DNA of 64,000 nucleotides from an uncultured Clostridia bacterium (GTDB lineage: Bacteria > Bacillota > Clostridia > Christensenellales > Borkfalkiaceae), in NCBI GenBank assembly GCA_944330115.1, contig CALVIN010000004.1:124001-188000 (forward strand). Direction: 5' to 3'. Made by a program: the position numbers and the translations under genes. The notes under the pieces are model-generated. The model saw nothing but the letters and a program-made list of their open reading frames with translations, did not search any database and was not told the DNA's origin. Shown piece after piece: positions 1 through 64,000 of the stretch (positions are counted from its first letter, which is position 1; every line of letters begins with the position of its first letter).

Positions 1-1
1 T

Positions 2-1708
2 TTAAGGCCGTACGCCGTGCTGTTCGTGCTCATATTCTTCGCCTCGCTCGCGGGCACGGCGCTCTCGCTGCTCGGCCCGCAGGTGTGCGGCCTCGCCATA
101 GACGAAATACACCCCGACGGCACCACCGACCTGACGCAGATAGGCGTATACGCCGCCGTGCTCGTCGCCGTATACATAGCCTCGGGCGTCCTCACCTATC
201 TCTCGTCGATAGGCCTTTCCTACCTGTCGCGCTGCATAATAAAGCGCATACGCACAGATATATTTGCACATCTCATGTCGCTGCCCGTATCCTACTTCGA
301 TACCCGCCAGGCGGGCGACATAATCTCCGTGCTCTCGTACGATTTGGATACCCTCGGCGAATCGCTCGCCAACGACGTGATGATGGTGCTCACCAGCGCC
401 GTGACCATAGTCGGCTCGCTCGTAATGATGCTCGTCACCGCGCCCATACTCGTCGTCGTGTTCGTCGTCACCATACCGCTCTCGGCGCTGTTCACCTGGT
501 GGCTGACGAAGAAGGTGCAGCCGCTCTTCCGCAACAGGTCGCGCAAACTCGGCGAACTCAACGGCTTCATCGAGGAGATAATCACCGGCCAAAAGACTAC
601 AAAGGCCTACAACTGCGAGGAGGCGGTGATCTCCCGCTTTGAAAAGAAGAATGTCGACGCTATCGACGCCTACACCGTCGCCGAGAGCTACGGCACCATA
701 TCCGGCCCCGCGGTAAACTTTATGAACAACCTCTCGCTGGCGCTGATAAGCGTGTTCGGCGCGATAATGTATATGACGGGCGTAATTCCCACCGTCGGCA
801 AAATTGCCTCCTTCGTGCTCTATTCGCGCAAGTTCTCCGGCCCCATAAACGAGATAGCCAACGTTTTGAGCGAGTTTCAGTCGGCACTGGCCGCGGCAGA
901 GCGCGCCTTCCGCGTAATGGAGGAGCTGCCCGAGCCGCCCGACGATAAGGATGCCGAGGAGCTAAAGGACGTGCAGGGCGACGTGGAGATATCTCACCTG
1001 CGCTTCGGCTACACGCCCGATAAGGTGATAATTAAGGACTTTTCGCTCAAGGCAGAAAGGGGCGACGTCGTCGCCATAGTCGGCCACACGGGCGCGGGCA
1101 AGACCACAATAATAAACCTTCTCATGCGCTTCTACGACGCCGACTCGGGCACCATAAAGATAGACGGCAAGGATATAACCAAAGTAACGCGCGCCTCGCT
1201 CCGTCGCTCCTTCACAATGGTATTGCAGGATACCTGGCTGTTTTCGGGCACGATATACGAAAACGTCGCCTACGGCAGCGAAAACGTCACGCGCGAGGAC
1301 GTGGAGAGGGTGTGCCGCGCGGCAAAGATACACTCATTTATATCAAAGCTGCCGCAGGGGTACGATACCGTGCTCACCGATAACGCCGTAAACATCTCAA
1401 AGGGGCAAAAGCAGCTTCTAACCATCGCCCGCGCGATGCTGCTCTCCTCGCCCATGCTCATTCTGGACGAGGCCACCTCCAACGTCGATACCCGCACAGA
1501 GCAGTATATCCAGCAGGCCATGGAAAACCTCATGCAGGGCAGAACGTGCTTTGTTATAGCGCACCGCCTCTCCACGATAAAGCACGCCAAAACGATAATC
1601 GTAATGGACCACGGCGACGTGGTGGAGCAGGGCACGCACGAGGAGCTTATGGCGCGCGGCGGCTACTATTCCAGGCTCTACTATTCGCAGTTCGATACCG
1701 CCGAATAG
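2..1708 (+). CDS. ABC exporter, fused permease and ATPase (5' end cut)
   Basis: Half-transporter of the multidrug/lipid exporter (ABCB/MsbA-like) type. The frame is open to the left edge and the first visible residues (LRPYAVLFV) resemble the start of TM helix 1, so the true start lies just outside the window. An ABC membrane domain of about 300 residues is followed by the nucleotide-binding domain: Walker A GHTGAGKT near nt 1083-1106, signature ISKGQKQ near 1391-1411, Walker B LILDEA near 1459-1476 and H-loop AHRLS near 1559. The signature is SKGQ instead of LSGGQ, a variation also found in clostridial exporters. Such proteins usually work as heterodimers encoded in tandem, so a partner gene probably lies upstream. 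The substrate cannot be told from sequence. Confidence 0.93.
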   Translation, partial: LRPYAVLFVLIFFASLAGTALSLLGPQVCGLAIDEIHPDGTTDLTQIGVYAAVLVAVYIASGVLTYLSSIGLSYLSRCIIKRIRTDIFAHLMSLPVSYFDTRQAGDIISVLSYDLDTLGESLANDVMMVLTSAVTIVGSLVMMLVTAPILVVVFVVTIPLSALFTWWLTKKVQPLFRNRSRKLGELNGFIEEIITGQKTTKAYNCEEAVISRFEKKNVDAIDAYTVAESYGTISGPAVNFMNNLSLALISVFGAIMYMTGVIPTVGKIASFVLYSRKFSGPINEIANVLSEFQSALAAAERAFRVMEELPEPPDDKDAEELKDVQGDVEISHLRFGYTPDKVIIKDFSLKAERGDVVAIVGHTGAGKTTIINLLMRFYDADSGTIKIDGKDITKVTRASLRRSFTMVLQDTWLFSGTIYENVAYGSENVTREDVERVCRAAKIHSFISKLPQGYDTVLTDNAVNISKGQKQLLTIARAMLLSSPMLILDEATSNVDTRTEQYIQQAMENLMQGRTCFVIAHRLSTIKHAKTIIVMDHGDVVEQGTHEELMARGGYYSRLYYSQFDTAE

Positions 1709-1750
1709 GCAGGTTTGAATGTTAAAAATTAACTATGCTTCATTTATTTG

Positions 1751-1782
1751 GCGCAGGCGGCAGGCTTTTTTACCGCCTGCGC
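1751..1782 (+). terminator. Hairpin after the ABC exporter gene
   Basis: A perfect 10-bp stem (gcgcaggcgg / ccgcctgcgc) with a T-rich 12-nt loop, 43 bp after the stop codon. It is followed by acatatttt and not a clean U-tract, so termination strength is uncertain. Confidence 0.5.
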
Positions 1783-1825
1783 ACATATTTTGTGCAAATT
1801 TACCGTGCAACGGGCGGCATATCGT

Positions 1826-1854
1826 TTGTAAATTACAAAAATAAATGATATAAT
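1826..1854 (+). promoter_or_regulatory. Probable promoter of the hydCBA operon
   Basis: A perfect -10 TATAAT (1849-1854) lies 17 bp after a weak -35 TTTGTA (1826-1831). Transcription would start near 1861, leaving a leader of about 95 nt before hydC. Confidence 0.55.
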
Positions 1855-1875
1855 TATAAAGTATTTTTTTATCGA

Positions 1876-1922
1876 AAAGTGCGGCCTTTTGCCGCGCTTT
1901 AAGCGGGGAATTTCTTTCCCGC
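1876..1922 (+). promoter_or_regulatory. Two consecutive hairpins in the hydCBA leader
   Basis: Hairpin 1 pairs 1876-1885 with 1891-1900 (10 bp, one G-U) around a CTTTT loop. Hairpin 2 pairs about 1903-1910 with 1915-1922, with one bulge. The second ends 20 nt before the hydC Shine-Dalgarno sequence. They could stabilise the mRNA or act in attenuation; no long U-tract follows either one. Confidence 0.4.
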
Positions 1923-1954
1923 CTGCTAAGCGTAAAATAATAAGGGAGTATCAT

Positions 1955-2443
1955 ATGGCACAGTTCACTTTTGAGGGAACCGCAGAGCAGGAGAGGGAGC
2001 TCAAAGACTTTATCGCCAAAGAAAAGGGCGTAAAGGGCTGCCTCATGCCCATAATGCACAAGGCCAACCAGATCTATGGCTACCTGCCCGCAGAGGTTCA
2101 GACGATGATCGCCGACGAGCTCGATATACCTCTCGCCGAGGTGTACGGAGTGGCGACCTTCTATTCACAGTTTTCACTAAAGCCCAAGGGCAAGCACCGC
2201 ATAAGCGTGTGCCTGGGTACCGCCTGCTACGTAAAGGGGGCAGATAAGGTGCTCAGCGCCGTCGAAAAGGAGCTCCGCATCTCCTGCGGCGAACTCACGC
2301 CCGACAGGAAGTTCTCCTTAGACAGCTGCCGCTGCGTAGGCGCGTGCGGCCTTGCGCCCGTCATGATAGTCGACGACGAGGTGTACGGCAGGCTTACCGA
2401 AAAAGAGGTAAAGGCCGTGCTCGATAAATACTTAAAGGAGTGA
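1955..2443 (+). CDS. hydC: NuoE-like subunit of trimeric [FeFe]-hydrogenase
   Basis: Small [2Fe-2S] subunit (162 aa, thioredoxin-like NuoE/HydC family) that forms a soluble complex with HydB and HydA. Four cluster cysteines are visible: CLGTAC (about residues 86 and 91) and CVGAC (about 127 and 131). The start at 1955 is chosen because AGGGAG lies 7 nt upstream and the protein then aligns with the family; an in-frame ATG at 1889 has no ribosome site. It is the first gene of a compact operon, with only 7 nt before hydB. In characterised HydABC enzymes the complex exchanges electrons among H2, NAD(P)H and ferredoxin. Confidence 0.93.
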   Translation: MAQFTFEGTAEQERELKDFIAKEKGVKGCLMPIMHKANQIYGYLPAEVQTMIADELDIPLAEVYGVATFYSQFSLKPKGKHRISVCLGTACYVKGADKVLSAVEKELRISCGELTPDRKFSLDSCRCVGACGLAPVMIVDDEVYGRLTEKEVKAVLDKYLKE

Positions 2444-2450
2444 GCGTGCT

Positions 2451-4343
2451 ATGACGGTTGAAGAATTAAAGAAAAAATCTGAAGCCCTCGCCGATCTTAT
2501 AAAGGTGAGGAGGCTGGTGCGCGAGCAGGCCGAAAAGCTCGCCCCTGTGACCGGCTACAGAAAGCAGGTGCTCGTATGCGGCGGCACGGGCTGCACCTCC
2601 AGCCATTCGTTAAAGGTCATCGAGCAGCTCGAAAAGAGCTTTGAAGAGCTCGGCATAAACGACGTGCTCATAGTAAAGACGGGCTGCTTCGGCCTCTGCG
2701 CCCTCGGCCCCATAATGATAGTATATCCCGAGGGCGCCTTCTATCCCCATATGACGCCCGAGCACGCAAAGACCGTCGCCGAAAATCACCTTATAAAGGG
2801 CGGCGATATAGTAAAGGAACTGTTATACGAGGGAACTGTGCACGAGGACGGCTCTATAATCCCCTTTGCCGAAATTCCCTTCTATAAGCATCAGATGCGC
2901 ATAGCGCTCAGAAACTGCGGCGTCATCGCCGCCGAAAGCATCGACGAGGCCATCTCCGCGGGCGACTATATGGCGCTCGCCAAGGTGCTCACCTCCATGT
3001 CGGGCGACGACGTGATAGAGGAGATCAAGGCGTCCGGCCTTCGCGGCCGCGGCGGCGCGGGCTTCCCCACCGGCGTAAAGTGGGCTACCTCCAAGGCTGC
3101 CCCCGGCGATGAAAAGTATGTCGTCTGCAACGCCGACGAGGGCGACCCCGGCGCGTTCATGGACCGCTCCGTGCTCGAGGGCGACCCTCACTGCGTGCTG
3201 GAGGCCATGACGATAGCCGGCTACTGCGTTGGCGCACACCAGGGCTTCATATACGTGCGCGCCGAATACCCCATAGCCGTCGAAAGGCTGGAAATTGCCA
3301 TAAAGCAGGCGCGCGAATACGGCCTTTTAGGCAAAAATATTTTGGGCAGCGGCTTCGATTTCGATATAGAGATCCGCCTCGGCGCGGGCGCGTTTGTCTG
3401 CGGCGAAGAGACTGCGCTCATGAAGTCTATCGAGGGCTTCCGCGGCGAGCCCCGTCCCCGTCCCCCGTTCTCGGCAACGTGCGGCGTGTTCGGCAAGCCC
3501 ACCGTGCTCAACAACGTTGAAACATGGGCAAACGTCGCGCCCATTTTACTTAACGGCGCCAAGTGGTTTGCCTCTATCGGCACCGAAAAGAGCAAGGGCA
3601 CCAAGGTGTTCGCCGTAGGAGGCAAGATACACAACGTCGGCCTCGTGGAGGTGCCCATGGGCACCACGCTCCGCACCATAATTTACGATATAGGCGGCGG
3701 CATACCGGGCGGCAAGGCGTTCAAGGCCGCGCAGACGGGCGGCCCTTCGGGCGGCTGCATACCCGCAAAATACATAGATACCCCCATGGATTTCGACAGC
3801 TTAAAGGCCATCGGCTCCATGATGGGCTCGGGCGGCCTCATCGTAATGGACGAGGACACCTGCATGGTGGATATCGCCAAGTTCTATCTCGAATTCACCG
3901 CCGATGAAAGCTGCGGCAAGTGCAACCCCTGCCGCATAGGCACCAAGCGCCTTTTGGAGATCCTCACCAGGATAACCGAGGGCAAGGGCAGGCCGGAGGA
4001 CATACAGCGCATACGCGACCTTGCGGAATATATGCAGGCCTCCTCGCTGTGCGCGCTCGGCCAGTCGGCGCCCAACCCCATACTCTCCACGATGAACCAC
4101 TTTTTGGACGAGTATGAGGCGCACATCAACGAAAAGCGCTGCCCCGCAGGCGTGTGCAAATCGCTCCTCAACTACTACATACTCACCGATAAGTGCCGCG
4201 GCTGCACGCTGTGCGCGCGCAACTGCCCTGTTCAGGCTATCAGCGGCTCGGTAAAGTCGCCGCACATCATCGACACAACAAAGTGCATAAAGTGCGGCCA
4301 GTGCATAGCGCATTGCAAGTTCGGCGCTATCATCAAAAAGTAA
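2451..4343 (+). CDS. hydB: NuoF-like flavoprotein subunit of trimeric [FeFe]-hydrogenase
   Basis: This 630-aa subunit binds FMN and NAD(H), and in known HydABC complexes it is where electron bifurcation is thought to occur. Domain order: an N-terminal thioredoxin-like [2Fe-2S] domain (VCGGTGC and GCFGLC, about residues 43-85); the NuoF FMN/NADH fold (GRGGAGFPTG near 199, NADEGDPGAF, CGEETAL); an SLBB segment; a [4Fe-4S] site ESCGKCNPC near 486; and a C-terminal two-cluster ferredoxin (CRGCTLCARNC, CIKCGQCIAHC, about 581-625). The extra ferredoxin tail separates it from complex-I NuoF and is typical of HydB. AAAGGAG precedes the ATG. Confidence 0.95.
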   Translation: MTVEELKKKSEALADLIKVRRLVREQAEKLAPVTGYRKQVLVCGGTGCTSSHSLKVIEQLEKSFEELGINDVLIVKTGCFGLCALGPIMIVYPEGAFYPHMTPEHAKTVAENHLIKGGDIVKELLYEGTVHEDGSIIPFAEIPFYKHQMRIALRNCGVIAAESIDEAISAGDYMALAKVLTSMSGDDVIEEIKASGLRGRGGAGFPTGVKWATSKAAPGDEKYVVCNADEGDPGAFMDRSVLEGDPHCVLEAMTIAGYCVGAHQGFIYVRAEYPIAVERLEIAIKQAREYGLLGKNILGSGFDFDIEIRLGAGAFVCGEETALMKSIEGFRGEPRPRPPFSATCGVFGKPTVLNNVETWANVAPILLNGAKWFASIGTEKSKGTKVFAVGGKIHNVGLVEVPMGTTLRTIIYDIGGGIPGGKAFKAAQTGGPSGGCIPAKYIDTPMDFDSLKAIGSMMGSGGLIVMDEDTCMVDIAKFYLEFTADESCGKCNPCRIGTKRLLEILTRITEGKGRPEDIQRIRDLAEYMQASSLCALGQSAPNPILSTMNHFLDEYEAHINEKRCPAGVCKSLLNYYILTDKCRGCTLCARNCPVQAISGSVKSPHIIDTTKCIKCGQCIAHCKFGAIIKK

Positions 4344-4360
4344 AGGAGGGAGCGTAGAAT

Positions 4361-6076
4361 ATGGTAAATCTCAAAATTAACGGCATTCCCGTTACCGTCC
4401 CCGAAGGCTCCACTATTTTGCAGGCGGCAAAGCTGGCAAACATACGCATTCCCACCCTATGCTATTTAAAGGACGTTCAGTGCGTAGGCTCCTGCCGCAT
4501 GTGCCTTGTAGAGGCGACGGGCGCGCGCGGCCTCGTTGCGGCGTGCGTATATCCCGTATCCGAGGGCATGGAGGTGCGCACCAACACGCCCAAGGTGCGT
4601 AAATCGAGAAAGATGACGGTGGAGCTCATTCTCTCCACCCACAAAAAGAAGTGCCTCTCCTGCGTGCGCTCGATGAACTGCGAGCTGCAGAAGCTGGCGC
4701 TCGAATACAACGCCGAGGAGGACGAGTACGGCACCGATCACGACATTCAGCCGATAGACGACCTCTCTCCCTCGGTGGTAAGGGACAACTCCAAGTGCAT
4801 ACTGTGCACGCGCTGCGTTGCAGCCTGCGAGCACCAGACGATAGGCGCCATAGGCCCCAAAAACAGGGGCTATGCAAAGGTGATAGGTTCGCCCTACGAC
4901 GTATCCCTCGCCTTCACGCCCTGCGTAAACTGCGGCCAGTGCATAGTTGCCTGCCCCGTAGGCGCGCTGTATGAAAAGTCGGCCGTTGCCGACGTATGGG
5001 GCGCCATAGTAGACGAAAAGAAGAAGGTGGTGTTCTTCACCGCGCCCTCCGTGCGCGCCACCCTCGGCGAGGCGTTCGGCCTGCCCGTGGGCACAAATGT
5101 AGAGGGCAAGATGGTCACCGCCATAAAGCAACTCGGCGACGTAAAGTGCTTCAACATGGACGTCACCGCCGACCTCACCATAATGGAGGAGGCCACCGAG
5201 CTGATAAACAGGGTAAAGAGCGGCGGCACGCTGCCCATGTTCACAAGCTGCTGCCCCGCGTGGGTAAAGTTCCTCGAGCACTACTACCCCGAGTTCATAC
5301 CCAACCTCTCCACCTGCAAGTCCCCGCAGGAGATGTTCAGCGCCGTGCTTAAAACCTATTACTGCATGAAGGAGGGCATCAAGCCCGAGGACCTGTACGT
5401 CGTTTCGGTAATACCCTGCACGGCCAAGAAGTTCGAAGTAACGCGCGACGAGCTCGGCCACTACACCGATGCCGCGCTCACCACCCGCGAGCTTGCCAAG
5501 ATGATAAAGGAGGCCGGTTTAGATTTTGCCAACCTCCCCGAGAGCGAGTTCGACGATCCCTTCGGCCAGGCATCGGGCGGCGGCACGATATTCGGCGCCA
5601 CCGGCGGCGTAATGGAGGCGGCTCTCCGCCTTGCGGCACGCACGCTGGGCGATCCCGACGAGCCCATCGTGTTCGATGAAGTTCGCGGCACCAAGGGCGT
5701 AAAGGAGGCCACCTACACGCTCGGCGGAGTTACCGTAAACGTGGCCGTTGCAAGCGGCCTCGGCAATGCCCGCAAGGTGATGGAGGACATAAAGAGCGGC
5801 AAAAAGAACTACACCTTCGTAGAGATAATGGCGTGCCCGGGCGGCTGCATAAACGGCGGCGGCCAGCCGTACATTCACGACGAAGTGCGCAACAATATGG
5901 ACCTCAAAACGCTGCGCGCCACCGCTCTGTACGATTCGGATAGGTACAACAAATATCGCATCTCCAACGAGCCTCCCGCAGTTAAAAAGCTGTATGAAGA
6001 GTTCTTCGGCGAGCCCAACAGCCACAAGGCTCACGAGCTGCTGCATACTCATTATGTGGCTCGTCCCAAGTATTAA
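4361..6076 (+). CDS. hydA: [FeFe]-hydrogenase catalytic subunit
   Basis: Catalytic subunit (571 aa) that produces or consumes H2 in the cytoplasm. It starts with a plant-type [2Fe-2S] domain (cysteines in about residues 34-65), then a His-Cys [4Fe-4S] segment (HKKKCLSC with a later Cys), then two ferredoxin clusters (CILCTRCVAAC, CVNCGQCIVAC). The H-cluster motifs are complete: TSCCPAW near 293, PCTAKK near 350 and MACPGGCINGGGQP near 490. A small-subunit-like tail closes the protein. With hydC and hydB directly upstream it forms the group A3 trimeric type. No maturase gene (hydE, hydF, hydG) is in the window, so these must lie elsewhere. Confidence 0.96.
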   Translation: MVNLKINGIPVTVPEGSTILQAAKLANIRIPTLCYLKDVQCVGSCRMCLVEATGARGLVAACVYPVSEGMEVRTNTPKVRKSRKMTVELILSTHKKKCLSCVRSMNCELQKLALEYNAEEDEYGTDHDIQPIDDLSPSVVRDNSKCILCTRCVAACEHQTIGAIGPKNRGYAKVIGSPYDVSLAFTPCVNCGQCIVACPVGALYEKSAVADVWGAIVDEKKKVVFFTAPSVRATLGEAFGLPVGTNVEGKMVTAIKQLGDVKCFNMDVTADLTIMEEATELINRVKSGGTLPMFTSCCPAWVKFLEHYYPEFIPNLSTCKSPQEMFSAVLKTYYCMKEGIKPEDLYVVSVIPCTAKKFEVTRDELGHYTDAALTTRELAKMIKEAGLDFANLPESEFDDPFGQASGGGTIFGATGGVMEAALRLAARTLGDPDEPIVFDEVRGTKGVKEATYTLGGVTVNVAVASGLGNARKVMEDIKSGKKNYTFVEIMACPGGCINGGGQPYIHDEVRNNMDLKTLRATALYDSDRYNKYRISNEPPAVKKLYEEFFGEPNSHKAHELLHTHYVARPKY

Positions 6077-6089
6077 CGCTGCTTGACCT

Positions 6090-6280
6090 CGCATATACTT
6101 CGCAATACTGTGTCGCGCTTACGGTTCCGTTCGGTCATTTACGTCTTTGTAAACTCCCTCACGGCTTCCGCGCGCTCCTTGTCTTGCTCGTATCTTCGAG
6201 GTCATTACGAACGGCAGAGGGTGCGTTTGTCCGCATATGCTTCGCAATATGGTGTCGCGCTTACGGTTCCGTTCGGTCAT
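6090..6280 (+). repeat. Pair of 49-bp imperfect direct repeats
   Basis: The segment 6090-6138 recurs at 6232-6280 with only a few differences; both copies contain TGTCGCGCTTACGGTTCCGT. The 93 bp between them are not repeated. The 6077-6511 spacer otherwise holds only the terminator at 6349-6384 and AT-rich sequence; no convincing gene was seen. Confidence 0.85.
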
Positions 6281-6348
6281 AGGGAGGGCGGCCATCTTCT
6301 AAAAATTTTATGGCAGGGATAACCGTTCTTAACTAAAAAATAAAATAA

Positions 6349-6384
6349 CAGCGGGCGCAAGCATTTGCTTGCGCCCGCTGTTTT
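6349..6384 (+). terminator. Intrinsic terminator downstream of hydA
   Basis: A perfect 14-bp stem (6349-6362 with 6367-6380), loop ATTT, followed by TTTT. It is preceded by an A-rich run, so it may work in both directions. Confidence 0.85.
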
Positions 6385-6511
6385 GTAGGCTGCAATTCTG
6401 CAAGTTTAAAAGTTTTTTATATAAGTGTATTGATTTTCCTTAAAAGTCATGTTAATATTGTATTGAATAAGGTTTCCATAATATCTGTTAAAATATGAAA
6501 AATGAGTATGT

Positions 6512-6916
6512 ATGCATACGTTATTGGGTATTGGTTCAGAAAGTGGGTATCCTATGACTGCTAATGAGATAAAGCAGACGATGGAAGATTATATTATGCA
6601 AGTTTGTGGGGATAATATCGAGAATAAAATTGAATACATATATGATTCATTTTTTGTAGGAATAGATGAAGCGCGTAGTTATATTCATGATGGTTACCCC
6701 GTGATACTTACTATGACAAATTATGAAACTGATAATTATACGAGTGGAAATGGTGAAAAGAGGAAGTATCATACTGTCGTTGCATATGGTTATCAAGAAG
6801 ATTTTGCAAGATTTATGGTTCATATCGGTTGGAGGCCTAATACCTTAGAAGGAACTCAGGTTATTATTTCCGATGCAACAGTATATAGTTATAACGTGTT
6901 TAAATTCAATGGTTAA
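6512..6916 (+). pseudogene. C39-like cysteine peptidase fragment, N-terminus missing
   Basis: A 134-aa frame with clearly lower GC than its surroundings. The pattern GYPVILTM ... YHTVVAYGY ... FMVHIGW resembles the C-terminal half of papain-fold, peptidase C39-like proteins, in which the HTVV-type histidine is catalytic and the cysteine lies in an N-terminal half. That half is absent: an in-frame stop occurs at 6503-6505, and there is no signal peptide or Shine-Dalgarno site. It is most simply a decayed remnant of an acquired secreted peptidase. It could instead be an immunity-type fragment. Family assignment is by motif impression only. Confidence 0.5.
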
Positions 6917-6928
6917 TGTGGTATCATT

Positions 6929-7441
6929 ATGCGATATAAGATATTAAAAAAGATAATAGCGCTGTGTGCCGCAACAGTATCGATAATTGCTGTTTTGTCA
7001 TTTCCCGGCTGCTCCGGCATAGTGATCGAATTTCGCGAGGGAACGTGGGCGACGGAGGACGTTGTGCTCTCGGATGGTACAGTAATGGGCGATTTTTCGT
7101 TCACTCTTACATATGTGGGCGGCGATATCTACGATCATTACGATGAAGAGTATGTGTACGGATACATATATCTCGACAGTGAAGCATATTCGCTCGTATT
7201 TAACATAGGCGGCGAAGTTTTGCCATCGGTAAGTTCAACTTATTATCGCAAAGAGCTGTTTGGTAGCGGAGCAACATGGCAAGGGCAAAATTTTAATTTT
7301 GTCGGTAAACTCAAGCGGAAACTTTTTACCGGAGAGACATATTTTGACGGTGCGATAAGCATAACTGTCAGAGATACAGATATTCCGCGCATAAAGTGCA
7401 GCGCAGACCTCATACTTCATGAAGTTACAGATCAAAAATAA
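6929..7441 (+). CDS. Small lipoprotein of unknown function
   Basis: A 170-aa protein with a positively charged start, a hydrophobic stretch and a lipobox-like FPGC at about residues 25-28, so it should be exported and lipidated on Cys28. The rest is rich in Tyr, Asp and beta-type patterns (for example YDHYDEEYVYGYIYLD) and was not recognised. It begins 12 bp after the peptidase remnant, and its first part shares that lower GC. The ribosome site is poor, leaving the exact start uncertain. It ends at a GC-rich hairpin. Confidence 0.7.
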   Translation: MRYKILKKIIALCAATVSIIAVLSFPGCSGIVIEFREGTWATEDVVLSDGTVMGDFSFTLTYVGGDIYDHYDEEYVYGYIYLDSEAYSLVFNIGGEVLPSVSSTYYRKELFGSGATWQGQNFNFVGKLKRKLFTGETYFDGAISITVRDTDIPRIKCSADLILHEVTDQK

Positions 7442-7448
7442 AATAACG

Positions 7449-7474
7449 GCGGCGCAGGCATTTGCCTGCGCCGC
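7449..7474 (+). terminator. Hairpin after the lipoprotein gene
   Basis: A perfect 11-bp stem (7449-7459 with 7464-7474), loop ATTT, 7 bp after the stop codon. Only TT follows, so it is a weak terminator by rule. Confidence 0.55.
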
Positions 7475-7482
7475 TTCGCATA

Positions 7483-7572
7483 TAAAAATTAAATTAAAAT
7501 AAAATTAAAAATAATTATTAAATTAAAAAATAAATTAAAATTAAAATTTAAATTATTTATTTAATTTTTTAA
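7483..7572. repeat. Low-complexity A/T spacer
   Basis: Ninety bases made almost wholly of AAATTAAAAT-type units between two convergent genes. The same style of sequence recurs at 24116-24153, 24220-24300, 34025-34130 and 34890-34945. Confidence 0.8.
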
Positions 7573-7578
7573 TATTAT

Positions 7579-8988
7579 TTATTCTTCAACAACGCGCCGC
7601 CTGTGGTGGAATCTGCGCTTTTTCAAATCGTCCTCGCCGTTCACCCTGCGGCGTATGACCTTGGGGAAGATGATAAGGAAGGATATGCTTGTAACTATCG
7701 CCGCGGCGATGTCGGCAAACGGCTCGGCGTAGAATGCCGCGCTCACGTCCCATATCAGCGGGAAGGCTATTATCGCGCCTAAAAAGAAGACTACCTTTCT
7801 TATAAGCGAAAGCGTTATGGCGTATTTCGGCTGGCCGAGCGCCGTAAAGCAGTCGACGAAGGCGTATTGGAAGGAGAGTGGTATAACGCCTATCATAAAC
7901 ACGCGTATGCCCCAGATAGATTTTTCGGCAATGTCGGCATTGCCCGTGAACAGGCTTACGAAGGGCTGCGCGCAGAATATGGAGATAACCGTCATAAATG
8001 TGGTGAACACCAGGCAGGCTATCGTTATCCACATCTCGGCGCGCTTTACAAGGTGCTCGTTCTTGGCGCCGTAGGCGTAGCTCAGCACGGGCTGCGAGCC
8101 CTCGCTTATGCCCAGCATGGGCATGGAGGTGAGCGAAAAGAATGCCTGCACTATGGTGGATACCGTTATCCACGTGTCGCCGTCTGCGCCGCCGCGCGCC
8201 TGCAAAATGGCGTTCTGCACTATTATTATAAGGCTGTCTGACGCCATTATTATAAAGGGAGAGATGCCCAGCTTTATTATGTTGCCTATTATGCGCATCT
8301 CGGGCTTTGAAAGGGCAAGCCTTATCTTTGTGCCCTTCAGGCGCAGGAATGTGACGACGAATATAAAGGTGAGCAGCTGCGAGAGTATGGTGGCTATCGC
8401 CGCGCCCGCGACGTCCATTTTGAACACGAATATGAACAGCGGGTCGAGCGCTATGTTTGCCACCGCGCCTATCACGGTGGAGGCCATTGCTATGCCAGAA
8501 TACCCCTGCGCCGTTATGTATTGGTTGAGCCCCGTGCCGGGAATGGAGAATATCGCGCCCGCGGCGTATATCATAAGGTACTGCCGCGCATAGTCTATAG
8601 TCGCGTCGCTCGCGCCGAAGGTAAACAGTATGGGGCGGTTGAAAATAAGAAATATCGCCGCCACAAACACGCCCAGCGCCGCCAGCGCATATGCCGCGTT
8701 GCACAGTATCTTGCGCGCGTTGTCCTCTCTTCCCTCGCCGAGCGACATGGCAAACAGCGGCGCGCCGCCCGTGCCTATCAAAAAGGCAAAGGAGGATATC
8801 AGCGTGGTTATGGGCGCGCACACGCCCACTGCGGCGAGCGCCGTGTCGCCAATGCCCTCTATGTTGCCTACATACATTCTGTCTACGATGGAATAGAGCA
8901 CGTTTATAAACTGCGCTATCATCGCGGGGATTATAAGTTTAAGTACGGTGGAAAGTACTCTGCCGCTGCCTAAATTTACCGCCTTCAT
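7579..8988 (-). CDS. MATE-family multidrug/Na+ antiporter
   Basis: A 469-aa integral membrane protein with about 12 TM helices in two homologous halves, as in the MATE family. The N-terminal half carries LIIPAMIAQFINVLYSIVD and VDRMYVGNI, and the middle ITTLISSFAFLIGTGG, typical of the clostridial MepA/NorM-like branch. These pumps expel cationic drugs or metabolites in exchange for Na+ or H+. The start at 8988 is set by GAGAGG just before the ATG and by the conserved N-terminus; an in-frame start 48 nt further up lacks a ribosome site. A basic tail rich in K, R and H (KKRRFHHRRR) ends the protein. It is monocistronic with its own promoter. Confidence 0.92.
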   Translation of the reverse strand: MKAVNLGSGRVLSTVLKLIIPAMIAQFINVLYSIVDRMYVGNIEGIGDTALAAVGVCAPITTLISSFAFLIGTGGAPLFAMSLGEGREDNARKILCNAAYALAALGVFVAAIFLIFNRPILFTFGASDATIDYARQYLMIYAAGAIFSIPGTGLNQYITAQGYSGIAMASTVIGAVANIALDPLFIFVFKMDVAGAAIATILSQLLTFIFVVTFLRLKGTKIRLALSKPEMRIIGNIIKLGISPFIIMASDSLIIIVQNAILQARGGADGDTWITVSTIVQAFFSLTSMPMLGISEGSQPVLSYAYGAKNEHLVKRAEMWITIACLVFTTFMTVISIFCAQPFVSLFTGNADIAEKSIWGIRVFMIGVIPLSFQYAFVDCFTALGQPKYAITLSLIRKVVFFLGAIIAFPLIWDVSAAFYAEPFADIAAAIVTSISFLIIFPKVIRRRVNGEDDLKKRRFHHRRRVVEE

Positions 8989-9026
8989 ATCCTCTCTCAA
9001 ACATACAAATAATAAGACCGAAAGAT

Positions 9027-9055
9027 ATCTTATCACTCGGATATAATAAAGTCAA
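9027..9055 (-). promoter_or_regulatory. Promoter of the MATE gene
   Basis: On the minus strand, TTGACT (9055-9050), a 17-bp spacer and TAAGAT (9032-9027), placing the transcript start about 30 nt before the ATG at 8988. Confidence 0.65.
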
Positions 9056-9087
9056 TGCTAATTCGCACCCATTTTTGTAAAATTTTT

Positions 9088-9172
9088 GCGCGCCGCTTTC
9101 GTGTGTAAAAAGCGGCGCGCATATGCGTCTTTATTATTGTGTTTTTTAAGTCCGCCGCGCAAAAACGCGGCG
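9088..9172. repeat. Two GC-rich inverted repeats
   Basis: 9088-9099 pairs perfectly with 9109-9120 (12 bp), and 9153-9159 with 9166-9172 (7 bp). Both lie between the 3' end of the GltD-like gene and the MATE promoter. Neither is followed by a U-tract on the minus strand, so termination is possible but not typical. Confidence 0.5.
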
Positions 9173-9192
9173 CATATGTGCCTGAAGGGATA

Positions 9193-10461
9193 TTATTTGC
9201 TCTTCTCTTCGGGCGCCTTCGCCTCTTCGGGCTTGTCCTCTTTTGAAAGGCCCTTCAAATATGCGTCCATGGCCAGCGCCACGCGCTTTGCCTGCTCAAC
9301 GGCCTCAACTACAGTCTTTGCGCCCTTGACCACATCGCCCGAGGCAAACAGGCCGGGGATAGAGGTCATGCCGTTCTCGTCTATCTTGGCAAGTCCGCGG
9401 CTGGTGAGCTCCAGGCCGAAGGTGGTGGTGAGCAGCAGGGTAGAGGGCTTCTGCGAAACGGCTATTATAACCGAATCTGCCTTTATGAACTCCGTCTCGT
9501 CCGACATGGAAATCACCTTGTGGTTCTCGTCGCACACGGTGTTCTTAAAGTAGACGCCGTTGTCGGTTATCTCCACGGGCGCCTTGTTGTATATAACTTC
9601 CGCTCCCTCGATCTTTGCATATTCAAGCTCGTCGGTGTTGGCGGTGGAGCGGTCGCTGCGCACTATTATTTTAACGTCGCGCACGCCGTGCCTCAGTGCC
9701 GTGCGGGCGGCGTCCATGGCAACGTTGCCCGCGCCTATAACTATAACGCTCTTGCCCAGGTTATAAACGTCGGGCGATTCAAGGTAGTGCACGCCGTAGT
9801 GCACGTTGCCCAGCGTTTCGCCCTTGATGTTCAGCGTGTTTGGCCAGGTGACGCCCGTACCTATGGATATGGCCTTGAATCCGTCGCGGAACAGTTCCTC
9901 TATGCCGAACACCTTGCCTATCGTCATGTTGGGCCTTACCTTTATGCCCATATTGTGCATGAGCGTGTCGTACCTGTCTATGAACGACTTGGGCAGCCTG
10001 AATTCGGGTATGCCGAAGCGGAGCACGCCGCCTATCTTGGCCTTCGATTCAAACACCGTAACGTCATATCCCAGCTGCGCCATCTTTATGGCGGTGGTGA
10101 TGCCCGCGGGGCCCGAACCTATAACGGCCACCTTTATGCCGTTTGCGGGCGCGCAGTCGATATTAACTATGTCGAGATATCTCTCCGAGATGAAATTCTC
10201 GATCGTGCTTATCTCCACGGGATCGCCCTTTATGCCGCGCACGCAGTGCCCCTGGCACTGCCTGCCGTGGTCGCACACTATCGAGCATATCACCGAGAGC
10301 GGGTTGTTGTCGAACAGCATCTTGCCTGCTTCGTCGATGTTGCCGTTCAAAAAGGCCTGTATCATCTGCGGAATGGGCGTGTTTATAGGGCAGCCCGTCC
10401 TGCACAGCGGCTTTTTGCAGTTCAAACATTTTTTAGCTTCTGGTATTACATTATGTGGCAT
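9193..10461 (-). CDS. Orphan GltD/NfnB-like NADPH flavoprotein
   Basis: A 422-aa member of the glutamate-synthase small-subunit family. The N-terminal iron-sulfur region has CLNCKKPLCRTGCP (about residues 12-25) and further cysteines in CSIVCDHGRQCQGHC. It is followed by an FAD site VIGSGPAGI near 110 and an NADPH site VIGAGNVAMD near 250. The family includes GltD, NfnB (ferredoxin:NADP transhydrogenase) and sulfide dehydrogenase SudA. No GltB or NfnA partner gene is adjacent, so the role is undecided; a redox link with the hydrogenase is only a possibility. A G-rich site (GGGGGAAG) precedes the ATG. It lies 84 bp behind the HIT gene and is probably co-transcribed with it. Confidence 0.85.
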   Translation of the reverse strand: MPHNVIPEAKKCLNCKKPLCRTGCPINTPIPQMIQAFLNGNIDEAGKMLFDNNPLSVICSIVCDHGRQCQGHCVRGIKGDPVEISTIENFISERYLDIVNIDCAPANGIKVAVIGSGPAGITTAIKMAQLGYDVTVFESKAKIGGVLRFGIPEFRLPKSFIDRYDTLMHNMGIKVRPNMTIGKVFGIEELFRDGFKAISIGTGVTWPNTLNIKGETLGNVHYGVHYLESPDVYNLGKSVIVIGAGNVAMDAARTALRHGVRDVKIIVRSDRSTANTDELEYAKIEGAEVIYNKAPVEITDNGVYFKNTVCDENHKVISMSDETEFIKADSVIIAVSQKPSTLLLTTTFGLELTSRGLAKIDENGMTSIPGLFASGDVVKGAKTVVEAVEQAKRVALAMDAYLKGLSKEDKPEEAKAPEEKSK

Positions 10462-10545
10462 TGTTTTCTTCCCCCGAAAAAAATTTTTGGTTTAAGTAAA
10501 AATATTTTGCCCTTGCGGGCGCGTGCCCTCGGGCCTTTAAAGGCG

Positions 10546-10974
10546 TCAAAGCGCCGCCTTTATCTTTGCTATCATCTCGGCATACTGCTCGTCGGTAAGG
10601 TAGGTCTTGCCGGGGTTCATCTCAAACACGCCTCCCCATTCAAAACCGTCTTTATACTTGGGGCAGAGGTGCACGTGCAGGTGGCAGCCCGTGTCGCCGT
10701 AGGCGCCGTAGTTCACCTTGTCGGGCTTGAACGCCTTGTGTATTGCCCTCGCCGCCCTTGCAACGTCGGCAAAAAATCTGTTTCTCTCGTCGTCGGAGAT
10801 GTCAACCATCTCGCTCACGTGGTCCTTGTATGCAACTATGCACCTTCCCGGGTGGCTCTGCTCTTTAAAGAGTATCAGCGTGCTCACGTCGAGGTCGCAT
10901 ATGTATATGCCGAACTTTTCCAAAAGCTCGCCGCGCATGCAATACCCGCACGAAGGGTCTTTGATATGTTCCAT
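10546..10974 (-). CDS. HIT-family nucleotide hydrolase
   Basis: A 142-aa histidine-triad protein with the signature HLHVHLCPKY, in which the middle His is the nucleophile in family members that split nucleoside phosphoramidates or dinucleotides. The N-terminal CGYCMRGELLEKFG segment has a Cys pair, possibly zinc-binding. The start at 10974 is preferred because GGGGG lies about 8 nt before it; an in-frame ATG 24 nt upstream has no ribosome site. The true substrate is not deducible. It is the first gene of a probable two-gene operon with the GltD-like flavoprotein. Confidence 0.88.
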   Translation of the reverse strand: MEHIKDPSCGYCMRGELLEKFGIYICDLDVSTLILFKEQSHPGRCIVAYKDHVSEMVDISDDERNRFFADVARAARAIHKAFKPDKVNYGAYGDTGCHLHVHLCPKYKDGFEWGGVFEMNPGKTYLTDEQYAEMIAKIKAAL

Positions 10975-11009
10975 GGTGGTTTCCCCCTTAAAATTCATTT
11001 ATCTACATT

Positions 11010-11038
11010 ATTATAACATGCAATTTTTCAATATTCAA
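11010..11038 (-). promoter_or_regulatory. Promoter of the HIT gene
   Basis: On the minus strand, TTGAAT (11038-11033), a 17-bp spacer and a perfect TATAAT (11015-11010). The start would be near 11003, a leader of about 30 nt. Confidence 0.7.
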
Positions 11039-11245
11039 TAGCAAATTTAAAGGAATTATCGTAAAAATATTGCAATTTTGTGCTTATTTTGCATACTACG
11101 CTGCATATTTTGCATAAAACGCCCTATGTTTTTGTCCTGCGCGCAAAATTGCCTATTGCATTTTGCACTTATTTGTGATATCATTGAAATGTAAGTAACT
11201 TTCATAATATGTTATATACAAACAAATCTGTTTGGGAGGTATGCG

Positions 11246-13408
11246 ATGGATCTGTTGCTCATAATAGTCGGCGCGGCGGTAGTGCTGGCGTGCGCCTATG
11301 CGTTTTTTAACTACTTCAGCGTAAAAAAGCTGGAGGAGGGCACCGAGGAGATGGCCGACATCGCCGGCTCCATACGCTCCGGGGCAGATACCTTTATAAA
11401 GTATGAGCTCAAAGTGGTGGCAATAATCTGCGCCGTCATAGCTGTGCTTCTTGGCGTGGTGATAAGCTGGCAGGCCATGCTCGCCTTCATTCTCGGCGGG
11501 GTGATGAGCGCCGCCGCGGGCTGGACGGGGCTTAAAATTGCCACATACGCAAACGTAAGGGTGGCAAACCGCGCCCGCACCACGGGAAATTTAGGCAGAA
11601 CGCTGAAAGTTGCATTAAAGGGCGGCTCGGTGATGGGTCTGTGCGTGGCGGGCTTCGCGCTGTTCGGCGCGCTCGTCGTATACGCCGCCTTCGGCATAGG
11701 CATGGGGCAGATAGACGACGTCGCCAACAAGGCCGAGGCGCTCAACTGGCTGGGGCTCTCTTCGGGCTTCACCATGACGCTCTCGGGCTATGCGCTCGGC
11801 TGTTCGGTGATAGCGCTCTTCAACCGCGTGGGCGGCGGCATATACACAAAGGCCGCCGACATGGGCGCCGACCTCGTCGGCAAGACGGAGGAGCATATTC
11901 CCGAGGACGACCCCCGAAATCCCGCGGTAATTGCCGATAATGTCGGCGACAACGTGGGCGACGTGGCCGGCCTCGGCAGCGACCTTCTGGAGAGCTACGT
12001 CGGCGCAATACTCTCGGGCGTGATACTCGCCTGCGAGCAGTTTTTGCACGGCGTGTACGCCTCGGCGGAGCTACTTAACAAGCTCATGCTCTTTCCCGTA
12101 ATATTTGCGGCGTGCGGCCTCATCGGCTGCGTGATAGGCCTCGGCATAGTGCTCCTTCGCCGCGGCTTTTCAAAGAACCCGCACCGCGAGCTCAATGCGG
12201 CAACGTGGGCGTCGGCGGGCATAACCGTCGTGCTCGGCTGCGTTTTAAGCTACTTTTTGTTCAAAGACAGCGCTCAAAGCTTTTCCGACCTCGGCTTCCG
12301 CGCGGGCGCGTTCTCGCCCTGGCTGGCCTCCGTGCTCGGTATAGCGGCGGGCATCGCCATAGGCTTTATTGCCGAATACTACACAAGTTACGATTTTTCT
12401 CCCACAAAAAAGGTGGCGCAGTCCTCGCGCGAGGGCCCCGCGCTCACGGTTACTCAGGGCATGGCCACGGGCATGATAAGCTGCATGATCCCCGTGATAG
12501 TGCTCGCCGTGGCGCTCTTCGGCTCGTACATACTCTCGGGCTTCTACGGCATATCGTGCGTCGCCATGGGCATGCTCTCTTTTGTGGCGGCCACCGTTTC
12601 GGTGGATACCTACGGCCCCATATCGGATAATGCGGGCGGCATAGCCGAAATGAGCGGCCTCGACCCCGCCGTGCGCGAGATAACAGATAAGCTCGACAGC
12701 GTGGGCAACACCACAGCGGCGGTGGGCAAGGGCTTTTCGATAGGCTCGGCGGCGCTCGCCGCAACCTCGCTTATGATATCCTATATGTACGCCTTCTCCG
12801 AGGGCTCCTCGCCCACGCTCGACGTAATAAACCCCATAGCGCTGTGCGGCGCGCTTGTGGGCGCGGCGCTGCCCTTCATGTTCTCGGGCATGCTCATAGA
12901 GGCGGTGGCAAAGGCGGCGCGCGGCATAGTCGATGAGGTCCGCCGCCAGTTCCGCGAAATAGCCGGGCTGAAAGAGGGCACGGCAAAGCCCGACTATAAG
13001 GCGTGCATAAAGATATCCTCGCAGAACGCGCTCAGGGGCATGAAGGTGCCCTGCATACTCGCCGTCGTCTTCCCGCTTGCGGCAGGCTTCATATTCGGCG
13101 GCCACTTCGTCGGCGGCCTGCTCATCGGCGCAACGCTCTCGGCGGTGATGCTCGCGCTCTATGCGGGCAACGCGGGCGGCTCGTGGGATAACGCCAAAAA
13201 GTATATCGAGGCAGGCGGCCTCGAGGGCTGCGGCAAGGGTTCGCCCGCGCACGATGCCTCGGTAGTCGGCGATACCGTCGGCGATCCGCTCAAAGATACC
13301 GTCGGTCCGTCGCTAAATATTTTAATAAAAATAATGTCCACCGTGTCGCTCGTGGCAGTTGCGGTATTCTCGCAATACAACCTGTTCTCCGTCCTCGGCT
13401 GGGCGTAA
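11246..13408 (+). CDS. hppA: Membrane-bound K+-dependent pyrophosphatase
   Basis: A 720-aa protein with about 16 TM helices that couples cleavage of pyrophosphate to pumping of H+ or Na+ across the membrane. Catalytic loops are intact: GIYTKAADMGADLVGK and DNVGDNVGDVAG near residues 195-250, VDTYGPISDNAGG near 450, and GDTVGDPLKDT near 675. The motif GNTTAAVGKG has Ala at the position where K+-independent enzymes carry Lys, so K+ dependence is expected. Ion specificity is not decidable by eye. GGGAGG precedes the ATG. The upstream spacer (10975-11245) is AT-rich and holds the HIT promoter; no confident promoter for hppA was seen. Confidence 0.96.
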   Translation: MDLLLIIVGAAVVLACAYAFFNYFSVKKLEEGTEEMADIAGSIRSGADTFIKYELKVVAIICAVIAVLLGVVISWQAMLAFILGGVMSAAAGWTGLKIATYANVRVANRARTTGNLGRTLKVALKGGSVMGLCVAGFALFGALVVYAAFGIGMGQIDDVANKAEALNWLGLSSGFTMTLSGYALGCSVIALFNRVGGGIYTKAADMGADLVGKTEEHIPEDDPRNPAVIADNVGDNVGDVAGLGSDLLESYVGAILSGVILACEQFLHGVYASAELLNKLMLFPVIFAACGLIGCVIGLGIVLLRRGFSKNPHRELNAATWASAGITVVLGCVLSYFLFKDSAQSFSDLGFRAGAFSPWLASVLGIAAGIAIGFIAEYYTSYDFSPTKKVAQSSREGPALTVTQGMATGMISCMIPVIVLAVALFGSYILSGFYGISCVAMGMLSFVAATVSVDTYGPISDNAGGIAEMSGLDPAVREITDKLDSVGNTTAAVGKGFSIGSAALAATSLMISYMYAFSEGSSPTLDVINPIALCGALVGAALPFMFSGMLIEAVAKAARGIVDEVRRQFREIAGLKEGTAKPDYKACIKISSQNALRGMKVPCILAVVFPLAAGFIFGGHFVGGLLIGATLSAVMLALYAGNAGGSWDNAKKYIEAGGLEGCGKGSPAHDASVVGDTVGDPLKDTVGPSLNILIKIMSTVSLVAVAVFSQYNLFSVLGWA

Positions 13409-13444
13409 AAGAGCCCATGTATGCAAAACAAATAATGAATAGTA

Positions 13445-13480
13445 GGGGCGGCGCCGCGAAGATCCGCGGCGCCGCCCCCT
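13445..13480 (+). terminator. GC-rich hairpin after hppA
   Basis: A perfect 14-bp stem, 13445-13458 with 13465-13478, loop AAGATC. The U-tract is short (CTT). Confidence 0.6.
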
Positions 13481-13491
13481 TAGAAAAACAT

Positions 13492-13520
13492 AAAAAAAGC
13501 GCCGCAATTTTGCGGCGCTT
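13492..13520 (-). terminator. Terminator of the sugar kinase gene
   Basis: Stem of 10 bp (13497-13506 with 13511-13520). On the minus strand it is followed by a run of seven T, a classic intrinsic terminator just past the kinase stop codon. Confidence 0.85.
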
Positions 13521-13525
13521 AAAAT

Positions 13526-14560
13526 TTACCTTCTTATTTCAAAGTCCTGGTTCATCAGTTTTACTATCGAGTCGACGTCGTCGGTTATGTTGAAGTCGCC
13601 GTGCATGGTGTGCTTTAATACCGAGCTTGCCACGGCAAAGTTGACTATGTCCTGCGGCTCCATCTTTGCCATCATCGCATAAAAGAGTCCGCTCGCAAAG
13701 GCGTCGCCGCCGCCCACTCTGTCGAGTATGGTAAAGCGGAAGGTCTTGCTCTCGTACGTCTTGCCGTCGTACCACAAAAATGCCTTCAGCGAATTTTCGC
13801 TGCCCGAGTGCACATAGCGCACCGTGCGGCCTATCGCCTTAAAGTTCCACTTTTCGTGCAGCGCCTTGAATACCCTGTCCTGCTCGTCGAAGGTGGGCGT
13901 CATCGAAAGCCCGTCCTTTATGTCCTTTCCGTCGGGTCCGATGAGGTTTATGGGCTCTATGCCTATAAGCACGTCGATGTAGGGCATGTATTCGGTCAGG
14001 CAGTCGCGCGCCTCCTGGAATCCCCACAGCGCGCTGCGGAAGTTGCAGTCGAAGCTCACCGTCATACCCAATTCTTTCGCCGCTTTAAGGGCATACATCG
14101 TAAGGTCGCGGCAGTTCTGCGAGAGTGCGGGCGTTATGCCGCTGGTGTGCAGCCAGGTATAGCCTTTCAGCAGCTCCTTAAAGTCTATCGTCGAAAAATC
14201 GTAGGTGGCAAAGGCGGAATTCGCCCTGTCGTAAGTCACCTTGGATGAGCGGACGCCGAAGCCCTCTTCAAGGTAATAGAGGCCCATTCTGCCGCTCTTT
14301 GCGCGTATGCAGGGCGAGCAGTGCACGTCGTTTGCGCGCAGATACCTTATCGCCGCCTTGCCTATCGATGAATCGGGCACCACGGTGAAGTACGAGGCGT
14401 CTATCCCCAGGTTTGAAAGCGACACGGCAACGTTTGCCTCGGCGCCGCCGTAGGTAACTATGAACTGATTTGCCATTCGTATCTTTTCATAGTTGGGCGG
14501 GGCAAGCCTTAACAGCAGCTCGCCCAGGGTTATAAAGCGTTCGTCAAATTTGTAAGCCAT
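13526..14560 (-). CDS. kdgK: PfkB-family sugar kinase, probably 2-keto-3-deoxygluconate kinase
   Basis: A 344-aa ribokinase-fold protein. The N-terminal TLGELLLRLAPP and TYGGAEANVAVSLSNLG match the KdgK branch, which phosphorylates 2-keto-3-deoxygluconate from pectin or glucuronate breakdown. The second PfkB signature DRVGGGDAFASGLFYA near residue 282 supplies the catalytic Asp and the anion hole. No KDPG aldolase or uronate gene is nearby, so the substrate is inferred from similarity only; fructokinase or a related activity is possible. AGGGGG precedes the ATG. It is monocistronic, with its own promoter and terminator. Confidence 0.8.
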   Translation of the reverse strand: MAYKFDERFITLGELLLRLAPPNYEKIRMANQFIVTYGGAEANVAVSLSNLGIDASYFTVVPDSSIGKAAIRYLRANDVHCSPCIRAKSGRMGLYYLEEGFGVRSSKVTYDRANSAFATYDFSTIDFKELLKGYTWLHTSGITPALSQNCRDLTMYALKAAKELGMTVSFDCNFRSALWGFQEARDCLTEYMPYIDVLIGIEPINLIGPDGKDIKDGLSMTPTFDEQDRVFKALHEKWNFKAIGRTVRYVHSGSENSLKAFLWYDGKTYESKTFRFTILDRVGGGDAFASGLFYAMMAKMEPQDIVNFAVASSVLKHTMHGDFNITDDVDSIVKLMNQDFEIRR

Positions 14561-14593
14561 AATTTTCCCCCTTAAGTTATATATGGTAATTTA

Positions 14594-14622
14594 ATTATAA
14601 CACTTGTTTTGATTTTTGTATA
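14594..14622 (-). promoter_or_regulatory. Promoter of the sugar kinase gene
   Basis: On the minus strand, TATACA (14622-14617), a 17-bp spacer and TATAAT (14599-14594), giving a leader of about 27 nt. Confidence 0.6.
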
Positions 14623-14674
14623 TACCCATTTTGTAATTTTTTTTGCCCGCTTTGTAAAATATTTGCAAAAGACT

Positions 14675-14703
14675 TTGCAAAAGGCGGCGTGCGGTGTTAA
14701 AAT
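14675..14703 (+). promoter_or_regulatory. Promoter placed directly before a start codon
   Basis: TTGCAA (14675-14680), a 17-bp spacer and TAAAAT (14698-14703). The ATG of the next gene is at 14710, where transcription itself should start. Confidence 0.6.
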
Positions 14704-14709
14704 ATCTTT

Positions 14710-14988
14710 ATGAAACTCAAAATAGAAGTCATGTCCGAAGCCGACGGCAAGGAATTCGGCGGCACGCAGGTAATGGAGGCCGTCCGCGGCGAATTTATCC
14801 TCGACGAGATCTTCAAACTCAACTTTTTCCGCATAATCATCGACGATATCATAGGCGACGCGCTCTGCTTCCGTCTTATGGAGGGCGCGGCGGCGCACTA
14901 CTATGTGCTCGAGGGCGCGGGCGATACCGCCGTGTTCGAGCGCGAGACCCCCGCCGAGAGCGACTATTTCAAATTCACTCTGCTTTAA
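14710..14988 (+). CDS. Unknown 92-aa protein, probable leaderless mRNA
   Basis: A soluble, acidic, mixed alpha/beta protein with no signal peptide, no membrane helix and no recognised motif. Coding is supported by GC-rich third positions like its neighbours, by the precise promoter placement and by the close following gene (31 nt). No Shine-Dalgarno sequence is present; the -10 box ends 6 nt before the ATG, so the message is expected to begin at or next to the start codon. Probably co-transcribed with the hydroxyacid dehydrogenase downstream. Function unknown. Confidence 0.65.
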   Translation: MKLKIEVMSEADGKEFGGTQVMEAVRGEFILDEIFKLNFFRIIIDDIIGDALCFRLMEGAAAHYYVLEGAGDTAVFERETPAESDYFKFTLL

Positions 14989-15019
14989 GCGCCCTTGCGG
15001 TATTTATTTTTGGTGAGAT

Positions 15020-15997
15020 ATGAACGACAAAAGGCTTAAAATAGTGTCGGTGGATACCGAAACGGTGTCGTGCGGCGATATAGACTTTGCCCCCATAGAA
15101 CAGCTGGGCGAAACTGCGTTTTACGGCGTGCTTACGCCGGAGGCACTCGAGGAGGCGGCGAAGGACGCCGATATACTTCTCGTAAACAAGGCAAACGTCA
15201 CGCGCGGGCTGATATCAAAGTGCGCAAAGCTCAAATATGTGGGCACCTATTCCACGGGCTACAACAATATCGATATCCCCGCCCTCGAGGAGCGGGGCAT
15301 ATTTGCCTGCAACGTGCCCGGCTATTCCACAAACGCCGTCTGCCAGCATGTGTTCGCGCTCATGCTGATGTTTGCCGGCAAGACGGATAAATACGCCTCG
15401 TCGGTGGAGCGCGGCGACTGGCTTAAAAGCGATACATTCTGCTACTTCACCTGGCCGATGGCCGAAATTTACGGCAAGACGTTCGGCGTGTACGGCTACG
15501 GCAGCATAGGCAGGGCGGCGGCGCGCGCCGCCGAGGCGTTCGGCATGAAGGTGATAGTGCACACCCGCACCGCGCCAAAGGACTGCCCCTACGAGCTCGT
15601 CTCCTCCGACGAAATATTTGCCCACAGCGACTTTCTCTCTTTTCACTGCCCTCTCAACGAGCAGACGGCGGGCATAATAAACAAACGCACGCTCTCGCTG
15701 ATGAAGCCGACGGCCGTAATAATAAACACCGCCCGCGGGGGACTTGCCGACGAGGCCGCCCTCGCCGCGGCGCTCAACGAGGGGAGGATAGGCGGAGCCT
15801 GCCTCGACGTTATAACGCGCGAGCCCATGCGCCCCGACTGCCCGCTCATCGGCGCAAAAAACTGCATAATAACGCCGCACATTGCGTGGGGGCCGAGGGA
15901 GACGCGCGCCCGCCTCGTGGAGATGGTGGCGCAGAACATACGCGCCTTTTTAAACGGCACCCCGCAGAACGTTATAACAAGGGGACTGCTCGTATGA
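15020..15997 (+). CDS. D-isomer-specific 2-hydroxyacid dehydrogenase
   Basis: A 325-aa NAD(P)-dependent oxidoreductase. The nucleotide-binding fingerprint is GVYGYGSIGRAA (about residues 156-167). The catalytic Arg lies in NTARGGL near 236, the Glu in DVITREPM near 265 and the His in TPHIAWGP near 284. The pattern is closest to glycerate/hydroxypyruvate reductase-like members, but lactate, phosphoglycerate and other 2-keto acids are also used in this family, so no gene name is given. GGTGAG lies near the ATG. It follows the 92-aa unknown by 31 nt and ends at a strong terminator. Confidence 0.9.
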   Translation: MNDKRLKIVSVDTETVSCGDIDFAPIEQLGETAFYGVLTPEALEEAAKDADILLVNKANVTRGLISKCAKLKYVGTYSTGYNNIDIPALEERGIFACNVPGYSTNAVCQHVFALMLMFAGKTDKYASSVERGDWLKSDTFCYFTWPMAEIYGKTFGVYGYGSIGRAAARAAEAFGMKVIVHTRTAPKDCPYELVSSDEIFAHSDFLSFHCPLNEQTAGIINKRTLSLMKPTAVIINTARGGLADEAALAAALNEGRIGGACLDVITREPMRPDCPLIGAKNCIITPHIAWGPRETRARLVEMVAQNIRAFLNGTPQNVITRGLLV

Positions 15998-16045
15998 CCT
16001 TATAAAAAGTAAAAAGGGCCGCAAACGGCCATACATATTAAGTAA

Positions 16046-16084
16046 ACGCGCCGCGCAGGGTTTTTCCTTGCGCGGCGCGTTTTT
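16046..16084 (+). terminator. Strong intrinsic terminator
   Basis: A 12-bp perfect stem (16046-16057 with 16069-16080) followed by TTTT. A smaller hairpin GGCCGCAAACGGCC at 16017-16030 precedes it. Confidence 0.85.
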
Positions 16085-16136
16085 ATGAGGAGGTATTGTT
16101 TAACAGAAAAAATACTGTAAATGGCTTTGCGTTATT

Positions 16137-17405
16137 TTACGCCATTGCGCCCAGCTCGCTCACAACTTCCGCAAGCCTGTATTCCATCGTGCCCAGGCCG
16201 TAGCTGATGGGCACGGTAAGGCGCAGCATGGTGGCGCGGTATACATTGTTGTCTTCGTTGCTCACGGCGTTGCCGTCGGCGTCGCTCACGTTCACGGCGG
16301 CAAACCATGCCGTCTGAGTGGTGCCGTGCAGCTCGCTCGCCGCGGTGATGCTTACGGGGTTGTAATATACGCCGCTGTGCGCAACTTCGTCCTCGGCGCT
16401 CTCTTCGCCCTCCTCGCTGTCGGAGGAGAGGTCAAGCGTGCCGTATGCGTCTGTTATGGCGGCAATTATGTCGGCATCGGTCTCGGTGTTGAGCTCGTTC
16501 TGCGTGCCGCCCGTAACGTTTACGTTCAGCACGCCCGTGTTTGCCGGCGTGAAAAGACTGATGGTGGTGGCAAAGCTCTCCGAAAGGCTCATGCCGCGTA
16601 TCGCAGTATATAGCGAGTTATTGTCGAACAGGGTGTGGCCTGTGCTATCAAGGCCGCCCACAACGCTCTCTTCGGCGGTGCCGCCCGCCTCTGTGTAGGT
16701 ATAAGTCGCCTCGGTGCAGTCAAAGTTGTAGAACACCTCGTAGGTATACTCTATCTGGCGGCACATGTCGTCCTTGCTTGCGGGCGAAATGCCTGCGGGG
16801 GTGGTGGTGTGCACCTCCTGCTTGCTGTAAACGGGTTCAAGCACCTGCCTTGCCGAGCGGAAGTAGGTGGTCGTTATCATGTAGTCCTCAAACTCCACGC
16901 TGTTGTCGGCTGTGGCGGCGGTATCTGCCCCGCCGTAAACGTACCTGCCGCTCGCGCGCATCTCCGTTTCAAGCACATACACAACTTCCTCGGTGCCCGT
17001 CACTCTGTCGGCGGCGTCCTCCATGTCTATTATGTCGTTTGCCGTAAGGGTGTACTTGTCGAGAGTGTCGGCGCTCCAGTCAAAGTGCTTTGCATAGAAC
17101 GTCGTCTTAAAATAGTGCGCGTTCTCGCCCTCTGCAAAGTTCTCGCTGTCGGTGTAATACTCCACTCTGTATGCCGCGTTGCCGTTTTCGGGCGCGTCGA
17201 AGTTGAGTTCATACAGCAGCACCTCCGCGGTGCGGCCGGCGTTCTCTTCCACGTCGAGCACCGAAGTGCGCTGAATGCCGTCGAAAGTGTCGATATACCA
17301 AAAGGAATCTACGGTTAGTGCGTTTGTTGCCGTGGCGCAGCCCGAAGCGCCCACAACGCAGACGCAGGCGGCCGCTACGGCCAGTAATTTTGCCGTTTTC
17401 TTCAT
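16137..17405 (-). CDS. Large secreted lipoprotein of unknown function
   Basis: A 422-aa protein that starts MKKTAK, has a hydrophobic h-region and a lipobox GASGC with Cys at about residue 23, so it should sit on the outer face of the membrane. The mature part is rich in Thr, Asp, Glu and Tyr with repeated beta-strand-like stretches and an acidic linker (about SEEGEESAEDE). No domain was recognised. The ATG at 17405 is preferred over an in-frame TTG at 17417, since it gives a standard signal peptide. It is transcribed divergently from addB. Confidence 0.78.
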   Translation of the reverse strand: MKKTAKLLAVAAACVCVVGASGCATATNALTVDSFWYIDTFDGIQRTSVLDVEENAGRTAEVLLYELNFDAPENGNAAYRVEYYTDSENFAEGENAHYFKTTFYAKHFDWSADTLDKYTLTANDIIDMEDAADRVTGTEEVVYVLETEMRASGRYVYGGADTAATADNSVEFEDYMITTTYFRSARQVLEPVYSKQEVHTTTPAGISPASKDDMCRQIEYTYEVFYNFDCTEATYTYTEAGGTAEESVVGGLDSTGHTLFDNNSLYTAIRGMSLSESFATTISLFTPANTGVLNVNVTGGTQNELNTETDADIIAAITDAYGTLDLSSDSEEGEESAEDEVAHSGVYYNPVSITAASELHGTTQTAWFAAVNVSDADGNAVSNEDNNVYRATMLRLTVPISYGLGTMEYRLAEVVSELGAMA

Positions 17406-17449
17406 ATATTCTACCAAATTAAAGTTTTATACGATATTAGTCACAATAA

Positions 17450-17478
17450 AGTATACCATATATTTTTGCGATTGTAAA
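17450..17478 (-). promoter_or_regulatory. Promoter of the large lipoprotein gene
   Basis: On the minus strand, TTTACA (17478-17473), a 17-bp spacer and TATACT (17455-17450), with a leader of about 38 nt. Confidence 0.65.
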
Positions 17479-17509
17479 AACTTTTGCGGGCAAATTGCCG
17501 TTAAAATAT

Positions 17510-17538
17510 TTAAAAATGTACATTGGCTGTGCTATAAT
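17510..17538 (+). promoter_or_regulatory. addBA promoter, placed for a leaderless mRNA
   Basis: TTAAAA (17510-17515), a 17-bp spacer and a perfect TATAAT (17533-17538). The addB ATG is at 17545, seven bases after the -10 box. Confidence 0.65.
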
Positions 17539-17544
17539 ACGCTT

Positions 17545-20500
17545 ATGAACCTCTCAGTAATAGCTCCCACGCTCGGCGAAGCGTTGGAAGAACTTAAAAA
17601 ATATATAAGCGCCAACGAGGGGCGCGGCCGCCGCACGGTCATATTCTGCGAAGACAGGCTCACCCTCGTGGCCGAGCGCGCCGTGTGCGCGGCGGTGGGC
17701 GGCACGTTCAACACCGCGGTATACACGTTTGCCCGCTTTATGTCGGCCGAAAGGCAGGGGGACGAAAAGCTGCTCTCCAGCCAGGGTTCGGCGATAGTCA
17801 TACGCGGCATAATAGAGCGCAACCGCGAAAATCTGCGCCTTTTCAGGCGGCTCTCGGCCTCGGCCGCGGCGCGTTCGTTGTACGATACGATAGCCCTTCT
17901 GTATTCCTCGGGCATCTCGCCGGAGGACATCGCCGCCGCGCCCGCAAAGGGCATGCTCGCCGATAAGCTCAAAGATATCGCTCTCATCTACGGCGAATAC
18001 ACCGCCTTTCTGCAGGAGAGTGGCCGGCTTGACAGAAACGTATATCTGCGCCTTCTGCCCGCCGTTATAGAAAAGAGCCAAAAGATAGCAGGCGCCGACG
18101 TGGTGTTCCTCGGCTTCCAGGCGTTCACGGGCACCGTGTCGGAGTGCGTAAAGGCGTGCATGCGCACGGCGCAGAACAGCTGCGGCATATTCGTGGGCGG
18201 TGCGCCCGATATATACGCCAACGAGGCCCCCGCGCAGTTTCAGGCGTTCTCTTCCGGCCTCGGCGGCTGCCGCACGGTCACGGTAAAGTCGGAGCTCGTG
18301 CCCGAGGCCGAGCGCATACGGCAAAACCTCTTCGATCCCCGCTGTTTCCATTCCGCGGGCGGGTATTCGCCCAAAGTGCACATCTTTGAGGCGGAGGATG
18401 CCGAGCGCGAGCTGGAATTTATCGCCGCGTCCATAAAAAAATTCGTCCTCGACGGCGGGGAGAGGTATTTTAAAATATCGGTCATGCTCTCCGACGTAAA
18501 CAGCTACCGTCCCGCGCTTTCGCGGGTTTTCTCTCAGTATAAAATACCCTATTACGTCGATGAGCGCCGCGCCCTGTCCGAGCACCCGCTCTCGTCCTTT
18601 CTGTGCGCATATTTGGAGTGCGCCGCGGGCGGTTGTGCCCCTCAGGACGTCGACGACGTGATATCCAACCACCTCTTCGGGCTCTCGTTCAAGGAGCGCA
18701 GCATATTCCGCAACTACGTGCTGCGCTGCGCCAACTACCGCGGCGGCGTGCGCCGCGAACCGCGCGCCGATATATGCGCCGCCCTCGGCTTTGATATAGC
18801 TGCCGTCACCGCCGTGCGCGCCCGCTTTTTAAAGGGACTTTCGTTTTTGCCTTCCGGCAAGGCCCCGTCCGACAGGTGGGCGCAGGGCATAAAGGAGCTC
18901 TTGGAGTATTTCTCCTGCGAGAAGGTGCTCGAGGGCATTTCAAAGGAGGCCGAAAATACCTATCCCGCGCGCGCCCAGTTCAACGCGCGGGCATTCGGCG
19001 GCGTGCTCTCGGTGGTGGACGAAACGGAGGAGCTCGGCCTCGGCGCGCCGTACACCGCAAGGGAGTATAAAAAACTGCTCGCAAGCGGCTTTGCGGCGGC
19101 TGAAATATCTCTCATCCCGCCCAAGGCCGACGCCGTGTTCGTCGGCGACATCTCCGAAACGGTCAACGCAGGCTCAAACGTGGTGTTTGCCGCAGGCCTC
19201 ACGGGCGACGTGCCCCCCGCGGGCTCGGATACCGCCCTCCTCACCGACCGCGAACTCACCTCGCTCGAGTCGCTCAATTTAAAAATTTCCCCCAAGATCT
19301 CGCAGGTCAACAGACGCCGCCGCGAAACGGTGGCGCTCAATCTGTGCGCCTTCAAAGAGCAGCTGTATTTAAGCTATCCCGCGCTCTCGGGCGGGAATGA
19401 GACGGTGCGCAGCGAAATAATACCCTACATCATCGCCATGTTCACGGGCGAAGACGGCAAAAAGCCGGTAGTGGTTACGCAAAAGGCGCTCGCCCTCTCG
19501 CAAAAGGGGCTGCCCTACTATTGCAGCGAGCTCGTCCCCGCGCTCAAAATGCTGGCGGGCGGCACGCTGCGGCCTGAGGTGAATTCGGCGCTGTATGCCG
19601 TGCTCGAAAGCCGCGGCCACGGCGCCGAGGCGGAGGGCGTGTTAAAGAGGGAGGAGGAGTTTAAGCACATATCGGGCGGCAGGCGGCTGTTCTCCTCCAA
19701 GACGGGCAGCGTCTCCGCCACATTGCTCGAGCAGTATTTCTCCTGCCCCTACAAAAATTTTGCCGCGCAGGGCTTAAAGCTGAATGAGCGCCCCGAGGGC
19801 AGCGTTCAGCCGCGCGAAACGGGCAACCTAATTCACGAGGTGTTAAAGGAGCTCGCCTCGGCAATACCGTCTATCGGCAGCGAAGCCGAGGCCCGCAGCT
19901 GGGGCGCGGAGCAGGCGGAAAAGTTGTTTGCCTCTCCCGACTATTCCCAGCTTGCCGAGGGCGTCTCCGGCAAGTATTTCAAAAGCCGCATGTGCGCGGA
20001 GGCGGCCGCCGTCTCTGCGGGGGTATACCGTCAGCTCGCCGCGTCGAATTTTAAGATACGCGGCGTCGAAAGGTGGTATTACATGCCCGTCGGCGACGGC
20101 GTCTCCGCGGGCGGCAAGGTCGACAGGATCGACGAGTGCGAAGACATGGTGCGCGTCATCGACTATAAGACAGGCAAGATAAGCTACACGGCGGAGGAGT
20201 ATTACGCAGGCATAAAGCTGCAGCTGCCGCTCTATCTTCTGGCGGCCTCCAAGGGCAAGCGCCCCGCGGGCGCCTACTATTTCCCCGCAAACATCGAGTT
20301 TTCCGATAAGCCCTCGGGCGACTTCACCTTAAAGGGCTTCATGGACTGCGGGGCCGACGTCGTGCACAACTCCGATACAACAATTTCCGATAAGCAGCGC
20401 AGCGCCTTTGTGGACGCCTACCTCAACGGCCGCAAGCTCACCGGCAACCTCACCGAGGAAGATTTTGCCTATTTTATCGAGTATTCGGCGCTCATAGCCC

Positions 20501-20688
20501 GCCGCGGCGCCGCCGAAATGTTCGGCGGCAACATATCGCCCTCGCCCTATGTCGGCGCATGCGAATATTGCCGCATGGGCGGCATGTGCGGCTTTGCCGC
20601 GGGGCTCGAAAATACTCCCCGTTGCGTAGAGGGCGTCACCTGCGCCGACGTTGCAAATATAGTAAAGAAAATAAAGGGGGACGACTGA
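17545..20688 (+). CDS. addB: ATP-dependent nuclease subunit B (AddB)
   Basis: A 1047-aa subunit of the AddAB helicase-nuclease that resects double-strand breaks up to a Chi site for RecA loading. A RecB-type nuclease motif VIDYKTGK lies near residue 871. Four cysteines fit the AddB iron-sulfur staple: one in FSCPYKNF near 733 and CEYCRMGGMC near 1004-1013. The N-terminus (MNLSVIAPTLGEALEEL) shows no Walker A GxxGxGKS motif, unlike Bacillus AddB. The ATG at 17545 is chosen because it begins just before the conserved N-terminal region and sits at the promoter; there is no Shine-Dalgarno sequence. The stop overlaps the addA start by one base. Confidence 0.9.
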   Translation: MNLSVIAPTLGEALEELKKYISANEGRGRRTVIFCEDRLTLVAERAVCAAVGGTFNTAVYTFARFMSAERQGDEKLLSSQGSAIVIRGIIERNRENLRLFRRLSASAAARSLYDTIALLYSSGISPEDIAAAPAKGMLADKLKDIALIYGEYTAFLQESGRLDRNVYLRLLPAVIEKSQKIAGADVVFLGFQAFTGTVSECVKACMRTAQNSCGIFVGGAPDIYANEAPAQFQAFSSGLGGCRTVTVKSELVPEAERIRQNLFDPRCFHSAGGYSPKVHIFEAEDAERELEFIAASIKKFVLDGGERYFKISVMLSDVNSYRPALSRVFSQYKIPYYVDERRALSEHPLSSFLCAYLECAAGGCAPQDVDDVISNHLFGLSFKERSIFRNYVLRCANYRGGVRREPRADICAALGFDIAAVTAVRARFLKGLSFLPSGKAPSDRWAQGIKELLEYFSCEKVLEGISKEAENTYPARAQFNARAFGGVLSVVDETEELGLGAPYTAREYKKLLASGFAAAEISLIPPKADAVFVGDISETVNAGSNVVFAAGLTGDVPPAGSDTALLTDRELTSLESLNLKISPKISQVNRRRRETVALNLCAFKEQLYLSYPALSGGNETVRSEIIPYIIAMFTGEDGKKPVVVTQKALALSQKGLPYYCSELVPALKMLAGGTLRPEVNSALYAVLESRGHGAEAEGVLKREEEFKHISGGRRLFSSKTGSVSATLLEQYFSCPYKNFAAQGLKLNERPEGSVQPRETGNLIHEVLKELASAIPSIGSEAEARSWGAEQAEKLFASPDYSQLAEGVSGKYFKSRMCAEAAAVSAGVYRQLAASNFKIRGVERWYYMPVGDGVSAGGKVDRIDECEDMVRVIDYKTGKISYTAEEYYAGIKLQLPLYLLAASKGKRPAGAYYFPANIEFSDKPSGDFTLKGFMDCGADVVHNSDTTISDKQRSAFVDAYLNGRKLTGNLTEEDFAYFIEYSALIARRGAAEMFGGNISPSPYVGACEYCRMGGMCGFAAGLENTPRCVEGVTCADVANIVKKIKGDD

Positions 20689-23600
20689 TGGCAGAACCCA
20701 CTCCGCAGCAAGCTGCGGCAATAAATAAAGAGGGGCGCGTTATAGTTTCGGCCTCGGCGGGCAGCGGCAAGACGTTCGTAATGATAGAGCGCCTCGTAAG
20801 CTACGTCGAAAAGGGCGGCGACCTCGACGGCGTGCTCGCCGTAACGTTCACCAAAAAGGCGGCGGCGCAGATGAAGGAAAAGCTGCGTTCTGCGCTCATA
20901 AAGCGCACGGCGGGGGCAAGTGACGCTTTGCGCGCCCACATAAAGGAGCAGCTCTCAAAGATACCGCTCGCCAACATAAGCACGATACACTCCTTCTGCG
21001 GCTACCTGCTGCGCGTATACTTCTATCTGCTCGATATCGACGGCTCGTTTGAAATAATTTCCGAGGACGGCGGGGCGGAGGCGCAGATGCGCTCGCGCGC
21101 GCTCGAGGCGCTTTTCGACAGGCTGTATGAAGAGGAGGACGCCGACTTTTTGTACCTCGTCGCCTGCTACGGCAAAAAGCGCAGCGACGGCGCTTTAAAG
21201 GGGCTGGTGACCGCGGCATACGACGCCGTTCGCAACGTGCCTGACTTCCGCGCGTTTCTCGAAGACACCGCCCGCGCCGACGAGGACACTTTTAATGCCA
21301 TATGCGGCGGGATATGCGCCGACGCGCGCGCAAAGTGCGAAGAATTCATGGCAGAAGTGCACGCCTTTGCCGCCGCAAACGAGCTCAACGCGGCGTGCAA
21401 AAAGATAGCCGGCGAGATGGAGGATATTCTCTCCGCCGCCGCGCGCTCGGACGACATATTCACCCCGCTGCCCAAGTTCGTCACCTCGCGCAAGCCGCCC
21501 AAGAGCGACGATGACCCCGTATGCAAACAGTTCTTCGCCCTGCGCGACTATATCAAGGGCAGGTACGAAAAACTGTACGAAGGCATAGGCGCAAGGGAGG
21601 AGGAACTTGCGGCATACCTCTCCACGGCGCGCACGGCGCGCGCGTTTTCCAACCTCGTCCTCGCTTTCGACGACGAGTATTCGGCATTGAAGAGGGAGGA
21701 GGGCAAGCTCGACTACGGCGACCTCGAGCACCTCACCTTAAAACTTCTCGATATTGACGGCATGCGCGATGAGATACGCTCGCGCTTCAAACAGGTGTTC
21801 GTCGACGAATATCAGGACGTGAACCCCGTGCAGGAGCGCATAATCTCCCTCGTCGGAGGGAAAAACCTCTTCCTCGTCGGCGACGTAAAGCAGGCGATAT
21901 ACGGCTTCCGCGGCTCCAGGTCGGAGTACTTCACCAAAAAGACCGAGGAGTTTGCCGCCTGCGGCGGGGCGCTGTATCTCTCGCACAACTTCCGCAGCGC
22001 GCCCAAGGTGATAGAGGCGGTAAACGCAAGTTTTTCGCAGCTGATGCGCGCTGATACCTGCGGCATAGACTATGCCGGCACCTCGCAGATGATAGCGGGC
22101 GGCGCATACCCTCCCTCGGGCGGGGGCGCGTACGTGCACATATTCGGCAGGGACGAAAAGTCAAAAAAGGCGGCCGAAGGGGTATATTCCGTCGAGCGCG
22201 ACGTGTTGCAGCGCTCCGAGCTGACCCGCGAGGGGCTGGCCGTGCTCGACGTCGTCCGCCGCGAACTTTCAAGCACCTTCTTCGATATCGAGCAGGGCTG
22301 CGTGCGCGCGGTCGAGCCGAGGGATATATGCATACTCACCCGCAAGCGCGACAATTCATCTCCCGTAGAGATAGCGCGCGCCCTTTCGCAGGCGGGCATT
22401 CCCGTATCGGGCGGGCAGGGCGGCAACGCCTGCGACTTCCCCGAAGTAAAGCAGATGCTCGATATCCTCTCATACATAGATAACGGCGAGCAGGACATAC
22501 CCATGGCCTCGGCGATGCTCTCGCCCGTGGGCGGCTTTTCGGAGGACGAGCTCTCGGAGATAAAGATATGCTACCGCGAAGATAAAACGCTCACCTTCCG
22601 CGCCTGCTGCGAAAAGTTTGCCGAAGAGTTTAAGGAAAACCTCGGCGCTGCGGGCGGCATAGCGCGCAAATTGCAGGAATTTTATAAAAATGTTGATGAA
22701 TACCGCAAGCTCGCGCAGCTGTCGGGCGCGGGGACGCTCATCGATGAAATTTTATCCCGCGGCGGGCTGGAGGCAAAGTATTGCCGCGACGGCGCAAAAA
22801 AGCTCAAAAACGTAAGGCGGCTTGCCGAGGCTGCATACACCCCCTCGGGCGAGCTCAATTTAAGCGAGTTTTTAAATAAAATAAAGTCGGGCGGCTATAA
22901 GCTGGCAGTCGCCGAGGGCGGCGGCGAGGGCAGCGTCACCATGATGACCATGCACTCCTCCAAGGGGCTGGAGTTCCCCGTGGTGATAATTGCCGACGTA
23001 TCGTGCTCCTTCCGCGGCCAGGGCGGCCGCGCGCTGCCCTTCGACGAAAAGTACGGCTTTGCGCACAACATGTTCGATCTGACTACGCGCGTCACCGCGC
23101 CCACCGTCCTCGACAAGCTGATAAAGCTCAAAACGGCGCGCGAGGAGGTGCGCGGCGAAATGAACCTTTTATATGTTGCGTGCACGCGCGCAAAATACCG
23201 CCTGCACATCATGTCGTCGGCGGGGCAGTGCTTCAACAGCTTCCGCGTTGCGGGGGCGGGCAACTACGCGCAGATGCTCGATTTCAACTGCTTCCGCAGT
23301 GAGGACGAGGCCGAGCTCGACTTCTCGTTCGAACAGCCCTCACCCGCGCTCATTTCCCGGCCCGACGGCGCGGCGGAGAAGGCGCTTTTATCCCGCTTCA
23401 TGCAGCCGTATAAATATCAGTCGTGCGTAGACCTTGCCGTAAAGAGTTCGGCAACGGCGCTTTTAAAGGCCGCCGAAGAGCCCTATTATGCCGAAAACGT
23501 ACTGTTCCCGGATGACGACGAGAGTTTTCAGGGCGATATGGCCGCGGCAGCGCCCGCGCTCGCCCAAAAGCACGTCAAAAGGGATAAAAAGCAAGGCGGC

Positions 23601-24116
23601 GGGTATGCAGGCAGTTCCTCTGCCGAGCGCGGCACGGCGTATCACCGCTTTTTGCAGCTGTGCGACTTTTCGGTGAAGGGAGAGGAAGATATCGCGGAAG
23701 AGCTCAAAAAATTTGTGTCCGCAGGGCAGATGTCGGAGGAGGCGGCGGCGCTTTTAAGCGTTCGGTCGCTGAGCAAAATTCTTACCATGTCATGCTTTGC
23801 GTTCACCGAAGGCGCAAACGTGTTCAGGGAGCGCGAATTTTTGTGCGCACTGCCCGCAGACGAATTTTTGCCCACCGACGCAAAGGACAGCGTGCTCGTG
23901 CAGGGCGCCATCGACCTGCTGTGCGAAAGGGAGGGCAGGTACACGATAATCGACTATAAATATTCCTCCCGCCCCGCAGATGAGATAGTAAAAAAATACA
24001 CTCGCCAGCTCGATCTGTATCGCCTCGCCGTGCAAAAAATACTCGGCGTGCCCAAGGAGGAGGTGGGGGCGTATATAGTCAATATCCGCTCTCTCGAACA
24101 GATAAAATTAAATTAA
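20688..24116 (+). CDS. addA: ATP-dependent helicase/nuclease subunit A (AddA)
   Basis: A 1142-aa UvrD-like superfamily 1 helicase with a C-terminal RecB-family nuclease. Walker A ASAGSGKT is at residues 22-29, Walker B VDEYQDVNP near 370, SHNFRS further on, a late helicase motif TMMTMHSSKGLEFP near 750, and the nuclease motif IIDYKYSS near 1086. It unwinds and cuts DNA together with AddB. The ATG at 20688 follows AAAGGGGG and overlaps the addB stop (TGATG), implying translational coupling; further in-frame codons upstream lie inside addB and are not used. An A/T-rich repeat and a bidirectional terminator follow. Confidence 0.96.
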   Translation: MAEPTPQQAAAINKEGRVIVSASAGSGKTFVMIERLVSYVEKGGDLDGVLAVTFTKKAAAQMKEKLRSALIKRTAGASDALRAHIKEQLSKIPLANISTIHSFCGYLLRVYFYLLDIDGSFEIISEDGGAEAQMRSRALEALFDRLYEEEDADFLYLVACYGKKRSDGALKGLVTAAYDAVRNVPDFRAFLEDTARADEDTFNAICGGICADARAKCEEFMAEVHAFAAANELNAACKKIAGEMEDILSAAARSDDIFTPLPKFVTSRKPPKSDDDPVCKQFFALRDYIKGRYEKLYEGIGAREEELAAYLSTARTARAFSNLVLAFDDEYSALKREEGKLDYGDLEHLTLKLLDIDGMRDEIRSRFKQVFVDEYQDVNPVQERIISLVGGKNLFLVGDVKQAIYGFRGSRSEYFTKKTEEFAACGGALYLSHNFRSAPKVIEAVNASFSQLMRADTCGIDYAGTSQMIAGGAYPPSGGGAYVHIFGRDEKSKKAAEGVYSVERDVLQRSELTREGLAVLDVVRRELSSTFFDIEQGCVRAVEPRDICILTRKRDNSSPVEIARALSQAGIPVSGGQGGNACDFPEVKQMLDILSYIDNGEQDIPMASAMLSPVGGFSEDELSEIKICYREDKTLTFRACCEKFAEEFKENLGAAGGIARKLQEFYKNVDEYRKLAQLSGAGTLIDEILSRGGLEAKYCRDGAKKLKNVRRLAEAAYTPSGELNLSEFLNKIKSGGYKLAVAEGGGEGSVTMMTMHSSKGLEFPVVIIADVSCSFRGQGGRALPFDEKYGFAHNMFDLTTRVTAPTVLDKLIKLKTAREEVRGEMNLLYVACTRAKYRLHIMSSAGQCFNSFRVAGAGNYAQMLDFNCFRSEDEAELDFSFEQPSPALISRPDGAAEKALLSRFMQPYKYQSCVDLAVKSSATALLKAAEEPYYAENVLFPDDDESFQGDMAAAAPALAQKHVKRDKKQGGGYAGSSSAERGTAYHRFLQLCDFSVKGEEDIAEELKKFVSAGQMSEEAAALLSVRSLSKILTMSCFAFTEGANVFREREFLCALPADEFLPTDAKDSVLVQGAIDLLCEREGRYTIIDYKYSSRPADEIVKKYTRQLDLYRLAVQKILGVPKEEVGAYIVNIRSLEQIKLN

Positions 24117-24153
24117 AATAAATTAAAAAATAATTTTTATTTTAATTAAAAAT
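24116..24153. repeat. 38-bp A/T repeat, copy 1
   Basis: Identical over 38 bp to 34901-34938; its first 24 bp also match 34101-34124. It starts at the final base of addA. Confidence 0.9.
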
Positions 24154-24174
24154 GCCATTTAAATGCGGCAAAAT

Positions 24175-24221
24175 AAATGCGGTGCGCGCCCGGATTTTTC
24201 GGGCGCGCACCGCATTTTTAA
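24175..24221. terminator. Bidirectional terminator between addA and the HAD gene
   Basis: An 18-bp perfect stem (24175-24192 with 24200-24217) around a GATTTTT loop, with T-rich sequence on the plus side. It separates two convergent genes. Confidence 0.85.
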
Positions 24222-24288
24222 AATAAAAAAATAAATAAAAAAATAAATAAAAAATAAATTAAATTCAATTCAATTAAAAAAATAATTT

Positions 24289-25170
24289 TTATTTTATATT
24301 TTTTCGCGTCTCCAAAAGGTCGGCAACGTGCTTTGCCTCCAGCTTTTCGTATGCGGCGGTCTTGTCAATTATCGCCTTAACAAGCCCGTCTATCTCGCCG
24401 CCCTCCGAGTAGTCGGCGGGCGCAAAATAGCGTATGCGGTTGTTTTTCATAAGGTCATAAACCTTCGCCTTGTTGCCGCTCTCGCTGTTATACACGCCTA
24501 TGGAGTGCCCTCCGTAAGAGTTCACAAGCTTCATGCACGGTATGTCGGTGTCGCTGTCGCCGAAGTACACAATATTTCTCAGCGGCACGCGTATATTTTC
24601 GGGCGGGATATATTCGTTCACGCCCTCGTGGTCGTTGATGTCAAGGCAGCCCTTCTCTATCCTGAACAAAAACTGCGTCTTGTTCGTGTAGTTTATCGTC
24701 TGCGCGGGCCATTCGGGCACGCCGTCCTCGTCATACATAAACGCGCTTGCGTATATCTTTTTGAACTGCCCGGCGATGGGGGTGCCCTCTATCATCTCTT
24801 TCAGGCCGGAGGAGATTATGTAGTGCTCAATTATTATGCCGCGCTCCTTTCCGTAGGCGTTTATGCGCTCAAACCACCCCTCAACGCCGCGGTAAAGCTC
24901 AATTTTAGCGCCGTATTCGGCGAGCGCCTTCTTTGTCACATAAAACTTGCCCTTCGCCTTTTTGACCATGGTAAGCATATAGGCGAGGTTCATGTCCATG
25001 TCGTTCTCTATTGCCAGCTTGTTCGATTGCTGCCAAAACTCGCCCACGTCCTCGCCGACCGACTGTATAAAGCCCTGCGCCTGCATGTCGTAGGGCGAAA
25101 GCGTCCTGTCAAAGTCGTAGCAAAGCGCAAGAACGGGCTGCGCCTCTTTTTTCAGCCTCTCATACTGCAT
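24289..25170 (-). CDS. HAD-superfamily phosphatase
   Basis: A 293-aa cytoplasmic hydrolase of the phosphoserine-phosphatase-like HAD group. Motif I DFDRTLSP (nucleophile Asp near residue 19), motif II ISSG near 119 and motif IV GDSDTDIP near 207 are all present. The inserted cap (about residues 30-110) is helical. The natural substrate is unknown; clostridial relatives are usually annotated only as HAD family. GAGAGG lies 6 nt before the ATG. It lies 31 bp behind the small lipoprotein gene, so co-transcription with the XRE-lipoprotein pair is likely. Confidence 0.85.
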   Translation of the reverse strand: MQYERLKKEAQPVLALCYDFDRTLSPYDMQAQGFIQSVGEDVGEFWQQSNKLAIENDMDMNLAYMLTMVKKAKGKFYVTKKALAEYGAKIELYRGVEGWFERINAYGKERGIIIEHYIISSGLKEMIEGTPIAGQFKKIYASAFMYDEDGVPEWPAQTINYTNKTQFLFRIEKGCLDINDHEGVNEYIPPENIRVPLRNIVYFGDSDTDIPCMKLVNSYGGHSIGVYNSESGNKAKVYDLMKNNRIRYFAPADYSEGGEIDGLVKAIIDKTAAYEKLEAKHVADLLETRKNIK

Positions 25171-25201
25171 AAAAACCTCTCTAAATCCTAAGCTCTAAAC
25201 T

Positions 25202-25597
25202 CTAAACTCTGTTCCCGCTGCCGTCATACTGCACGGTATCGCTGATAATTTCCTGCCGCTGGCCGTCCACATAAAATTCGGCCCGCGCGCAAAACCAGCC
25301 GCCCCCGCCGCAGTCTGCTTCAATTTCCAGCCGCTCGCCCATGCCCAGCTCGCCGCGGGCGCTCTCAACGGCATACATGTCTGCCGTATCATTGCTCTCG
25401 GCCGAGTAATAGAGCGTAAGCGTTACGGGAATTTTCTGCGAACTCAAAGTAAATTCGTTTATGGCCGCCGCATAAATGCCGCTTTCGCCGCCCTTCATGC
25501 GCACCGATAAAAAGCTGAACGTCTGCCCCGCGCAGCCGGCAAGCGTTATCAAAGCCGCGGCAAGCAGGGCGGCAAACGCCAGCGCCGCCCGCCTCAT
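25202..25597 (-). CDS. Small lipoprotein coupled to an XRE regulator
   Basis: A 131-aa protein with an Ala/Leu-rich signal peptide and lipobox LAGC (Cys at about residue 22). The mature region has regular polar/hydrophobic alternation suggesting a beta-sandwich and was not recognised. Its ATG overlaps the stop of the upstream regulator (ATGA) and GGGAGG lies 6 nt before it, so the two are translationally coupled. The pairing suggests one envelope-linked function, possibly sensing; this is inference. Confidence 0.75.
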   Translation of the reverse strand: MRRAALAFAALLAAALITLAGCAGQTFSFLSVRMKGGESGIYAAAINEFTLSSQKIPVTLTLYYSAESNDTADMYAVESARGELGMGERLEIEADCGGGGWFCARAEFYVDGQRQEIISDTVQYDGSGNRV

Positions 25598-26067
25598 TTC
25601 CGCCTCCCCTGTATCACCACATAGGCAAACACGGCGGCAATCAGCGCCATAAATATCCCCAAAAATACGCACAGCACTATCATGGGCGTGTTCTGCGGTA
25701 TGGTGACCACCCAAACGGTGGAGCTCGTGTCGTACTGCGCGTCCTTCACGGCATATACTATCGTAACTATCAGCCCTGCCAGCGCCGCCGCAAACAGCGC
25801 GCCCAGCACTATCGCCGCAGCAACAAACTTTTTGCCGCGCGTCTTTGCCTCTTCGGGCTTTTGCGGCTGTTCGTCGCAGTCCAGCAGCTCGTTGGCGTCG
25901 ATACCGAACTCGCGGCATATGCTCGCTATCTGCGCAATAGAGGGAGTGCTCTTTCCCGCCTCCCAGCGCGAGACGGTCTGCCTGGTCACGCCAAGCCTGT
26001 CGGCCATCTCCTGCTGCGAAAGTTTATTTTCGTCCCTCAGTTTTATCAGTCTTTCCCTGAAATCCAT
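25594..26067 (-). CDS. XRE-type HTH regulator with two membrane helices
   Basis: A 157-aa protein. Residues about 1-60 form a Cro/C1-type helix-turn-helix (LSQQEMADRLGVTRQTVSRW, ending in GIDANELL). A short Pro/Glu/Lys linker is followed by two strong TM segments (about 80-105 and 128-150), so the DNA-binding domain is tethered on the cytoplasmic face. Membrane-anchored XRE proteins of this size are common in Clostridia but their signals are unknown. A palindrome in its own 5' leader could be its operator or an RNA hairpin. It has a near-consensus promoter. Confidence 0.88.
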   Translation of the reverse strand: MDFRERLIKLRDENKLSQQEMADRLGVTRQTVSRWEAGKSTPSIAQIASICREFGIDANELLDCDEQPQKPEEAKTRGKKFVAAAIVLGALFAAALAGLIVTIVYAVKDAQYDTSSTVWVVTIPQNTPMIVLCVFLGIFMALIAAVFAYVVIQGRRK

Positions 26068-26086
26068 CTTCCGCCCCGTATAACAT

Positions 26087-26103
26087 ACCGGCGCAGCGCC
26101 GGT
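26087..26103. promoter_or_regulatory. Palindrome in the XRE gene leader
   Basis: ACCGGCGC at 26087-26094 and GCGCCGGT at 26096-26103 form an 8-1-8 perfect dyad, 20 nt before the XRE start and about 20 nt after its transcription start. An ATACC/GGTAT pair flanks it. It is a candidate autoregulatory operator. Confidence 0.55.
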
Positions 26104-26129
26104 ACGGTATGCTGCAATGATATATCGTT

Positions 26130-26158
26130 ATTATATCACCCACGCGCCCCGCTGTCAA
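26130..26158 (-). promoter_or_regulatory. Consensus promoter of the XRE-lipoprotein operon
   Basis: On the minus strand, a perfect TTGACA (26158-26153), a 17-bp spacer and a perfect TATAAT (26135-26130). Such strength suggests that the operon is normally held down by a repressor. Confidence 0.85.
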
Positions 26159-26261
26159 CGGGTGGGCAAAATGCGCACGCGCCCCGCGCGGCAAAATACG
26201 CCCTCTTTCGGCAGCATATGCCCATATTTGCGCTCCCTGCGGGCTATAATCTTATCTGCCT

Positions 26262-26855
26262 ATGATAACAGAATTTTTTAACAACGTATATGTCCTCATC
26301 TCCTCGCTCACGCTCGAGGCCTCGCTCTATATCTGCTGGGGCGCCTTCGGGTTTGTATTTCTGCTCACGCTCGTTTTAACGCTGTGCAACGCGGGCGTGC
26401 GCGCCGCCGATAAGCGCCCGTACCTTGCGTTAGTAAACATATTTGCCGTAGTCACCTTTGCCCTCGCCCTCACGGAGAAGGAGCTGCCCTTTTCGCTGCT
26501 GCTTGCCGCCGTGTTCTGGTGCTTCGGCTACCTCACATACGGCATTATTGCGCTGCTCTCACGGCGCAGGCCGCCACGCCGCAGGCCGTCGGTGCCCGAT
26601 CTTCCTCCGCCCGCCGCGCGCATGCGTCCCTCGTCGCCTCCCGCGCCCTCAAACGTGCGGGTGGAGCACGCCCTCTCCGTCACCGAAAAACTGCTTGCAA
26701 AGGACCTCGGCAGGGGAGACAGGCAGGAGGCCGAGCGCATAAAGGCGGCCGTGACCTTTTTGCAGGCCAAGGGCGACCTCACCCCGCAGGACAACGAGGC
26801 CCTAAACGATAACTTCAACACGCTCTTAAAACTTATGGCAAAGTACAATGTGTGA
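26262..26855 (+). CDS. Unknown membrane protein with Pro/Arg-rich linker
   Basis: A 197-aa protein with three hydrophobic helices in the first 105 residues, then a basic Pro/Arg-rich segment (RRRPPRRRPSVPDLPPP) and a soluble helical tail of about 65 residues. No known domain was recognised. A TATAAT box at 26245-26250 lies only 11 nt before the ATG and there is no Shine-Dalgarno sequence, so a very short or absent leader is likely, although no matching -35 was found. It is divergent from the XRE operon and ends at a GC-rich hairpin. Confidence 0.7.
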   Translation: MITEFFNNVYVLISSLTLEASLYICWGAFGFVFLLTLVLTLCNAGVRAADKRPYLALVNIFAVVTFALALTEKELPFSLLLAAVFWCFGYLTYGIIALLSRRRPPRRRPSVPDLPPPAARMRPSSPPAPSNVRVEHALSVTEKLLAKDLGRGDRQEAERIKAAVTFLQAKGDLTPQDNEALNDNFNTLLKLMAKYNV

Positions 26856-26863
26856 TATGTAAG

Positions 26864-26897
26864 GGGGCGGGGCGCGCAAAATTGCGCGCCCCGCCCC
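26864..26897. terminator. GC-rich palindrome between convergent genes
   Basis: A perfect 16-bp stem, 26864-26879 with 26882-26897, without a clear U-tract on either strand. Confidence 0.5.
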
Positions 26898-26918
26898 GCT
26901 TGAAGTTTATGTAAAAAA

Positions 26919-27428
26919 TCAGATTGTTTTCATTTGCGCCTGAAAGTACTCGCCAGCGTCCTCGGCCTTTTTCAGCGCCTCGCCGGTGAGCGCCGTGCCC
27001 TTCTTCAATATCACCTTTCCGCCCGAAGTGACGTTGTCTTTAAGCGTGCGCGGCGGGCGCACTATTACGGCGTCGCCCACCGAAATGTTTTCGGGGCGGT
27101 ATTTCCTCCTGCCTATAACGTAAAAGATGCCGCCCTTTCCGCTTATCACGTCGCACAGCGTTCCCAAAAGTTTGCCTGTCTCGTCATAGGCGGGCAGCCC
27201 CAGCCTCAAGCTTATGCAGCCGCTCTTTACGGCCGCCCTGTCGTCAAAAACTATCTTTCCGCCGCTCTCCTCGGCATTTAAGATGTCGATGTCGAACTCG
27301 CGCTCCTTCTCGTCGAAGCACTGCAAAAACTGCGGCCTGCCGCCGCTTGCCAGCACCCCGCGCACCCAGCCGCGCCTCTTGCCGTCGCGGCTGACGGCCT
27401 CTGTGCCGTAAATTTCCGAAAGTTTCAT
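26919..27428 (-). CDS. PRC-barrel-like protein
   Basis: A 169-aa soluble protein with two stretches resembling the PRC-barrel beta fold: residues about 1-55 (start MKLSEIYGTEAVSRDGKRRGWV) and about 78-120 (LPAYDETGKLLGTLCDVI). PRC barrels bind RNA-processing or photosynthetic partners, as in RimM and sporulation YlmC/YmxH proteins; the closest analogy in Firmicutes is the YlmC type. A C-terminal helical tail follows. GGGGAGGA is 5 nt upstream of the ATG. The exact function is unknown. Confidence 0.7.
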   Translation of the reverse strand: MKLSEIYGTEAVSRDGKRRGWVRGVLASGGRPQFLQCFDEKEREFDIDILNAEESGGKIVFDDRAAVKSGCISLRLGLPAYDETGKLLGTLCDVISGKGGIFYVIGRRKYRPENISVGDAVIVRPPRTLKDNVTSGGKVILKKGTALTGEALKKAEDAGEYFQAQMKTI

Positions 27429-27645
27429 AAAATTCCTCCCCGGCGCCTCTGCGGGCGCTTAAAATTTTGCCGCTTTCCGCCTTGCTAACATATAATATTT
27501 TACTTATCCCGCCCGTAACACGGCAATTTTTGGCAAGTCGTGTCGAACGGTATATAATGCGCGCGCGGCGCTGCAAAATACTGTAAATTTGATTCAAATG
27601 TAACAAAGTTGTTAAAAAATTTCAAAATAAAATGCTCAAAAAAAA

Positions 27646-27687
27646 GTTTACACATAACTTGACAGGTGTATACTTTTAGTGTAAACT
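27646..27687 (+). promoter_or_regulatory. Promoter with overlapping dyads ahead of the NAD-synthesis block
   Basis: TTGACA (27659-27664), a 17-bp spacer and TAAACT (27682-27687). The perfect inverted repeat GTTTACAC (27646-27653) / GTGTAAAC (27679-27686) brackets the promoter, and TTGACAGGTGTATA forms a second, imperfect dyad over the -35. A niacin-responsive NiaR-type repressor is encoded 3 kb downstream, so this is a good candidate for its operator; the assignment is inference. Confidence 0.65.
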
Positions 27688-27693
27688 AAGTGC

Positions 27694-28012
27694 AATCTCA
27701 GAGGAAGAGCACAGGGTTCCTTAAAAAGCGGAACTCAACGTTATCTGGGACGGCGCACGGAAAGGCTGCAGACGCGGCGGTGTATTACCGGCATCGGGCG
27801 GCAGCAAAACGCAGGTTTTGTTTTCTGTGTCGCAGAGCAAGACAATATGCGGAGTCGGTGTATTTCCGCCGCGTAAGTCTTTGTTCGTTTGCAGGGCAGG
27901 CTCGCGGGGACGGTGTATTTCCGCCTCGTTCTTAAAAGGCGCACAGCCTTTAAGAATAATCCCGCCCGAATGTTAAAAGCATGCCGCGGCGGATATTTCC
28001 GCCGCGGCTTTA
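27694..28012 (+). ncRNA. Putative structured RNA of about 320 nt upstream of nadB
   Basis: Bounded by the promoter at 27659-27687 and the terminator at 27983-28012. Inside are several self-complementary modules: GTTCC...GGAAC near 27717-27736, three similar units with CGGTGTATT(A/T)CCG (near 27777, 27859 and 27919), and a TTCTTAAAAGGC...GCCTTTAAGAA hairpin near 27931-27957. No plausible ribosome site plus reading frame is present: the longest frame starts at a GTG without a Shine-Dalgarno and looks non-protein-like. I could not match it to 6S, tmRNA, RNase P, SRP or a riboswitch I know. It may be a stand-alone RNA or a long nadB leader. Confidence 0.55.
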
Positions 28013-28014
28013 CT
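27983..28014 (+). terminator. Terminator closing the putative RNA gene
   Basis: A perfect 10-bp stem (27983-27992 with 27999-28008), loop ATATTT, followed by TTTACTTTT. It lies 80 nt before nadB, so it would act as an attenuator if nadB shares the upstream promoter. Confidence 0.8.
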
Positions 28015-28095
28015 TTTACAAAAATTTTTACAGAGGTTTAAAAATTTACATTCATATAAAGATACCTGCTCTTTGCGGCAGGGGAGGAGCACCAT

Positions 28096-29418
28096 TTGAT
28101 CGAACTAGATAAGTATTACGACGTCATAATCGTCGGCGCGGGCGTTGCGGGGCTCAACTGCGCGCTCAACCTCCCGCGTGAAAGAAAGATCCTTATAATC
28201 TGCAAAGATACGCCCGATAAGTCTGATAGTTACCTCGCCCAGGGCGGCATCTGCCGCCTCGTCGACGAAAACGACTATCAGGGCTACTTCGACGACACCA
28301 TGCGCGCCGGCCACTACGAGAATAACCCCGCCACCGTCGACTGCATGATACGCAATTCGCAGGCGCTCATCGACGATCTCATCGCCTGCGGCGTGCGCTT
28401 TGCCCGCAACCCCGATGGCTCGCTCGCATACACGCGCGAGGGCGGCCATTCCCGCCCCAGGATATGCTTCCACGAGGACTGCACGGGCAGGGAGATAACC
28501 ACCCACCTCATGCAAAAGGTGCGCGGCTGTGCAAACATCTTTATCGCGCCCTATGTTACCATGGTGGACATAATAGAGAGCAACAACCAGTGCTACGGCA
28601 TCGTCGCCAAAGACAGCAAAAACGGCAAGCTCTACAGGCTGTATGCCGACTACACAGTGCTCGCCTCGGGCGGCCTGGGCGGCGTGTTCGAAAATTCCAC
28701 CAACTTCCGCATACTCACGGGCGACGCGCTGGCAATATGCTTAAATCACAACGTCGCCGTCGACCATATAAACTACATTCAGATACACCCCACAACGCTC
28801 TACTCCAAAACAAAGGGCAGGCGCTTCCTCATTTCGGAGAGCGTGCGCGGCGAGGGCGCCGTGCTACTCGATAAAAACTTCAACCGCTTCTGCGACGAGT
28901 TGCAGCCGCGCGACGTGGTGACGCACAACATACTCGAGCAGATGAAAAAGGACGGCACCAAGCACGTGTGGCTGGATATGCGCCCCATCCCCAGGGAGGA
29001 GGTATTAAAGCACTTTCCCACGATAGTGCAGCGCTGCCTCGACGAGGGCTACGACGTCTTCCGCGAGTGTGTGCCCGTGGTGCCCTCTCAGCACTACTTC
29101 ATGGGCGGCATACGCTCAGACCTTTGCGGCAGGTCGACGATGAAGAGGCTGTACGCCGTGGGCGAAACGTGCTGCAACGGCGTGCACGGCGCAAACAGGC
29201 TGGCTTCAAACTCTCTGCTCGAGAGCCTCATATTTGCCAAGCGCGCCGCGCAGGACATACAAAAGAACTACAAGCGCATCAACTTCGAGTATGCCGAGCG
29301 CGCCGAAATTGCGCTCGATCTCTCTAAGTACGACAACGTGCCCGCGCTCTTAAAGAAGTATAAGGGCATAGTATTAAAGGCGATAGAGGAGGCCGAACGT
29401 GAACAACCCCATAACTGA
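28096..29418 (+). CDS. nadB: L-aspartate oxidase
   Basis: A 440-aa FAD enzyme that turns L-aspartate into iminoaspartate, the first step of de novo NAD synthesis. The FAD-binding VIIVGAGVAGLNCAL is near residue 14. Other family motifs are SYLAQGGICR near 46, SVRGEGAVLLD near 254 and HYFMGGIRSDLCG near 335. At 440 residues it lacks most of the C-terminal helical extension found in 530-residue enzymes; short forms occur in Clostridia. The start codon is TTG, supported by GGGGAGG 8 nt before it. It overlaps nadC by 20 nt. The quinolinate synthase partner nadA is not in the window. Confidence 0.93.
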   Translation: MIELDKYYDVIIVGAGVAGLNCALNLPRERKILIICKDTPDKSDSYLAQGGICRLVDENDYQGYFDDTMRAGHYENNPATVDCMIRNSQALIDDLIACGVRFARNPDGSLAYTREGGHSRPRICFHEDCTGREITTHLMQKVRGCANIFIAPYVTMVDIIESNNQCYGIVAKDSKNGKLYRLYADYTVLASGGLGGVFENSTNFRILTGDALAICLNHNVAVDHINYIQIHPTTLYSKTKGRRFLISESVRGEGAVLLDKNFNRFCDELQPRDVVTHNILEQMKKDGTKHVWLDMRPIPREEVLKHFPTIVQRCLDEGYDVFRECVPVVPSQHYFMGGIRSDLCGRSTMKRLYAVGETCCNGVHGANRLASNSLLESLIFAKRAAQDIQKNYKRINFEYAERAEIALDLSKYDNVPALLKKYKGIVLKAIEEAEREQPHN

Positions 29419-30256
29419 AAAACTGCATGCCGACAGGCTCATAAAGATGGCGCTCGAGGAGGACATCTCCAACGAGGATATAACAACAAACGCCGTTATG
29501 CCCGGCTATAAAAAGGGCACGGTAGACCTCATCGCCAAGCAAAACGGCGTGATATGCGGCCTCAACGTGTTTGCGCGCACCTTCACGCTGCTCGACGAAA
29601 ACACCGTCGTAGAGCTCTTCAAAGAGGAGGGCGACGAGGTGAAAAATGGCGAGCACATTGCAAAGGTGACGGGCGATATCCGCGTGCTGCTCTCGGGCGA
29701 GCGCACGGCGCTCAACTATCTTCAGCGCATGAGCGGCATAGCAACCTACACGCGCAGGGTGGTAAAGCTCTTGGAGGGCTGCAAAACAAAGCTGCTCGAC
29801 ACGCGCAAAACCACGCCCAACATGCGCATATTCGAAAAGTACGCCGTAAAGGTGGGCGGGGGAGTAAACCACCGCTACAACCTCTCCGACGGAATACTCT
29901 TAAAGGATAACCACATCGGCGCGGCGGGCAGCGTTGCGGCGGCGGTAAAGGCCGCGCGCGAGTATGCTCCCTTCGTCCGCAAGATAGAGGTGGAGGTCGA
30001 AAACCTCGATATGTGCCGCGAGGCGGTGGAGGCTGGCGCCGATATCATCATGCTCGACAATATGTCGGTAGAGGATATGACGGCGGCGGTAAAGCTCATC
30101 GACGGCCGCGCCCTCACCGAGTGCAGCGGCAACGTCACCGAGGGCAACATAGAAAATATCAAAAAGACGGGCGTTGACTACGTCTCCAGCGGCGCCCTCA
30201 CCCACTCCGCACCAATTCTGGACCTCTCGCTAAAAAATCTCCACCCCATCGACTGA
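29399..30256 (+). CDS. nadC: Nicotinate-nucleotide pyrophosphorylase (carboxylating)
   Basis: A 285-aa phosphoribosyltransferase that makes nicotinate mononucleotide, CO2 and PPi from quinolinate and PRPP. Characteristic stretches are SGERTALNYLQRMSGIAT near 99, LDTRKTTPNMR near 132 and KVGGGVNHRYNL near 150. The LKDNH loop near 168 and the DIIMLDNM strand near 216 complete the active site. The GTG start at 29399 lies inside the nadB end and follows GAGGAGG by 6 nt, so the two are translationally coupled. A palindromic repeat element begins 19 bp after its stop. Confidence 0.95.
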   Translation: MNNPITEKLHADRLIKMALEEDISNEDITTNAVMPGYKKGTVDLIAKQNGVICGLNVFARTFTLLDENTVVELFKEEGDEVKNGEHIAKVTGDIRVLLSGERTALNYLQRMSGIATYTRRVVKLLEGCKTKLLDTRKTTPNMRIFEKYAVKVGGGVNHRYNLSDGILLKDNHIGAAGSVAAAVKAAREYAPFVRKIEVEVENLDMCREAVEAGADIIMLDNMSVEDMTAAVKLIDGRALTECSGNVTEGNIENIKKTGVDYVSSGALTHSAPILDLSLKNLHPID

Positions 30257-30274
30257 TAGGGCGGATGCGGTAAA

Positions 30275-30610
30275 TTGCGCAAGACTGAATCTATTTCAGC
30301 CGTTAAGCGCAACACAATATTTGTACCGCCACTTTACTGAGTGGTGAAACCCCACCTTTAATTCCTCCCCTCAAAGGGGAGGTGACACGCAAGTGCAACG
30401 AAGCGTGACGGAGGGGTTATTCCAAAATAACTTATGTCGCAAGGCGGGTTTCCCGCCGCAGCAGGACTCAATTTGCGCATACCTGCGCCTCAGCAGGGTG
30501 AATTCGCGCGACTATACGCTTCGTGGGCCCTTAAGGTTGCGCGAAGAGGGGCAGAGCCCCTCCCCCTCACGAAATTTTTTGCACGCGGCCCGCGCAAAAA
30601 ATTTGTGAAC
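30275..30610. repeat. Palindromic MITE-like element, copy A
   Basis: One end is a hairpin TTGCGC...GCGCAA (30275-30312). The middle has the CCTCCCC...GGGGAGG hairpin (30364-30382) with GTGACGGAGGGGTT. The other end is a long AT/GC hairpin (30567-30608) with core CGCGGCCCGCG. Related copies lie at 38333-38814 (inverted), 38815-39015, 46631-47033 and, in part, 58828-59083. It fills almost the whole 364-bp nadC-niaR spacer; no gene is seen in it. Confidence 0.85.
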
Positions 30611-30620
30611 CTATAAAAAA

Positions 30621-31133
30621 ATGAAAGCAGAATCAAGAAGAAAAGAAATACTTGCCATTGTGGGCAACAGCGATAATGCCCTGCCCGCAGCTGTCCTTGC
30701 CGAAAAGCTGGGCGTATCCCGCCAGGTGATCGTGCAGGATATCGCTATGCTGCGCGCCAACGGGTACGATATAATCTCCACTAACCGCGGCTATATAATC
30801 ACCGCGCCCAAGAGCGCCGCCACCCGCGTGTTCAAGTGCAGGCACACCTTCGAGCAGATACTCGACGAAGGCTACCTAATAATCGGCCTCGGCGGCAGGG
30901 TGGAGGACGTGTTCGTCAACCACAGGGTGTACGGCAGAATAACGGCGCGGCTCGAGCTGTATAACAACACCCACGTGGAGGAGCTGTACCGCTCTTTAGT
31001 CAGCGGCGCTTCAAAGCCGCTCATGGCCGTCACCGACGGCTATCATTATCACACGGTGTCCGCTCCCGACGAGGCCGCGCTCGACAAAATAGAGTGCGCC
31101 CTGCGCGAGGCAGGCTACCTCATAGAAATTTAA
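30621..31133 (+). CDS. niaR: NiaR-type niacin-responsive repressor
   Basis: A 170-aa regulator. Residues about 1-60 form an HTH_11 (BirA-like) winged helix (EILAIVGNSDNALPAAVLAEKLGVSRQ, broken here into its motif LGVSRQVIVQDIAMLR). The 3H ligand-binding domain follows, with its namesake histidines in KCRHTF near 74, VNHRVYG near 97 and YHYHT near 143. NiaR binds nicotinic acid and represses NAD synthesis and niacin uptake genes in Firmicutes, which fits its position next to nadBC. There is no Shine-Dalgarno site: the palindromic element ends just 10 bp before the ATG and has apparently replaced the native leader. Confidence 0.88.
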   Translation: MKAESRRKEILAIVGNSDNALPAAVLAEKLGVSRQVIVQDIAMLRANGYDIISTNRGYIITAPKSAATRVFKCRHTFEQILDEGYLIIGLGGRVEDVFVNHRVYGRITARLELYNNTHVEELYRSLVSGASKPLMAVTDGYHYHTVSAPDEAALDKIECALREAGYLIEI

Positions 31134-31163
31134 GGCGCCGCTTTGCGCCCGCGGAGGCAAAAA

Positions 31164-31367
31164 ATGACCATTCATCACGACAAAATGGCATACGGCAAGC
31201 TCGCCGACCTCTCCGAAAAACTTTCGGAAGAAAAACTCAAGGCCATGGCGGCGCTCCTTTCAAATCAGCCCGGTGAGTCCGAAGAGGAAGGGGAAGCTAC
31301 GCAAAAAAACGGCGCAGCCCAAGCGGACGACGCTGCTAAAGACGGGGCGGACGGCGGCAAAGACTGA
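31164..31367 (+). CDS. Small charged protein, unknown
   Basis: A 67-aa protein with GGAGG 7 nt before its ATG. The first half is an amphipathic helix with Lys/Glu/Leu (SEKLSEEKLKAMAALL), and the second half is a disordered acidic tail rich in Glu, Asp, Gly and Ala. It has no membrane segment or metal motif. It lies 30 nt after niaR and could be its operon partner. The good ribosome site and the amino-acid bias favour a real gene, but no family was recognised. Confidence 0.6.
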   Translation: MTIHHDKMAYGKLADLSEKLSEEKLKAMAALLSNQPGESEEEGEATQKNGAAQADDAAKDGADGGKD

Positions 31368-31522
31368 ACTTTTATCAAGATAAAAGTAACAAAAATGTAA
31401 AAAATTAACACATTTTCACTTTCAGGCTGATAATAGTTTTTGCAGTAAAAATTGTTGTTCATTGCTGCGCCGCGCGTATGCCTAAGGGTGCCGTCAGCTC
31501 TGTGTTGCAACGGATATATATT

Positions 31523-31564
31523 CGGCGGCGGGGCGGCAAAATTTTGTCGCCCCGCCGCCGTTTT
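31523..31564 (+). terminator. Long terminator after the niaR unit
   Basis: A 19-bp stem with one G-U pair (31523-31541 with 31542-31560) followed by TTTT. The rest of the 31368-31760 spacer holds only A/T-rich sequence, a small GCCCT...AGGGC hairpin (31628-31643) and the minus-strand terminator below. Confidence 0.8.
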
Positions 31565-31672
31565 GTATTTTTATGCAAATCATGGCCGCCGCGCCGCATA
31601 AAAAATCAAAATACCGCGGCACTTTTTGCCCTGCATATAGGGCATAAAAAATAAAATAATGCAAAAATAATA

Positions 31673-31696
31673 GGGGCGGCGCAAAAGCGCCGCCCC
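31673..31696 (-). terminator. Terminator of the 76-aa gene
   Basis: A perfect 10-bp stem (31673-31682 with 31687-31696), loop AAAA. On the minus strand it is followed by TATTATTTTTG. Confidence 0.75.
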
Positions 31697-31760
31697 GTTC
31701 GGTTTAAAATATTGCAAATAAGAAAAATCGGCCGCCCGTCAGGACAGCCGCAGCTCTCGC

Positions 31761-31991
31761 TCAGCGCGAAAGCATCCAGTTTTTAACATTTTCACGCTCG
31801 ATGGGAATGATATCCTCATCGGGGTACTTTGAATTTTTGCCTCCGTACGTGTACACAAAATATTTGCCATCGCCGGTAATATAGAGCGTTTCTTCGTAGC
31901 CGTTGGGATCGCCGGGTGCACCGTAGGTGAATTTCTTATCGACTGTAGAGCTCAAGGTGTCGTATACGACGCCGTCAATAACTTTACGCAT
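31761..31991 (-). CDS. Unknown 76-aa protein
   Basis: A short soluble protein rich in Tyr, Gly and Asp with alternating beta-type pattern (LYITGDGKYFVYTYGG). No signal peptide and no known domain. The ribosome site is weak (GGGAA 13 nt upstream), yet the sequence looks protein-like and a proper terminator follows. Small proteins of this look occur as single genes in gut Clostridia; the function is unknown. Confidence 0.6.
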   Translation of the reverse strand: MRKVIDGVVYDTLSSTVDKKFTYGAPGDPNGYEETLYITGDGKYFVYTYGGKNSKYPDEDIIPIERENVKNWMLSR

Positions 31992-32257
31992 AATTATTCA
32001 CGTATTCCCTGCCTTATATAATGTTATGCACCGCGGCAAAAACTTTCCGCCGCAATGCAGGTGTTATTGTAGCATATAGCTATATGTATGTCAATTCATA
32101 CAAAATGAGTTTGCAATTTTATCTGTTTATTGTTAAAAAATATGCTTAACTGATAGATTTTAACACTAAAACAAACAAAAATATGAGCCGCATTTCAAGC
32201 GCCGCCGCCGTGCGCCCGTCAGCCCTCTTTTTGTGCGGTTTTGTCAAGTAAAAATGC

Positions 32258-32286
32258 TTGACAATGTTGCCCCGCGCGGCTATAAT
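32258..32286 (+). promoter_or_regulatory. Consensus promoter of the ylxM-ffh operon
   Basis: A perfect TTGACA (32258-32263), a 17-bp spacer and a perfect TATAAT (32281-32286). The start is near 32293, with a 24-nt leader to ylxM. The upstream part of the 31992-32316 spacer is AT-rich with no gene seen. Confidence 0.92.
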
Positions 32287-32316
32287 GTATGGTAGTTATA
32301 AATGCGGGAGTAAGGT

Positions 32317-32712
32317 ATGGCAGACTTAAAGTTTTTGCGGCTGTGGGACGTATATTCCCCGCTGCTCACGCCCACCCAGCGCGAGATGACGGATATGTAT
32401 TTCAATCTCGACCTCACCGTATCGGAGATAGCCGAGCAAAAGGGCATCTCCCGTCAGGGCGTATCCGAGTGCCTCGCCTCTGCCAAAAAGCAGCTCGAAG
32501 AGTACGAAAACAAGCTAAAGTTTTCGCATATCTTGCGCGTGAGCGACATAAGCCATTCGCTGCTGCTCACCGCCGCAAACAAGTGGGCCGAAAATTTTTC
32601 CCGCGCCCACCCCGAACTTTCGGCCGAGGCCGAAGAGCTTAAAAAGCTGCTTTTATCCGACTATTCGGCCGAAGCCGAGTCACTCGTTTCCCAAATTGAA
32701 GATAAGGAGTAG
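32317..32712 (+). CDS. ylxM: YlxM-family helix-turn-helix protein of the SRP operon
   Basis: A 131-aa UPF0122 protein. The sigma-70 region-4-like helix-turn-helix (YFNLDLTVSEIAEQKGISRQ, about residues 28-47) is followed by a coiled-coil-like helix. YlxM is always found ahead of ffh in Firmicutes and is thought to modulate the signal recognition particle, but its exact job is unsettled. The C-terminal third (about 80-131) is longer than in many family members and is acidic. The stop is one base before the ffh start. Confidence 0.93.
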   Translation: MADLKFLRLWDVYSPLLTPTQREMTDMYFNLDLTVSEIAEQKGISRQGVSECLASAKKQLEEYENKLKFSHILRVSDISHSLLLTAANKWAENFSRAHPELSAEAEELKKLLLSDYSAEAESLVSQIEDKE

Positions 32713-32713
32713 T

Positions 32714-34024
32714 ATGGGAGCGTTTTCCTCACTTTCAGAAAGATTAAACCATATATTTTCCAAGCTTACAAAGCGCGGCAGGCTCACCGAGCTTGAAATA
32801 AAAACGGCCATGCGCGAGGTGCGCGTAGCACTTCTGGAGGCCGACGTAAACATTCAGGTCGCCAAAAAATTCTGCGCTGACGTCTCTGAAAAGGCGGTGG
32901 GGCAGGAGATCTTAAAGAGCCTCAACCCCGCTCAGCAGGTAATAAAGATAGTAAACGAAGAGCTCATAGCGCTTATGGGCTCCACCAACCAAAAGCTCGC
33001 CGTGGCAAGCAAACCGCCCACGGTGATAATGATGTGCGGTCTTCAGGGCGCGGGCAAAACCACGCTGTGCAGCAAACTTGCGGTACTTTTAAAAAAGAAC
33101 GGCAAGCGCCCCCTTCTCGTCGCGTGCGACATATACCGCCCCGCAGCCATAAATCAGCTCAAAGTAGTGGGCAAAAACGCGGGCGCCGAGGTGTTCGAAA
33201 AGGGCACGCAGGATCCAGTCAAAACTGCCAAAGAGGCGGTGGAATACGCCCGTTCGCAGGGGTACGACACCGTTATAATAGATACCGCGGGCAGGCTTGA
33301 GATAGACGAAAAGCTCATGCGTGAGCTCGAAAATATCTGCGCCGCAGTCGACGTCACCGAAATTCTCCTCACCGTCGATTCGATGATGGGCCAGGTTGCC
33401 GTAAATGTGGCAAAGACCTTCAACGAGCGGCTTGAGATAACGGGCGTAATACTCACCAAGCTCGACGGCGATACGCGCGGCGGCGCCTGCCTATCTATTA
33501 AGGCAGTCACTGGCAAGCCGATAAAGTTCATCGGCACGGGCGAAAAGCTCGGCGACCTCGAACCCTTCTATCCCGACAGAATGGCCTCGCGCATACTCGG
33601 CATGGGCGACGTGCTCACTCTCATCGAAAAGGCGCAGCAGGCCGTCACCGAAGAGGACGCCAAAAAGATGCAGCAGAAGCTGCGCGAAAATTCCTTCACG
33701 CTCGAAGATTATCTCGAACAGTTCGAAAGCATGAAAAAGATGGGCGGCATACAGTCGGTGATGTCGATGATCCCCGGCCTCGGCAACAGGGTGAAGGACG
33801 CCGACATCGACGAAAAGAAGATGGAGCGCACCAAGGCGATAATACTCTCGATGACGCGCAGCGAAAGGGCAGAGCCCGCCATCATAAACTCCTCGCGCAA
33901 GCGCAGGATAGCGGCAGGTTCGGGCACCTCCGTGCAGGAGATAAACCAGCTGTTAAAGCAGTTCGATCAGGTAAAAAACCTTATGAAGCAATTAAAGAGC
34001 GGCAAGCGCCGCCTGCCCTTTTAA
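32714..34024 (+). CDS. ffh: Signal recognition particle protein Ffh
   Basis: A 436-aa SRP54 GTPase that escorts ribosomes making membrane or secreted proteins to FtsY. N domain about residues 1-85; G domain with G1 GLQGAGKTT near 107, DTAGR near 190 and TKLDGD near 248; C-terminal M domain from about 300, with the RNA-binding SGTSVQEIN near 405. The M domain ends shortly after the KRRLPF tail, without the long Met-rich extension of some homologues. AAGGAG precedes the ATG and overlaps the end of ylxM, so the genes are tightly coupled. Confidence 0.97.
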   Translation: MGAFSSLSERLNHIFSKLTKRGRLTELEIKTAMREVRVALLEADVNIQVAKKFCADVSEKAVGQEILKSLNPAQQVIKIVNEELIALMGSTNQKLAVASKPPTVIMMCGLQGAGKTTLCSKLAVLLKKNGKRPLLVACDIYRPAAINQLKVVGKNAGAEVFEKGTQDPVKTAKEAVEYARSQGYDTVIIDTAGRLEIDEKLMRELENICAAVDVTEILLTVDSMMGQVAVNVAKTFNERLEITGVILTKLDGDTRGGACLSIKAVTGKPIKFIGTGEKLGDLEPFYPDRMASRILGMGDVLTLIEKAQQAVTEEDAKKMQQKLRENSFTLEDYLEQFESMKKMGGIQSVMSMIPGLGNRVKDADIDEKKMERTKAIILSMTRSERAEPAIINSSRKRRIAAGSGTSVQEINQLLKQFDQVKNLMKQLKSGKRRLPF

Positions 34025-34148
34025 GGCAAAAATAAATTAAAAATTAAAATCAAATTAAATAATTAAATATTTTTTATAGTTAAAAAAACGGCAAAAAAAT
34101 AAATAAATTAAAAAATAATTTTTATATATTTTTAAGGAGAATACAAAA
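34025..34148. repeat. Low-complexity A/T spacer before rpsP
   Basis: Nearly pure A/T; 34101-34124 matches the first 24 bp of the 38-bp repeat at 24116 and 34901. Its final part carries the rpsP Shine-Dalgarno sequence (AAGGAG). Confidence 0.75.
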
Positions 34149-34448
34149 ATGGCAGTTAAAATGAGACTTACCAGAATGGGCGATAAAAAGTCCCCCTTCT
34201 ACCGCATCGTCGTTATCGACAGCAGAAAGGCACGCTCGGGCGAATATATCGATAAGATCGGCTATGTCGATCCCTTAAAGAGCCCCGCAGAGGTAAAGAT
34301 AGATGCAGATAAGGCAAAGGACTGGCTCTCCAAGGGCGTTCAGCCCACCGAAACGGTGAAGAGCTACCTCGTAGCCGCAGGCGTTATGGAAAAGAGCGCA
34401 AAGCTCTCCGCGCCCAAGACCAACGATAAGAAAAAGAAGAAGGACTAA
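34149..34448 (+). CDS. rpsP: Ribosomal protein S16
   Basis: A 99-aa 30S subunit protein needed for assembly of the 5' domain of 16S rRNA. The start KMRLTRMGDKKSPFYRIV and the DSRKARSGEYIDKIGYVDP stretch are diagnostic. The tail is lysine-rich (DKKKKKD), slightly longer than in Bacillus. AAGGAG lies 9 nt upstream. It follows ffh in the standard Firmicutes order. Confidence 0.97.
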   Translation: MAVKMRLTRMGDKKSPFYRIVVIDSRKARSGEYIDKIGYVDPLKSPAEVKIDADKAKDWLSKGVQPTETVKSYLVAAGVMEKSAKLSAPKTNDKKKKKD

Positions 34449-34460
34449 TTGCCGATACGG

Positions 34461-34482
34461 CCGGGAGCTTTTCCCGTTTTTT
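34461..34482 (+). terminator. Short terminator-like hairpin between rpsP and khpA
   Basis: CGGGAGCTTTTCCCG followed by TTTTTT. A related copy (GATACGGCAGGGAGTATGTCCC) follows at 34483-34504. Partial termination could lower khpA relative to rpsP. Confidence 0.55.
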
Positions 34483-34553
34483 GATACGGCAGGGAGTATG
34501 TCCCGTTTATCGGCGGCTTTGCCGCACAGTCATTGATAAGGAGCTTTTAAGTT

Positions 34554-34790
34554 ATGTTGGAACTTGTTAAATATGTCGTTGAGCAGTTTGCCGAGCACAA
34601 GGACGCCATAGAGTATAAGGAAGAGGAGAAGGAGAGCAGTATCGAAATAACTGTGTTCCTCGAAGATTCCGATATGGGCAAGGTGATAGGCAAGCAGGGC
34701 AAGATAGCAAAGGCCCTCAGAACGCTCGTTAAGGCGGCAACTCCCAAGGGCGCAAAAAAATACGTCGTTGAGATAAAAGTCAAAGAGTAA
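34554..34790 (+). CDS. khpA: KH-domain RNA-binding protein KhpA
   Basis: A 78-aa single KH domain protein with the signature GKVIGKQGKIAKALR (about residues 42-56). KhpA pairs with KhpB to bind many RNAs and influences cell-wall synthesis in streptococci. Length and position between rpsP and rimM are standard. AAGGAG lies 10 nt upstream of the ATG. A terminator follows directly. Confidence 0.95.
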   Translation: MLELVKYVVEQFAEHKDAIEYKEEEKESSIEITVFLEDSDMGKVIGKQGKIAKALRTLVKAATPKGAKKYVVEIKVKE

Positions 34791-34803
34791 AACTTACATC
34801 CAT

Positions 34804-34834
34804 AAAGAGCCGTGCGCTTGCACGGCTCTTTATA
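34804..34834 (+). terminator. Terminator after khpA
   Basis: A 12-bp perfect stem (34804-34815 with 34820-34831), loop GCTT, whose right arm ends in the TTT tract. Confidence 0.85.
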
Positions 34835-34900
34835 AAAATAGTAAAAAAACGTAAAAATGCGCAAAAAAATAAAAAATAAATTGCGCAAAAATTGCTTTAA

Positions 34901-34938
34901 AAATAAATTAAAAAATAATTTTTATTTTAATTAAAAAT
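34901..34938. repeat. 38-bp A/T repeat, copy 2
   Basis: Identical over 38 bp to 24116-24153. It lies between the khpA terminator and a GCGGCGGCCGCCGC palindrome just before rimM. Confidence 0.9.
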
Positions 34939-34973
34939 AATTAAAATGCGGCGGCCGCCGCCATATAAATTTT

Positions 34974-35474
34974 ATGCAAAAATATCTTACCATAGCTACA
35001 ATTTTAAAGCCGCAGGGCATCCGCGGCGAAATAAAAGTTATGCCCCAGACCGACAGCGCCGAAGATATAAAGCAGTTCGGTCATGTGATAGTCGACGGCA
35101 CCGAGTATAAGGTGCTGGCGTGCAGGGCGGCGGCAGGCTTTGCCTATCTCACGCTGCGCGGCGTGCCCGACAGAAACGCCGCCGAACTTCTGCGCGGCAA
35201 GGACGTGCTCGTCGACCGCGAAGAGGCGCCCGAACTGCCCGAAGACAGGGTGTATATCGCCGACGTCGTCGGCTGCGCGCTCCTCTCGGAGGAGGGTGAA
35301 GAGCTCGGCAAGATCACCGATATCACCCCCGCGCACACCGACATATACACCGCCCTTATCGGCGGCAAAGAGGTGATGTTCCCCGCTGCCGAGGGCGTGA
35401 TAGCAAAAATCGACGCGGAGGGCGGCAAGGTCACGGTGAACAAAAAGCGCTTTTTTGAGGTGGCGCTCATCTGA
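34974..35474 (+). CDS. rimM: 16S rRNA maturation factor RimM
   Basis: A 166-aa protein that binds S19 and assists 30S head maturation. The N-terminal barrel starts YLTIATILKPQGIRGEIKV; the C-terminal PRC barrel begins near residue 95 (DRVYIADVVGCALLSEEGEELG). No Shine-Dalgarno site precedes the ATG. A TTAAAA/17 bp/TATAAA pair (34941-34969) ends 4 nt before it, hinting at a very short leader, less exactly placed than at addB or tsaE. Confidence 0.94.
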   Translation: MQKYLTIATILKPQGIRGEIKVMPQTDSAEDIKQFGHVIVDGTEYKVLACRAAAGFAYLTLRGVPDRNAAELLRGKDVLVDREEAPELPEDRVYIADVVGCALLSEEGEELGKITDITPAHTDIYTALIGGKEVMFPAAEGVIAKIDAEGGKVTVNKKRFFEVALI

Positions 35475-35516
35475 GCGCCCGCGGCGGGTATTTTGCTGCC
35501 GCAATATAAAACACCC

Positions 35517-36182
35517 ATGAATATTACCATTTTAACGCTCTTTCCCGAGATGTTCGCTCCCCTAAAGGAGAGCGTGATAGGCAGGGCGGTCGACGGCGGA
35601 AAACTCAATATAAACGTGGTGAACATACGCGACTATGCCCAAAACAAACACTTCAAGTGCGACGACTACCCCTTCGGCGGCGGCGCAGGCATGGTGATGA
35701 TGCCCCAGCCCATCGGCTCGGCGATAGAGGCCGTCGATCCCGAACATAAGGCGCACCGTATATTCATGTCGCCCCGCGGAGCGGTATTCACGCAAAGGCG
35801 GGCGGTGGAGCTTGCGGGCGAGAGCGACCTGCTCCTTCTGTGCGGCCACTACGAGGGCGTCGATCAGCGCATAATCGATATGTATATAGATGAGGAACTC
35901 TCCATAGGCGACTATGTTTTAACGGGCGGCGAGTTGCCCGCCATGGTGGTGTGCGACTGCGTGGCGAGGTATGTCGACGGCGTCATCTCCGGCGAAAGTT
36001 TAAAGGACGAGAGCTTTTCGGCCGGGCTTTTGGAGTACCCTCAATACACCCGTCCCGCCGTATATAAGGGCGTGTCGGTGCCCGAGGTATTGCTCGGCGG
36101 CAACCACGGCGAGGTGGATAAGTGGCGGCGCGAGCAGTCGCTCATCATAACAAAAAAGAACCGCCCCGACCTTTTGAAATAA
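35517..36182 (+). CDS. trmD: tRNA (guanine37-N1)-methyltransferase
   Basis: A 222-aa SPOUT methyltransferase that modifies G37 of tRNAs reading CNN codons and prevents frameshifting. Knot motifs include YPFGGGAGMVM near 57, CGHYEGVDQR near 112, and SIGDYVLTGGELPAM near 130. DEESFSAGLLEYPQYTRP-like residues follow (KDESFSAG then YPQYTRP). The ATG at 35517 is used because the family begins MNI-ILTLFPEMF; an earlier in-frame ATG has no support. There is no Shine-Dalgarno sequence; TATAAA ends 6 nt before the start. It lies 42 bp behind rimM. Confidence 0.95.
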   Translation: MNITILTLFPEMFAPLKESVIGRAVDGGKLNINVVNIRDYAQNKHFKCDDYPFGGGAGMVMMPQPIGSAIEAVDPEHKAHRIFMSPRGAVFTQRRAVELAGESDLLLLCGHYEGVDQRIIDMYIDEELSIGDYVLTGGELPAMVVCDCVARYVDGVISGESLKDESFSAGLLEYPQYTRPAVYKGVSVPEVLLGGNHGEVDKWRREQSLIITKKNRPDLLK

Positions 36183-36459
36183 GCATTTTGATTTGTATTA
36201 AATGCAGTAATTTTGCTGCTTTTTGATAGCATTTTTTGCTGCATTTTTTGCGGTATTTTAACGGAATTTTATTGCTGTTTTGCGGCGGCAAAAGTGCGTT
36301 GGTTGCGGCATATCCCGCGCCCAATCGCCAAATTCCTGCAATTTTCGCCGCCGTATGTGCCTGCTTTTTGTCTGCATTTTTTTGCAGATAAATTGCGGCG
36401 TTTTATTATATTTATTATGTATTTTTCCGCCTGCAAATTTGCGGGCGCCGTGAGGAATT

Positions 36460-37314
36460 ATGAAAGTCATCCAGTGGTTCCCCGGTCACATGACCAAGGC
36501 CATGCGCATGATGAAGGAGAGCGCGGCCCTGTGCGACGGCGCGATAATGGTGCTCGACGCGCGCTGCCCCGCCTCGTCCTTCAACGAAAAATTAAAAAAT
36601 GTGTTTGCCGGCAAGCCCGTGCTGTATGTGCTCAACAAGGCCGACCTCGCCGAGCGGGCGGAGGAGAGCGTAAAACTCGTTGCATCCAGTGGTGCGGCGG
36701 CAGTTTCATTGAACGCAACGCAGAGCGGCTGCCGCAGGCAGCTTATTTCGGCGTGCGACGCCGTCGTGCGCGAAAAGCGCGAAAGGGCGCAGGCAAAGGG
36801 GTATGAGCGCGTGTTCCGCTTTATGGTGCTCGGCGTGCCCAACACCGGCAAGAGCACGGTGATAAACCTGCTCTCCGGCTCAAAGCGCACCGTCACGGGC
36901 GACAAGGCGGGCGTAACGCGCGGCAAGCAGTGGATAAGGCTGGAGGGCTTCGAACTTTTGGATACTCCCGGCACGATGCCGCCCGCGTTTGAAAATCAGA
37001 CGTTCGCGCGCAGGCTGGCATATGTGGGCAGCATCAACGACGATATTCTCGATTTCGACGATATCGCCCTCGCATTGCTCTCCGACATGGCGCAAAAATA
37101 CCCCGCAAGGCTTGCGGAGAGGTACGGCATAACCGACTTTTCCGCGTCCCTTGCCATGCTCGACCAGGTGTGCACCCGCCGCGGCTTCGTGCTGCGCGGC
37201 GGCGACCTCGATTACGACAGGGCCTGCCGCGCCGTCGTGGACGACCTCCGAAAGGGCAGGCTGGGCCCCATACTTTTAGACAGCGCCGAAGATATCCGTT
37301 CGGCAAAATTTTAA
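36460..37314 (+). CDS. rbgA: Ribosome biogenesis GTPase RbgA (YlqF)
   Basis: A 284-aa circularly permuted GTPase that helps late 50S assembly. It begins with the QWFPGHMTKAMR helix that is diagnostic of the family. The permuted order is visible: G4 NKADL near 58, then G1 GVPNTGKST near 126, and G3 DTPGTMPP near 168. A C-terminal helical ANTAR-like region completes it. GAGG precedes the ATG. The preceding 277 bp (36183-36459) are T-rich with repeated TTTTGCTGC-like words and no gene. Confidence 0.95.
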   Translation: MKVIQWFPGHMTKAMRMMKESAALCDGAIMVLDARCPASSFNEKLKNVFAGKPVLYVLNKADLAERAEESVKLVASSGAAAVSLNATQSGCRRQLISACDAVVREKRERAQAKGYERVFRFMVLGVPNTGKSTVINLLSGSKRTVTGDKAGVTRGKQWIRLEGFELLDTPGTMPPAFENQTFARRLAYVGSINDDILDFDDIALALLSDMAQKYPARLAERYGITDFSASLAMLDQVCTRRGFVLRGGDLDYDRACRAVVDDLRKGRLGPILLDSAEDIRSAKF

Positions 37315-37382
37315 AGCGTCGGCCGCGCCGGTTGGTAATAAATTTTAAACGGCGAGCTTCAAGCGGCCGCAAATATTTGAAT

Positions 37383-37979
37383 ATGGATAAACTATTTTAC
37401 GAAAGACAGCTCCTTTCCGAAGGCTATACCGCCGTGTGCGGCGTCGACGAGGTGGGGCGCGGGCCGCTCGCGGGCCCGGTGGTGTGCGCGGCGGTGATAA
37501 TGCCGCAAAACGCCGTGATAGAGGGCGTAGACGACAGCAAAAAGCTCTCGGCAAAAAAGCGCGAGGCGCTCGATGTGCTCATTCGACAAAATGCGATTGC
37601 CTACGCAATATGTCGCATCGAACCGCAGGTGATCGACGAGATAAACATATTGGAGGCCACCAGACTGTGCATGAAAAATGCCGTCGAAAGCCTTGCGGTT
37701 TTGCCCGGCTTCGTACTCACCGACGGCAACATGACGCTCGATATCTCCATACCCCAGCGCTCGCTCATAAAGGGCGACAGCCTGTGCTACTCCATAGGCG
37801 CCGCGTCGATAATCGCCAAGGTATACAGGGATAAAATTATGGATGAATATGCGCTTACATACCCGCAGTACGGCTTTGAAAAAAACAAGGGCTACGGCAC
37901 GGCGGCGCACATAGCCGCCATAAAAGAAGCGGGCATATGCCCCATTCACCGCAGGAGCTTCACAAAAAAATGGATATAA
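37383..37979 (+). CDS. rnhB: Ribonuclease HII
   Basis: A 198-aa enzyme that removes ribonucleotides from DNA-RNA hybrids. The DEDD residues are in GVDEVGRGPLAGP (Asp and Glu near residues 20-21), TDGN near 117 and VYRDKIMDE. The start at 37383 agrees with the family N-terminus; no Shine-Dalgarno site is visible, and longer in-frame starts lie within rbgA. Its end overlaps yraN by 10 nt. Confidence 0.95.
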   Translation: MDKLFYERQLLSEGYTAVCGVDEVGRGPLAGPVVCAAVIMPQNAVIEGVDDSKKLSAKKREALDVLIRQNAIAYAICRIEPQVIDEINILEATRLCMKNAVESLAVLPGFVLTDGNMTLDISIPQRSLIKGDSLCYSIGAASIIAKVYRDKIMDEYALTYPQYGFEKNKGYGTAAHIAAIKEAGICPIHRRSFTKKWI

Positions 37980-38332
37980 AGGGCGTAAAGCGGTTCAACC
38001 GCAAAAAGGGCATGCGCGGCGAAAGGCTGGCGGCAAAATATTTAAAGCGCTGCGGCTATAAAATAGTCGAGCGCAACTTCAAGTGCCCCTTCGGCGAGGT
38101 CGATATAATTGCAAGGCAGGGCGATGTGCTCGCCTTTGTCGAGGTAAAGGCCCGCTCGTCGGAAGATTACGGCACGCCCTCGCAGGCGGTGAACAGGCAG
38201 CGCATGGAGCGCTACATAAACGCCGCCCGCTTCTACTTTTCGGGCAGAGAGATTGATTGCACCGTCCGCTTCGACGTGATAGAGGTGGAGGGCAAAGAGG
38301 TAAACCATATAATATCGGCATACACGACATAG
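37970..38332 (+). CDS. yraN: YraN/UPF0102 endonuclease-like protein
   Basis: A 120-aa Holliday-junction-resolvase-like fold protein. The nuclease-type motif is GEVDIIARQGDVLAFVEVK (about residues 43-61), with a preceding RGERLAAKYLKRCGYKIVERN. It is regularly next to rnhB in Firmicutes, but its biological role is not established. The ATG at 37970 is taken because AGGAG lies 12 nt upstream; an in-frame ATG at 37937 would add 11 residues. A palindromic element begins at its stop codon. Confidence 0.88.
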   Translation: MDIKGVKRFNRKKGMRGERLAAKYLKRCGYKIVERNFKCPFGEVDIIARQGDVLAFVEVKARSSEDYGTPSQAVNRQRMERYINAARFYFSGREIDCTVRFDVIEVEGKEVNHIISAYTT

Positions 38333-38814
38333 TTCACAAATTTTTTGTGCGGGCCGCGCGCAAAAAATTTCGTGATCTGAGGGGCCCTTCTCGCGCGGCG
38401 GGCGGTATAGTACCGCCGCGCTCGGTCACCGCTCGGGCTTGCGTTTGCCCTCGCTCATCTCACAATGCGCAAACAGCGCGTGTGTGCTGTTTGCAGAAGT
38501 GCATTGTTCGTCCCTCTTCGCGCGACCTTAAGGGCCCACGGAGCGTATAGTCGCGCGAATTCACCCTGCTCAGGCGCAGGTATGCGCAAATTGGGGCCTG
38601 CTGCGGCGGGAAACCCGCCTTGCGACATTATTTATTTTGGGAATAACCCCTCTTCGCCTTCGGCTCACCTCCCCTCGAAGGGGAGGTATTTTTTGCCGCA
38701 TTTGTCACCTCCCCTTTGAGGGGAGGAATTAAAGGTGGGGTTTCATCGCTCAGAAAAGGACGGTGTAAATATTGTATTGCGCTTGACGGCTGAAATAAAT
38801 TCAGCCTTGCGCAA
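38333..38814. repeat. Palindromic MITE-like element, copy B (inverted)
   Basis: It is the reverse-complement counterpart of copy A: it starts with the long hairpin (38333-38373, core GCGGGCCGCGCGC). It contains two CCTCCCC...GGGGAGG hairpins near 38668 and 38707, and ends with the TTGCGC...GCGCAA hairpin (38777-38814). About 150 bp near 38375-38520 are not found in copy A. No gene seen. Confidence 0.85.
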
Positions 38815-39015
38815 TGTTATTTCTAAACAAATAAACGTCGCAAGCAGGGTTTCCCTGCGCCGCAGGACTCTATTTGCTGCGGCCAGCAGGCTCACTGGAG
38901 GTGAATGGCGGCATTTCTAATAATCGGGGGCCCTAAAAAATGCCGCCAGAGGAACTTAGTTCCTCAAGCTCACGAAATTTTTTGCGCGCGGCCCGCGCAA
39001 AAAATTTGTGAACCC
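38815..39015. repeat. Palindromic MITE-like element, copy C (partial)
   Basis: It matches the second half of copy A in direct orientation (GTCGCAAG.AGGGTTTCCCTGC... to the terminal hairpin at 38969-39013). Together with copy B it makes an inverted pair with the same long hairpin at both outer ends, about 680 bp long, between yraN and rplS. Confidence 0.8.
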
Positions 39016-39064
39016 GGGGTGTGTCACAATTTTCACAAAAATACAAAAAACGGTGTAAAATAGC

Positions 39065-39093
39065 TTGCCTTTTTGCGCGGGCTTTGGTAAAAT
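39065..39093 (+). promoter_or_regulatory. Promoter of rplS
   Basis: TTGCCT (39065-39070), a 17-bp spacer and TAAAAT (39088-39093). A second possible set, TTCACA/18 bp/TAAAAT, lies at 39032-39061. rplS therefore looks independently transcribed. Confidence 0.55.
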
Positions 39094-39182
39094 ACCGCGT
39101 GTATTGAACATTCGGGGGCGGTCCTCTGCAAAAATGCGCAAAAATGCGCCTGCACGAACGCTCTTTCCAGGAGGTCAAAGAT

Positions 39183-39527
39183 ATGAAAGGTCTTGTTGAA
39201 GCAATCGAAAAGGAAGGCATGAAAGAGAGCGTGCCCGCGTTCAACGTTGGCGACACCGTAAGGGTGGGCTTCAAGGTTATCGAGGGTACCAAGGAGAGGA
39301 TCCAGAACTTCGAGGGCGTTGTTATCGCCAAGAAGCACGGCGGCATCAGGGAGAGCTTCACCGTAAGAAGGCTCTCGTTCGGCGTCGGCGTAGAGCGTAC
39401 TTTCCCCGTTCACTCGCCCAAGATTGCGTCTATCACCGTGGTTAAGCGCGGCAGGGTAAGGAGGGCTAAGCTCTACTACCTTCGCGGTCTCACCGGTAAG
39501 GCTGCTAAGATTCAGGAAATTAAATAA
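39183..39527 (+). CDS. rplS: Ribosomal protein L19
   Basis: A 114-aa 50S protein at the 30S-50S interface. Diagnostic stretches are [31 protein letters not shown] and [17 protein letters not shown]. The ATG at 39183 has AGGAGG 9 nt upstream; an in-frame ATG at 39144 lies ahead of the ribosome site and is not used. In the usual Firmicutes order rplS follows trmD directly; here it sits after yraN, beside repeat elements, with its own promoter and terminator. Confidence 0.96.
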
Positions 39528-39532
39528 GCCAT

Positions 39533-39562
39533 AAAAGAACCTGCCATGCGGGTTCTTTTTTT
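39533..39562 (+). terminator. Terminator after rplS
   Basis: A 12-bp stem with one G-U pair (39533-39544 with 39548-39559), running into TTTTTTTT. Confidence 0.88.
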
Positions 39563-39613
39563 ATATTGCGCACAAGTCACGCATTTTGCCGCGCCAAAAA
39601 GTATTTTTATATC

Positions 39614-39642
39614 TTGCGCGAGGGGCGCCGAGCGTGTATAAT
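39614..39642 (+). promoter_or_regulatory. Promoter of the comM-dprA unit
   Basis: TTGCGC (39614-39619), a 17-bp spacer and a perfect TATAAT (39637-39642), leaving a leader of about 105 nt before comM. Confidence 0.7.
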
Positions 39643-39753
39643 ATATAATATAGTGTATACAGCGCGGCGGACTTTTGCCGCACTGATGAGGGAAATCAAA
39701 AGATAAGGGCGCGCGTTTTAAGCCTTTTTAAGGCGCCGCCGCAAGGGGGAAGT

Positions 39754-41280
39754 ATGCTTTCAAAGGTGATAAGTTTTGCATTGAACGGGCTGGAGGGCGT
39801 GCCCGTGGAGGTGGAGACCGATATTAACAAGGGGCTCGTTTCATACGACCTCGTCGGCCTGCCCGACGCCGCCGTAAAGGAGAGCAAAGAGCGCGTGCGC
39901 TCGGCGGTAAAGAACAGCGCCATGCGCTTCCCCGTAACAAAAATAACGGTAAACCTCGCCCCTGCCGACATAAAAAAGGAGGGCTCGCACTACGACCTCC
40001 CCATCGCCGTCAGCATATTAAAGGCAAGCGATCAGCTGCCGTTCAACACCGACGGCACGGTATTTTTGGGCGAACTTGCGCTCGACGGCGCGCTGCGTGC
40101 CGTTACGGGCATACTGCCCATGCTCATATCGGCAAAGGCCAAGGGCTTTTCGCGCTTTATAGTGCCCGCCGCCAACGCCAACGAGGCCAGCTTTATTGAG
40201 GGCGCCGAGGTGTATGCTTTAAAGTCGCTCAAAGAGGTGGCGGAGCTTATCTCGGGCGAGCGCGTATTTTCGCCCGTCGCCCACCGCAGTTACGATTCGG
40301 TCAGGCGCGAAAGAAAGTACGACTGCGACCTCTCGTTCGTAAAGGGGCAAAAGGTGGCAAAGCGCGCGCTGGAGATAGCCGTCGCGGGCGGCCATAATAT
40401 ACTGCTTGTAGGGCCTCCCGGCACGGGCAAGACCATGCTCGCCCGCTGCATACCCACGATAATGCCCGATATGACATTCGAGGAGGCGCTCGAAGTCACT
40501 AAAATACACTCCGTCGCGGGCGAACTTTCTGAGGAGGGCATAGTAACGCTCCGCCCCTTCCGCACGCCCCACCACACGGCCACGACGGTATCGCTCTGCG
40601 GCGGAGGCGGTTCGCGCGTGCGCCCGGGCGAAATATCCAAGGCGCACGGCGGCTTGCTCTTTTTGGACGAACTGCCCGAGTATTCGCGTTCCGCGCTCGA
40701 GGCGCTGCGCCAGCCGCTCGAGGACAGAAAGATAACTATAACGCGCGCGGGCGGCACGGCCACATTCCCCGCCGACTTCATGCTGTGCGCCAGCATGAAC
40801 CCCTGCCCGTGCGGCAACTACGGCTCGGCAGAGCTGGTATGCACCTGCACCCCCGCGCAGATAAAGCGCTACCGCTCCAAAATATCTGGCCCGCTGCTCG
40901 ACAGGATAGATCTGCAGGTGGAGGTGGACTCGGTCAAGTACGACGACCTGATATCAGATCGACCCGAGGAGGGCAGTGCGGCCGTAAAGGCGCGCGTAGA
41001 GGCCGCCCGCGCCATTCAGCGCGAGCGCTTTGCGGGCGACGGCATACGCACCAACGCCAACATGGGCGAGCGGCAGCTTAAAAAATACTGCGCCCTCTCG
41101 CCCGAGTGCGAGGCCGTTTTAAGGCGTGCGTTCGAAAGTCTGCACCTCTCGGCGCGCGCCCGTTCGAGGATAATAAAGGTGGCGCGCACGATAGCCGACC
41201 TCGACTATTCCGCAGACATAGGCACGCGGCATATTCTGGAGGCGGCGTCATACCGCAGTTTCGACGGTGACGATCTATGA
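39754..41280 (+). CDS. comM: ComM/YifB-family AAA+ ATPase
   Basis: A 508-aa Mg-chelatase-like AAA+ protein. An N-terminal Lon-like domain (about residues 1-165, including DLPIAVSIL) is followed by Walker A GPPGTGKTMLAR near 218, Walker B GGLLFLDELPEY near 297, and a C-terminal Mg_chelatase_C region with CPCGNYGS. ComM is a branch-migration helicase that extends donor DNA during natural transformation. It overlaps dprA by 4 nt, linking two transformation proteins; no other competence gene is in the window. AGGGGG precedes the ATG. Confidence 0.93.
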   Translation: MLSKVISFALNGLEGVPVEVETDINKGLVSYDLVGLPDAAVKESKERVRSAVKNSAMRFPVTKITVNLAPADIKKEGSHYDLPIAVSILKASDQLPFNTDGTVFLGELALDGALRAVTGILPMLISAKAKGFSRFIVPAANANEASFIEGAEVYALKSLKEVAELISGERVFSPVAHRSYDSVRRERKYDCDLSFVKGQKVAKRALEIAVAGGHNILLVGPPGTGKTMLARCIPTIMPDMTFEEALEVTKIHSVAGELSEEGIVTLRPFRTPHHTATTVSLCGGGGSRVRPGEISKAHGGLLFLDELPEYSRSALEALRQPLEDRKITITRAGGTATFPADFMLCASMNPCPCGNYGSAELVCTCTPAQIKRYRSKISGPLLDRIDLQVEVDSVKYDDLISDRPEEGSAAVKARVEAARAIQRERFAGDGIRTNANMGERQLKKYCALSPECEAVLRRAFESLHLSARARSRIIKVARTIADLDYSADIGTRHILEAASYRSFDGDDL

Positions 41281-42347
41281 GACAATATTCCGACCGCGAG
41301 CGCGAGGCGATAATTTTAGACAGCTTCGAAGAACTCACCTATAAGGCCAAGTTCGAGGCAACGGACGGCTTTTCCTCCCCGCGCCCGCTCAAAAAATACT
41401 GCGATTTTTTGATTAAAACGCTCGGCGAGAGCGTATATAATAAAATAAGAGGTCTTTTTTATTCACGGGAATACGCAGACGGCGTGCTCGCTGCGCTTGA
41501 AAGGCGGGGAATTAAGTGCGTCACATACTTTTCAGATGAGTATCCCGATAAGTTGAAGTCCATTCCCGCTCCGCCCTTAATTCTCTATTGCAGGGGCAGG
41601 ACGGAGCTGTTATCTTCCCGCTGTTTCGGCGTAGTTGGCTCCCGCCGCACCCTTCCCAACATCTTAAAGGAGTGCAAAAAGATAAGCGGCGAGCTCTCGC
41701 AAAAGTTCACTATAGTTTCGGGCACGGCCGACGGCGCCGATACTGCCGCCGCCGAGGGCGCTTTAGAGAGCGGCAACATCATCATGGTATGCGCCCAGGG
41801 GCTTGCCCACATATACCCCGCGGGCAGCGCAAAACTGTATAAAGACGTTGCGGCGCGCGGGCTGATAATAAGCGAACAGCGCCCGTCCGTTCCCGCATAC
41901 GGCTATCTTTTTCCCGTGCGCAACAGGCTTATAGCCGCCCTCTCCGAAGGTGTGCTAGTAGTCTCTGCGGGCGCAAAGAGCGGCGCTTCGATAACCGCCG
42001 AATATGCCTTCGAATACGGCAAAGACGTGTTCTGTTTTCCCTATTCTCTCGGCGTTCCGTCGGGCGTCGGCTGCAACCGCCTCATCAAAAAAGGCGCCTA
42101 CCTTGCGGAAAATATACTTGACATTTCCCGCGCGTTTGGGTTAGACTTTACTGAAAAAAAGTGTCCGCCGCTCACCGAAAGGGAGCGCGAGGTATTGGAG
42201 GCCATCGCCGAAATCGGCGACGCGCACATCTCGCAGATAGCCGCAAAACTCGGCTGCAACGGGTTTGAACTGCTTGCCGAGCTATCCTCGCTTGAGGTAA
42301 AGGGGCTTATATCCCGCCTCGGCGGAAACAGATATGCAAAGCTATAG
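41277..42347 (+). CDS. dprA: DNA processing protein DprA
   Basis: A 356-aa protein that loads RecA onto incoming single-stranded DNA. The Rossmann-like core includes VVGSRR near 115, SGTADGADTAAAEGAL near 146, and FPVRNRLIAALSEGVLVVSAGAKSGA (shown here by its motif PVRNRLIAALS near 212). GVPSGVGCNRLIKKGA follows near 262, and a C-terminal winged helix (LTEREREVLEAIAEIG) begins near 298. It overlaps the comM stop (ATGA), so translation is coupled. Confidence 0.94.
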   Translation: MRQYSDREREAIILDSFEELTYKAKFEATDGFSSPRPLKKYCDFLIKTLGESVYNKIRGLFYSREYADGVLAALERRGIKCVTYFSDEYPDKLKSIPAPPLILYCRGRTELLSSRCFGVVGSRRTLPNILKECKKISGELSQKFTIVSGTADGADTAAAEGALESGNIIMVCAQGLAHIYPAGSAKLYKDVAARGLIISEQRPSVPAYGYLFPVRNRLIAALSEGVLVVSAGAKSGASITAEYAFEYGKDVFCFPYSLGVPSGVGCNRLIKKGAYLAENILDISRAFGLDFTEKKCPPLTEREREVLEAIAEIGDAHISQIAAKLGCNGFELLAELSSLEVKGLISRLGGNRYAKL

Positions 42348-42446
42348 CGCAAAACGGCCGCACGGCGCGGCGTGCGCAGAACAAAAAATACGAAGATATG
42401 AGCGCGTGCACCTCACGCGGGAATTTCGTTGGAACAAGGTGTTTTT

Positions 42447-44798
42447 ATGGATCTTATCATTGTTGAGTCGCCTTCAAAGGCAAAAACGATCTCAAAGTAC
42501 TTAAAGGGCAAGTACAAGGTAGACGCCTCAGGCGGCCACATACGCGACCTGCCCGAGCGCACCCTCGGCGTTAAAATAACCAATAACTTCGAGCCGAGGT
42601 ACGAGGAATCTCCCGGCAAAAAGGAGATAATCGCAAGGCTGACGAGCGAGGCCAAAAAGGCGGGCAAAGTATATCTTGCGACAGACCCCGACCGCGAGGG
42701 CGAGGCTATAAGCTGGCACCTTCAAACGGTTTTGGGACTCGATCCCGAGGGCGAAAACAGAATAGAGTTCAACGAAATTTCTCCAAAGGCCGTGCAGAAC
42801 GCGCTCTCTCACCCCAGAAAGATAAACTACAACCTCGTCGACGCCCAGCAGGCGCGAAGAGTGCTGGACAGGCTGGTGGGCTACAAACTCTCGCCCCTGC
42901 TCAACAACCGCATACAAAACGGCCTGTCCGCGGGCAGGGTGCAGTCGGTCGCGCTCAGGCTTATAGTCGACAGGGAGCGCGAAATAAAGGCCTTCGTGCC
43001 CGAAGAGTACTGGAACCTCGTCGCTCTCCTGCAGGACGAAGATAAAAAGTACGCCCCCTTCAAGGCGGTGTGCCAGCTCAAAAAGAGCGGCACGAGCATC
43101 AAAAAGGAGCAGGCCGAGGAGGCCGAGGCCAAGGTAAAGGCGGCGGGATTTACCATAACCAAGGTAAAGAGCGGCATTTCAAAGCAGCATGCCCCCGCGC
43201 CTTTCACCACGTCGTCGCTCCAGCAGGACGCATCCAACAAATACGGCATGTCCTCGCCCGAAACCATGCTCGTCGCCCAGCACCTCTACGAGGGCATGGA
43301 CGTCGGCGGCGACCACATCGCGCTCATCACCTATATAAGGACTGACTCTGTGCGCGTGTCTGCCGAGGCGCAGGCCAACGCGCTTGAATTTATAAAGGCT
43401 AAGTACGGCGAAAGCTACGTGCCCGCAAAGCCAAACCATTACGCAACCAAAAAGGGCGCACAGGACGCGCACGAGGCCATTCGCCCCATAAACCTCGCCA
43501 TCACCCCCGAGAGCGTGAAGAACTCTCTCGATAAAAAGCACTACAATATATATAAATTGGTATACGACAGGTTCGTCGCCTCGCAGATGGCCGAGGCGCA
43601 GTACAATACCATGCAGATAGAGGCAACGAGCGCCGGCTACGTATTCAAGGCAAGCGGCCGCTCGCTGCTGTTCGCCGGCTTCACCGCCGCCTATCAGCTG
43701 CCCGTTCCCAAGGATAAGGACGAAGAGGAGGAGTCGTCAAAGCTGCTTCCTCCCCTCAAGGAGGGCGATAAGCCGCTGTTAAACGACTTCACCAAGGAAC
43801 AGAAGTTCACCCGCCCGCCCTTGAGATACACCGATGCCTCCCTCGTCAAGGCGATGGAGGAGAAGGGCATAGGCAGGCCCTCCACGTATGCCAGCATAAT
43901 CTCCGTGCTCACAAAGAGGAGATATGTCGAAAAGGAGGGCAAGTACATGGTGCCCACCGAGGTGGCGTATAAGATAACCGATATGCTCGTGCGCTACTTC
44001 AAAGACATAATGGACGTGGGCTTCACCGCCCGCATGGAGAGCGACCTCGACAAGATAGAGGAGGGCGGCACCGACTGGCACAAGATAATAGCCGATTTCT
44101 ACCCCGGTTTTGCCGCCAACTTAAAGACGGCCTCCACCGACGGCGACGAGCTCACCGATATCAAGTGCGAAAAGTGCGGCCACCCCATGATACGCAGGGT
44201 GGGCAAATACGGCAAATACCTCGCCTGCTCAAACTATCCCGCCTGCTCAAACATAATAAGCGAATCTGAACAGGAGGTATCCTCGGTGCGCTGCCCCAAG
44301 TGCGGCGCCAACATGGTGGTAAAGAGCGGCAAATACGGCAAGTTCCTCGCCTGCCCCAACTATCCCGAGTGCTCGTCCATTCTCCCCATCGATGCAAAGA
44401 TATCCGAGGAGAAGTGCAAGGAGTGCGGCGGCGAAATGCTCATCAAAAAGGGCAGGTACGGGCAGTATTTAGAGTGCGCTAAGTGCGGCGCAAAACGCCC
44501 CATAAACAGCGAGCCGCGCGAGGGTGAAAAGCACGAGGGCATCTGCCCCGAATGCGGCAAACCCATGCGCAGGATGCGCTCCAAGACGGGCAAGATATAC
44601 TACGGCTGCACGGGCTATCCCGACTGCAAGTTCTTAAGCTGGGACGTGCCCACCGGCCAGAAGTGCCCCAAGTGCGGCAAGGGCTACCTCATAAAAAAGG
44701 GCAAGCAGATAAAGTGCTCCGAAAAGTCGTGCGACTATTCTGCCCCCGCTCCCGAAGAGCAGGGCGGCGCAGACGGCAATGCCGCCGAGGGCAAGTGA
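42447..44798 (+). CDS. topA: DNA topoisomerase I
   Basis: A 783-aa type IA topoisomerase that relaxes negative supercoils. The TOPRIM domain has IIVESPSKAKTI at the start and DPDREGEAISWH near 75; the active-site Tyr is in LITYIRTDSVR near 297. The tail carries four or more zinc-ribbon repeats (CEKCGHPM, CPKCGANM, CKECGGEM, CPECGKPM, CPKCGKGY) from about residue 575 to the end. The ATG at 42447 follows AAGGTG. It is separated from dprA by 99 bp and from trmFO by one base. Confidence 0.96.
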   Translation: MDLIIVESPSKAKTISKYLKGKYKVDASGGHIRDLPERTLGVKITNNFEPRYEESPGKKEIIARLTSEAKKAGKVYLATDPDREGEAISWHLQTVLGLDPEGENRIEFNEISPKAVQNALSHPRKINYNLVDAQQARRVLDRLVGYKLSPLLNNRIQNGLSAGRVQSVALRLIVDREREIKAFVPEEYWNLVALLQDEDKKYAPFKAVCQLKKSGTSIKKEQAEEAEAKVKAAGFTITKVKSGISKQHAPAPFTTSSLQQDASNKYGMSSPETMLVAQHLYEGMDVGGDHIALITYIRTDSVRVSAEAQANALEFIKAKYGESYVPAKPNHYATKKGAQDAHEAIRPINLAITPESVKNSLDKKHYNIYKLVYDRFVASQMAEAQYNTMQIEATSAGYVFKASGRSLLFAGFTAAYQLPVPKDKDEEEESSKLLPPLKEGDKPLLNDFTKEQKFTRPPLRYTDASLVKAMEEKGIGRPSTYASIISVLTKRRYVEKEGKYMVPTEVAYKITDMLVRYFKDIMDVGFTARMESDLDKIEEGGTDWHKIIADFYPGFAANLKTASTDGDELTDIKCEKCGHPMIRRVGKYGKYLACSNYPACSNIISESEQEVSSVRCPKCGANMVVKSGKYGKFLACPNYPECSSILPIDAKISEEKCKECGGEMLIKKGRYGQYLECAKCGAKRPINSEPREGEKHEGICPECGKPMRRMRSKTGKIYYGCTGYPDCKFLSWDVPTGQKCPKCGKGYLIKKGKQIKCSEKSCDYSAPAPEEQGGADGNAAEGK

Positions 44799-44799
44799 T

Positions 44800-46098
44800 A
44801 TGCCGCGCGTAAAGGTCGTCGGCGCAGGCCTCGCCGGGTGCGAGGCTGCATATACCCTGGCAAACGCGGGGATAGAGGTGGAGCTTTTTGATATAAAGCC
44901 AAACGGCTTCACCCCCGCCCATACCGATAAAAACTTCGGCGAGCTGGTGTGCTCCAACTCGCTCAAAAGCAACGATATATACGGCAACGCCTGCGGCCTT
45001 TTAAAGGAGGAGATGCGCATTTTGGGCTCCCTCACCATGGAGGCGGCAGAGCACGCAAAGGTGCCTGCGGGCGGCGCTCTCGCCGTAAACAGGCAGCTGT
45101 TTGCCGAATACATAACAGATAAAATAAAGTCGAACAAAAATATAAAAGTTGTGTGCGGCGAGGCGGAACAAATACCCTCCGCCCCCTGCATAATAGCCAC
45201 GGGGCCACTCACTTCGGGCGCGCTTGCCGCCGATATCTCGCAAAAGCTGGGCGGCGGGCTGCACTTTTACGACGCCTCCGCGCCCATAGTTGCGGCTGAG
45301 AGCATAGATATGTCGCGCGCGTTCGTCGGCGGCAGGTACGGCAGGGGGGACGACTATCTCAACTGCCCCATGACCAAGGATGAATACAGGGCCTTTTGGT
45401 CGGCGCTCATTTCGGCAGAGCGGGCGCAGCTCCACTCCTTTGAAAAGGGGGAGATATTCGAGGGCTGTATGCCCATAGAGGTGATGGCCGCCCGCGGCGA
45501 AGATACGCTCCGCTTCGGCCCCTTCAAGCCCGTGGGCTTAAGAGACGGCGAGGGCAACAGCTACTACGCCGTGCTGCAGCTGAGGAAGGAGAATTTGGAG
45601 GGCAGCGCATACAACCTCGTCGGCTGCCAGACCAATTTGAAGTTCGGCGAGCAAAAGAGGGTATTTTCCCTCATCCCCGCGCTGCGCCATGCCGAGTTTT
45701 TGCGCTACGGCGTAATGCACCGCAACACATATATAAATTCGCCCATGTATTTAAATGCCGACTTCTCGTTAAAGGGGGAGCCGCTCATATGTTTTGCCGG
45801 GCAGATGACGGGCGTAGAGGGGTATGTAGAATCGGCGGCGAGCGGCATACTCGCGGCCATACACCTTGCTCGCAAACTTTTCGGCAAGGCGGCGTGTCTT
45901 CCCCCGCAAAACACGGTGTGCGGCGCGCTCTCGCGCTACATCGCGGCGGAGAATAAAGATTTTCAACCTATGAACGCCAATTTCGGGCTTTTGGGCGGCG
46001 CCTCCACGGGCATACGCGACAAAAAGGAGAGGTATAAGTTCCTCGCCGAAAGGGCGCTCAAACAAATAAGGGAGTATAAAGAATTGCTATGTCAGTAG
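44800..46098 (+). CDS. trmFO: Folate-dependent tRNA m5U54 methyltransferase
   Basis: A 432-aa flavoprotein that makes ribothymidine at tRNA position 54 using methylenetetrahydrofolate. The FAD site [17 protein letters not shown] begins at residue 5; [12 protein letters not shown] near 47 and FCAGQ-like [18 protein letters not shown] near 330 are family marks. The start at 44800 lies one base past the topA stop and suits the family; an in-frame ATG at 44779 lies within topA. The last 10 nt overlap hslV. Confidence 0.95.
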
Positions 46099-46628
46099 AA
46101 TTTCATGCAACGACCATCTGCGCCGTAAAAAAGGACGGCGTAACGGCCATAGCCGGCGACGGCCAGGTCACGATGGGCGAAAGCGTAATATTTAAAAACA
46201 GCGCCACAAAGGTGCGCAGGATATACGGCGGAAAGGTGGTGCTCGGCTTTGCGGGCTCTGTTTCCGACGCCTTCTCTCTGAGCGAAAAGTTCGAGGGCAT
46301 GCTCAACAAATTTTCGGGCAACCTCATGCGCTCTGCCGTCGAGCTCGCCGAACTCTGGCGCTCCGACAAGATGGTGCGAAAGCTTGAGGCGCTGATGATA
46401 GTCGCCGATAAAGATACCATGCTCATAGTCTCCGGCACGGGCGAAGTGATAGAGCCCGACGGCGGCGTATGCGCGATAGGCAGCGGCGGCAACTACGCCC
46501 TTGCGGCCGCCCGCGCTCTCATTCAGAACACAAACTATTCCGCCGAAGAGATAGCCACCAAGGCGCTCAAAATAGCCAGCGAAATATGTGTGTTCACAAA
46601 CGACAATATTAAATGTGAAACGGTGTAA
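46089..46628 (+). CDS. hslV: ATP-dependent protease proteolytic subunit HslV
   Basis: A 179-aa threonine-peptidase family (proteasome beta-like) subunit that forms a double ring capped by HslU. It begins [17 protein letters not shown], so, as in Bacillus CodW, there are residues before the TT pair: either they are clipped to expose Thr or the N-terminal Ser is used. GDGQVTMG and the [14 protein letters not shown] stretch are standard. It overlaps trmFO by 10 nt. Unusually, a 403-bp palindromic element lies between it and hslU. Confidence 0.95.
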
Positions 46629-46630
46629 GA

Positions 46631-47033
46631 AGAGCTCACAAAATTATTCGGCTGGTGCCGCCGAATAATTTTCGTGAATTTTGGGGAGCCAGCTCCCCCT
46701 TGCCCCGATTTTAGGGGCTCACGTATTATATAATCGGGGCAATTCCCCCTTTGGTGAGCCTGCTGACCGCAGCAAATAGGGTCTTTCGGCGCAGGGAAAC
46801 CCTGCTTGAAACGTAAGTTATTTTATAAATATTCGCTTTATTGGTACCTCCCCTTCGAGGGGAGGTGTCACGAAGTGACGGAGGGGTTTCACTTGCCGTC
46901 CCTGAAGGGAAGGTGGCACGCGCAGTATAACGGAGCGTGACGGAAGGGTTTATTCCCCAACAATTTATATCGCAAAGCGGGCTTTCCGCTACATTTTTTG
47001 CGCGCGGCCCGCGCAAAAAATTCGTGAAATATT
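46631..47033. repeat. Palindromic MITE-like element, copy D (inverted pair)
   Basis: It starts with a hairpin (46633-46675, CTCACAAAATTATTCGG ... CCGAATAATTTTCGTGA) and ends with the typical long hairpin (46994-47031, core CGCGCGGCCCGCGCG). The left half is in the inverted orientation (GGTGAGCCTGCTGACCGC ... AGGGAAACCCTGC) and the right half is direct (ATCGCAAAGCGGGCTTTCCGC). Two GACGGAGGGGTTT/GACGGAAGGGTTT modules lie in the middle. It fills the hslV-hslU gap; no gene is seen. Confidence 0.85.
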
Positions 47034-47051
47034 TATTTTATGGTGATAAAA

Positions 47052-48365
47052 ATGGATCTGTCGCCCAAACAAATTGTACATGAATTAGATAAATATATAA
47101 TAGGTCAAAGCGAGGCCAAAAAGGCCGTCGCCATAGCACTCAGGAACCGTTACAGGCGGTCCAAGCTCTCCCCCGAGCTCATGGAGGAGATAACGCCCAA
47201 AAACATAATCATGAAGGGCCCCACGGGCGTGGGCAAAACGGAAATCGCGCGCAGGCTGGCAAAGCTCGTGCACGCGCCCTTCTTAAAGGTAGAGGCCACC
47301 AAGTATACCGAGGTGGGCTACGTCGGCAGGGACGTGGAGAGCATGGTGCGCGACCTCGCGGAGTGCGCCATACGCCTCGTGCGCGAAGAAAAGACTGCCG
47401 AAGTCGAATACAAGGCGCGCGCCACCGCCGAGAGGAAGGTGGCAAAGGTACTTGCCGAAAATAACAAGGCCGACCGCGGCGAACTCTCTAAGGAGGTGTT
47501 CGAGCAGAACTTCGTCGACGCCGTTCACGAGGGCAAGTACGACCACGCCATGATAGAGATCGACGTCGCCGACCAGCCTAAGCCTCTCGAACTTTCGGCT
47601 GCGGGCGGGTCTATCGACCTCGGCTCGATATTCGGTGGCATGGGGCTTCCCGGAAAAAGAAAGCGCCGCAAGCTCACCGTAAAGGAGGCGGTAAACCTCC
47701 TTATGGCCGAGGAGGCCGATAAGCTCATCGATAACGACGCCGTAAATGCCGAGGCCATACGCCGCGCCGAAAACGACGGCATAATCTTCATCGACGAGAT
47801 AGATAAGATAGCCGGCAAGGGCAACACCTCGGGCGCCGACGTCTCGCGCGAGGGCGTGCAGAGGGACATACTTCCCATAGTCGAGGGCTGCACGGTGATG
47901 ACCAAGTACGGCCCCATAAAAACCGACTACATTCTCTTCATCGCGGCGGGCGCCTTCCACGTGTCAAAGGTGGAGGACCTCATTCCCGAACTTCAGGGCA
48001 GGTTCCCCATTCAGGTAGAGCTCTCTTCGCTCACCAAGCAGGACTTTGTGGACATACTTACCCAGCCCGAAAACGCCATAACCAGGCAGTATTCGGTGCT
48101 GCTCGCCGTCGACAATATCGACCTCAAATTCACGCCCGATGCAATAGAAAAGATAGCCGAGATAGCCGAGGACATAAATTCCACATCCGAAGATATCGGC
48201 GCAAGGCGCCTGCACACCGTAATGGAGTACCTTTTGGAGGATATCTCCTTCAACGCGGGCGGCGGCGACTACCCCGTAATTCCCGTTGAGATAAACAGCA
48301 AATACGTCGAGGAGCACCTCGATAAGATGATAAGCAACCGCGATTTAAAGAAGTACGTGCTTTAA
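47052..48365 (+). CDS. hslU: ATP-dependent protease ATPase subunit HslU
   Basis: A 437-aa AAA+ unfoldase that feeds substrates to HslV. Walker A GPTGVGKTEIAR near 56, a pore-loop GYVGRDVESMVRDL near 87, Walker B IIFIDEIDKIA near 245, and sensor/ISREGVQRDILPIVEG-like SREGVQRDILPIVEG near 268. The ATG at 47052 has GGTGA 8 nt upstream; an in-frame ATG at 47040 would add four residues but lacks a site. The repeat element ends about 20 bp before the start. Confidence 0.95.
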   Translation: MDLSPKQIVHELDKYIIGQSEAKKAVAIALRNRYRRSKLSPELMEEITPKNIIMKGPTGVGKTEIARRLAKLVHAPFLKVEATKYTEVGYVGRDVESMVRDLAECAIRLVREEKTAEVEYKARATAERKVAKVLAENNKADRGELSKEVFEQNFVDAVHEGKYDHAMIEIDVADQPKPLELSAAGGSIDLGSIFGGMGLPGKRKRRKLTVKEAVNLLMAEEADKLIDNDAVNAEAIRRAENDGIIFIDEIDKIAGKGNTSGADVSREGVQRDILPIVEGCTVMTKYGPIKTDYILFIAAGAFHVSKVEDLIPELQGRFPIQVELSSLTKQDFVDILTQPENAITRQYSVLLAVDNIDLKFTPDAIEKIAEIAEDINSTSEDIGARRLHTVMEYLLEDISFNAGGGDYPVIPVEINSKYVEEHLDKMISNRDLKKYVL

Positions 48366-48401
48366 AGCCCGCGCCAGAATTTGCGAGGAGGACAAGTTAA
48401 A

Positions 48402-49652
48402 ATGATTTCCATTCCCAAGGGCACAAAGGACGTATTGCCCCAGGAGAGCTATAAGTGGCAGTATGTAGAGGGCGTCGCCCGCAAGATAGCCAAAGACTTC
48501 AACTTAAAGGAGATACGCACCCCCGTGTTCGAGCACACCGAGCTCTTTTTGCGCGGCGTGGGCGATACCACCGATATCGTCAACAAGGAGATGTATACCT
48601 TTAAAGACAAGGGCGACCGCTCCATAACCTTAAAGCCGGAGGGCACGGCGGGCGTTGCGCGCTCGTATATCGAAAACGGCCTTTCCAACAGCCCCATGCC
48701 CGTAAAGATGTTCTATATCATACCGGCATTCCGCTACGAGCGCCCCCAGGCGGGCAGACTGCGCGAGTTCCACCAGTTCGGAATAGAGGTGTACGGCTCG
48801 CCCTCGCCCGATGCCGATGCCGAGGTCATTTCGGCGGCAGCCCTCTTTTTGGACAGGCTGGGCATAAAAAAGGTAAAGCTCAACATAAATTCCATAGGCT
48901 GCAAAACCTGCCGCGCGCAGTACAACGCCGCCTTGAAGGAGTATCTTTTCCCTCACCTTAACGAGATGTGCGCCACCTGCCGCGAGAGGTTCGATAAAAA
49001 CCCCCTCCGCATACTCGACTGCAAGGAGGAGGGGTGCAAAAAGGTAACGGCGGGCGCGCCCAGAATGCTCGACTATCTGTGCGACGACTGCGCCTCCCAC
49101 TTCAAAAAGGTGCAGCAATACCTCACCGCGGGCGGCATAGAATACAGCATTGATCCCAACATCGTGCGCGGGCTGGACTACTACACAAAGACGGTGTTTG
49201 AGTTCGTGTCTGAAGATATCGGCGCGCAGGGCACGGTGTGCGGCGGCGGCCGCTACGACGGGCTTATCGAGGAGCTGGGCGGAAACGCCACCCCCGCGGT
49301 GGGCTTTGCCGTGGGGCTTGAAAGGCTGCTCCTTTTAATGGAGAACACGGGCGCATACTTCCCCGCAGACGAGGGTCCCGACGTGTTCTTTGCCGGCATG
49401 GACGAAGCAAGCCGCGCCAAGGCGTTCTCCTTTGCCTGCACGGTGCGCGCAAACGGCGGTTCGGCCGAGTGCGACCACATGGGCAGGTCGTTGAAGGCGC
49501 AGTTCAAATATGCCGACAAGATAGGCGCAAAGTATGTGATAGTTCTCGGCGAGAGCGAGATGGCGAGCGGCGTGTGCAGCGCAAAGCGCATGGCCGACGG
49601 CGCGATAACCGAGCTTAAATTTGAGGATATTCCCGCATTTTTTGCAAAATAA
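48402..49652 (+). CDS. hisS: Histidyl-tRNA synthetase
   Basis: A 416-aa class II aminoacyl-tRNA synthetase. It starts ISIPKGTKDVLPQES; motif 2 is FRYERPQAGRLREFHQFG near 108, the histidine motifs are RGLDYYTKTVFE near 255 and GGGRYDGL near 281, and motif 3 is VGFAVGLERLL near 299. The anticodon-binding domain fills the last 90 residues. Four cysteines in the middle (CKTCRAQ, CATCRERF and others) resemble an inserted zinc-type site, common in clostridial HisS. GAGGAGG precedes the ATG. It sits 36 bp behind hslU, where Bacillus has codY. Confidence 0.96.
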   Translation: MISIPKGTKDVLPQESYKWQYVEGVARKIAKDFNLKEIRTPVFEHTELFLRGVGDTTDIVNKEMYTFKDKGDRSITLKPEGTAGVARSYIENGLSNSPMPVKMFYIIPAFRYERPQAGRLREFHQFGIEVYGSPSPDADAEVISAAALFLDRLGIKKVKLNINSIGCKTCRAQYNAALKEYLFPHLNEMCATCRERFDKNPLRILDCKEEGCKKVTAGAPRMLDYLCDDCASHFKKVQQYLTAGGIEYSIDPNIVRGLDYYTKTVFEFVSEDIGAQGTVCGGGRYDGLIEELGGNATPAVGFAVGLERLLLLMENTGAYFPADEGPDVFFAGMDEASRAKAFSFACTVRANGGSAECDHMGRSLKAQFKYADKIGAKYVIVLGESEMASGVCSAKRMADGAITELKFEDIPAFFAK

Positions 49653-49678
49653 TCAAAATTTCATTGCATATTGAGGAA

Positions 49679-49706
49679 CGGGCGGCGCAAATAAATGCGC
49701 CGCCCG
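49679..49706. terminator. GC-rich hairpin after hisS
   Basis: A 10-bp perfect stem (49679-49688 with 49697-49706). No direct U-tract; AAATTTTT comes 4 nt later. Confidence 0.5.
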
Positions 49707-49789
49707 GGTCAAATTTTTAGTAAAACGTGTTTTGCTTGCCGATAATAGTTTTATAAATAATAAACGATATTACTAAAGGACGGTTATTT

Positions 49790-50101
49790 ATGAATCAGAT
49801 AAACGAACAGCAGTTCAAAGAACTCATCTCCGGCTCCAAGCCCGTAGTGTGCGACTTCTTCGCCACCTGGTGCGGCCCCTGCAAGATGCTCGGTCCCGTG
49901 CTCGAAAAGGTTTCGGCAGACTATGCCGATAAGGCCGAATTTGTAAAGGTCGACGTCGACGGCGCGCCCGCGCTCGCTGCCTCCTACGGCATAATGAGCA
50001 TACCCTTCGTGGCTGTGTTCAAAAATGGCGACATGGCTGCCAAGTCGATAGGCTTCATGCCCGAGGGCGAGGTAAGGCAGTTTTTAGACGAAAATCTGTA
50101 A
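49790..50101 (+). CDS. trxA: Thioredoxin
   Basis: A 103-aa cytoplasmic redox protein with the active site FFATWCGPCKMLGP (Cys near residues 27 and 30) and the cis-Pro loop GIMSIPFVAVF near 70. It reduces disulfides in ribonucleotide reductase, peroxiredoxins and others, receiving electrons from thioredoxin reductase (not in the window). AAGGACGG lies before the ATG. It stands alone, ending at a strong terminator. Confidence 0.96.
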   Translation: MNQINEQQFKELISGSKPVVCDFFATWCGPCKMLGPVLEKVSADYADKAEFVKVDVDGAPALAASYGIMSIPFVAVFKNGDMAAKSIGFMPEGEVRQFLDENL

Positions 50102-50109
50102 TATCATTT

Positions 50110-50132
50110 GCGGCACGCAATGTCTGTGCCGC
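50110..50132 (+). other. Small hairpin downstream of trxA
   Basis: GCGGCAC (50110-50116) pairs with GTGCCGC (50126-50132). It may protect the trxA mRNA end or be accessory to the terminator that follows. Confidence 0.45.
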
Positions 50133-50150
50133 GCTGCTCTTTAAATCATA

Positions 50151-50199
50151 CCCGCAGGGGCGCGCAGAGTTTTTCTGCGCGCCCCTGCGGGCTTTTTTA
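50151..50199 (+). terminator. Strong terminator after trxA
   Basis: An 18-bp perfect stem (50151-50168 with 50174-50191), loop GTTTT, followed by CTTTTTT. Confidence 0.93.
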
Positions 50200-50261
50200 A
50201 TATTTTGCGCGAAAGCATTGCGCGCAGCGATTTTTTCATATATTTGCAGTAAAACTTGCCC

Positions 50262-50290
50262 TTTACAAAAGGCGCTTTAAGCAGTATAAT
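50262..50290 (+). promoter_or_regulatory. Promoter of the alcohol dehydrogenase gene
   Basis: TTTACA (50262-50267), a 17-bp spacer and a perfect TATAAT (50285-50290), leaving a 29-nt leader. Confidence 0.75.
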
Positions 50291-50325
50291 TTAAATGCAA
50301 ATACTTATTCAGGCGGGTAAAAAAT

Positions 50326-51495
50326 ATGCAGTTTGAATTTTACGTGCCCACGCGCATAGTCTTCGGCGAGGGCACCTTATCTGAACTCAACACCAGGTAT
50401 CTCCCCGGCCGCAAGGCGCTGCTCGTAATTTCAAAGGGCAGGTCGGCAAAGGCCAGCGGCGCGTTCGACAGGGTGTATTCTGCCCTCGCGGAGGCGGGCA
50501 GGCCGCCCGTGGTGTTCGCGGGCATAGGCGCAAACCCCTCGCTCGACGAGGTGAACGCGGGCGTGGCGCTCGCCAGGGACGAAAAGTGCGACTTTGTTGT
50601 GGCGCTCGGCGGAGGTTCGGTGCTGGATTCCGCCAAGGCGATAGCGCTCACCGCGCCCAACGGCGAAAATTATTGGGACTTCGTCGCCGCGGGCACGGGC
50701 GGAGCCATACCCATTCACTTCCAGCCGCTGCCGCTCATTGCCATAACCACTACTGCGGGCACCGGCTCCGAGGCCGACTGCACGGCGGTGGTCACCAACC
50801 CCGCCACGGGCGAAAAGATAGGCTTTCTGCATCCCGGCATGTTCCCCGTGCTGTCTGTTGTGGACAGCGGCTTGACGCTCGGCGTGCCGCCTAAACTCAC
50901 GGCATACCAGGGCTTCGACGCGCTCTTTCACGCTACGGAGTGCTTTCTTTCAAACAAGGCCAACAAGATGAGCGATATGCTCGCGCTCACCTCTGCGGAA
51001 TACGCATCAAAGTACCTCGCGCGGGCGGTGAAAGACGGCTCCGACCGCGAGGCGCGCGACGGCATGTCTTTTTCCAATATGCTTTCGGGCATGGTTATGA
51101 CGCTCTCGGGCTGCACCTCAAAGCACGGCATGGAGCACGCCATGAGCGCCTTCAATCCTGCGCTGCCGCACGGCGCAGGACTGATCATGCTCGCGCCCGC
51201 CTACTACGGCTTTATGATAGAGCGCCATGTGTGCGACGGCCGCTTCGTCACCCTCGCAAGGGCGATGGGGGTGGAGGGCGCAAAGGAGCCGCGCGACTTT
51301 TTAAAGGCGCTCTCCGCCCTGATGCAGGCGTGCGGCGTGGACGATTTAAAGATGTCGGAATACGGCATCTCGCCCGAAAATTTCGAGGAGCTCGCCGAAA
51401 ATGCCATGAACTCCATGAAGCGCGTGTTCTTAAACGACCGCCTTCCATTAAAAAAGGAGGACGTCATAGCAATTTATGCCCGTTCTTATAGGTAA
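50326..51495 (+). CDS. Iron-containing alcohol dehydrogenase
   Basis: A 389-aa group III dehydrogenase. The NAD(P)-binding GGGSVLDSAKAIAL lies near residue 91. The iron ligands are expected in DALFHATECFLSNKAN (near 195-210) and in the HGMEHAMSAFNPALPHGAG stretch (motif HAMSAFNPALPHGAG near 268). It reduces aldehydes to alcohols at the expense of NAD(P)H, often in butanol or propanol fermentation. The precise substrate is open. The ribosome site is weak (GGCGGG). It ends without a clear terminator. Confidence 0.9.
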   Translation: MQFEFYVPTRIVFGEGTLSELNTRYLPGRKALLVISKGRSAKASGAFDRVYSALAEAGRPPVVFAGIGANPSLDEVNAGVALARDEKCDFVVALGGGSVLDSAKAIALTAPNGENYWDFVAAGTGGAIPIHFQPLPLIAITTTAGTGSEADCTAVVTNPATGEKIGFLHPGMFPVLSVVDSGLTLGVPPKLTAYQGFDALFHATECFLSNKANKMSDMLALTSAEYASKYLARAVKDGSDREARDGMSFSNMLSGMVMTLSGCTSKHGMEHAMSAFNPALPHGAGLIMLAPAYYGFMIERHVCDGRFVTLARAMGVEGAKEPRDFLKALSALMQACGVDDLKMSEYGISPENFEELAENAMNSMKRVFLNDRLPLKKEDVIAIYARSYR

Positions 51496-51580
51496 ATTGG
51501 TGTGCGTTCGTGCGCGTTTTGAGGCAAGCCTACGGCTCAATGACGGCCAAATTATGTTTATTAAAAAGTCAAATTCGGTA

Positions 51581-51609
51581 TTGATAGACAAAATAAGATA
51601 TGTTATAAT
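51581..51609 (+). promoter_or_regulatory. Promoter of the attenuator-like leader
   Basis: TTGATA (51581-51586), a 17-bp spacer and a perfect TATAAT (51604-51609). The surrounding 51520-51850 region is much more AT-rich than host genes. Confidence 0.8.
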
Positions 51610-51673
51610 TGCTTTACAAAATGCAACGGAGGGAAAATATCCGCTGACATAACAGAATTGGAGGTACACTCCC

Positions 51674-51694
51674 ATGAATAGTTTTTTAAGTTAA
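51674..51694 (+). CDS. Six-residue leader peptide (uORF)
   Basis: MNSFLS then TAA, with TTGGAGG 8 nt before the ATG, an excellent ribosome site. Its stop codon overlaps the first base of the terminator stem that follows, so a ribosome on the uORF would decide whether the hairpin can form. This is the arrangement seen in translational attenuation upstream of Gram-positive antibiotic-resistance genes. Confidence 0.5.
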   Translation: MNSFLS

Positions 51695-51733
51695 GCGCAA
51701 ATGAAGTCTTACAGGCTTTCTTTGCGCTTTTTA
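51693..51733 (+). terminator. Attenuator terminator after the uORF
   Basis: AAGCGCAAA (51693-51701) pairs with TTTGCGCTT (51721-51729) and is followed by TTTAT. The 19-nt loop is long. Confidence 0.65.
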
Positions 51734-51786
51734 TTTGTTATGCGTTTTATCTTTATATTAAAATTTTTATAAAGGAGGAGTCACTT

Positions 51787-51936
51787 ATGCGAAAGCTGAA
51801 GTGTCGCCAACTTGTTATAATAATCAAATTAGATATTTGTAAGGAGAAGATAATTTATGAAAAAACTATTAAAGTTGGTTTTAGTTGCGGCGGCGGTGCT
51901 GTGTTGCCTCTCATTTGCGGCGTGCGAACAGCGTGA
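51787..51936 (+). CDS. Doubtful 49-aa frame behind a strong ribosome site
   Basis: The ATG at 51787 has AAGGAGGAG 6 nt upstream, the strongest ribosome site in this region. The resulting 49-residue frame (MRKLKCRQLVIIIKLDI...) runs out of frame into the lipoprotein gene and shows no known motif. It may be the decayed start of the gene that the attenuator once controlled, or its translation may control the overlapping lipoprotein start. Confidence 0.3.
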   Translation: MRKLKCRQLVIIIKLDICKEKIIYEKTIKVGFSCGGGAVLPLICGVRTA

Positions 51937-52237
51937 AACGACCATTATTCACACCGTCCGCACTGTGGGAACATATTCCGGCTATCGGGTAGATTGCGTT
52001 TGGTTTGAACATAAAGATGCAAATGTGGTCGCTGTTGTGGAAGAATATACCGTCGATGATGTATATATTCAAACATTTCCTGACCCGTCATATAAATATT
52101 TGGTTTATCTCAACGACAAAGACTGGGTTCATCTTAATATTGCCTACGAGGAAGGCCTGATCACGCATGACGACCTTCTCGCCATTGCCGAGGCCGAAGC
52201 GCCGTATGATAATCTGAAAAATGACGAAGAGTGGTAA
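51857..52237 (+). CDS. Small lipoprotein of unknown function
   Basis: A 126-aa exported protein: KKLLKLVLVAAAVLCCLSF then lipobox FAAC with Cys at about residue 23. The mature part is acidic and rich in Tyr/Val (VVEEYTVDDVYIQ), with no recognised domain. AAGGAG lies 10 nt upstream. It lies directly downstream of the attenuator-like leader. A 30-bp perfect palindrome follows its stop. Confidence 0.72.
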   Translation: MKKLLKLVLVAAAVLCCLSFAACEQRETTIIHTVRTVGTYSGYRVDCVWFEHKDANVVAVVEEYTVDDVYIQTFPDPSYKYLVYLNDKDWVHLNIAYEEGLITHDDLLAIAEAEAPYDNLKNDEEW

Positions 52238-52247
52238 GAATAAAGTG

Positions 52248-52277
52248 GAGGGCGCGGGGAAATTTCCCCGCGCCCTC
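52248..52277. terminator. 30-bp perfect palindrome
   Basis: GAGGGCGCGGGGAAA (52248-52262) is followed at once by its reverse complement (52263-52277). No U-tract on the plus strand; it could still end transcription or block exonucleases. Confidence 0.5.
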
Positions 52278-52352
52278 ACCTCGTTCAAGAAATATTTTTG
52301 TGGTGTTTGCACGACTAATTGCGGCCAAAGCATAAAAAATGCGCTCAATCTG

Positions 52353-52381
52353 TTGTAAAAGCGGCAAAAATATGTTAAAAT
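52353..52381 (+). promoter_or_regulatory. Promoter of glyA
   Basis: TTGTAA (52353-52358), a 17-bp spacer and TAAAAT (52376-52381), giving a leader of about 70 nt with no evident riboswitch. Confidence 0.65.
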
Positions 52382-52456
52382 AAATCAATGCCAAGCTGAT
52401 TCGGCCCTCGGGTGCGGTGCGGCGCAGCATAAAAATATTTTACGGGAGCTTTAAAA

Positions 52457-53707
52457 ATGATAGATATATCCTTGATAGAACAGTCCGACCCCGAAGTTGC
52501 CGAGGCATTGAAGCTTGAACTTGCCCGCCAGCAGGGCAATATCGAGCTTATCGCCAGCGAAAACTTTGTTTCCCCCGCGGTAATGGCCGCGGCGGGCAGC
52601 CACCTAACGAATAAATATGCCGAAGGCTACCCCGGCCACCGTTACTACGGCGGCTGTCAGTTCGTAGATATCGCCGAAAACCTTGCGCGCGACAGGCTTA
52701 AAGAGCTGTTCGGCTGCGAATACTGCAACGTGCAGCCCCACAGCGGCGCCCAGGCAAATATGGCCGTATTCTTCGCCGTGCTCCAGCCGGGCGACACCGT
52801 AATGGGCATGAATCTCGCGCACGGCGGGCATCTGTCGCACGGCTCGCCGGTAAATATTTCGGGCAAGTACTTCCATATCGTGCCCTACGGCGTAAGGCAG
52901 GAGGACGAGCGCATCGACTACGACGAGATGGAGAAGATAGCGCTCGAGTGCAAGCCCAAGATGATAATTTCGGGCGCAAGCGCCTATCCCAGGGTTATAG
53001 ATTTTGCCCGCATACGCGAGATATGCGACAAGGTCGGCGCCTACATGATGGTGGATATAGCCCACATCGCCGGCCTCGTTGCGGCAGGCCTGCACCCCTC
53101 GCCCGTGCCCTATGCCGATTTCGTTACCACCACGACGCACAAAACGCTGCGCGGTCCCCGCGGCGGCGCCATAATGTGCAAGGAGCAGTACGGCAAGATG
53201 ATAGATAAGGCCGTATTCCCCGGCACGCAGGGCGGCCCCCTCATGCACATAATCGCAGCAAAGGCGGTGGCCTTCAAAGAGGCGCTCTCGCCCGAGTTCA
53301 AGGCATACCAGGCGCAGATAATAAAGAACGCCGCAGCCATGGCCGACGAGTTCAATAAGCTCGGCGTAAAGATGGTTTCGGGCGGCACCGATAATCACCT
53401 CATTCTCCTCAACCTCACCGATAAGGGCATCACGGGCAAGGAGCTCGAAAAGATGCTCGACGAGGTGCACATCACCGCCAACAAGAACGCAATACCCTTC
53501 GATACTCAAAAGCCCTTCGTAACTTCCGGCCTCCGCGTAGGCACTCCCGCAATGACCACGCGCGGCATGAAGGAAGAGGAGGCCCGCACGATAGCCCGCC
53601 TCATCACCAGGATAATAAATGAGAGGGAGGCGGCATTCGAGGATGTGAAGGCAGAGGTAGCCAAGCTCTGCGCCGCGTTCCCCCTGTATGCAAACGATGT
53701 AAAGTAA
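52457..53707 (+). CDS. glyA: Serine hydroxymethyltransferase
   Basis: A 416-aa PLP enzyme that interconverts serine and glycine while loading methylene groups on tetrahydrofolate. [14 protein letters not shown] near residue 33, [15 protein letters not shown] near 55, and the PLP-lysine motif [14 protein letters not shown] near 225 are all intact. GGGAG precedes the ATG. It is monocistronic. It supplies one-carbon units also used by trmFO. Confidence 0.97.
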
Positions 53708-53753
53708 TGCAAATTGCTTAAAAATATTTAAAATAATTGCAGCGTAAAAAATT

Positions 53754-53790
53754 CCCGCCCTGCGACTTGAAAGCCGCAGGGCGGGTTTTA
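53754..53790. terminator. Bidirectional terminator between glyA and the zinc-ribbon gene
   Basis: An 11-bp perfect stem (53754-53764 with 53775-53785), followed by TTTTA on the plus side and by AATTTTTT on the minus side. Confidence 0.85.
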
Positions 53791-53800
53791 TGATCATAAG

Positions 53801-54154
53801 TTAAAAATAAACGACGTGGTCTATCATCGTCCCGGTGGTGATAAATGCGATCACAAATACCAGCACCGTCGAAATTATGCCCAGCGCCACCCACACGATA
53901 ACGCCTATCAGCGCGCCCTTGCCGCACGATTTGGCGCGCTTGGGCATGGTGTCGTTCCACACAAGGTAGAGTATCAGCCCTATCACGGGGATAAAAAATC
54001 CCAAAACGGCAAAGCCGCCGTTCGGCGCGTCGTTCTCGGCGGGCGCCTTCTGCGCGTTGCCGCGGTTTGCATAATAGTTGTCGGTCGGTACGCCGCAGTG
54101 CGGGCATACCACGGCGTCGTCATCTATCTGAGCGCCGCATTTTTTGCAATACAT
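53801..54154 (-). CDS. Zinc-ribbon membrane protein, paralogue 1
   Basis: A 117-aa protein: an N-terminal zinc ribbon (MYCKKCGAQIDDDAVVCPHCG, motif CKKC...CPHC), a short polar linker, a TM helix (GFAVLGFFIPVIGLILYLVW region), a conserved cytosolic KSCGKGALIGVI loop and a second TM helix. It is closely similar to the 107-aa protein two genes away, so the two are recent duplicates. Such zinc-ribbon membrane proteins are widespread in gut Clostridia; their role is unknown. GGGAG precedes the ATG. Confidence 0.82.
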   Translation of the reverse strand: MYCKKCGAQIDDDAVVCPHCGVPTDNYYANRGNAQKAPAENDAPNGGFAVLGFFIPVIGLILYLVWNDTMPKRAKSCGKGALIGVIVWVALGIISTVLVFVIAFITTGTMIDHVVYF

Positions 54155-54204
54155 AATTTTATTCTCCCTTTTAAATATTTATGCGGGCGTGCCCGCGCAG
54201 CCGT

Positions 54205-54564
54205 TCAGCCTGCCGTTATCATTGTCACCAGCACGGTTATCCACACAAACAGCCACACGACCATGCCTATTATCGATATCACAAGCCCGAGTATGGCCAG
54301 CTTTTTGCCGCCCAGCTTTTTCGATTTATACAGCGCTATCGCGCTGAATATTATGCCGAGCAGCGGGAAGATGAAAAATATCATCTCCATGCAAAACAGT
54401 ATGCCCACCGCACCCAGCGAAAGGCCTGCAATGGCATAGCCGTTTATAACGCGTTTGTTCTTCTTTTCCTTCTTCTTTTTAACGGCATTTTCCGTCGGCG
54501 CGCCGCAGTGGGGGCACACCGCCGCCTTGTCGTAGATCTTCCATCCGCAATTTTTGCAGATCAT
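54205..54564 (-). CDS. Zinc-ribbon membrane protein, divergent member
   Basis: A 119-aa protein with a zinc ribbon at the N-terminus (CKNCG...CPHCG), a strongly basic linker (KKKKEKKNKR), and two or three TM helices of the DUF4190-like pattern (AIAGLSLGAVGILF ... LAILGLVISIIGMV). It lies between the two near-identical paralogues and shares only the ribbon with them. Function unknown; the shared ribbon suggests a common partner. GGAG precedes the ATG. Confidence 0.8.
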   Translation of the reverse strand: MICKNCGWKIYDKAAVCPHCGAPTENAVKKKKEKKNKRVINGYAIAGLSLGAVGILFCMEMIFFIFPLLGIIFSAIALYKSKKLGGKKLAILGLVISIIGMVVWLFVWITVLVTMITAG

Positions 54565-54652
54565 CTTTTAAGCTCCGTGATGTGCGCCCGCGCGCACAGG
54601 TGTTGTGTTGCTATTATTATACTACCGCACGGCGCTTTCGTCAATAAAATTG

Positions 54653-54685
54653 AGCGGCCTTCGGCTTCGCCCGCCGAAGGCCGCT
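54653..54685 (-). terminator. Terminator of zinc-ribbon paralogue 3
   Basis: A 13-bp perfect stem (54653-54665 with 54673-54685). On the minus strand AATTTTATT follows; on the plus strand GTTTTC, so it may be bidirectional. Confidence 0.7.
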
Positions 54686-54759
54686 GTTTTCTGTCTATTT
54701 GCCTTAAATTTAAAAATACTTTGCCGCGCCGCTATAATTTTTTGCGCCGCTCTGTTTTT

Positions 54760-55083
54760 TTAAACCACGGTCATTGCGGCCGCGCAGCCTGCCGCTGCAA
54801 AAACGAAGATGACGTACAGTATGGCGAGCGCCACTTCCACGATGACGCCTATCAGCGCGCCCTTGCCGCACGATTTCGAGCGCAGCGGCATGCTCTCTCT
54901 CCAAACGAGGAAGAGTATCAGCCCTATTATCGGGAAAAAGAATCCCAAAACGGCAAAGCCTGCGTTGGGCGCGTCGTCGGGGCGCGTGTTCTGCTGCTTT
55001 TTAAAGTTGTCGGTAGGTACGCCGCAGTGCGGGCATACCACGGCGTCGTCATCTATCTCGGCGCCGCATTTTTTGCAATACAT
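54760..55083 (-). CDS. Zinc-ribbon membrane protein, paralogue 3
   Basis: A 107-aa near-copy of paralogue 1: the first 26 residues differ at one position (E for Q at residue 9), then both share APNxGFAVLGFF, the IGLILxLVW helix and KSCGKGALIGVIV. The linker (KKQQNTRPDD) and the final TM helix have diverged. GGAGG lies 8 nt before the ATG. It ends at a terminator, so it is transcribed separately from the other two. Confidence 0.82.
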   Translation of the reverse strand: MYCKKCGAEIDDDAVVCPHCGVPTDNFKKQQNTRPDDAPNAGFAVLGFFFPIIGLILFLVWRESMPLRSKSCGKGALIGVIVEVALAILYVIFVFAAAGCAAAMTVV

Positions 55084-55144
55084 ATCATATCCTCCATATA
55101 TATTTTATTTGCATTGCCGCGCATATAAAGAGCGCTGCAAAAAT

Positions 55145-55990
55145 TTACTGTGCTATAAACAACACGCCCAGCGTGTTTTTGCCGCAGTGGCCGGTTATAA
55201 CGCCGCCCGCCACAGTCTCGTGTATCTCGTCGAATGAAAACAGGCTCTCCACAAGGCCGCGCACCATGTCAACTACTTCCTTTTCACAGCAGCTGTGCGT
55301 TATAAAGCAGCGCGTCCTGTCGTAGCGGGGGTATTCGGCCGCAAGGTCGCTTATATAGTTTTTAAGGCTGCGCGTAAGGTTGCCCATATACTTTTTCGAG
55401 GCGTACAGCTGTCCGTCCTTCATCTCTATCATGGGGTGCAGTTTAAGCACCTTTGCGCCCATAAGCGCCGCAAGCGAGCACCTGCCGCCCTTGTGCAGGT
55501 ATTCGAGCGAATCGGGCACGAAGGAGGTGTTCACCTTGGGGCGCAGCGCCTCTACTTCCGCAACTATCTCGTCGGGGCTCTTGCCCTCGTCGGCAAGGTC
55601 GCACGCCTTCAGAACGAGCAGTCCCTGCCCGGTGGAGAGGGCAAGGCTATCCACTACTTTCACCCTGCCGCCAAAGCGCTTTGCGGCCGCCACGGCGTTG
55701 CTGTTGGTGACGGACGCCTTGGACGAGATGTTAAAGTGTATGACTGCGTCGTTTTCCTTTAAGTACCTTTCAAAGTTTTCGGCATAGGCCTCCTCGGTGC
55801 AGGCGGCGGTTTTGGGCAGCACGCCCGTGTTGGCCACATACTCAAATATCTGCTGGGGCGTAATGTCAATGCCGTCGGAATACACCTTTTCGCCCAAAAT
55901 GACCGAAAGGGGTATTATGCCCACGTCGTACCGCTTTATGAGCTCCTCGCCGAGGTCGCATGTAGAGTCTGACGTGATCTTTATTTTCAT
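55145..55990 (-). CDS. DegV-family fatty-acid-binding protein
   Basis: A 281-aa two-domain protein of the FakB/DegV family, which holds a fatty acid for phosphorylation by the FakA kinase. The start is KITSDSTCDLGEELIKRY; the lipid-head-group region contains FNISSKASVTNSNA near 93 and the second domain has GGRCSLAALMGAKVLKLHP near 166. The usual SGTY after the double serine is replaced by ASVTNS. No fakA gene is adjacent. AAGGAGG precedes the ATG. Confidence 0.9.
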   Translation of the reverse strand: MKIKITSDSTCDLGEELIKRYDVGIIPLSVILGEKVYSDGIDITPQQIFEYVANTGVLPKTAACTEEAYAENFERYLKENDAVIHFNISSKASVTNSNAVAAAKRFGGRVKVVDSLALSTGQGLLVLKACDLADEGKSPDEIVAEVEALRPKVNTSFVPDSLEYLHKGGRCSLAALMGAKVLKLHPMIEMKDGQLYASKKYMGNLTRSLKNYISDLAAEYPRYDRTRCFITHSCCEKEVVDMVRGLVESLFSFDEIHETVAGGVITGHCGKNTLGVLFIAQ

Positions 55991-56075
55991 TGTTTTCCTC
56001 CTTATTTTAAGGGCGCAGGCGGGCGCGCCGCCGCTGTGAAAAGAATGATGGCGGGCACTTCTTTACGCCGATATT

Positions 56076-56104
56076 ATGATAACATATTTGAGCAAAAATT
56101 GCAA
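56076..56104 (-). promoter_or_regulatory. Promoter of the degV-family gene
   Basis: On the minus strand, TTGCAA (56104-56099), a 17-bp spacer and TATCAT (56081-56076), with a leader of about 80 nt. Confidence 0.65.
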
Positions 56105-56171
56105 TAGTGCGCGCAAAAGTGCGCAAAAATTTAATAAAAAAATTTATACCCGCCGCGCCCGCGTCTTGCTG

Positions 56172-56200
56172 TTGCGCGCGCCGCCGCAAAGTGGTATTAT
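56172..56200 (+). promoter_or_regulatory. Promoter of the UvrA-like gene
   Basis: TTGCGC (56172-56177), a 17-bp spacer and TATTAT (56195-56200). A second TATAAT lies at 56301-56306 without a good -35. The 55991-56332 spacer otherwise holds AT-rich sequence only. Confidence 0.55.
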
Positions 56201-56332
56201 ATATGCGTCGTCTTAATTTGCCGCCGCTCTGCGGCAATTTAAGGGGTGTTCCGATAAATTTAAATATAAATGCCGACTATAAAATATATATAAACTGTTG
56301 TATAATAAATATAAACTTTGCGAGGTTACGCT

Positions 56333-58819
56333 ATGCAGAACAGGCCTGATAAAATTTTGATACGCGGCGCGCGCGTGCACAACTTGAAGAATATAGATGT
56401 GGATGTCCCCCTCGGCGGGATAGTGGGCATTGCCGGCGTTTCGGGCTCGGGCAAGTCGTCGCTCGCGCTCGGCGTGCTCTATGCCGAGGGCTCGCGCAGG
56501 TATCTGGAGGCGCTCTCCACATACACCCGCCGCCGTATGACTCAGGCGGCAAAGGCGCAGGTAGACGACGTATTGTACGTCCCCGCGGCGCTCGCGCTGC
56601 ACCAGCGCCCCGCCGTGCCCGGCATACGCAGCACCTTCGGCACGGGCACCGAGCTTTTGAACAGCCTGCGCCTCATGTATTCCCGCCTTGCAAACCACTG
56701 CTGCCCCAACGGGCACTACCTTGCCCCCACGCTCGCCGTGGCGGCCGGGCACGAGCTTGTATGTCCCGTGTGCGGCGCAAAGTTTTTCGCCCCCTCGGCG
56801 GAGGAGCTTGCGTTCAACAGCCAGGGCGCCTGCAAAACGTGCGGCGGAACGGGCGTGGTGCGCGCCGTCGATATGAGCACGCTGGTGCCCGATGAGAGCC
56901 TCACGATAGAGCAGGGCGCGGTAGCACCGTGGAACTCGCTGATGTGGTCGATAATGATAGACGTGTGCCGCGCCATGGGCGTGCGCACGGATGTGCCCTT
57001 CTGCGAGCTTTCGCCAAAGGAGAGGGATATAGTATTCAACGGCCCCGCCGAAAAGAAGCACATACTCTACTATTCCAAGAACACCAACCAGGCCACCGAG
57101 CTCGATTTCACCTACTTCAACGCCGTCTACACCGTGCAGAACGCCCTCTCCAAGGTAAAGGACGAGAGCGGCTTCAAGCGCGTGGAAAAGTTTTTAAAGC
57201 AGGACGTCTGCCCCGACTGCGGCGGCTCCCGTCTGAGCGAGCAGGCGCGCCGACCCCTGCTGCGCGGCATAAACCTCGCTGAGGCGTGCAAAATGACGCT
57301 CACCGAGCTGTGCGAATGGGTAGACGGCGTCTCTGCAAGCCTGCCCGAGGAGATGAGGCCGATGGCGGAGAGCATCTGTCAGTCCTTCCGCACGGTGGCG
57401 CGCAGGCTTATGGACTTAGGGCTCGGCTATCTCACCCTCGACCGTGCGGCCTCCACGCTCTCCACAGGCGAGCGCCAGCGCATGCAGCTTGCCCGCGCCG
57501 TACGCAACCGCACCACGGGCGTGTTGTATGTGTTGGACGAGCCTTCGATAGGCCTGCACCCCTCCAACATAGTGGGGCTTGTGGGCGTGATGCGCGATCT
57601 CGTCGCCGACGGCAACTCGGTAGTGCTCGTCGATCACGACGCGCAGATACTCGCCGTTTCTGACTATATCATAGAGATGGGCCCGGGCGCGGGCGCCGAT
57701 GGCGGCAGAGTGATAGCGCAGGGCAGGGTAGAGGAGCTTATAAACGACCCCGCATCAAAAATAGGCCCCTATTTAAGGGCGGATGCGCGCAGCAAACTCA
57801 GGGAGCGCGCAACAAAAGAGGAGATGTTTGCGTTCGGGCGCATACATATCTCCACGGGCGCAATACACACGGTAAAGCCGCTGCAGGCCGATATCCCCAA
57901 GGGCAGGCTTACGGTGGTGACGGGCGTTTCGGGCTCGGGCAAAACTACTCTCATTCTCGAAAGTCTGGTGCCCGCCCTTGCGGCGGCGGTCTCTGGCAAA
58001 AAACTGCCCGCGCACGTGCTTGAAGTAAGTGCGGATGGGATCGACCAGGTAAAGCTTATCGACGCCGCCCCCATAGGCATAAACGTGCGCTCCACCGTGG
58101 CCACCTATGCCGACGTGCACGACGAGCTGCGCAAGGTCTTCGCGCGCACGGCCGATGCAAAGCGCCTGGGGTATAAGGCGGGCGACTTTTCGTATAACAC
58201 GGGCAAACTGCGCTGCCCCGTGTGCGACGGCACGGGCGAAATAAGTTTAGATGTGCAGTTTTTGCCCGACGTGGATATCCCCTGCCCCGAGTGCCGCGGC
58301 ACTCGCTATTCAAAGGAGGCGCACTCCGTGCGCTACACAAACAGGGCGGGCGGCAGCTATTCTTTGCCCGAACTCATGGCAATGGACGTAAACACCGCGC
58401 TCCCCGCCTGCCGCGACCTTTCCACAGTGCACAGGCGGCTTGCGGTGCTCCAGTCTCTCGGCCTAGGCTATCTCACTCTGGGCGAACAGACGCCCGGCCT
58501 CTCGGGCGGCGAGGCGCAGCGCCTTAAACTTGCGGGCGAACTCGGCAGGGCGCAGCGCGGCAGCGTGTTCGTGTTCGACGAGCCGACTATCGGCCTGCAC
58601 CCGCTCGACGTAAAAACGCTCGTCGGCGTGTTTCAAACGCTTATAAACAGCGGAGCAACGGTGGTGGTGATAGAGCACGACCTCGACGTGATACGCAACG
58701 CCGACTACATCATCGATATGGGCCCCGGCGGAGGGGAGCAGGGCGGCAGAATAGTAGCCTGCGGCACCCCCGAAGAGATAGTCGCCTGCAATGAAAGCGT
58801 GACGGGCAAGTTCATTTAA
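56333..58819 (+). CDS. UvrA-like ATPase lacking the UvrB-binding domain (class II)
   Basis: An 828-aa twin ABC ATPase. First Walker A GVSGSGKSS is at residues 35-43; second GVSGSGKTT near 530. Both signature motifs (LSTGERQRMQLA, LSGGEAQRLKLA), both Walker B DEP sites (LDEPSIGLHP, FDEPTIGLHP) and two zinc modules (CPVC...CKTCGGTG and CPVCDGTG...CPECRGTR) are present. The approximately 100-residue domain that in UvrA binds UvrB is missing between RSTFGTGTELLN and the first zinc module. Relatives of this class (UvrA2, DrrC) are linked to DNA-damage or drug tolerance. GAGG precedes the ATG at 56333. Confidence 0.92.
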   Translation: MQNRPDKILIRGARVHNLKNIDVDVPLGGIVGIAGVSGSGKSSLALGVLYAEGSRRYLEALSTYTRRRMTQAAKAQVDDVLYVPAALALHQRPAVPGIRSTFGTGTELLNSLRLMYSRLANHCCPNGHYLAPTLAVAAGHELVCPVCGAKFFAPSAEELAFNSQGACKTCGGTGVVRAVDMSTLVPDESLTIEQGAVAPWNSLMWSIMIDVCRAMGVRTDVPFCELSPKERDIVFNGPAEKKHILYYSKNTNQATELDFTYFNAVYTVQNALSKVKDESGFKRVEKFLKQDVCPDCGGSRLSEQARRPLLRGINLAEACKMTLTELCEWVDGVSASLPEEMRPMAESICQSFRTVARRLMDLGLGYLTLDRAASTLSTGERQRMQLARAVRNRTTGVLYVLDEPSIGLHPSNIVGLVGVMRDLVADGNSVVLVDHDAQILAVSDYIIEMGPGAGADGGRVIAQGRVEELINDPASKIGPYLRADARSKLRERATKEEMFAFGRIHISTGAIHTVKPLQADIPKGRLTVVTGVSGSGKTTLILESLVPALAAAVSGKKLPAHVLEVSADGIDQVKLIDAAPIGINVRSTVATYADVHDELRKVFARTADAKRLGYKAGDFSYNTGKLRCPVCDGTGEISLDVQFLPDVDIPCPECRGTRYSKEAHSVRYTNRAGGSYSLPELMAMDVNTALPACRDLSTVHRRLAVLQSLGLGYLTLGEQTPGLSGGEAQRLKLAGELGRAQRGSVFVFDEPTIGLHPLDVKTLVGVFQTLINSGATVVVIEHDLDVIRNADYIIDMGPGGGEQGGRIVACGTPEEIVACNESVTGKFI

Positions 58820-58827
58820 AATAACCT

Positions 58828-59083
58828 GCCTCCCCTCAAAAGGGAGGCGATTTTTTGCCGCAGTGACACCTCCCCTTTGAGGGGAGGTGATTTTTTGCCG
58901 CAACCCACCTCCCCTTCGAGGGGAGGTGGATTTGCCGAGCGGGGCGAGGCAAAGACGGAGGGGTTTCATCGCTCAACAAATTGCGGCGTACCAGCAAATG
59001 GCGGCGCAACCTGCATTATTCACCTCCCCTTCGAGGGGAGGTGGATTTGCCGAGCGGGGCGAGGCAAAGACGGAGGGGTTTCA
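58828..59083. repeat. Tandem CCTCCCC/GGGGAGG hairpin array (element copy E)
   Basis: Four hairpins of this type start at about 58828, 58867, 58907 and 59022. A 63-bp unit (58906-58968) is repeated without change at 59021-59083 and ends in GACGGAGGGGTTTCA, a phrase shared with the other MITE-like elements. The terminal hairpins of the full element are absent. The first hairpin follows the UvrA-like stop codon by 8 bp and may end its transcript. Confidence 0.88.
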
Positions 59084-59173
59084 CCTTGCTACAAAGAGGC
59101 GGCGCAATCTCTCCTCTTATCTCCCATTCTGTGGATGTCGCGGCATGGCCGCGGCTTTTGCACGGCAAATTTT

Positions 59174-59199
59174 TTCGGGTAAAATGCCCGAATTTTTTT
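59174..59199 (+). terminator. Terminator-like hairpin ahead of the riboswitch unit
   Basis: TTCGGG (59174-59179) pairs with CCCGAA (59187-59192), followed by seven T. Confidence 0.65.
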
Positions 59200-59270
59200 G
59201 CCAAAATAATTGACACGATGTCCGGCGCCATACTAGGCGCCATACTTTTATAAATTTTTTTATCATATAG

Positions 59271-59299
59271 TTGACAAACTCATTGCGCGGCTATATAAT
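59271..59299 (+). promoter_or_regulatory. Consensus promoter of the FMN riboswitch-ribU unit
   Basis: A perfect TTGACA (59271-59276), a 17-bp spacer and a perfect TATAAT (59294-59299). Transcription should start near 59306, about 100 nt before the riboswitch core. Confidence 0.92.
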
Positions 59300-59403
59300 A
59301 TACCATGAAAAATGTGTTGCAGCCGCAAAAGTTTGTTAAAATTTGGCGGCAGGCGAGTGTAAGGCGCGCCGCAACGCCTTTTCATCAAAACAGTTTTAAA
59401 GTA

Positions 59404-59541
59404 AGTTCTTTGGGGCGGGGTGCAATTCCCCACCGGCAGTGATTGCCTCTCCGGGCATAAGTCTGCGACGAAAGATGGGCTGTCTTTCCTGATGCGGTGC
59501 AACTCCGCAACCGACGGTATAGTCCGGATGGTAAAAGAATT
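59404..59541 (+). promoter_or_regulatory. FMN riboswitch (RFN element)
   Basis: The conserved core is recognisable: GGGGCGGGGTGCAATTCCCC, ACCGGCAGTGA, GATGCGGTGCAACTCCGCA, ACCGACGGTATAGTCCGGATG. It binds FMN and controls riboflavin genes. A terminator lies 30 nt further on, so FMN binding should stop transcription before ribU. Confidence 0.95.
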
Positions 59542-59570
59542 ATTTTATCAAACCGCAAGATTTTTTTGCG

Positions 59571-59605
59571 CACCCCTTCTTTTTTGAAGGGGTGTACTTT
59601 TTTTG
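59571..59605 (+). terminator. Riboswitch-controlled terminator
   Basis: CACCCCTTC (59571-59579) pairs with GAAGGGGTG (59586-59594), then a T7 run. It is the expected expression platform of the FMN riboswitch. Confidence 0.85.
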
Positions 59606-59661
59606 AGCGGGAAAAAAGAACGACTTTAAAAAATAAATTATTTTAAAAGGAGTTCTTAAAA

Positions 59662-60441
59662 GTGGAACGCAAAAATCAACAGTTCTTCACAGCAACGCGC
59701 ATAGCGGTGATAGCCATGTTCGCCACCGTTGCGGGCGTATTGTATGCCTTCGGCTTCCCCATAAGCGTGGCATTCCCCTCGTGGTTGGAGCTCAACTTCT
59801 CCGATATCCCCGCGCTCATCGGCACCTTCGCCCTCGGCCCCCTCTCGGGCGGCATAATAGTGTTCGTAAAGGTGCTCATAAAGCTGATAATCAAGGGCAC
59901 CTACACGGTGTTCATAGGCGAATTTGCCGACCTCATCATAGGCCTCGCCTTCGTAGTGCCCGCAGGGCTCATATACAAAAAGTACCGCACCTTCAAGGGC
60001 GCGCTCGCGGGAATGGGAGTGGGCTCGCTGTGCTCGGTGGCGCTCGCCATACTTGCCAACTGGCTGGTGCTCGTGCCCTACTATCTTGAAGTTTCCTTTG
60101 GCGGCAACTGGGAGATACTTCTCACCCCCATGCGCGCGCTCTTCGGCGACGGCGTCACCGAACAGACATTCTACACCTACTATCTGTGGATATCCGTGCT
60201 GCCCTTCAACCTGCTGCGCTGCCTCATTGCCGTAGTGATAACGCTGCCCATCTATAAGCGCATATCGCTGCTCATCAACAGAATGAACGAAAAGTTCATG
60301 CCCAAGGAGGGGAGCGGCGAAGAGGTGCAAAACGGCGGCTCGGCCGCAAAAAAGCGCACGGTAATAATTGCCGTCGTGTGCGCGGGCGTGGTAATTCTGC
60401 TCGTCGGCGGCGTGCTTTTGAGGTATTTCCTCGGTAAGTAA
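59662..60441 (+). CDS. ribU: Riboflavin ECF transporter S component
   Basis: A 259-aa membrane protein that captures riboflavin and works with the shared EcfAA'T energy module (not in the window). The RibU core has about six TM helices within residues 10-205 (IAVIAMFATVAGVLYAFG at the start, FSDIPALIGTFALGPLSGG, GTYTVFIGEFADLIIG). An unusual tail follows: a charged Gly/Ser linker (about 213-235) and a seventh TM helix (about 235-256). The GTG start is fixed by AAAGGAG 8 nt upstream and by the riboswitch immediately ahead. Confidence 0.94.
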   Translation: MERKNQQFFTATRIAVIAMFATVAGVLYAFGFPISVAFPSWLELNFSDIPALIGTFALGPLSGGIIVFVKVLIKLIIKGTYTVFIGEFADLIIGLAFVVPAGLIYKKYRTFKGALAGMGVGSLCSVALAILANWLVLVPYYLEVSFGGNWEILLTPMRALFGDGVTEQTFYTYYLWISVLPFNLLRCLIAVVITLPIYKRISLLINRMNEKFMPKEGSGEEVQNGGSAAKKRTVIIAVVCAGVVILLVGGVLLRYFLGK

Positions 60442-60459
60442 ATTCAAATATCAATTTAA

Positions 60460-60488
60460 TTGCAAAAAACTGCCGTGCGCGCTATAAT
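60460..60488 (+). promoter_or_regulatory. tsaE promoter placed for a leaderless mRNA
   Basis: TTGCAA (60460-60465), a 17-bp spacer and a perfect TATAAT (60483-60488). Two in-frame ATGs follow at 60491 and 60497; the second is where transcription should begin. Confidence 0.75.
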
Positions 60489-60496
60489 ATATGCGT

Positions 60497-60898
60497 ATGG
60501 CAGTTTTTATTTCCCGTTCGGCGGAAGATACTATAAATTTTGCAAAGGGCTATGCCTCCTCGCTCAAGGCGGGCGACGTGGTGCTTTTAAACGGCGGCAT
60601 GGGCGCAGGCAAAACGGTGTTTGCAAAGGGCGTGGCGCTCGGCCTCGGTATAGACGACGAGATACTCAGCCCCACCTACGCATACATGAACGACTACGGC
60701 GGCAAGCTCTATCACTACGATTGCTACCGCCTGTCCTCGGGCGCGCAGGCCGAGGCGCTCGGGCTGTGCGACTATTTTTACGGCAGCGGCGTCTGCCTTA
60801 TAGAGTGGGCGGAAAATATCGCCGACGTGCTGCCCGAGGGCTACAAGACGGTGACCATAACTAAGATAAGCGAAGGCGAGCGCCGCATAGAGTATTGA
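60497..60898 (+). CDS. tsaE: tRNA t6A synthesis ATPase TsaE
   Basis: A 133-aa P-loop protein that drives turnover of the TsaBD complex making N6-threonylcarbamoyladenosine at tRNA A37. Walker A GGMGAGKT is near residue 33; SPTYAYMNDYGG near 55 and DCYRLSSGAQAEALGL near 74 are family marks. An in-frame ATG at 60491 would add MR, but it falls upstream of the predicted transcript start. There is no Shine-Dalgarno sequence. tsaB follows 68 nt later; tsaD is not in the window. Confidence 0.94.
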   Translation: MAVFISRSAEDTINFAKGYASSLKAGDVVLLNGGMGAGKTVFAKGVALGLGIDDEILSPTYAYMNDYGGKLYHYDCYRLSSGAQAEALGLCDYFYGSGVCLIEWAENIADVLPEGYKTVTITKISEGERRIEY

Positions 60899-60966
60899 GC
60901 GGCGCGCATACATGCTTTAATATAAAAAGGTACATATTTAAAATTTAAGAGGGAGGTGCGAAAAAA

Positions 60967-61566
60967 TTGAATAGGTTTTTGGCTGTGGATACCGCCTCGA
61001 CGCACCTCACCGTGCTGGCGTGCGGCAAAAAGAGCGCCCTGCGCTATATCCCCGACTGCGCGCTCAAACAGTCGGTAATGCTCATGGGCGAGGTAGACGG
61101 CGCGATGGAGGAGGCGGAGCTTGCCCCCGCTGACTGCGACTTTTTCTGCGCGGTGACCGGCCCCGGCTCGTTCACGGGCATACGCATAGGCATTTCGGCG
61201 GCAAAGGGCTTTGCGCTCGCCACGGGCAGGCCGCTCATGCCGCTTACATCATTCGAACTTATCGCATATAATGTTACAAGCGGCGATTTTTTCGCCGTGG
61301 TGGACGCGGCTCACGGCCACTTCTATGCCTGCCGCTGTGCGGCGGGCACTCTCGGCGAGCCGCAGTATATCTCGCGCGAGCAGCTTATAAGCTATTCGCT
61401 GCCCGTGTTCGGGTTTGAAGATATATCGCTTCCCGATTATACCCGGCTGAACGCGGGCGACTGTCTGCTGCCCGCCGTGGAGCGCAAGCTGCGGGGCGAT
61501 GAGCCGTTCGGCGAGATGCACGCGCTGTATGTGCGCAAATCGCAGGCGGAGGAGGGCAGAAAATGA
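60967..61566 (+). CDS. tsaB: tRNA t6A synthesis protein TsaB
   Basis: A 199-aa ASKHA-fold protein that scaffolds TsaD and TsaE. It starts [17 protein letters not shown] and has the standard [21 protein letters not shown] (motif [11 protein letters not shown] near residue 65). The start codon is TTG, supported by GGGAGGTG 8 nt before it. Its stop overlaps the rimI start (ATGA). Confidence 0.93.
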
Positions 61567-62009
61567 ACCTCCGCAGCTGGAATTTTAAGGACATTTTAAG
61601 GATATCGCAGCTCGAAACGGAGTGCTTTCCCAAGGACGCGTGGAACTATCGCATGCTTGCCGACAGCTTTCAGAGCGAAAATTTCGTGGGTATTCTGTGC
61701 GACGACGGCGGCGAAATAGCCGGCTACGGCGGCCTCACCTGCGGCTATGATACGGCCGATATCGATAATATCGCCGTGGCGGAGCGCTACCGCGGCAACG
61801 GCATAGGCGGCGCCATTTTGGAGAACCTGTTTTCGTCGGCGGCGGAGCGCGGCATGCAGCGCGTATTTTTGGAGGTGCGCGTCTCAAACGCGGCGGCCAT
61901 GTCGCTCTATCTAAAGCACGGCTTCAAGGGAGTGTATGCGCGTACGCGCTACTATTCCGACGGCGAGGACTGCCTCGTGATGGCGCGCGACGTGCACAAG
62001 GATAATTGA
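61563..62009 (+). CDS. rimI: Ribosomal protein S18-alanine N-acetyltransferase-like GNAT
   Basis: A 148-aa GNAT enzyme. The acetyl-CoA loop is ERYRGNGIGGAILENL near residue 77, followed by FLEVRVSNAAAMSLYLKHGF near 102. Position directly behind tsaB is typical for RimI in Firmicutes, where it acetylates the S18 N-terminus. Other GNAT substrates cannot be excluded. It overlaps tsaB by 4 nt. Confidence 0.9.
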   Translation: MNLRSWNFKDILRISQLETECFPKDAWNYRMLADSFQSENFVGILCDDGGEIAGYGGLTCGYDTADIDNIAVAERYRGNGIGGAILENLFSSAAERGMQRVFLEVRVSNAAAMSLYLKHGFKGVYARTRYYSDGEDCLVMARDVHKDN

Positions 62010-62064
62010 GTATTTTTTTTTGCGGCACCGCCGCAGGGGGATAGGTTAAATATTTATAGACGGC

Positions 62065-62781
62065 ATGCACGTTGCTGTGCTCCGCGCGGGGGAGGGGCAA
62101 GACGTCCTCTTTCTGCACGGGTACATGTCGTGCAAAGAGAGCTTCTATTACAACATCGCGGCGTTCAAAGAGCATTTTCGCGTCACCGCGCCCGATTTCC
62201 CGGGGTTCGGCGCCTCCGCGCCCATACCTTCGGCGTGGTCGGTGGGCGACTACTGCGCGTGGCTGCATAAATTTATTGCCGCATGCGGGCTTAATAAACC
62301 GCACATCGTGGCGCACTCCTTCGGCGCGAGGGTGGCAATAAAGTACGCCGCCGCGCACCCGCAGAGTGTTGGGAGCCTTGTAATTACGGGCGGAGCGGGC
62401 ATAGTAAAGCCGCGCACGCGCGCGTACAAAATAAAGGTGGCGGCCTACCGCGCCGTAAAGAGGTTTGCGCCAAAGTTTGCCGAAAAGAACTTCGGCAGCG
62501 CCGAATACCGCAAGCTTTCGCCCGTCATGCGCGAGAGCTACAAAAAGATAGTAAACGAGGATCTGCGCGCCGATGCTGCAAAAGTCGGGGCGCGCACCCT
62601 GCTGATATACGGGGCGGAAGATACCGTAACGCCTCCCTCGGAGGAGGGGCTTGCCTTCCGCGGCGCGATAGCGCGCTCGCGGCTTAAGGTTATGGCGGGC
62701 GGGCACTTCTGCTTTTCGCAAAATTACCGAGAGTTCAACAAAATGGCCGTTGAATTTTTAACGGGCGGCCGGGAGTTATGA
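62065..62781 (+). CDS. Alpha/beta-fold hydrolase
   Basis: A 238-aa protein with a full catalytic set: nucleophile in AHSFGARVA (Ser near residue 89), Asp in GAEDTVTPP near 192 and His in GGHFCF near 213. The oxyanion segment is FLHGYMSCKESF near 17. The N-terminal MHVAVLRAGEGQ is short and no Shine-Dalgarno site is evident, so the start could be a few codons off. The natural substrate is unknown. Its stop overlaps the following Mur ligase by 4 nt, suggesting a coupled role near the cell envelope, but that is inference. Confidence 0.85.
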   Translation: MHVAVLRAGEGQDVLFLHGYMSCKESFYYNIAAFKEHFRVTAPDFPGFGASAPIPSAWSVGDYCAWLHKFIAACGLNKPHIVAHSFGARVAIKYAAAHPQSVGSLVITGGAGIVKPRTRAYKIKVAAYRAVKRFAPKFAEKNFGSAEYRKLSPVMRESYKKIVNEDLRADAAKVGARTLLIYGAEDTVTPPSEEGLAFRGAIARSRLKVMAGGHFCFSQNYREFNKMAVEFLTGGREL

Positions 62782-64000
62782 TGGGTATATTCATTTCTGT
62801 AGGCAAAATAACAGAGTGCGTTATAATTGCGCTTGCGTTCGGCGTGCTGCTCACGCTGTCGTCAAAAAAGCTGCTGGGCGCGCTGCAGGGCTGCAACTAC
62901 CGCAGCGATAAGCTCATGCGCTGGGCGGCAAAGCGCAGCAATATGTCGTTCGAGCGCCTCCTTCTTCTCGGCATGCTCTGCCTGCTCTCCTCGGCAATAG
63001 TTTCGCTCTGCTTCTCCTTTGCGGGGGAGTGGGCGGCCGTCATCGGCCTTGCGCCCTTTATAGTATTCTTCGTAGTATACATATATGCCGACGGCAAAAT
63101 TGCCCTCCGAGTGCCCGCCGTGCGCACAAAGCGCTTCAAAAGGCTGCAGGGCGTGCTCTTCGTCGTGTGCACTGTATTTTCTTACTTTGCCGCAACGCTT
63201 TTGAACTACGCCGCTGCCCAGTGGGGCGCGCAGCTGTTTAATGTGCTCCGCTACTGTGCACTCGCATTTTTGCCGCTGCTCCTTATACCGCTCATCTGCC
63301 TTTCAAACGAACTTGCAAAAATTTATGAAGTGCCCCACAACCGCACCTATATCGAAAAGGCCACAAAAAAGCTGGCTTCGTCGGATATAACGGTGGTGGG
63401 AATTACGGGCAGCTACGGCAAAACGAGCACCAAAAACATACTCACCGCCATGCTGCAAAAAAAGTACCGCGTGCTCTCCACGCCCCGTTCGCACAACACG
63501 CCAATAGGCATAGCGCTCGCGGTAAATGCCAACGATTTAAAGGACTACGACATATTCATCGCCGAAATGGGCGCCCGCCACGTCGGCGACATTGCGGAAC
63601 TGTGCGCCATCTGCCCGCCCGACTATTCGGTTATAACGGGCATCTGTGCCCAGCACTTAAAGACGTTTGAAAGCCTCGAAAATATAGTAAAGGCCAAGGG
63701 CGAAATACTCTCTGCCACGCGCAAAAAGGCGTATATCGCCGCTGACAGCAGCGAGTATTTTGCAAACTGCCCCTGCCCCTTCGAGGTATGCTCGTGCGTT
63801 TCGGATGTAGTTGCCGAAAGCAGCGGCACAACGTTCACCCTCACCCTGGGCGGGGAGAGCGTACGCGTAAAAACCAGACTTCTGGGCGCGCACTGCGCCT
63901 ATAACATAGGCCTCGCGGCGCAGCTTGCATACGACCTCGGCGTGAGCATCGCCGATATCGCCGCGGCGGCAGAGGGGCTGGGCTTCGTCGAGCACCGCCT
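62778..64000 (+). CDS. Membrane-anchored Mur ligase, MurF-like (3' end cut)
   Basis: 407 codons are visible and the frame is open at the right edge. Residues about 8-185 hold four or so hydrophobic helices with basic connecting loops. A Mur ligase ATPase domain follows: P-loop GITGSYGKTSTKN near 208, FIAEMGARHVGDI near 257, ITGICAQHLKTF near 290. The order fits MurF (addition of D-Ala-D-Ala to UDP-MurNAc-tripeptide), but the normal soluble N-terminal substrate domain is replaced by a membrane region. Two ATGs (62778, 62781) overlap the hydrolase stop. The product could be MurF itself or a specialised paralogue. Confidence 0.82.
   Translation, partial: MMGIFISVGKITECVIIALAFGVLLTLSSKKLLGALQGCNYRSDKLMRWAAKRSNMSFERLLLLGMLCLLSSAIVSLCFSFAGEWAAVIGLAPFIVFFVVYIYADGKIALRVPAVRTKRFKRLQGVLFVVCTVFSYFAATLLNYAAAQWGAQLFNVLRYCALAFLPLLLIPLICLSNELAKIYEVPHNRTYIEKATKKLASSDITVVGITGSYGKTSTKNILTAMLQKKYRVLSTPRSHNTPIGIALAVNANDLKDYDIFIAEMGARHVGDIAELCAICPPDYSVITGICAQHLKTFESLENIVKAKGEILSATRKKAYIAADSSEYFANCPCPFEVCSCVSDVVAESSGTTFTLTLGGESVRVKTRLLGAHCAYNIGLAAQLAYDLGVSIADIAAAAEGLGFVEHR

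Follow-up and report, generated by a model that had tools for sequence, protein, structure and literature searches.

The genes nadB and nadC of the window (the whole stretch of 64,000 nucleotides analysed here) are preceded by a structured leader RNA, in which three copies of a small bulged hairpin lie between a regulated-looking promoter and an intrinsic terminator. This RNA is best explained as a cis-acting transcription attenuator leader, whose hairpins would bind a regulator, probably a protein; the probability of this reading is put at about 0.5. Sequence comparison shows four things: the hairpin exists, its stems covary, within the genus Candidatus Coproplasma it is confined to nadB leaders, and it is coupled to a terminator. 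Since the repeated hairpins end in a transcription stop signal, the leader RNA probably helps to decide whether the NAD genes are read.

The initial annotation had matched this RNA to no known family, and a search of the region against Rfam 15 agrees with it, giving no match at gathering score (seven at E<=10, all far below the cut-offs). The 15 related leader loci described below gave two matches at E<=0.1, both at 450-538 of L055, outside its leader and below the cut-off. No description of the RNA was found in the available parts of the literature searched, mainly open-access (including PMC7713382, PMC5343564, PMC2864571, PMC3369931, PMC7297122 and PMC7749635). It is therefore filed here as an undescribed structured leader RNA. 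The features of the region are listed below, hairpins being scored with R1, a covariance model built from 23 hairpins.

27640..27687 (+), nadB promoter block, with the operator-like inverted repeat TTTACAC-N12-GTGTATA and then GTGTAAA (sequence, consensus matching)
27694..28095 (+), nadB leader RNA (sequence; start placed from the promoter spacing)
27768..27798 (+), bulged hairpin copy 1, loop UGUAUUA, bulge GG (R1, 33.4 bits)
27835..27886 (+), outer helix GAGCAAGAC/GUCUUUGUUC carrying copy 2, arms 27835-27843 and 27877-27886 (sequence, constrained local fold)
27846..27876 (+), bulged hairpin copy 2, loop UGUAUUU, bulge [A]GU (R1, 28.2 bits)
27901..27931 (+), bulged hairpin copy 3, loop UGUAUUU, bulge GA or A (R1, 28.0 bits; fold)
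27929..27956 (+), extra hairpin TTCTTAAAAGGC/GCCTTTAAGAA, a lineage-specific insert, arms 27929-27940/27946-27956 (sequence)
27983..28012 (+), intrinsic terminator, stem 27983-28008 of 11 pairs, then TTTACTTTTA
28081..28089 (+), ribosome-binding site of nadB, GGGGAGGAG (sequence)
28096..29418 (+), the gene served by the leader, which from pathway knowledge and its neighbours we take to be nadB, L-aspartate oxidase, TTG start (FAD_binding_2, E 3e-72)
29399..30256 (+), nadC, quinolinate phosphoribosyltransferase, overlapping the end of nadB (QRPTase_C/N)
30621..31133 (+), NiaR-like repressor gene, after a gap past nadC (HTH_11 and 3H domain)

The layout first proposed for this region is borne out by these features. 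The promoter at 27659-27687 is present (-35 TTGACA at 27659-27664, 17-nt spacer, -10 TAAACT at 27682-27687, by consensus match), the terminator at 27983-28012 has its 11-pair stem followed by TTTACTTTTA, and the domain matches of the three genes agree with a nadBC pair next to a NiaR gene. The roughly 320 nt described as lacking a credible reading frame are crossed by ORFs of 81 aa (+) and 67 aa (-), and no small frame preceded by a Shine-Dalgarno (SD) sequence was found in this leader (genome G000).

The three variants of CGGTGTATT(A/T)CCG reported from the interior, about 290 nt between promoter and terminator, are located at 27778-27790, 27856-27868 and 27911-27923, and each belongs to one of the three hairpins (R1 28.0-33.4 bits). 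All 3 occurrences of the string GGTGTATTNCC in the 64-kb window fall within this RNA, for 0.11 expected, and a count of 3 was reached in 1 of 100 shuffles. Two further stems had been pointed out, GTTCC/GGAAC (27716-27720/27730-27734) and TTCTTAAAAGGC/GCCTTTAAGAA. Both exist in the window but, by reading, the first is not conserved in the other 14 leaders that carry such hairpins, and the second differs or is missing there.

All hairpins follow one plan, made of a variable outer stem, a 5' bulge G-N, NGG, a heptaloop YGUAYUN, CCN and the returning stem, the inner stem being the 3 bp of NGG/CCN. Within the genus, 49 copies were found in 15 genomes, ten of which have 3 copies, three have 4, one has 5 and one has 2. 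Their loops read TGTATTT (20 copies), TGTATTG (14), CGTATTA (8) or one of four other forms (7). It should be emphasized that copies were collected by a pattern or model requiring GG-YGUAYUN-CC, so that part of the constancy at those positions comes from the collection itself. No such requirement applied to the outer stems, the bulge G or the N-N pair: the G two bases 5' of NGG is found in 49/49 copies, and the first N of NGG pairs with the last N of CCN in 48/48 distinct copies.

Covarying stems in related nadB upstream regions, a check set beforehand, were indeed found. In an alignment (A2) of the 48 distinct copies, which come from the narrow base of one clade of 15 species and are non-independent within a genome, double changes occupy 83 cells versus 35.5 in shuffles, and 82.4% of cells are paired, versus 63.9% in shuffles and at most 54.2% when the structure is slid by 1-3 columns. 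For four of five measures the observed value was reached by none of 500 shuffles; for the fifth, which counts the pairs showing at least one double change, 314 of them reached it. In paired cells, double-change cells and covariation score, the structure does better than its slid versions; slide +2 has as many pairs with a double change, and yields 28 further pair types versus 27.

Folding alone is not decisive as evidence for this hairpin. Constrained local folds give at least 4 enclosing pairs in 49/49 copies and, in 28 of them, an unopposed bulge of 2 nt, the other 21 adopting other geometries. Unconstrained folding gives the motif a probability >0.5 in 29/49 copies only. Leader stability without the terminator ranges from z -3.9 to +0.2, clearly beyond shuffles in some leaders only, and the fold of 27694-28012, terminator included, reaches z -5.1. 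In ten genomes, the penultimate copy sits on a longer helix, which is GAGCAAGAC/GUCUUUGUUC in the window and, by eye, GAACAAGGC/GCUUUGUUC or GGGCAAGG/CUUUGCCC in some relatives, with a less clear pairing in G015 and G115. This outer helix was recognized from per-sequence folds and reading by eye; a consensus fold of the penultimate domain (MAFFT, 10/15 sequences) gave nothing beyond the hairpin motif, probably because the alignment misplaced the helix. The G083 leader (L054) also holds a third hairpin with a CUUGUUG loop and a kept stem, possibly a decaying copy.

Comparison of the region by BLAST with 61 genomes (its own and 60 relatives; 20 loci read) places the promoter block upstream of nadB and finds the RNA only in some. 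R1 was then applied to 93 genomes of Candidatus Coproplasma, up to 78 candidates being scored per genome, and gave a match at E<=1 in 41 of them. Neighbouring clusters of at least two copies are present in 15/93 genomes, all between the promoter block and nadB, and the R1 search found no hairpin array away from nadB in any of the 93. The nadB gene was found in 89 genomes (four gave none). The array genomes are exactly those whose nadB is 82-100% identical to that of the window, the other 74 being at <=78%; since all genomes at >=82% bear the array, its loss inside the clade is not seen. A nadB tree of 39 genomes (of 41 with the locus, two truncated rows being left out) groups the 15 array-bearers, 15/15, in one clade (support 100/95), with a single state change. 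Array leaders differ from that of G000 at 20-31% of aligned positions, and their -10-to-nadB distance is 218-419 nt. In 26 array-lacking genomes that were read, leaders measure 1-119 nt where the promoter was recognised (24/26). Some array-lacking sisters (such as L203, L179 and L196) have a short GC hairpin (CGGACGGAGG..CCGCCCG type) close to the ribosome-binding site of nadB; this hairpin may be a precursor or a control element of its own.

Beyond the genus, species genomes of GTDB 220 were scanned for tandem hairpins with a strict pattern (TGTATT loop, 30-60 nt spacing) that divergent versions could escape. Among the 60 stretches obtained, 9 from congeners were set aside and 51 were scored with R1. 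L114 alone scored like the hairpin family and is from a congener too, and the 50 non-congener stretches gave no credible member. The best of these 50, L078 from Variovorax (24.0 bits), was rejected, as it lies in a repetitive proline/tyrosine coding frame; L079 (22.4 bits) and L128 (20.6 bits) come next and the rest score lower. Viral contigs gave 25 stretches, the best at 16.8 bits with R1, and no credible member. An R1 scan of 396 genomes of the order gave a match at E<=0.05 in 22, namely two array genomes (G000 and G068) and 20 others without a second copy on the same contig; as it scored at most 18 candidates per genome under strict filters, this shallow scan counts as a weak negative. The surroundings of 16 of its 18 new loci were inspected, and several resemble conserved coding sequence.

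The array is closely tied to a terminator. Consensus matching with a custom script, used to call terminators and promoters, finds a terminator between the array and nadB in 15/15 array leaders (-17.0 to -28.7 kcal/mol), 21-77 nt after the last hairpin copy, whereas only 1 of 24 array-lacking leaders has a terminator-like site, a weak one (-4.5 kcal/mol). Array and terminator therefore behave as one module, which would have been inserted between the old promoter and nadB. The gap between terminator and nadB start is 21-129 nt across the 15 leaders, none of which has a sigma-70-like promoter match downstream of the terminator; in G000, the array itself contains a weak promoter-like match (9/12, 27932-27960), on the upstream side of the terminator. 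In six genomes (G031, G069, G032, G083, G116 and G068) the gap is only 21, 23, 35, 36, 36 and 41 nt, much of it made of the U-tract and the ribosome-binding site. This leaves little or no room for a second promoter, so that nadB appears to depend on terminator read-through. If the nadB mRNA is supplied in this way, the RNA is a cis-acting attenuator, in layout at least. With 6-8 U in 10, the U-tracts are modest ones, and termination may thus be partial without regulation. No conserved antiterminator was detected among the 15 leaders, the pairing of the upstream leader with the 5' arm of the terminator ranging from z -2.6 to +1.6 relative to shuffled leaders and falling below -2 in 2/15.

The promoter itself looks regulated and carries an operator-like repeat. 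A second promoter match (TTTACA-16-TATACT, 27647-27674) overlaps the first, and 15/15 array genomes share the GTGTAAA/TTTACAC half-sites and the two overlapping matches. Relatives have inverted repeats such as CTTTACAC-N12-GTGTAAAG, plus a further GTGTAAA. Congeners have the block upstream of nadB whether or not they carry the array. Its strict pattern occurs in 57/93 genus genomes, at a single site in each except G030, which has two, and the only match in the genome of the window is at nadB. The published type I operator of NiaR is TGT-N4-ACA, according to the part of the source available (PMC7713382), and is absent from 27640-27700 by reading of the sequence. Control of the nadB promoter by the neighbouring NiaR-like protein is therefore only plausible, and a different form of NiaR operator is possible there. 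The nadA gene lies at G000:C7:36792-37676. Its membership of the same regulon was rejected, since it is unlinked to nadBC and the nadB-type operator is absent from the 20 nadA loci examined.

The attenuator reading would work as follows. From the regulated-looking promoter, a leader with 2-5 bulged hairpins (three here) and then a terminator would be transcribed, and RNA polymerase would have to pass this intrinsic terminator to reach nadBC. A regulator, most likely an RNA-binding protein meeting several sites in a row, may contact the RNA at the bulge G, which is invariant, and at the YGUAYUN loop. Its binding could alter terminator read-through, or the folding of nearby RNA, according to NAD demand. 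A constant bulge and loop, free stems and variable spacing are what would be expected of a protein-binding array.

In its working, this leader seems most like the attenuator leaders with tandem recognition hairpins that are targets of ANTAR proteins. In the eut and nas systems, as far as the source is available, tandem hairpins with 3-bp stems and conserved terminal loops lie upstream of an intrinsic terminator, and their hexanucleotide loops have conserved A1 and G4 and pair alternatively with the terminator (PMC3369931). The leaders described here share the tandem small hairpins, the 3-bp stems, the conserved loops and the position upstream of a terminator. However, they have YGUAYUN heptaloops (49/49, a form required by the collection) and a 5' bulge, and their last copy is 21-77 nt from the terminator, with no conserved alternative pairing. 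Such pairing would be unneeded if the regulator acts without it, hence a classification as working like an attenuator. No match to an ANTAR protein was obtained in the genome, in a search to which the control genomes gave no match either. The binding loops of PyrR, the IRE and the operator of the MS2 coat protein also combine a conserved loop with a 5' bulge placed a few pairs beneath it; their bulge and loop sequences appear to differ from those described here.

The main rival of the protein-binding array is an array of small-molecule aptamers. Each hairpin, or pair of hairpins, would bind a small molecule of NAD metabolism, the copies sharpening the response and the terminator serving as expression platform. 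Conservation of the bulge and loop nucleotides while stems vary, and a position before an NAD biosynthesis operon, would suit such a tandem riboswitch. Furthermore, the NAD+-I riboswitch (nadA motif) is also described, in the parts of the sources available, as tandem bulged stem-loops, with two domains and a ACANCCCC bulge, and as limited to Acidobacteria (PMC7297122, PMC7749635). The likeness, which extends to leading NAD biosynthesis genes, is superficial: here there are 2-5 hairpins with a G-N bulge, a YGUAYUN loop and an intrinsic terminator, and the ACANCCCC bulge occurs in 0/15 leaders. The NAD+-II riboswitch (pnuC motif) is likewise an NAD-related leader RNA, but is given in the available part of its source as one aptamer, which may contain a pseudoknot, located ahead of pnuC (PMC7749635), unlike the array before nadB. 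A relaxed Rfam scan gave no match to it in the region, in so far as the library includes this motif. The variable spacing and copy number, the lack of any Rfam riboswitch match and the use of 3-5 copies of a ~30-nt hairpin with few conserved bases, which would be unusual for an aptamer, make this explanation an improbable one.

To a comparable degree, it is doubtful that the RNA acts as a stand-alone small RNA, made when nadB is induced, whose loops would pair with or titrate a partner in trans like a sponge, read-through into nadB being incidental. In sponge RNAs of the CsrB/RsmZ type, whose best known target is CsrA, hairpins are repeated along a single RNA that has a promoter and a terminator of its own. 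The repeated identical loops, the promoter and the terminator seen here recall this multi-site layout. Moreover, the loop core GUAY reads as self-complementary, so that loop-loop contacts are possible, and kissing between loops may be considered as an idea. However, the loops have no GGA, CsrA gave 0 matches in the genome (in a search whose control was positive in 3/14 genomes), arrays were found only in cis to nadB among the 93 genus genomes and, in the six species where the gap is 21-41 nt, nadB appears dependent on read-through. The initial annotation had hesitated between a stand-alone small RNA and a new NAD-related leader. The leader is favoured by the arrays found only at nadB, the terminator and the six short gaps, while the sensing of an NAD-related signal is deduced from the downstream genes alone.

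A passive or selfish insert, in which a repeat element would have entered the leader and been retained for mRNA stability or by chance, is very unlikely. It would fit the single origin in one clade and the variable inserts that flank hairpin copies. Elsewhere in the genome, two nearly identical copies of a repeat of ~400 nt also contain GCGGTGTATTACCGC (near 1501 in L001 and L005; G000:C3:57175 and C12:7645). By reading, however, the bulged-G register is missing from this repeat, which may have no relation to the hairpin. The maintenance of pairing while stem sequences change, the bulge G kept in 49/49 copies, the absence of visible loss within the clade and the lack of arrays elsewhere in the 93 genomes also argue against a passive element. 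Attenuation by a leader peptide, suggested by a terminator preceding a biosynthetic operon and by SD-preceded small frames in 5/15 leaders (those of G032 and G083 resembling each other), was rejected, since no frame is common to the set, the other 10 leaders, including that of the window, having none, and since the frames of G032, G083 and G002 begin within hairpin copy 1.

Whichever kind of molecule binds it, the YGUAYUN/bulged-G hairpin could be a new type of receptor, either an arrayed riboswitch aptamer or a site recognised by some RNA-binding regulator of NAD synthesis, that arose once in Coproplasma through the addition of array and terminator to an already regulated promoter; this broader proposal is a tentative one, at slightly less than even odds. 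If true, the birth of an attenuator could be placed cleanly: in sister species the same promoter stands close before nadB, one clade interposes hairpins and a terminator, the two arrive together and their loss within the clade is not seen. The 31-nt hairpin, present in 2-5 copies, would also be a well-defined bait for the regulator or the ligand of NAD synthesis.

Two other observations concern the window. The terminator stem at 27983-28008 reads CGGATATTTCCG, and CGGTATTTTCCG in G014, and resembles a decayed hairpin copy. Elsewhere in the window, an FMN riboswitch aptamer is found at 59402-59543 (+), with 107.9 bits.
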